DNA of 9,990 nt from Nitrospirae bacterium CG2_30_53_67 (GTDB lineage: Bacteria; CG2-30-53-67). Where the stretch lies: assembly GCA_001873285.1 (NCBI GenBank), contig MNYV01000167.1:1-9990 (forward strand). Reading direction: 5' to 3'. The position numbers were made by a program, and so were the translations under genes. Below the pieces are notes generated by a model. It had not been told where the DNA came from and searched no databases. It saw only the letters and a program-made list of their open reading frames with translations. Of this stretch, positions 1 to 9,990 are shown in pieces. Numbering within the stretch: position 1 is the first letter of the stretch; every line of letters starts with the position of its first letter.

Positions 1-183
1 CATTACAAGTGCCCTAACAATAAATGGGCGCTGTCCCTATTTTTCCTATTTTTCCTGGTTATCGGCCATCTGGATGACCTTGTCATCGTGCCAGGCCTGG
101 TTATTCTTGCGTTAAAATTCATACCGGATGATGTCGTTCGGAAATGCAGGAATAAGGTGAATGAAGAACATGAGGCTATCTAA
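1..183 (+). CDS. DUF1232/YkvA-type membrane protein, C-terminal part only
   Basis: The frame is open from the first base of the window and ends at TAA 181-183, giving the last 60 residues of a protein whose start lies outside. It reads HYKCPNNKWALSLFF, a hydrophobic stretch, then IGHLDDLVIVPGLVILALKF and IPDDVVRKC. The pattern G-x-x-D-D-x-x-x-x-P, then a hydrophobic helix, then IP plus a basic tail, is the C-terminal signature of the DUF1232 (YkvA-like) family of small membrane proteins. The function of that family is not established. The next gene starts 12 bp downstream, so the two are probably co-transcribed. Family assignment is by recalled motif only; the missing N-terminus prevents a firmer call. 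Confidence 0.7.
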   Translation, partial: HYKCPNNKWALSLFFLFFLVIGHLDDLVIVPGLVILALKFIPDDVVRKCRNKVNEEHEAI

Positions 184-195
184 AAGGTGGATTGC

Positions 196-564
196 ATGAA
201 AATGAAATGGCCAATTAAAATTATCATACCGGTTTTTGTCGTTTCTTTGTGTCTTGCCTGTGCCTCAACACGAACACTTGAGCAGAATTTTTTGTCCATG
301 CAAACCGGGATGTCCAGACAGAACGTTAAAAGCATCATGGGGAAGCCGGAAAGGGCCGATGTAGGCGTGGTTCCTCAACCGCCATTCTTTGGACCGCAGG
401 AAGCTTTGCTGGGTGTGCTGAAGCCAGGTGCCTCCTTTGAGGAATGGCAATATACAGATGCGGAAAACATATATCTGATCTGGTTTGGGAGCATCAATGA
501 CGAGCCTCAGGACAAGTGGGGAGTAGTAACAAAATTCGGATACCCCAAAGGCGCCGTATTCTAA
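196..564 (+). CDS. BamE/SmpA-like small outer-membrane lipoprotein
   Basis: The protein has 122 residues when started at ATG 196, which has an AGGTGG Shine-Dalgarno 5 bp upstream. An in-frame GTG at 187 overlaps that site and is less likely. A basic N-terminus and hydrophobic segment (residues 5-20) end in L20-A21-C22, a lipoprotein processing site, though Cys rather than Leu occupies -3. The mature part begins ASTRTLEQNF and contains MQTGMSRQNVKSIMGKPE (about residues 35-52), the typical helix-turn of the SmpA/OmlA/BamE fold. A tryptophan- and tyrosine-containing beta region follows (EEWQYTDAENIYLIWF). Family members sit in the outer membrane, and BamE itself assists the BAM complex. This one is probably a paralogue rather than BamE. 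The coding sequence is visibly AT-richer than the genes after 1140. Confidence 0.65.
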   Translation: MKMKWPIKIIIPVFVVSLCLACASTRTLEQNFLSMQTGMSRQNVKSIMGKPERADVGVVPQPPFFGPQEALLGVLKPGASFEEWQYTDAENIYLIWFGSINDEPQDKWGVVTKFGYPKGAVF

Positions 565-612
565 GTGGTCCTGTCCGTAAATATGGTAACGTACCGGGCG
601 GAAAGGTTCTGT

Positions 613-900
613 ATGGAGAGATTGATTAAGATTGTTTTCATGGTCGGCTTTTTGCTGTTTTTTTCCCTGATCTATTTCCAACCCTTGAGAGATGCACCTG
701 TGCCGATCTATCACGGGCTTGTCTGGTTGTCCGTTTTGATTTTTATATTGACCGGAACGGCATCGTTATTTGCCTTGATCAGCTATATGAAGCAAAAGGA
801 CAGGAAAGGAGCTTTGGGAGTCCTCTCTACCATCCTGGTTTTCACGATATTAATCGGGTTGCTTGCGATTTATATGTCGATCGCTGTTCATCGATCATGA
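613..900 (+). CDS. Small three-helix inner-membrane protein, unknown function
   Basis: The protein has 95 residues starting at ATG 613, which has AAAGG about 6 bp upstream. The frame is open back to a GTG at 565, but no ribosome site precedes that codon. Three hydrophobic segments are clear: about residues 4-22 (LIKIVFMVGFLLFFSLIYF), 34-54 (LVWLSVLIFILTGTASLFAL) and 70-89 (VLSTILVFTILIGLLAIYM). A short basic cytoplasmic-looking loop, MKQKDRKG, separates helices two and three. I do not recognise the family. It lies 48 bp after the lipoprotein gene on the same strand. The next 239 bp (901-1139) contain no gene I can support. Confidence applies to the gene being real; no function is assigned. 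Confidence 0.6.
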   Translation: MERLIKIVFMVGFLLFFSLIYFQPLRDAPVPIYHGLVWLSVLIFILTGTASLFALISYMKQKDRKGALGVLSTILVFTILIGLLAIYMSIAVHRS

Positions 901-1139
901 AGAAACAGAAAAAACCATCGTGCTTTGATCCTGTGGGAGAAGTCGGATTGTAGATAAACAAAGCAGAGCCCTCTTTCAGGAACTGTGGACTGAGCAACCC
1001 TGGAGACACCTGCGGTGAAAGAGAAATATTCATCGAGGACAAAGCAGAAAGACGAGAAGAGAGGAGAACCGACCACGCCATGAAAGGGAGATGGGATAAA
1101 GATACAACCCGCGTGACCGTCATCAGAAGGGATCTCTTA

Positions 1140-1907
1140 ATGAGGTCATGCCTGACGTTTTTCATGGCGCTGTCGGTCGTGCTTTCTCTGATGAGCCCGC
1201 CTGATCTCCTGGCCGGGGGATTGCCGCCTGATCAGAACAAGGCCCATATCGGGAAGCTCCCTCTGGTTGAACTGCCGGCTGCCGATGCGGAGAACGACAT
1301 TCTGGCGATCATCCTCTCCGGCGACGGTGGATGGGCCGATCTCGACCGGGACTTCGGATATGCATTCCAGAAAATGGGGGTATCGACCATCGGCTTCGAC
1401 AGCCTGAAGTATTTCTGGAAGCCGCGCAAACCATCCGAGGTTTCGCGCGACCTGGGTGAGGTTGTGAGGTATTACATGAAGGCATGGAATAAGCAGAGCG
1501 TGCTGCTGGTCGGTTACTCCTTCGGCGCCTCCTGGCTCCCCTTTCTTGTCAACCGTCTTCCACTGGATATCCAGGCCCATGTCAGGCTGGTTGCCCTGCT
1601 GGCGCCTGGAGACTATGCCAATGTCGAGATCCACGTTGGGGACTGGATCAGGGACGAGCGGCGCCCCGGTGCGCTAAACGTTCCGCCGGAGGCGGCGCGC
1701 ATCCAGCGCCCTGTGCTCTGCGTCTATGGCGAGGAGGAAGAAAGTGAATCCATCTGTCCGGGGCTCAAGGGAGATGATGTTCACATCCTGCGTATGAAGA
1801 GCGGCCACCACTTCGGCGGTGACTACGCCACCATAGAGAACACCATCCTGAATTTCGTGAAACCCGTTACACCTCATCCTGTCCCCATTGGAAATTTCAT
1901 GCGATGA
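1140..1907 (+). CDS. VirJ/AcvB-family periplasmic alpha/beta hydrolase
   Basis: I start this 255-residue protein at ATG 1140. It has AGAAGGG 8 bp upstream and opens directly into a signal peptide (MRSCLTFFMALSVVLSLM...LLAGG, cleavage near residue 25). An upstream in-frame ATG at 1080 would bury that signal behind 20 charged residues. The mature part carries the VirJ-domain landmarks: ILSGDGGWADLDRDF (residues 58-72), GFDSLKYFW (85-93), nucleophile elbow GYSFGA with Ser127, NRLP (138-141), YGEEE (196-200) and a C-terminal GHHFGGDY with the likely catalytic His223 or His224. Family members include Agrobacterium VirJ and AcvB. AcvB is described as a periplasmic hydrolase of lysyl-phosphatidylglycerol, which lowers envelope aminoacyl-lipid. 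No type IV secretion genes are nearby, so a lipid or envelope role is more likely than DNA export. The gene converges with the corA-like gene, 15 bp apart, and I see no clear hairpin terminator between them. Confidence 0.88.
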   Translation: MRSCLTFFMALSVVLSLMSPPDLLAGGLPPDQNKAHIGKLPLVELPAADAENDILAIILSGDGGWADLDRDFGYAFQKMGVSTIGFDSLKYFWKPRKPSEVSRDLGEVVRYYMKAWNKQSVLLVGYSFGASWLPFLVNRLPLDIQAHVRLVALLAPGDYANVEIHVGDWIRDERRPGALNVPPEAARIQRPVLCVYGEEEESESICPGLKGDDVHILRMKSGHHFGGDYATIENTILNFVKPVTPHPVPIGNFMR

Positions 1908-1922
1908 CTTATCAACAGGTTT

Positions 1923-2990
1923 TCAGTACCATTTTTTCTTCTTGAAATAGAACAGCATGGCCGATGTGACCCCGATGATCACCATCCAGGTGAGAAGATA
2001 TCCATAACGCCATTTCAGTTCCGGCATGTATTCGAAATTCATTCCGTAAACACCAACGATGAACGTAGTGGGAATGAACAGGGTGGCGATGACGGTCAAG
2101 ACCTTCATGACCTCGTTCATTTTGTTGCTGATGCTCGACAGGTAGAGGTCGAGCATACCCGAGGTCATGTCACGGAATATCTCGATGGTATCCATGGCCT
2201 GGATGGTATGGTCGTACACGTCCCGGAGGAAGATCCCGGTGGACTCCTTGATCAGGGGGGATTCGCCTCTCTCAAGGCTGTTCACAACCTCCCGGAGAGG
2301 CCAGACCGACTTCCGTAACAGGATCATCTCTTTCTTCAGGCCGTGGATCGCATGCATGGTTTCCGTCCTGGGGGCGCTTACCAGCACTTCTTCAATCTCC
2401 TCGATCCACTCTCCGATATGCTCCAGGATCAAGAAGTAGCTGTCTACCACGGCATCGATCAGGGAGTAAGCCAGATAGTCGGCTCCCATCTTCCGGATTT
2501 TCATGTTTGATTTCCGGATCCTTTCCCGGATGGGATTGAAGACGTCCCTTTCTTTCTCCTCCTGAAAGGAGATCACGAAGTTTGAACCGAGCACCAGGCT
2601 GACCTGTTCGGTCTCAATCCGGTGGGCTGCCTTGTCCCAGTAAAGCATCTTCATGACGATAAATATATATTCAGGGAAATCCTCCATCTTCGGCCGCTGT
2701 TCCGTATTCACGATGTCCTCGAGGGTCAGGGCATGCAGTTTAAAAAGCTGCCCGATCTTTTCTATGATCTTAAGATCATGAACGCCGTCTATGTTGATCC
2801 ATGTGACCGTCGGCCTCTCCTTGAAGGGTAGGCATTCTTCAACCGTTTGAGCTTCTTTCTCTTCTAATTGTGTTTCATTATAATCCATGATTGTAATTTT
2901 AAGCTTCTCCGTTTTTTTCTCGCCTATGTGGACCAGGGTTCCCGGCGGGAGTCCGGCCTTTTGAGATCTTTTCTTGGTTATTTTAGACAT
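1923..2990 (-). CDS. corA: CorA-family magnesium/cobalt channel
   Basis: This 355-residue protein is of normal CorA length. A long, charged N-terminal cytoplasmic domain contains the family-typical WINIDG (around residues 64-69) and LHALTLEDIVN...QRPK. A stalk helix region follows, then two C-terminal membrane helices (about 295-315 and 327-348). The selectivity signature YGMNFEYMPEL follows the first helix (GMN at 316-318), and the chain ends in a basic tail (KKKKWY). CorA proteins are homopentameric channels that import Mg2+, sometimes Co2+ or Ni2+. A strong GGAGGGG site precedes ATG 2990, and the MFS gene ends only 14 bp upstream, so this is the last gene of the minus-strand block. In a fluoride operon a Mg2+ channel makes sense because fluoride inhibits enzymes as Mg-fluoride complexes; that link is inference. 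Confidence 0.93.
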   Translation of the reverse strand: MSKITKKRSQKAGLPPGTLVHIGEKKTEKLKITIMDYNETQLEEKEAQTVEECLPFKERPTVTWINIDGVHDLKIIEKIGQLFKLHALTLEDIVNTEQRPKMEDFPEYIFIVMKMLYWDKAAHRIETEQVSLVLGSNFVISFQEEKERDVFNPIRERIRKSNMKIRKMGADYLAYSLIDAVVDSYFLILEHIGEWIEEIEEVLVSAPRTETMHAIHGLKKEMILLRKSVWPLREVVNSLERGESPLIKESTGIFLRDVYDHTIQAMDTIEIFRDMTSGMLDLYLSSISNKMNEVMKVLTVIATLFIPTTFIVGVYGMNFEYMPELKWRYGYLLTWMVIIGVTSAMLFYFKKKKWY

Positions 2991-3004
2991 GGCCCCCTCC
3001 TCTT

Positions 3005-4218
3005 TCAGCGCAGAATGCAGTCAACTTTTTTTTCAGTCTCTTTATTGACGAATACGATGAATATAACAAATAATATGGCCGAAAGGGAAGCGGTTATTGC
3101 TCCAAAATAGAAAGTAGCCGATGGTGAAATATGATCCCAGAGCCAACCGCCGATAAGGCTGGCGGGGAGCATGGCAAGGCCGACGGCAGTGGTATAGACA
3201 CCGAAGGCCGTTGCCTTGAAGTCCGTCGGGATGATCGTGGCGAGAAACGCCTTCTGAATCCCCTCGGTCAATCCCATAAAGAGACCATAGAACCCGAACA
3301 GTATCCAGATGGCTTTTGTGCTCGATGCGGCTGCAAAGCCATAATAGAGTATAGTAAAGAGCACGAACCCCAGGAGGATGATCCTCTTTCTGCCGAACCG
3401 GTCTGCTGCCATCCCTGCAGGAACGGCTGAGAGCGAATACACGAGATTGAAGATCAGATAGACCACGGGAATCGTGACTGCCGGGATCCCGACCTGCTCC
3501 GCCCGAAGGATCAGGAAAACATCGCTTGAGTTGCCGACGGCGAAGAGGGCGGCAATGATGACAAAAAACTTGAACTTCCAGTCGAAATGCTTGAGCGTCA
3601 GCTTCGGCCTCTCCGACTGCGCAGCAGCGGTTTTTTTCTTTTCCGTGATGAAAAAGATGATGATCAGCACGGCAACGGTTCCCGGTATCATTGAGAGCCA
3701 GAAGACCTTGCGATAATCATTCGAAAAGATACCGAGAAAGAAAAAAGCCAGCGCAGGCCCGACAACAGCGCCCATGGTGTCCATGCAGCGGTGAAAGCCG
3801 AATGCCCGCCCGAGGCGCGACTTTTCCGTGGACTCGGCGATGATGGCGTCGCGCGGCGCGGTACGGATCCCCTTGCCGAACCGGTCCATGAATCTCGATC
3901 CCATCACCTGATGCCATCCCGTTGCCGGCGCAATGATCGGCCTGCTGAGTGTGGAGATGCCGTACCCGGCAGCCATGAGCCATTTGCGGTTCCCGATCCG
4001 GTCCGAGAACCAGCCGGAAAAAACCCTGAGCAGACTGGCGGTGGATTCTGCAACCCCTTCGATCAGACCGATCACCGATTTATTCACTCCCAGGACGTTT
4101 GACAGAAAAAGCGGAATAAGCGGATAGATCATCTCGGAGCTTAAGTCCATGAAAAAACTCACCAGCCCGGCGAAGAAAACATTCTTTCCGAAGCCGAAAA
4201 ACATTTTGTCTTTTTTCA

Positions 4219-4219
<1 letters not shown>
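3005..4219 (-). CDS. MFS transporter (12-helix permease)
   Basis: This 404-residue protein is typical of a 12-helix major facilitator. The first loop 2-3 motif is GWFSDRIGNRK (residues 69-79) and its repeat in the second half is AGMAADRFGRKR (about 268-279). A conserved MDRFGKGIRTAPRDAIIAES lies at 111-130. A charged central loop (EKKKTAAAQSERPK, about 193-206) separates the two six-helix halves. The N-terminal MDLSSEMIYPLIPLFLSNVLG is a common opening in this subgroup. The substrate cannot be read from sequence. ATG 4219 shares one base with the TAA of the HAD gene, and the corA-like gene follows after 14 bp, so translation is probably coupled. Its place in a fluoride-responsive block suggests a role in ion or solute homeostasis during fluoride stress (inference). 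Confidence 0.88.
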
Positions 4220-5291
<1,072 letters not shown>

Positions 5292-5327
5292 TTATCTCCT
5301 TCTTAATCATTATTATTGAAATCTTCA

Positions 5328-5444
5328 TCATGCAATCTCCTCAATCCTGGAGTAGAGCGTCGTCAGGAACCCGTTGATCTTCGGCGTTATGTGTTCGAGA
5401 TGGTCGCGTGTTTCGGCAACAAAGCAGTCGTGTCTGCCTCTTTA
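5328..5444 (-). pseudogene. Tail of an unidentified reading frame
   Basis: Reading the minus strand into TGA 5330-5328, about 35 codons are open and give a protein-like amphipathic helix: DCFVAETRDHLEHIT, then PKINGFLTTLYSRIEEIA. The frame is closed upstream by a stop near 5450 and has no start or ribosome site of its own. It differs in frame from the transposase remnant it abuts. It may be the end of a separate degraded gene joined to the remnant. I do not recognise the family, and chance coding cannot be excluded at this length. Confidence 0.3.
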
Positions 5445-5572
5445 AGTTTGTACCCATGTTCCGGATGGGCACGGGCCATATTCTCATTCCGCTCGCCGCT
5501 TCTCAGTGCTTCTTTCAGCAGTCTTGAAAGAGGCGGCCTGTTTGCATAGCGCTGGGAATGTGGAATCTCTTT
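5387..5572 (-). pseudogene. C-terminal remnant of a REP-associated (Y1_Tnp) transposase
   Basis: In the 328-bp gap between the GTPase and enolase genes, one minus-strand frame reads KEIPHSQRYANRPPL, a short acidic/basic linker, then ARAHPEHGYKLKEAD before it loses similarity near 5432 and stops at 5387. This matches from memory the C-terminal region of REP-associated tyrosine transposases of the type EIPKxQRxxxRPxLEELF followed by a helix-turn-helix HGYTLKEIA. The catalytic HUH domain is absent upstream, where a stop lies near 5605, and the helix-turn-helix is cut short. It is therefore a dead fragment. Its presence suggests that the GTPase-enolase junction was once a transposon insertion point. 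The assignment rests on about 45 residues and needs a profile search. Confidence 0.55.
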
Positions 5573-5616
5573 TGGGCGGGCCTGGGTTTGCCGCTGAACG
5601 GACTTAGAACTCTAAA

Positions 5617-7398
5617 CTATGACCCCAAATGATGCGGATCCGGATGCCGGCCGGAACGATCCAGTATCCGGAGCGCCCGTTCTTTCAAGGCATACAGATG
5701 ATCCAGATCCGTCCGGATCTCAGTCTCACGTTTAGCCGCTTCTTCCTTGCCCTTTTCTTTGCGGGCGATCCCCCGCTGAACCGCATTCCGAATCTCTTGG
5801 ATCGTCTCGTCAATCTTGGCGAACATCACCCAGCGGACCTCCAGTTTGCTCTTCTGAAGTCTTTCCACAAAGTCCCAGCGGATCCGGCCCGATTGCTGCT
5901 CGATCATGGCGGCGAGATAACGCCTCATGCTTCTCGCGATGATGGGATGGCTCAGGAAGCGGGGCATCATGGTGGTCAGCGCATTTCCAAGGATTTCCAC
6001 CATGATCGGTTCATCCTTGAAGATGAAATAGAAAGAGGATTTCATGGTCCACAGGGATTCCGCATCAAAGGTCTCAAAACCCACGGAAAAAAGATCGGAG
6101 GCATAGTGCAGAAGAGCATCTATGATCTCATTGATCCTGGTCACGAACCGTTCGCATCCCTTCTCAAACGCCATGGAGATCTTGGTGTCTTCGTTCTTCC
6201 GGAATACCGTGTCATACTCCTTGACCTGGTGGACAACAAATTCTTCAAGGGCCTTTCTCAGCTTTCCGGGTGAAAGGCTTCTGTTTCGGGCGTAGAAATC
6301 CTCGAAGGCGGGACCGAGGCCTTGGGCCAGATCTTTCTTGGCCGCATTCAGGTCCGGGTCCAGGATCTTTTCAATGATCCGCTTGGTCTCTCCTTCGAGG
6401 AGAATCTCAAAATCATTCTTGTCGGCCTCGATCTCCCTTTGTTTTTCTTCAAAGGTGTCCAGTTTTTTCTGGATCAATTCCAGGGGGGTATTCATGGACT
6501 TGTATTCCAGTTCCGCCCTGAGGATGGCCTCGGAGAGGACCTTAAGAAGATTTTTAGCGGCCGAACGGATCAGGATCCCTCCCTTCTCTTCCACAAGGAA
6601 CCTGTGCAGCCTCTCTTCGAATACCGTGAGACGGCTCGCTTCGAGGGCCGCCGGGTCCCGGTTCAATTTCCCCTCCAGTCCGAGCCTGGCGGAGAGGGGA
6701 TAGACCTCGATGGTTTCGTATCCCGCCTCATCCTGGAGGACTCTTCCCGTAAAGGCAAGAGACTCCTTGAGATCTTCGGGTGTGAGGTAATCGGCCTTGT
6801 TCTGGATGAAGAATATCCGGTCCGAGTACTGCTTGACATCCTTGAGAAAATCCAGTTCGGCCTTGCTCAGCGGCTGGTCCACCGAAATCAGGAAGACCGC
6901 CGCATCGGAGCGCGGGAGATATTCATAGGCTACGTCCGTATTGTGCTGGTACACGGAACCGACCCCCGGCGTGTCGATGAGCCGCACACCCTCCCGAAGA
7001 TACGGCGACGGATACTGGATGCTCACCTCGGCCACATCCCGCTTATTCCTGGGGTTGCCGCTCTCGGTCACGTAGAGGGGAAGCTCCTCCAGCGGGATTT
7101 CCTTGTTCTCTCCATTGTTCAGGAAGACCTTGATCGTCACGGAGTCCCCGTATTCAATCACGGTCACAATGGAGGTCAGCGGGACCACGGCCGTGGGAAG
7201 CAGGTCGGCGCCGAGGAGGGCATTGATGAAGGTGGTCTTGCCGCGCTTGAACTGCCCGACCACAACGAGATTGAAACGGTTCTCCATGAGTTTTCGGCGC
7301 AGGTCGCTGCATGGACACTCGGGAACCGCTTCCACTGTGGAGACCTCGTCAATAGTCCGGATCATTTCGTCACGGAGTCCGGCAAAATCTTCGTTCAT
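5617..7398 (-). CDS. Bacterial dynamin-like GTPase
   Basis: This 593-residue protein carries all the dynamin-superfamily GTPase motifs near its N-terminus. The P-loop is GQFKRGKTT (residues 48-56), the G2 threonine lies in PLTSIVT (about 73-79), G3 is IDTPGVGS (141-148) and G4 is QNKADYL (199-205). The remaining 380 residues are mostly charged helix, including an EKKLDTFEEK-type heptad stretch and a KEKGKEEAAKRE-rich C-terminal coiled coil. A moderately hydrophobic segment near residues 465-490 could be the membrane-binding paddle. Bacterial dynamins remodel or protect membranes in a GTP-dependent way, often under stress. The gene has AAGGAG before ATG 7398 and starts 23 bp after the uspA-like gene, so it belongs to the same transcript. 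Its last codons (HHLGS, TAG) end next to transposase debris, so the native C-terminus may have been altered. A specific link to fluoride is not established. Confidence 0.88.
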   Translation of the reverse strand: MNEDFAGLRDEMIRTIDEVSTVEAVPECPCSDLRRKLMENRFNLVVVGQFKRGKTTFINALLGADLLPTAVVPLTSIVTVIEYGDSVTIKVFLNNGENKEIPLEELPLYVTESGNPRNKRDVAEVSIQYPSPYLREGVRLIDTPGVGSVYQHNTDVAYEYLPRSDAAVFLISVDQPLSKAELDFLKDVKQYSDRIFFIQNKADYLTPEDLKESLAFTGRVLQDEAGYETIEVYPLSARLGLEGKLNRDPAALEASRLTVFEERLHRFLVEEKGGILIRSAAKNLLKVLSEAILRAELEYKSMNTPLELIQKKLDTFEEKQREIEADKNDFEILLEGETKRIIEKILDPDLNAAKKDLAQGLGPAFEDFYARNRSLSPGKLRKALEEFVVHQVKEYDTVFRKNEDTKISMAFEKGCERFVTRINEIIDALLHYASDLFSVGFETFDAESLWTMKSSFYFIFKDEPIMVEILGNALTTMMPRFLSHPIIARSMRRYLAAMIEQQSGRIRWDFVERLQKSKLEVRWVMFAKIDETIQEIRNAVQRGIARKEKGKEEAAKRETEIRTDLDHLYALKERALRILDRSGRHPDPHHLGS

Positions 7399-7421
7399 GG
7401 TTGATCTCCTTCAGACCGCCT

Positions 7422-7847
7422 CTATTTCACGATCATTACCGTGCAGGGAGAATAGGTCGAGACTCTTTTCGAGACTGAACCAAGAAGCCAGCTCTTTATC
7501 TTGGATTTACCCCGCTGTCCCACGATCACCATATCACAATTCTTTTCTTTCGCATATCTCACGATTTGATCGGCAGGATGTCCTACAACAACTTCCGTCT
7601 TGATTTCAAGATTCCTCTCTTTTGCTTTTTCCCTGAGCTTTTCGAAAAGTCCCTCATAATGCTGCGTCGCGCTGTCAATGATCGCATCCACCTCGACGAT
7701 GTCGGCAGGCTCCGGAGGCTGTGCGACTGAAAGCACGGTGATCTCAGGGGCGGCGACAGGGCAGAGTTTCGACATATTAAGGGCAAACTCAAACGCTTTA
7801 TAGGATTGAGGTGAACCGTCAAATGCAATGAGTATTTTCTTAAACAT
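7422..7847 (-). CDS. Universal stress protein, ATP-binding UspA type
   Basis: This single-domain Usp has 141 residues. The start is ATG 7847, with AAAGGAGG just upstream; the frame is open for 18 more codons but these run into the end of the antiporter gene. The N-terminus KKILIAFDGSPQSYKAFEFA places Asp10 at the nucleotide site. The ATP-binding signature G-x2-G-x9-G-S is exact: G110-QR-G113, nine residues, G123-S124. It is followed by the STYSPCTVMIVK end strand typical of the family. Usp proteins are cytoplasmic dimers that bind ATP and support survival under stress. The gene begins 13 bp after the antiporter stop. Usp genes are among those reported under fluoride riboswitch control, which agrees with this position. 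Confidence 0.93.
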   Translation of the reverse strand: MFKKILIAFDGSPQSYKAFEFALNMSKLCPVAAPEITVLSVAQPPEPADIVEVDAIIDSATQHYEGLFEKLREKAKERNLEIKTEVVVGHPADQIVRYAKEKNCDMVIVGQRGKSKIKSWLLGSVSKRVSTYSPCTVMIVK

Positions 7848-7860
7848 GATGACCTCCTTT

Positions 7861-9069
7861 TTATTCAGGGCTGCCGCCCGGTGAAATTTCCAAAGATCCA
7901 TCCGGCGCTTCCTCGGGTCTCCCTTCCGGCAGCAGATATTTTGGAATAAAGAATGCGTTTGCGATCAGTGTCGGCACTACGGCGCTCCCGATAACAACCA
8001 CAACGAGAAGTGAATACTGGGATTGATCTATGATCCCATGGTTCAGACCGAAAAGGGCGGAAATGGAGCCGAAGGTCAAGCCGGTGGACATGAGAAGCGT
8101 GGTGTAAATCCCTTCCTTTTGCGCATATCTATAAAATCTTGTTGCAGGGTAAACTCCTATGACCTTGGTGACCATCTTTGTCATGAAGAGAACGAGAAGC
8201 GCCATTGGAGCTGCAAAAACAGCCGGGACAGATACATAGGAACCTGCCCTGATAAAGTAAAAAGGGGTAAGAAGACCAAAGGTCAGCGTTCGTAATCTCC
8301 GGATAAGAACATGATCTTTGCCGACCGTTCCTGCAAGCGCCATCCCTACGACATAGGCCGGCAGCACGGCTTCACTGTCCGACCATACGGCCAGCGAGCC
8401 GAGCCCGAACAGTATGAGAAGGAGATACTTGGCTTCAGGCTCAGACGGCCTCCCCCCGTATTTTTTGAAAAACCTCGGGGTGAGGTAGGGAAGGGCGACA
8501 AAGGCAGTGATGCTGACGGCAGCAAAGATTAACGTCCTGCCTGTAAAGGGCGCAAATATCAGGCCGAGCGATATGACCGTGCCGAGATCGGTGATAAAGC
8601 ATGCAGCCAGGACCGTTTTCCCGAACTCCGTCTTGTTCAGCCCCAGTTCGAGCATGACCGCATAAACCACTGCTACCGATGTCGTGGAGAGCGCAACCCC
8701 GGCAAGCCAGCTCGCCCTGACCGTCCAGTTCAGCAGATAATAGGCAACAGCGGCACATCCGAGGAAAGGGGCAAAGAATGAGACAAGGCCTATTGCGGTT
8801 GCCTCTTTCCATTTTGCTTTGAACACCGCCGGGTCCAGCTCAGCGCCTGCAAGAAAGGTCAATACGATAGCGCCTGTTCCCGATAAGAACTTGATCCACG
8901 GCAAATCGGCGCCAAGCGTCGTTCCAATAAGAGCCGCTATGACTAATTGTGCGACCGTGCCGACAAGGATTTCAGAAAGAGCGGTTGCAATTCGAAACCA
9001 GATGGAAAGTAAAGTGGCGATCAAGGCAAGTCCTATCCATAGCGCCGCCATTCCCCAGACTTCATGCAT
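7861..9069 (-). CDS. CPA2-type cation/proton antiporter, first gene under the fluoride riboswitch
   Basis: This 402-residue protein is almost entirely hydrophobic, with some 11-13 membrane helices. The CPA2 landmarks are SEILVGTVAQLV (32-43), FLAGAELDP (72-80), ALSTTSVAVVYAVMLELGL (126-144) and ACFITDLGTV (156-165), which holds the probable ion-binding pair Thr160-Asp161. Typical electrogenic CPA2 proteins have two acids (DD) there, so Thr-Asp may signify a different ion or stoichiometry. There is no Kef-type NAD-binding (TrkA-N) domain; instead a short proline- and acid-rich tail (EGRPEEAPDGSLEISPGGSP) follows the last helix. ATG 9069 has AAAGGAG upstream and lies 23 bp after the riboswitch terminator U-tract. 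Sodium/proton antiporters are known fluoride riboswitch clients, so this is the prime candidate for the fluoride-tolerance transporter here. The transported ion is unproven. Confidence 0.9.
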   Translation of the reverse strand: MHEVWGMAALWIGLALIATLLSIWFRIATALSEILVGTVAQLVIAALIGTTLGADLPWIKFLSGTGAIVLTFLAGAELDPAVFKAKWKEATAIGLVSFFAPFLGCAAVAYYLLNWTVRASWLAGVALSTTSVAVVYAVMLELGLNKTEFGKTVLAACFITDLGTVISLGLIFAPFTGRTLIFAAVSITAFVALPYLTPRFFKKYGGRPSEPEAKYLLLILFGLGSLAVWSDSEAVLPAYVVGMALAGTVGKDHVLIRRLRTLTFGLLTPFYFIRAGSYVSVPAVFAAPMALLVLFMTKMVTKVIGVYPATRFYRYAQKEGIYTTLLMSTGLTFGSISALFGLNHGIIDQSQYSLLVVVVIGSAVVPTLIANAFFIPKYLLPEGRPEEAPDGSLEISPGGSPE

Positions 9070-9091
9070 GGGATCTCTCCTTTCAGGGCAT

Positions 9092-9125
9092 AAAAAAATC
9101 CTACCCTTCGCTCTAAAGAGTAGGA
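9092..9125 (-). terminator. Intrinsic terminator forming the expression platform of the riboswitch
   Basis: On the minus strand TCCTACTCTT (9125-9116) pairs with AAGGGTAGGA (9108-9099) over 10 bp with a single U-G wobble. It encloses a seven-base loop and is followed directly by seven U residues (9098-9092). Bases 9125-9123 are also needed for the aptamer pseudoknot, so the two structures exclude one another. Fluoride binding should block the hairpin and allow read-through into the antiporter gene. Confidence 0.9.
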
Positions 9126-9173
9126 GTCATCAGCTTCGTTTGGGGAAGCAGTCAACGGCGAACTCCATCGCCG
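9121..9173 (-). promoter_or_regulatory. Fluoride riboswitch aptamer (crcB motif, Rfam RF01734 class)
   Basis: Read on the minus strand, stem P1 is CGGCGA (9173-9168) with TCGCCG (9161-9156), closed by loop TGGAGT. A second stem, GCTTC (9149-9145) with GAAGC (9137-9133), follows, then the conserved CTGATGACTCCTAC. Loop bases GGAGT (9166-9162) are complementary to ACTCC (9127-9123), giving the pseudoknot that defines this class. The GATGGnnTTCGCC and CTGATG...CTCCTAC segments match the recalled fluoride consensus. In known cases fluoride is held by Mg2+ ions at the junction and expression rises with fluoride. It lies between a promoter candidate and an overlapping terminator, directly before the antiporter gene. 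An Infernal search with RF01734 would settle it. Confidence 0.92.
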
Positions 9174-9183
9174 ACTTTTTTTA

Positions 9184-9213
9184 AACATATCAAAACAAAA
9201 GATGTCCTGTCAA
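9184..9213 (-). promoter_or_regulatory. Sigma-70-type promoter candidate for the fluoride operon
   Basis: On the minus strand a perfect -35 TTGACA (9213-9208) is separated by 18 bp from TATGTT (9189-9184), which matches the -10 consensus at four of six positions. Transcription would begin near 9177, only a few bases before riboswitch stem P1. That is the expected position for a leader RNA. Start site not measured. Confidence 0.65.
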
Positions 9214-9267
9214 TAAAAATCAAATCCCTTCCCGGCTGGTCTAAAATGGGATATCGCAATAACCGTT

Positions 9268-9753
9268 TCACCCGCGTTTGTATCCGAATTTCCGAAGAAG
9301 GTCCAGGCGGGAGGCCTTGTCTTTCTCCTGCTCCACCCCTTTGGGCGGTGAGCCGTCAATGACCCCTATGATGCCTCTACCCTGGCCGGTCTCCGCGATC
9401 ACCGCCTCCGCAGGATTGGCCGTGGCGCAGAAGATCGTGCAGACCTCGGGGCAGCTCTTCACGGCGTTTAAGACATTGATGGGGAAGGCATCCTTCATGA
9501 CGATGATGAAGGTATGCCCCGCTGCGATCTTCTGCATGTTGCCGACGGCGGCCTTGATCAGTTCGGGATCATTTCCATCGCTCCGGATCAGGCATTCAGC
9601 CGATGCCTCGGAGAAGGCCAGACCGAAACGGCAGGAGGGGACCTGGCCCACCATGACCTCGTAGAGGTCCTCCACGGTCTTGATGAAGTGCGTCTGCCCC
9701 AGAATGATATTGCAGTCCTTGGGAATGTCGAGTTTCACGGTTGAGAGATCCAT
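9268..9753 (-). CDS. Adenosine-specific kinase (PF04008 family)
   Basis: This 161-residue protein matches the small adenosine-specific kinase family (COG1839) over its full length. Recognisable blocks are RFGLAFSEAS (42-51), LIRSDGNDPEL (55-65), AAGHTFIIVMKDAFPINVLN (77-96), IFCATANPAEAVIAET (107-122), then GRGIIGVIDGSPPKGVE (125-141). The protein ends in LLRKFGYKRG, as family members do. Family members bind adenosine; the physiological role is poorly described. The start is ATG 9753 with AAGGAGG upstream. It precedes the riboswitch promoter by about 55 bp on the same strand. I see no hairpin terminator in that space, so some read-through into the fluoride block is possible. It does not need to be part of the fluoride response itself. 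Confidence 0.88.
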   Translation of the reverse strand: MDLSTVKLDIPKDCNIILGQTHFIKTVEDLYEVMVGQVPSCRFGLAFSEASAECLIRSDGNDPELIKAAVGNMQKIAAGHTFIIVMKDAFPINVLNAVKSCPEVCTIFCATANPAEAVIAETGQGRGIIGVIDGSPPKGVEQEKDKASRLDLLRKFGYKRG

Positions 9754-9782
9754 GCATACCTCCTTGCCCTGTAGTTTAACAT

Positions 9783-9819
9783 GTTACCCATGTCCATAGG
9801 TTCATTTGTTACCTATGTC
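9783..9819. repeat. Imperfect 12-bp direct repeat resembling an IS end
   Basis: GTTACCCATGTC (9783-9794) recurs as GTTACCTATGTC (9808-9819) with one mismatch and a 25-bp period. Tandem GTTACCnATGTC motifs of this kind recall terminal sequences of some bacterial insertion sequences, but no transposase gene is in the window. It could be a solo IS end or a relic. The match is from memory, so the family is left open. Confidence 0.4.
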
Positions 9820-9858
9820 AGCATGTTGTACCGGCTGAAAAAGCCCTGAACCGGTATC

Positions 9859-9887
9859 ACTTTAACAGGGTCCTTTTGATTTTGCAA
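9859..9887 (-). promoter_or_regulatory. Weak promoter candidate for the adenosine-specific kinase gene
   Basis: On the minus strand TTGCAA (9887-9882) and TAAAGT (9864-9859) are 17 bp apart, each a four-of-six match to sigma-70 boxes. Its position about 105 bp before the start codon is reasonable. Chance matches of this quality are common. Confidence 0.3.
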
Positions 9888-9933
9888 GGCGCTGTGGTCA
9901 CCTAAATTCCGCGATAGAAATTCCAAAATTATT

Positions 9934-9970
9934 CCCTCTCCCTTGATGGGAGAGGGCAGGGTGAGGGTGA
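9934..9970. repeat. REP-type GC-rich hairpin
   Basis: CCCTCTCCC (9934-9942) and GGGAGAGGG (9948-9956) form a perfect 9-bp stem around TTGAT, followed by CAGGGTGAGGGTGA. This sequence type is scattered in intergenic regions of many proteobacterial genomes and behaves as a REP or small palindromic mobile unit. No U-tract follows on either strand, so it is not a canonical terminator. Confidence 0.6.
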
Positions 9971-9990
9971 ATCGTTTTCACCTTTAAGGT

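Follow-up and report, generated by a model that had tools for sequence, protein, structure and literature searches.

A fluoride riboswitch upstream of an operon that includes a predicted dynamin-like GTPase in a Nitrospirae bacterium

The minus strand of the window (the whole stretch of 9,990 nucleotides from contig MNYV01000167.1 analysed here) carries an apparent fluoride-sensing leader followed by a block of genes that look unrelated. Which of these genes belong to a common fluoride regulon, and why would a GTPase resembling bacterial dynamins be among them?

The leader and its switch

An earlier note on this DNA had described a promoter, a fluoride aptamer, a five-base pseudoknot and a terminator on the minus strand, and each of these elements was recovered at its proposed place:

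9184..9213, minus strand: sigma-70-like promoter candidate, TTGACA-18-TATGTT, with TG before the second hexamer (pattern scan, 10 of 12 matches)
9114..9181, minus strand: fluoride riboswitch aptamer, RF01734 (Rfam covariance model, full length)
9162..9166, minus strand: 5' strand of the pseudoknot, GGAGU, in the loop of the first hairpin
9123..9127, minus strand: 3' strand of the pseudoknot, ACUCC, partly common to the terminator
9092..9125, minus strand: intrinsic terminator, an 11-pair stem (9125-9099) and a T tract (pattern scan, about -13 to -14 kcal/mol)

The Rfam search that the note had proposed returned a match to RF01734 at 9181-9114(-), covering model positions 1-64, with a score of 53.1 bits (E = 1.1e-12) against a gathering cut-off of 34 bits, in support of its reading of the leader as a fluoride riboswitch with a terminator ahead of a gene block. 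The RF01734 search detected no second fluoride riboswitch elsewhere in the 2.36-Mb assembly, so that the leader copy is the sole one. The promoter candidate is, as a pattern, near chance level (one found compared with 0.4 expected in shuffled sequences) and owes its weight to its position just before the aptamer, because transcription would start a few bases upstream of the latter.

In the pseudoknot, GGAGU (9166-9162) pairs with ACUCC (9127-9123). The 5' arm of the terminator starts at 9125, that is, within the 3' strand of the pseudoknot, of which it takes the last three bases; the stem is followed by seven T. A terminator overlapping the pseudoknot is present in 14 of the 15 scanned leaders of related antiporter genes and in most of the GTPase leaders, and in these relatives the overlap usually extends to all five bases, compared with three in the window. 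Across 56 related leaders (seven of which were misread by the parser at the 3' strand), covariation usually links the loop, the 3' strand and the terminator arm, yielding triplets such as GGAGU/ACUCC/GGAGU, GAAGU/ACUUC/GAAGU and GAGGU/ACCUC/GAGGU; no terminator match was found in two betaproteobacterial leaders among the 56. Because the three strands change together, these leaders support mutually exclusive pairing and an ON switch, the same terminator logic that was proposed for the crcB motif by Weinberg in 2010 (PMC2864571).

Under this logic, the terminator hairpin would form without fluoride, and RNA polymerase would halt near 9092, at the T tract. Once fluoride is bound (with Mg2+), the GGAGU/ACUCC pseudoknot would be held and the 5' arm of the terminator would not be free, so that the polymerase would read through into the genes for the antiporter, the universal stress protein, the GTPase, the broken enolase, the HAD phosphatase, the MFS transporter and, perhaps, CorA. 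Membership in the RF01734 family suggests that the leader binds fluoride, and known relatives suggest that fluoride drives the read-through. The Bacillus cereus crcB riboswitch shares the aptamer, the pseudoknot, the terminator that uses the 3' pseudoknot strand, and the ON logic; in place of crcB, the leader in the window precedes a CPA2 antiporter operon that contains a dynamin gene, and it has the three-base overlap between terminator and pseudoknot. This short overlap, below that in most relatives, would fit a decayed riboswitch or one that acts on translation rather than on termination, but the conserved core at 53 bits, the 11-pair stem with seven T and the location of the ribosome-binding site far past the T tract make either version very improbable. 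We therefore favor, with a probability of roughly 0.88, a fluoride-sensing transcriptional ON riboswitch that drives a fluoride-resistance operon including the dynamin-like GTPase. The leader alone is routine, an ordinary switch of this type.

The downstream operon and its truncated enolase

Downstream of the leader, the following genes were identified:

7861..9069, minus strand: CPA2-type cation/proton antiporter (PF00999)
7422..7847, minus strand: universal stress protein, Usp (PF00582)
5617..7398, minus strand: bacterial dynamin-like GTPase, 593 aa
4638..5288, minus strand: truncated enolase, 216 aa, predicted to be inactive
4219..4689, minus strand: small HAD-type phosphatase, recurrent in riboswitch loci
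3005..4219, minus strand: MFS transporter, recurrent in riboswitch loci
1923..2990, minus strand: CorA divalent-cation transporter, possibly cotranscribed

Most of these genes overlap or are separated by fewer than 25 bases, the exception being the 328 bases between the GTPase and enolase genes. This gap could hold another control site; a search of 5250-5660 for RNA families, including a second riboswitch before the enolase gene, produced no match.

The antiporters encoded in loci L017-L028 and L030 are 76-86% identical to that in the window and likewise follow an RF01734 match. Altogether, sixteen relatives of the antiporter, mostly from Nitrospirota metagenome-assembled genomes (MAGs), have an RF01734 match in the locus, nearly always just before the antiporter gene, and in many of these loci, Usp, GTPase, HAD and MFS genes adjoin the antiporter; the same gene set follows fluoride riboswitches in other phyla. 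The antiporter would serve pH and ion balance. Previously described partners of fluoride riboswitches include antiporters, enolase and HAD phosphatases (PMC11139923), and Usp and enolase belong to the FRM fluoride operon of Enterobacter cloacae (ppaC-uspA-eno-gpmA-crcB; PMC5533749), which thus resembles the locus in the window in combining the riboswitch, Usp and enolase in one operon. The E. cloacae operon, however, consists of six genes and lacks the dynamin, antiporter, HAD and MFS genes (PMC5533749), and in the window, the enolase is truncated. Hence, the antiporter, Usp, enolase and HAD phosphatase are known members of fluoride regulons, and the GTPase is the surprise.

The expectation of the earlier note that the leader unites genes that otherwise look unrelated is borne out for the antiporter, Usp, GTPase, enolase, HAD and MFS genes, which recur together after fluoride riboswitches in other genomes, but not for CorA, which appears in none of the 100 fluoride-riboswitch loci compared and was accordingly rejected as a conserved member of the operon. 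The CorA gene lies 14 bases from the MFS gene, with a promoter candidate at 3008-2980, and is perhaps part of the operon in this genome. The MFS transporter (4219-3005(-) in the window) was observed in 15 of the 100 loci (L017, L019, L020, L023, L024 and others), always on the riboswitch strand.

Of the 216 residues of the truncated protein, those up to residue 197 resemble enolases, and the start of the HAD gene falls within the last bases of the enolase gene. Only positions 1-194 of the 425 in the enolase profile are present, and the complete C-terminal barrel with the catalytic and Mg2+-binding residues is missing. We considered a functional half-enolase and rejected this possibility because relatives with the gene order GTPase-enolase-HAD encode a full enolase: one locus has it between the GTPase and HAD genes (L163) and another before HAD (L089), the full length in relatives being 428-431 aa. 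Contig 36 of the same genome as the window encodes another enolase, which is full-length. A deletion that joined the enolase gene to the ribosome-binding site of the HAD gene explains the truncation, with misassembly as a possible source as well; most likely, the fluoride-controlled enolase copy is a remnant.

Recurrent association of the GTPase gene with fluoride riboswitches

Of 100 fluoride-riboswitch loci taken from 395 Nitrospirota genomes, 22 encode the GTPase, with partial matches counted, downstream of the riboswitch and on its strand, and none encodes it on the opposite strand. The 395 genomes themselves were searched with an alignment of 26 riboswitch-linked GTPases, a query whose composition focuses the search on this subfamily. 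The GTPase was detected in 49 genomes, 47 of which are riboswitch-positive, compared with 159 of the 395 overall (Fisher p = 1.3e-18, a value that ignores relatedness). Among the 45 near-full copies, 27 have their start 18-189 bp past a riboswitch, and another 11 are located at most 9 kb downstream of one; for the remaining seven, some of them at contig ends, no riboswitch was found upstream on the same contig.

In a second phylum (that of G018, a MAG deposited as Deltaproteobacteria), GTPase matches were found in 47 of 395 genomes, and in 25 of the 30 loci scanned, a riboswitch is located just upstream on the GTPase strand. The median identity of the GTPases between the two phyla is 37%. The sequences come mostly from MAGs, and phylogenetic independence was judged from the two phyla together with the sequence divergence. 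More distant dynamins also follow fluoride riboswitches (L147, L148 and L004). In the window's own phylum, two of the eight genomes surveyed are riboswitch-positive. Thus, a bacterial dynamin recurs as a fluoride-riboswitch target in at least two bacterial phyla. In open-access full text, which does not extend to the principal gene list for these riboswitches (Baker 2012), "dynamin" occurs together with neither "fluoride riboswitch" nor "crcB".

Several of the riboswitches in the second phylum belong to back-to-back pairs. In seven loci (L219, L221, L225, L228, L229, L232 and L233), two riboswitches lie on opposite strands, about 100-200 bp apart, one before the GTPase gene and the other, where the partner was identified, before an antiporter gene (L219 and L225) or a CrcB gene, accompanied by DUF190 (L229, and by sequence likeness L228 and L233).

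Several additional features of these loci are worth recording. In six loci (L219, L222, L223, L224, L229 and L230), the GTPase gene is followed by one for a phosphoglycerate mutase-like histidine phosphatase; the E. cloacae FRM operon carries gpmA (PMC5533749). A STAND-like ATPase and/or a small zinc-ribbon/HEAT protein is encoded between the GTPase and HAD genes in three loci (L019 13392-14554, L021 8573-9391 and L026 12910-13296). Three or four fluoride riboswitches occur within about 10 kb in L027 (1509-11165), L023 (9899-18758) and L198. In the window's family, a fluoride riboswitch (L005 1501-1565) precedes a gene for a hydrogenase/NADH dehydrogenase-like membrane subunit.

Contamination of the contig was considered and rejected. 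The tetranucleotide profile of the window matches that of its own genome at 0.964, within the range of the genome's own contigs (0.919-0.979), compared with 0.49-0.87 for the Nitrospirota loci.

Nature and possible role of the GTPase

The GTPase motifs G1 (GQFKRGKT), G3 (DTPG) and G4 (NKAD) are intact, and their key glycine, lysine and aspartate columns are invariant in the 26 aligned sequences. The structure model (mean pLDDT 82) represents a bacterial dynamin-like protein, the best PDB matches by both sequence and fold being IniA, BDLP and Campylobacter DLP; the long helical trunk after the GTPase domain is present in the model, with 510 residues aligned to IniA (Z 24.6, rmsd 11.0). A putative membrane-contact region around residues 437-480 falls partly below pLDDT 50, and hydrophobicity within the trunk is highest in a stretch starting at residue 465. 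IniA, Nostoc BDLP, Campylobacter DLP and Bacillus subtilis DynA have the same combination of a GTPase domain and a long helical trunk, but the window's GTPase is about 16-18% identical to such proteins in fold alignments and, unlike them, is predicted to be under fluoride riboswitch control. No NCBIfam model reaches its cut-off for this GTPase, which is the sole Dynamin_N protein in its genome.

Judging from the fold, the GTPase may act at the membrane, protecting or reshaping it under the stress of HF entry and acidification, and not stand in for a poisoned enzyme. In B. subtilis, DynA accumulates where membranes are damaged (PMC8844932), and by analogy, membrane protection under HF stress could be the function here. 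A different possibility is that the GTPase is overproduced as compensation, with fluoride, as AlF4- or MgF3- together with GDP, blocking the GTPase molecules already in the pool. Spare copies of enzymes that fluoride inhibits are frequent in fluoride regulons, compensation has already been proposed for enolase and pyrophosphatase (PMC5533749, PMC11139923), and the active-site motifs of the GTPase are intact. However, a search of 24 genomes for unlinked dynamins detected none in 15 of them. This result counts against a spare copy of a housekeeping GTPase, favors a dedicated role, and leaves no constitutive copy to compensate for in those 15 genomes; enolase differs in having the second, full copy. 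We consider compensation unlikely.

The GTPase might also be an anti-phage or general defence gene that resides in fluoride islands by chance, given its weak matches to the PADLOC models LeoA and LeoBC and the fact that DynA limits phage release in B. subtilis (PMC8844932). Such chance residence is hard to reconcile with a riboswitch directly adjoining the GTPase gene in two phyla, at spacings of 18-189 bp in the first, and with the strand bias of 22 loci to none, so that we regard it as quite improbable. The broader proposal, which we put at even odds, is that bacterial dynamins of a distinct family serve specifically in the fluoride response of several phyla, being produced on demand through fluoride riboswitches and protecting or remodelling the membrane under HF stress.

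The dynamin identity of the GTPase and the truncation of the enolase are two notable points beyond the earlier note. The survey also yields many natural leaders in which the aptamer and terminator strands covary. The pairing of riboswitch and dynamin provides a defined inducer (NaF) and a clear, testable phenotype for studying this dynamin family, and raises the prospect that fluoride toxicity includes membrane damage, to which bacteria respond with a specific protein. If the proposed role holds, fluoride resistance would include membrane maintenance besides export and enzyme replacement.
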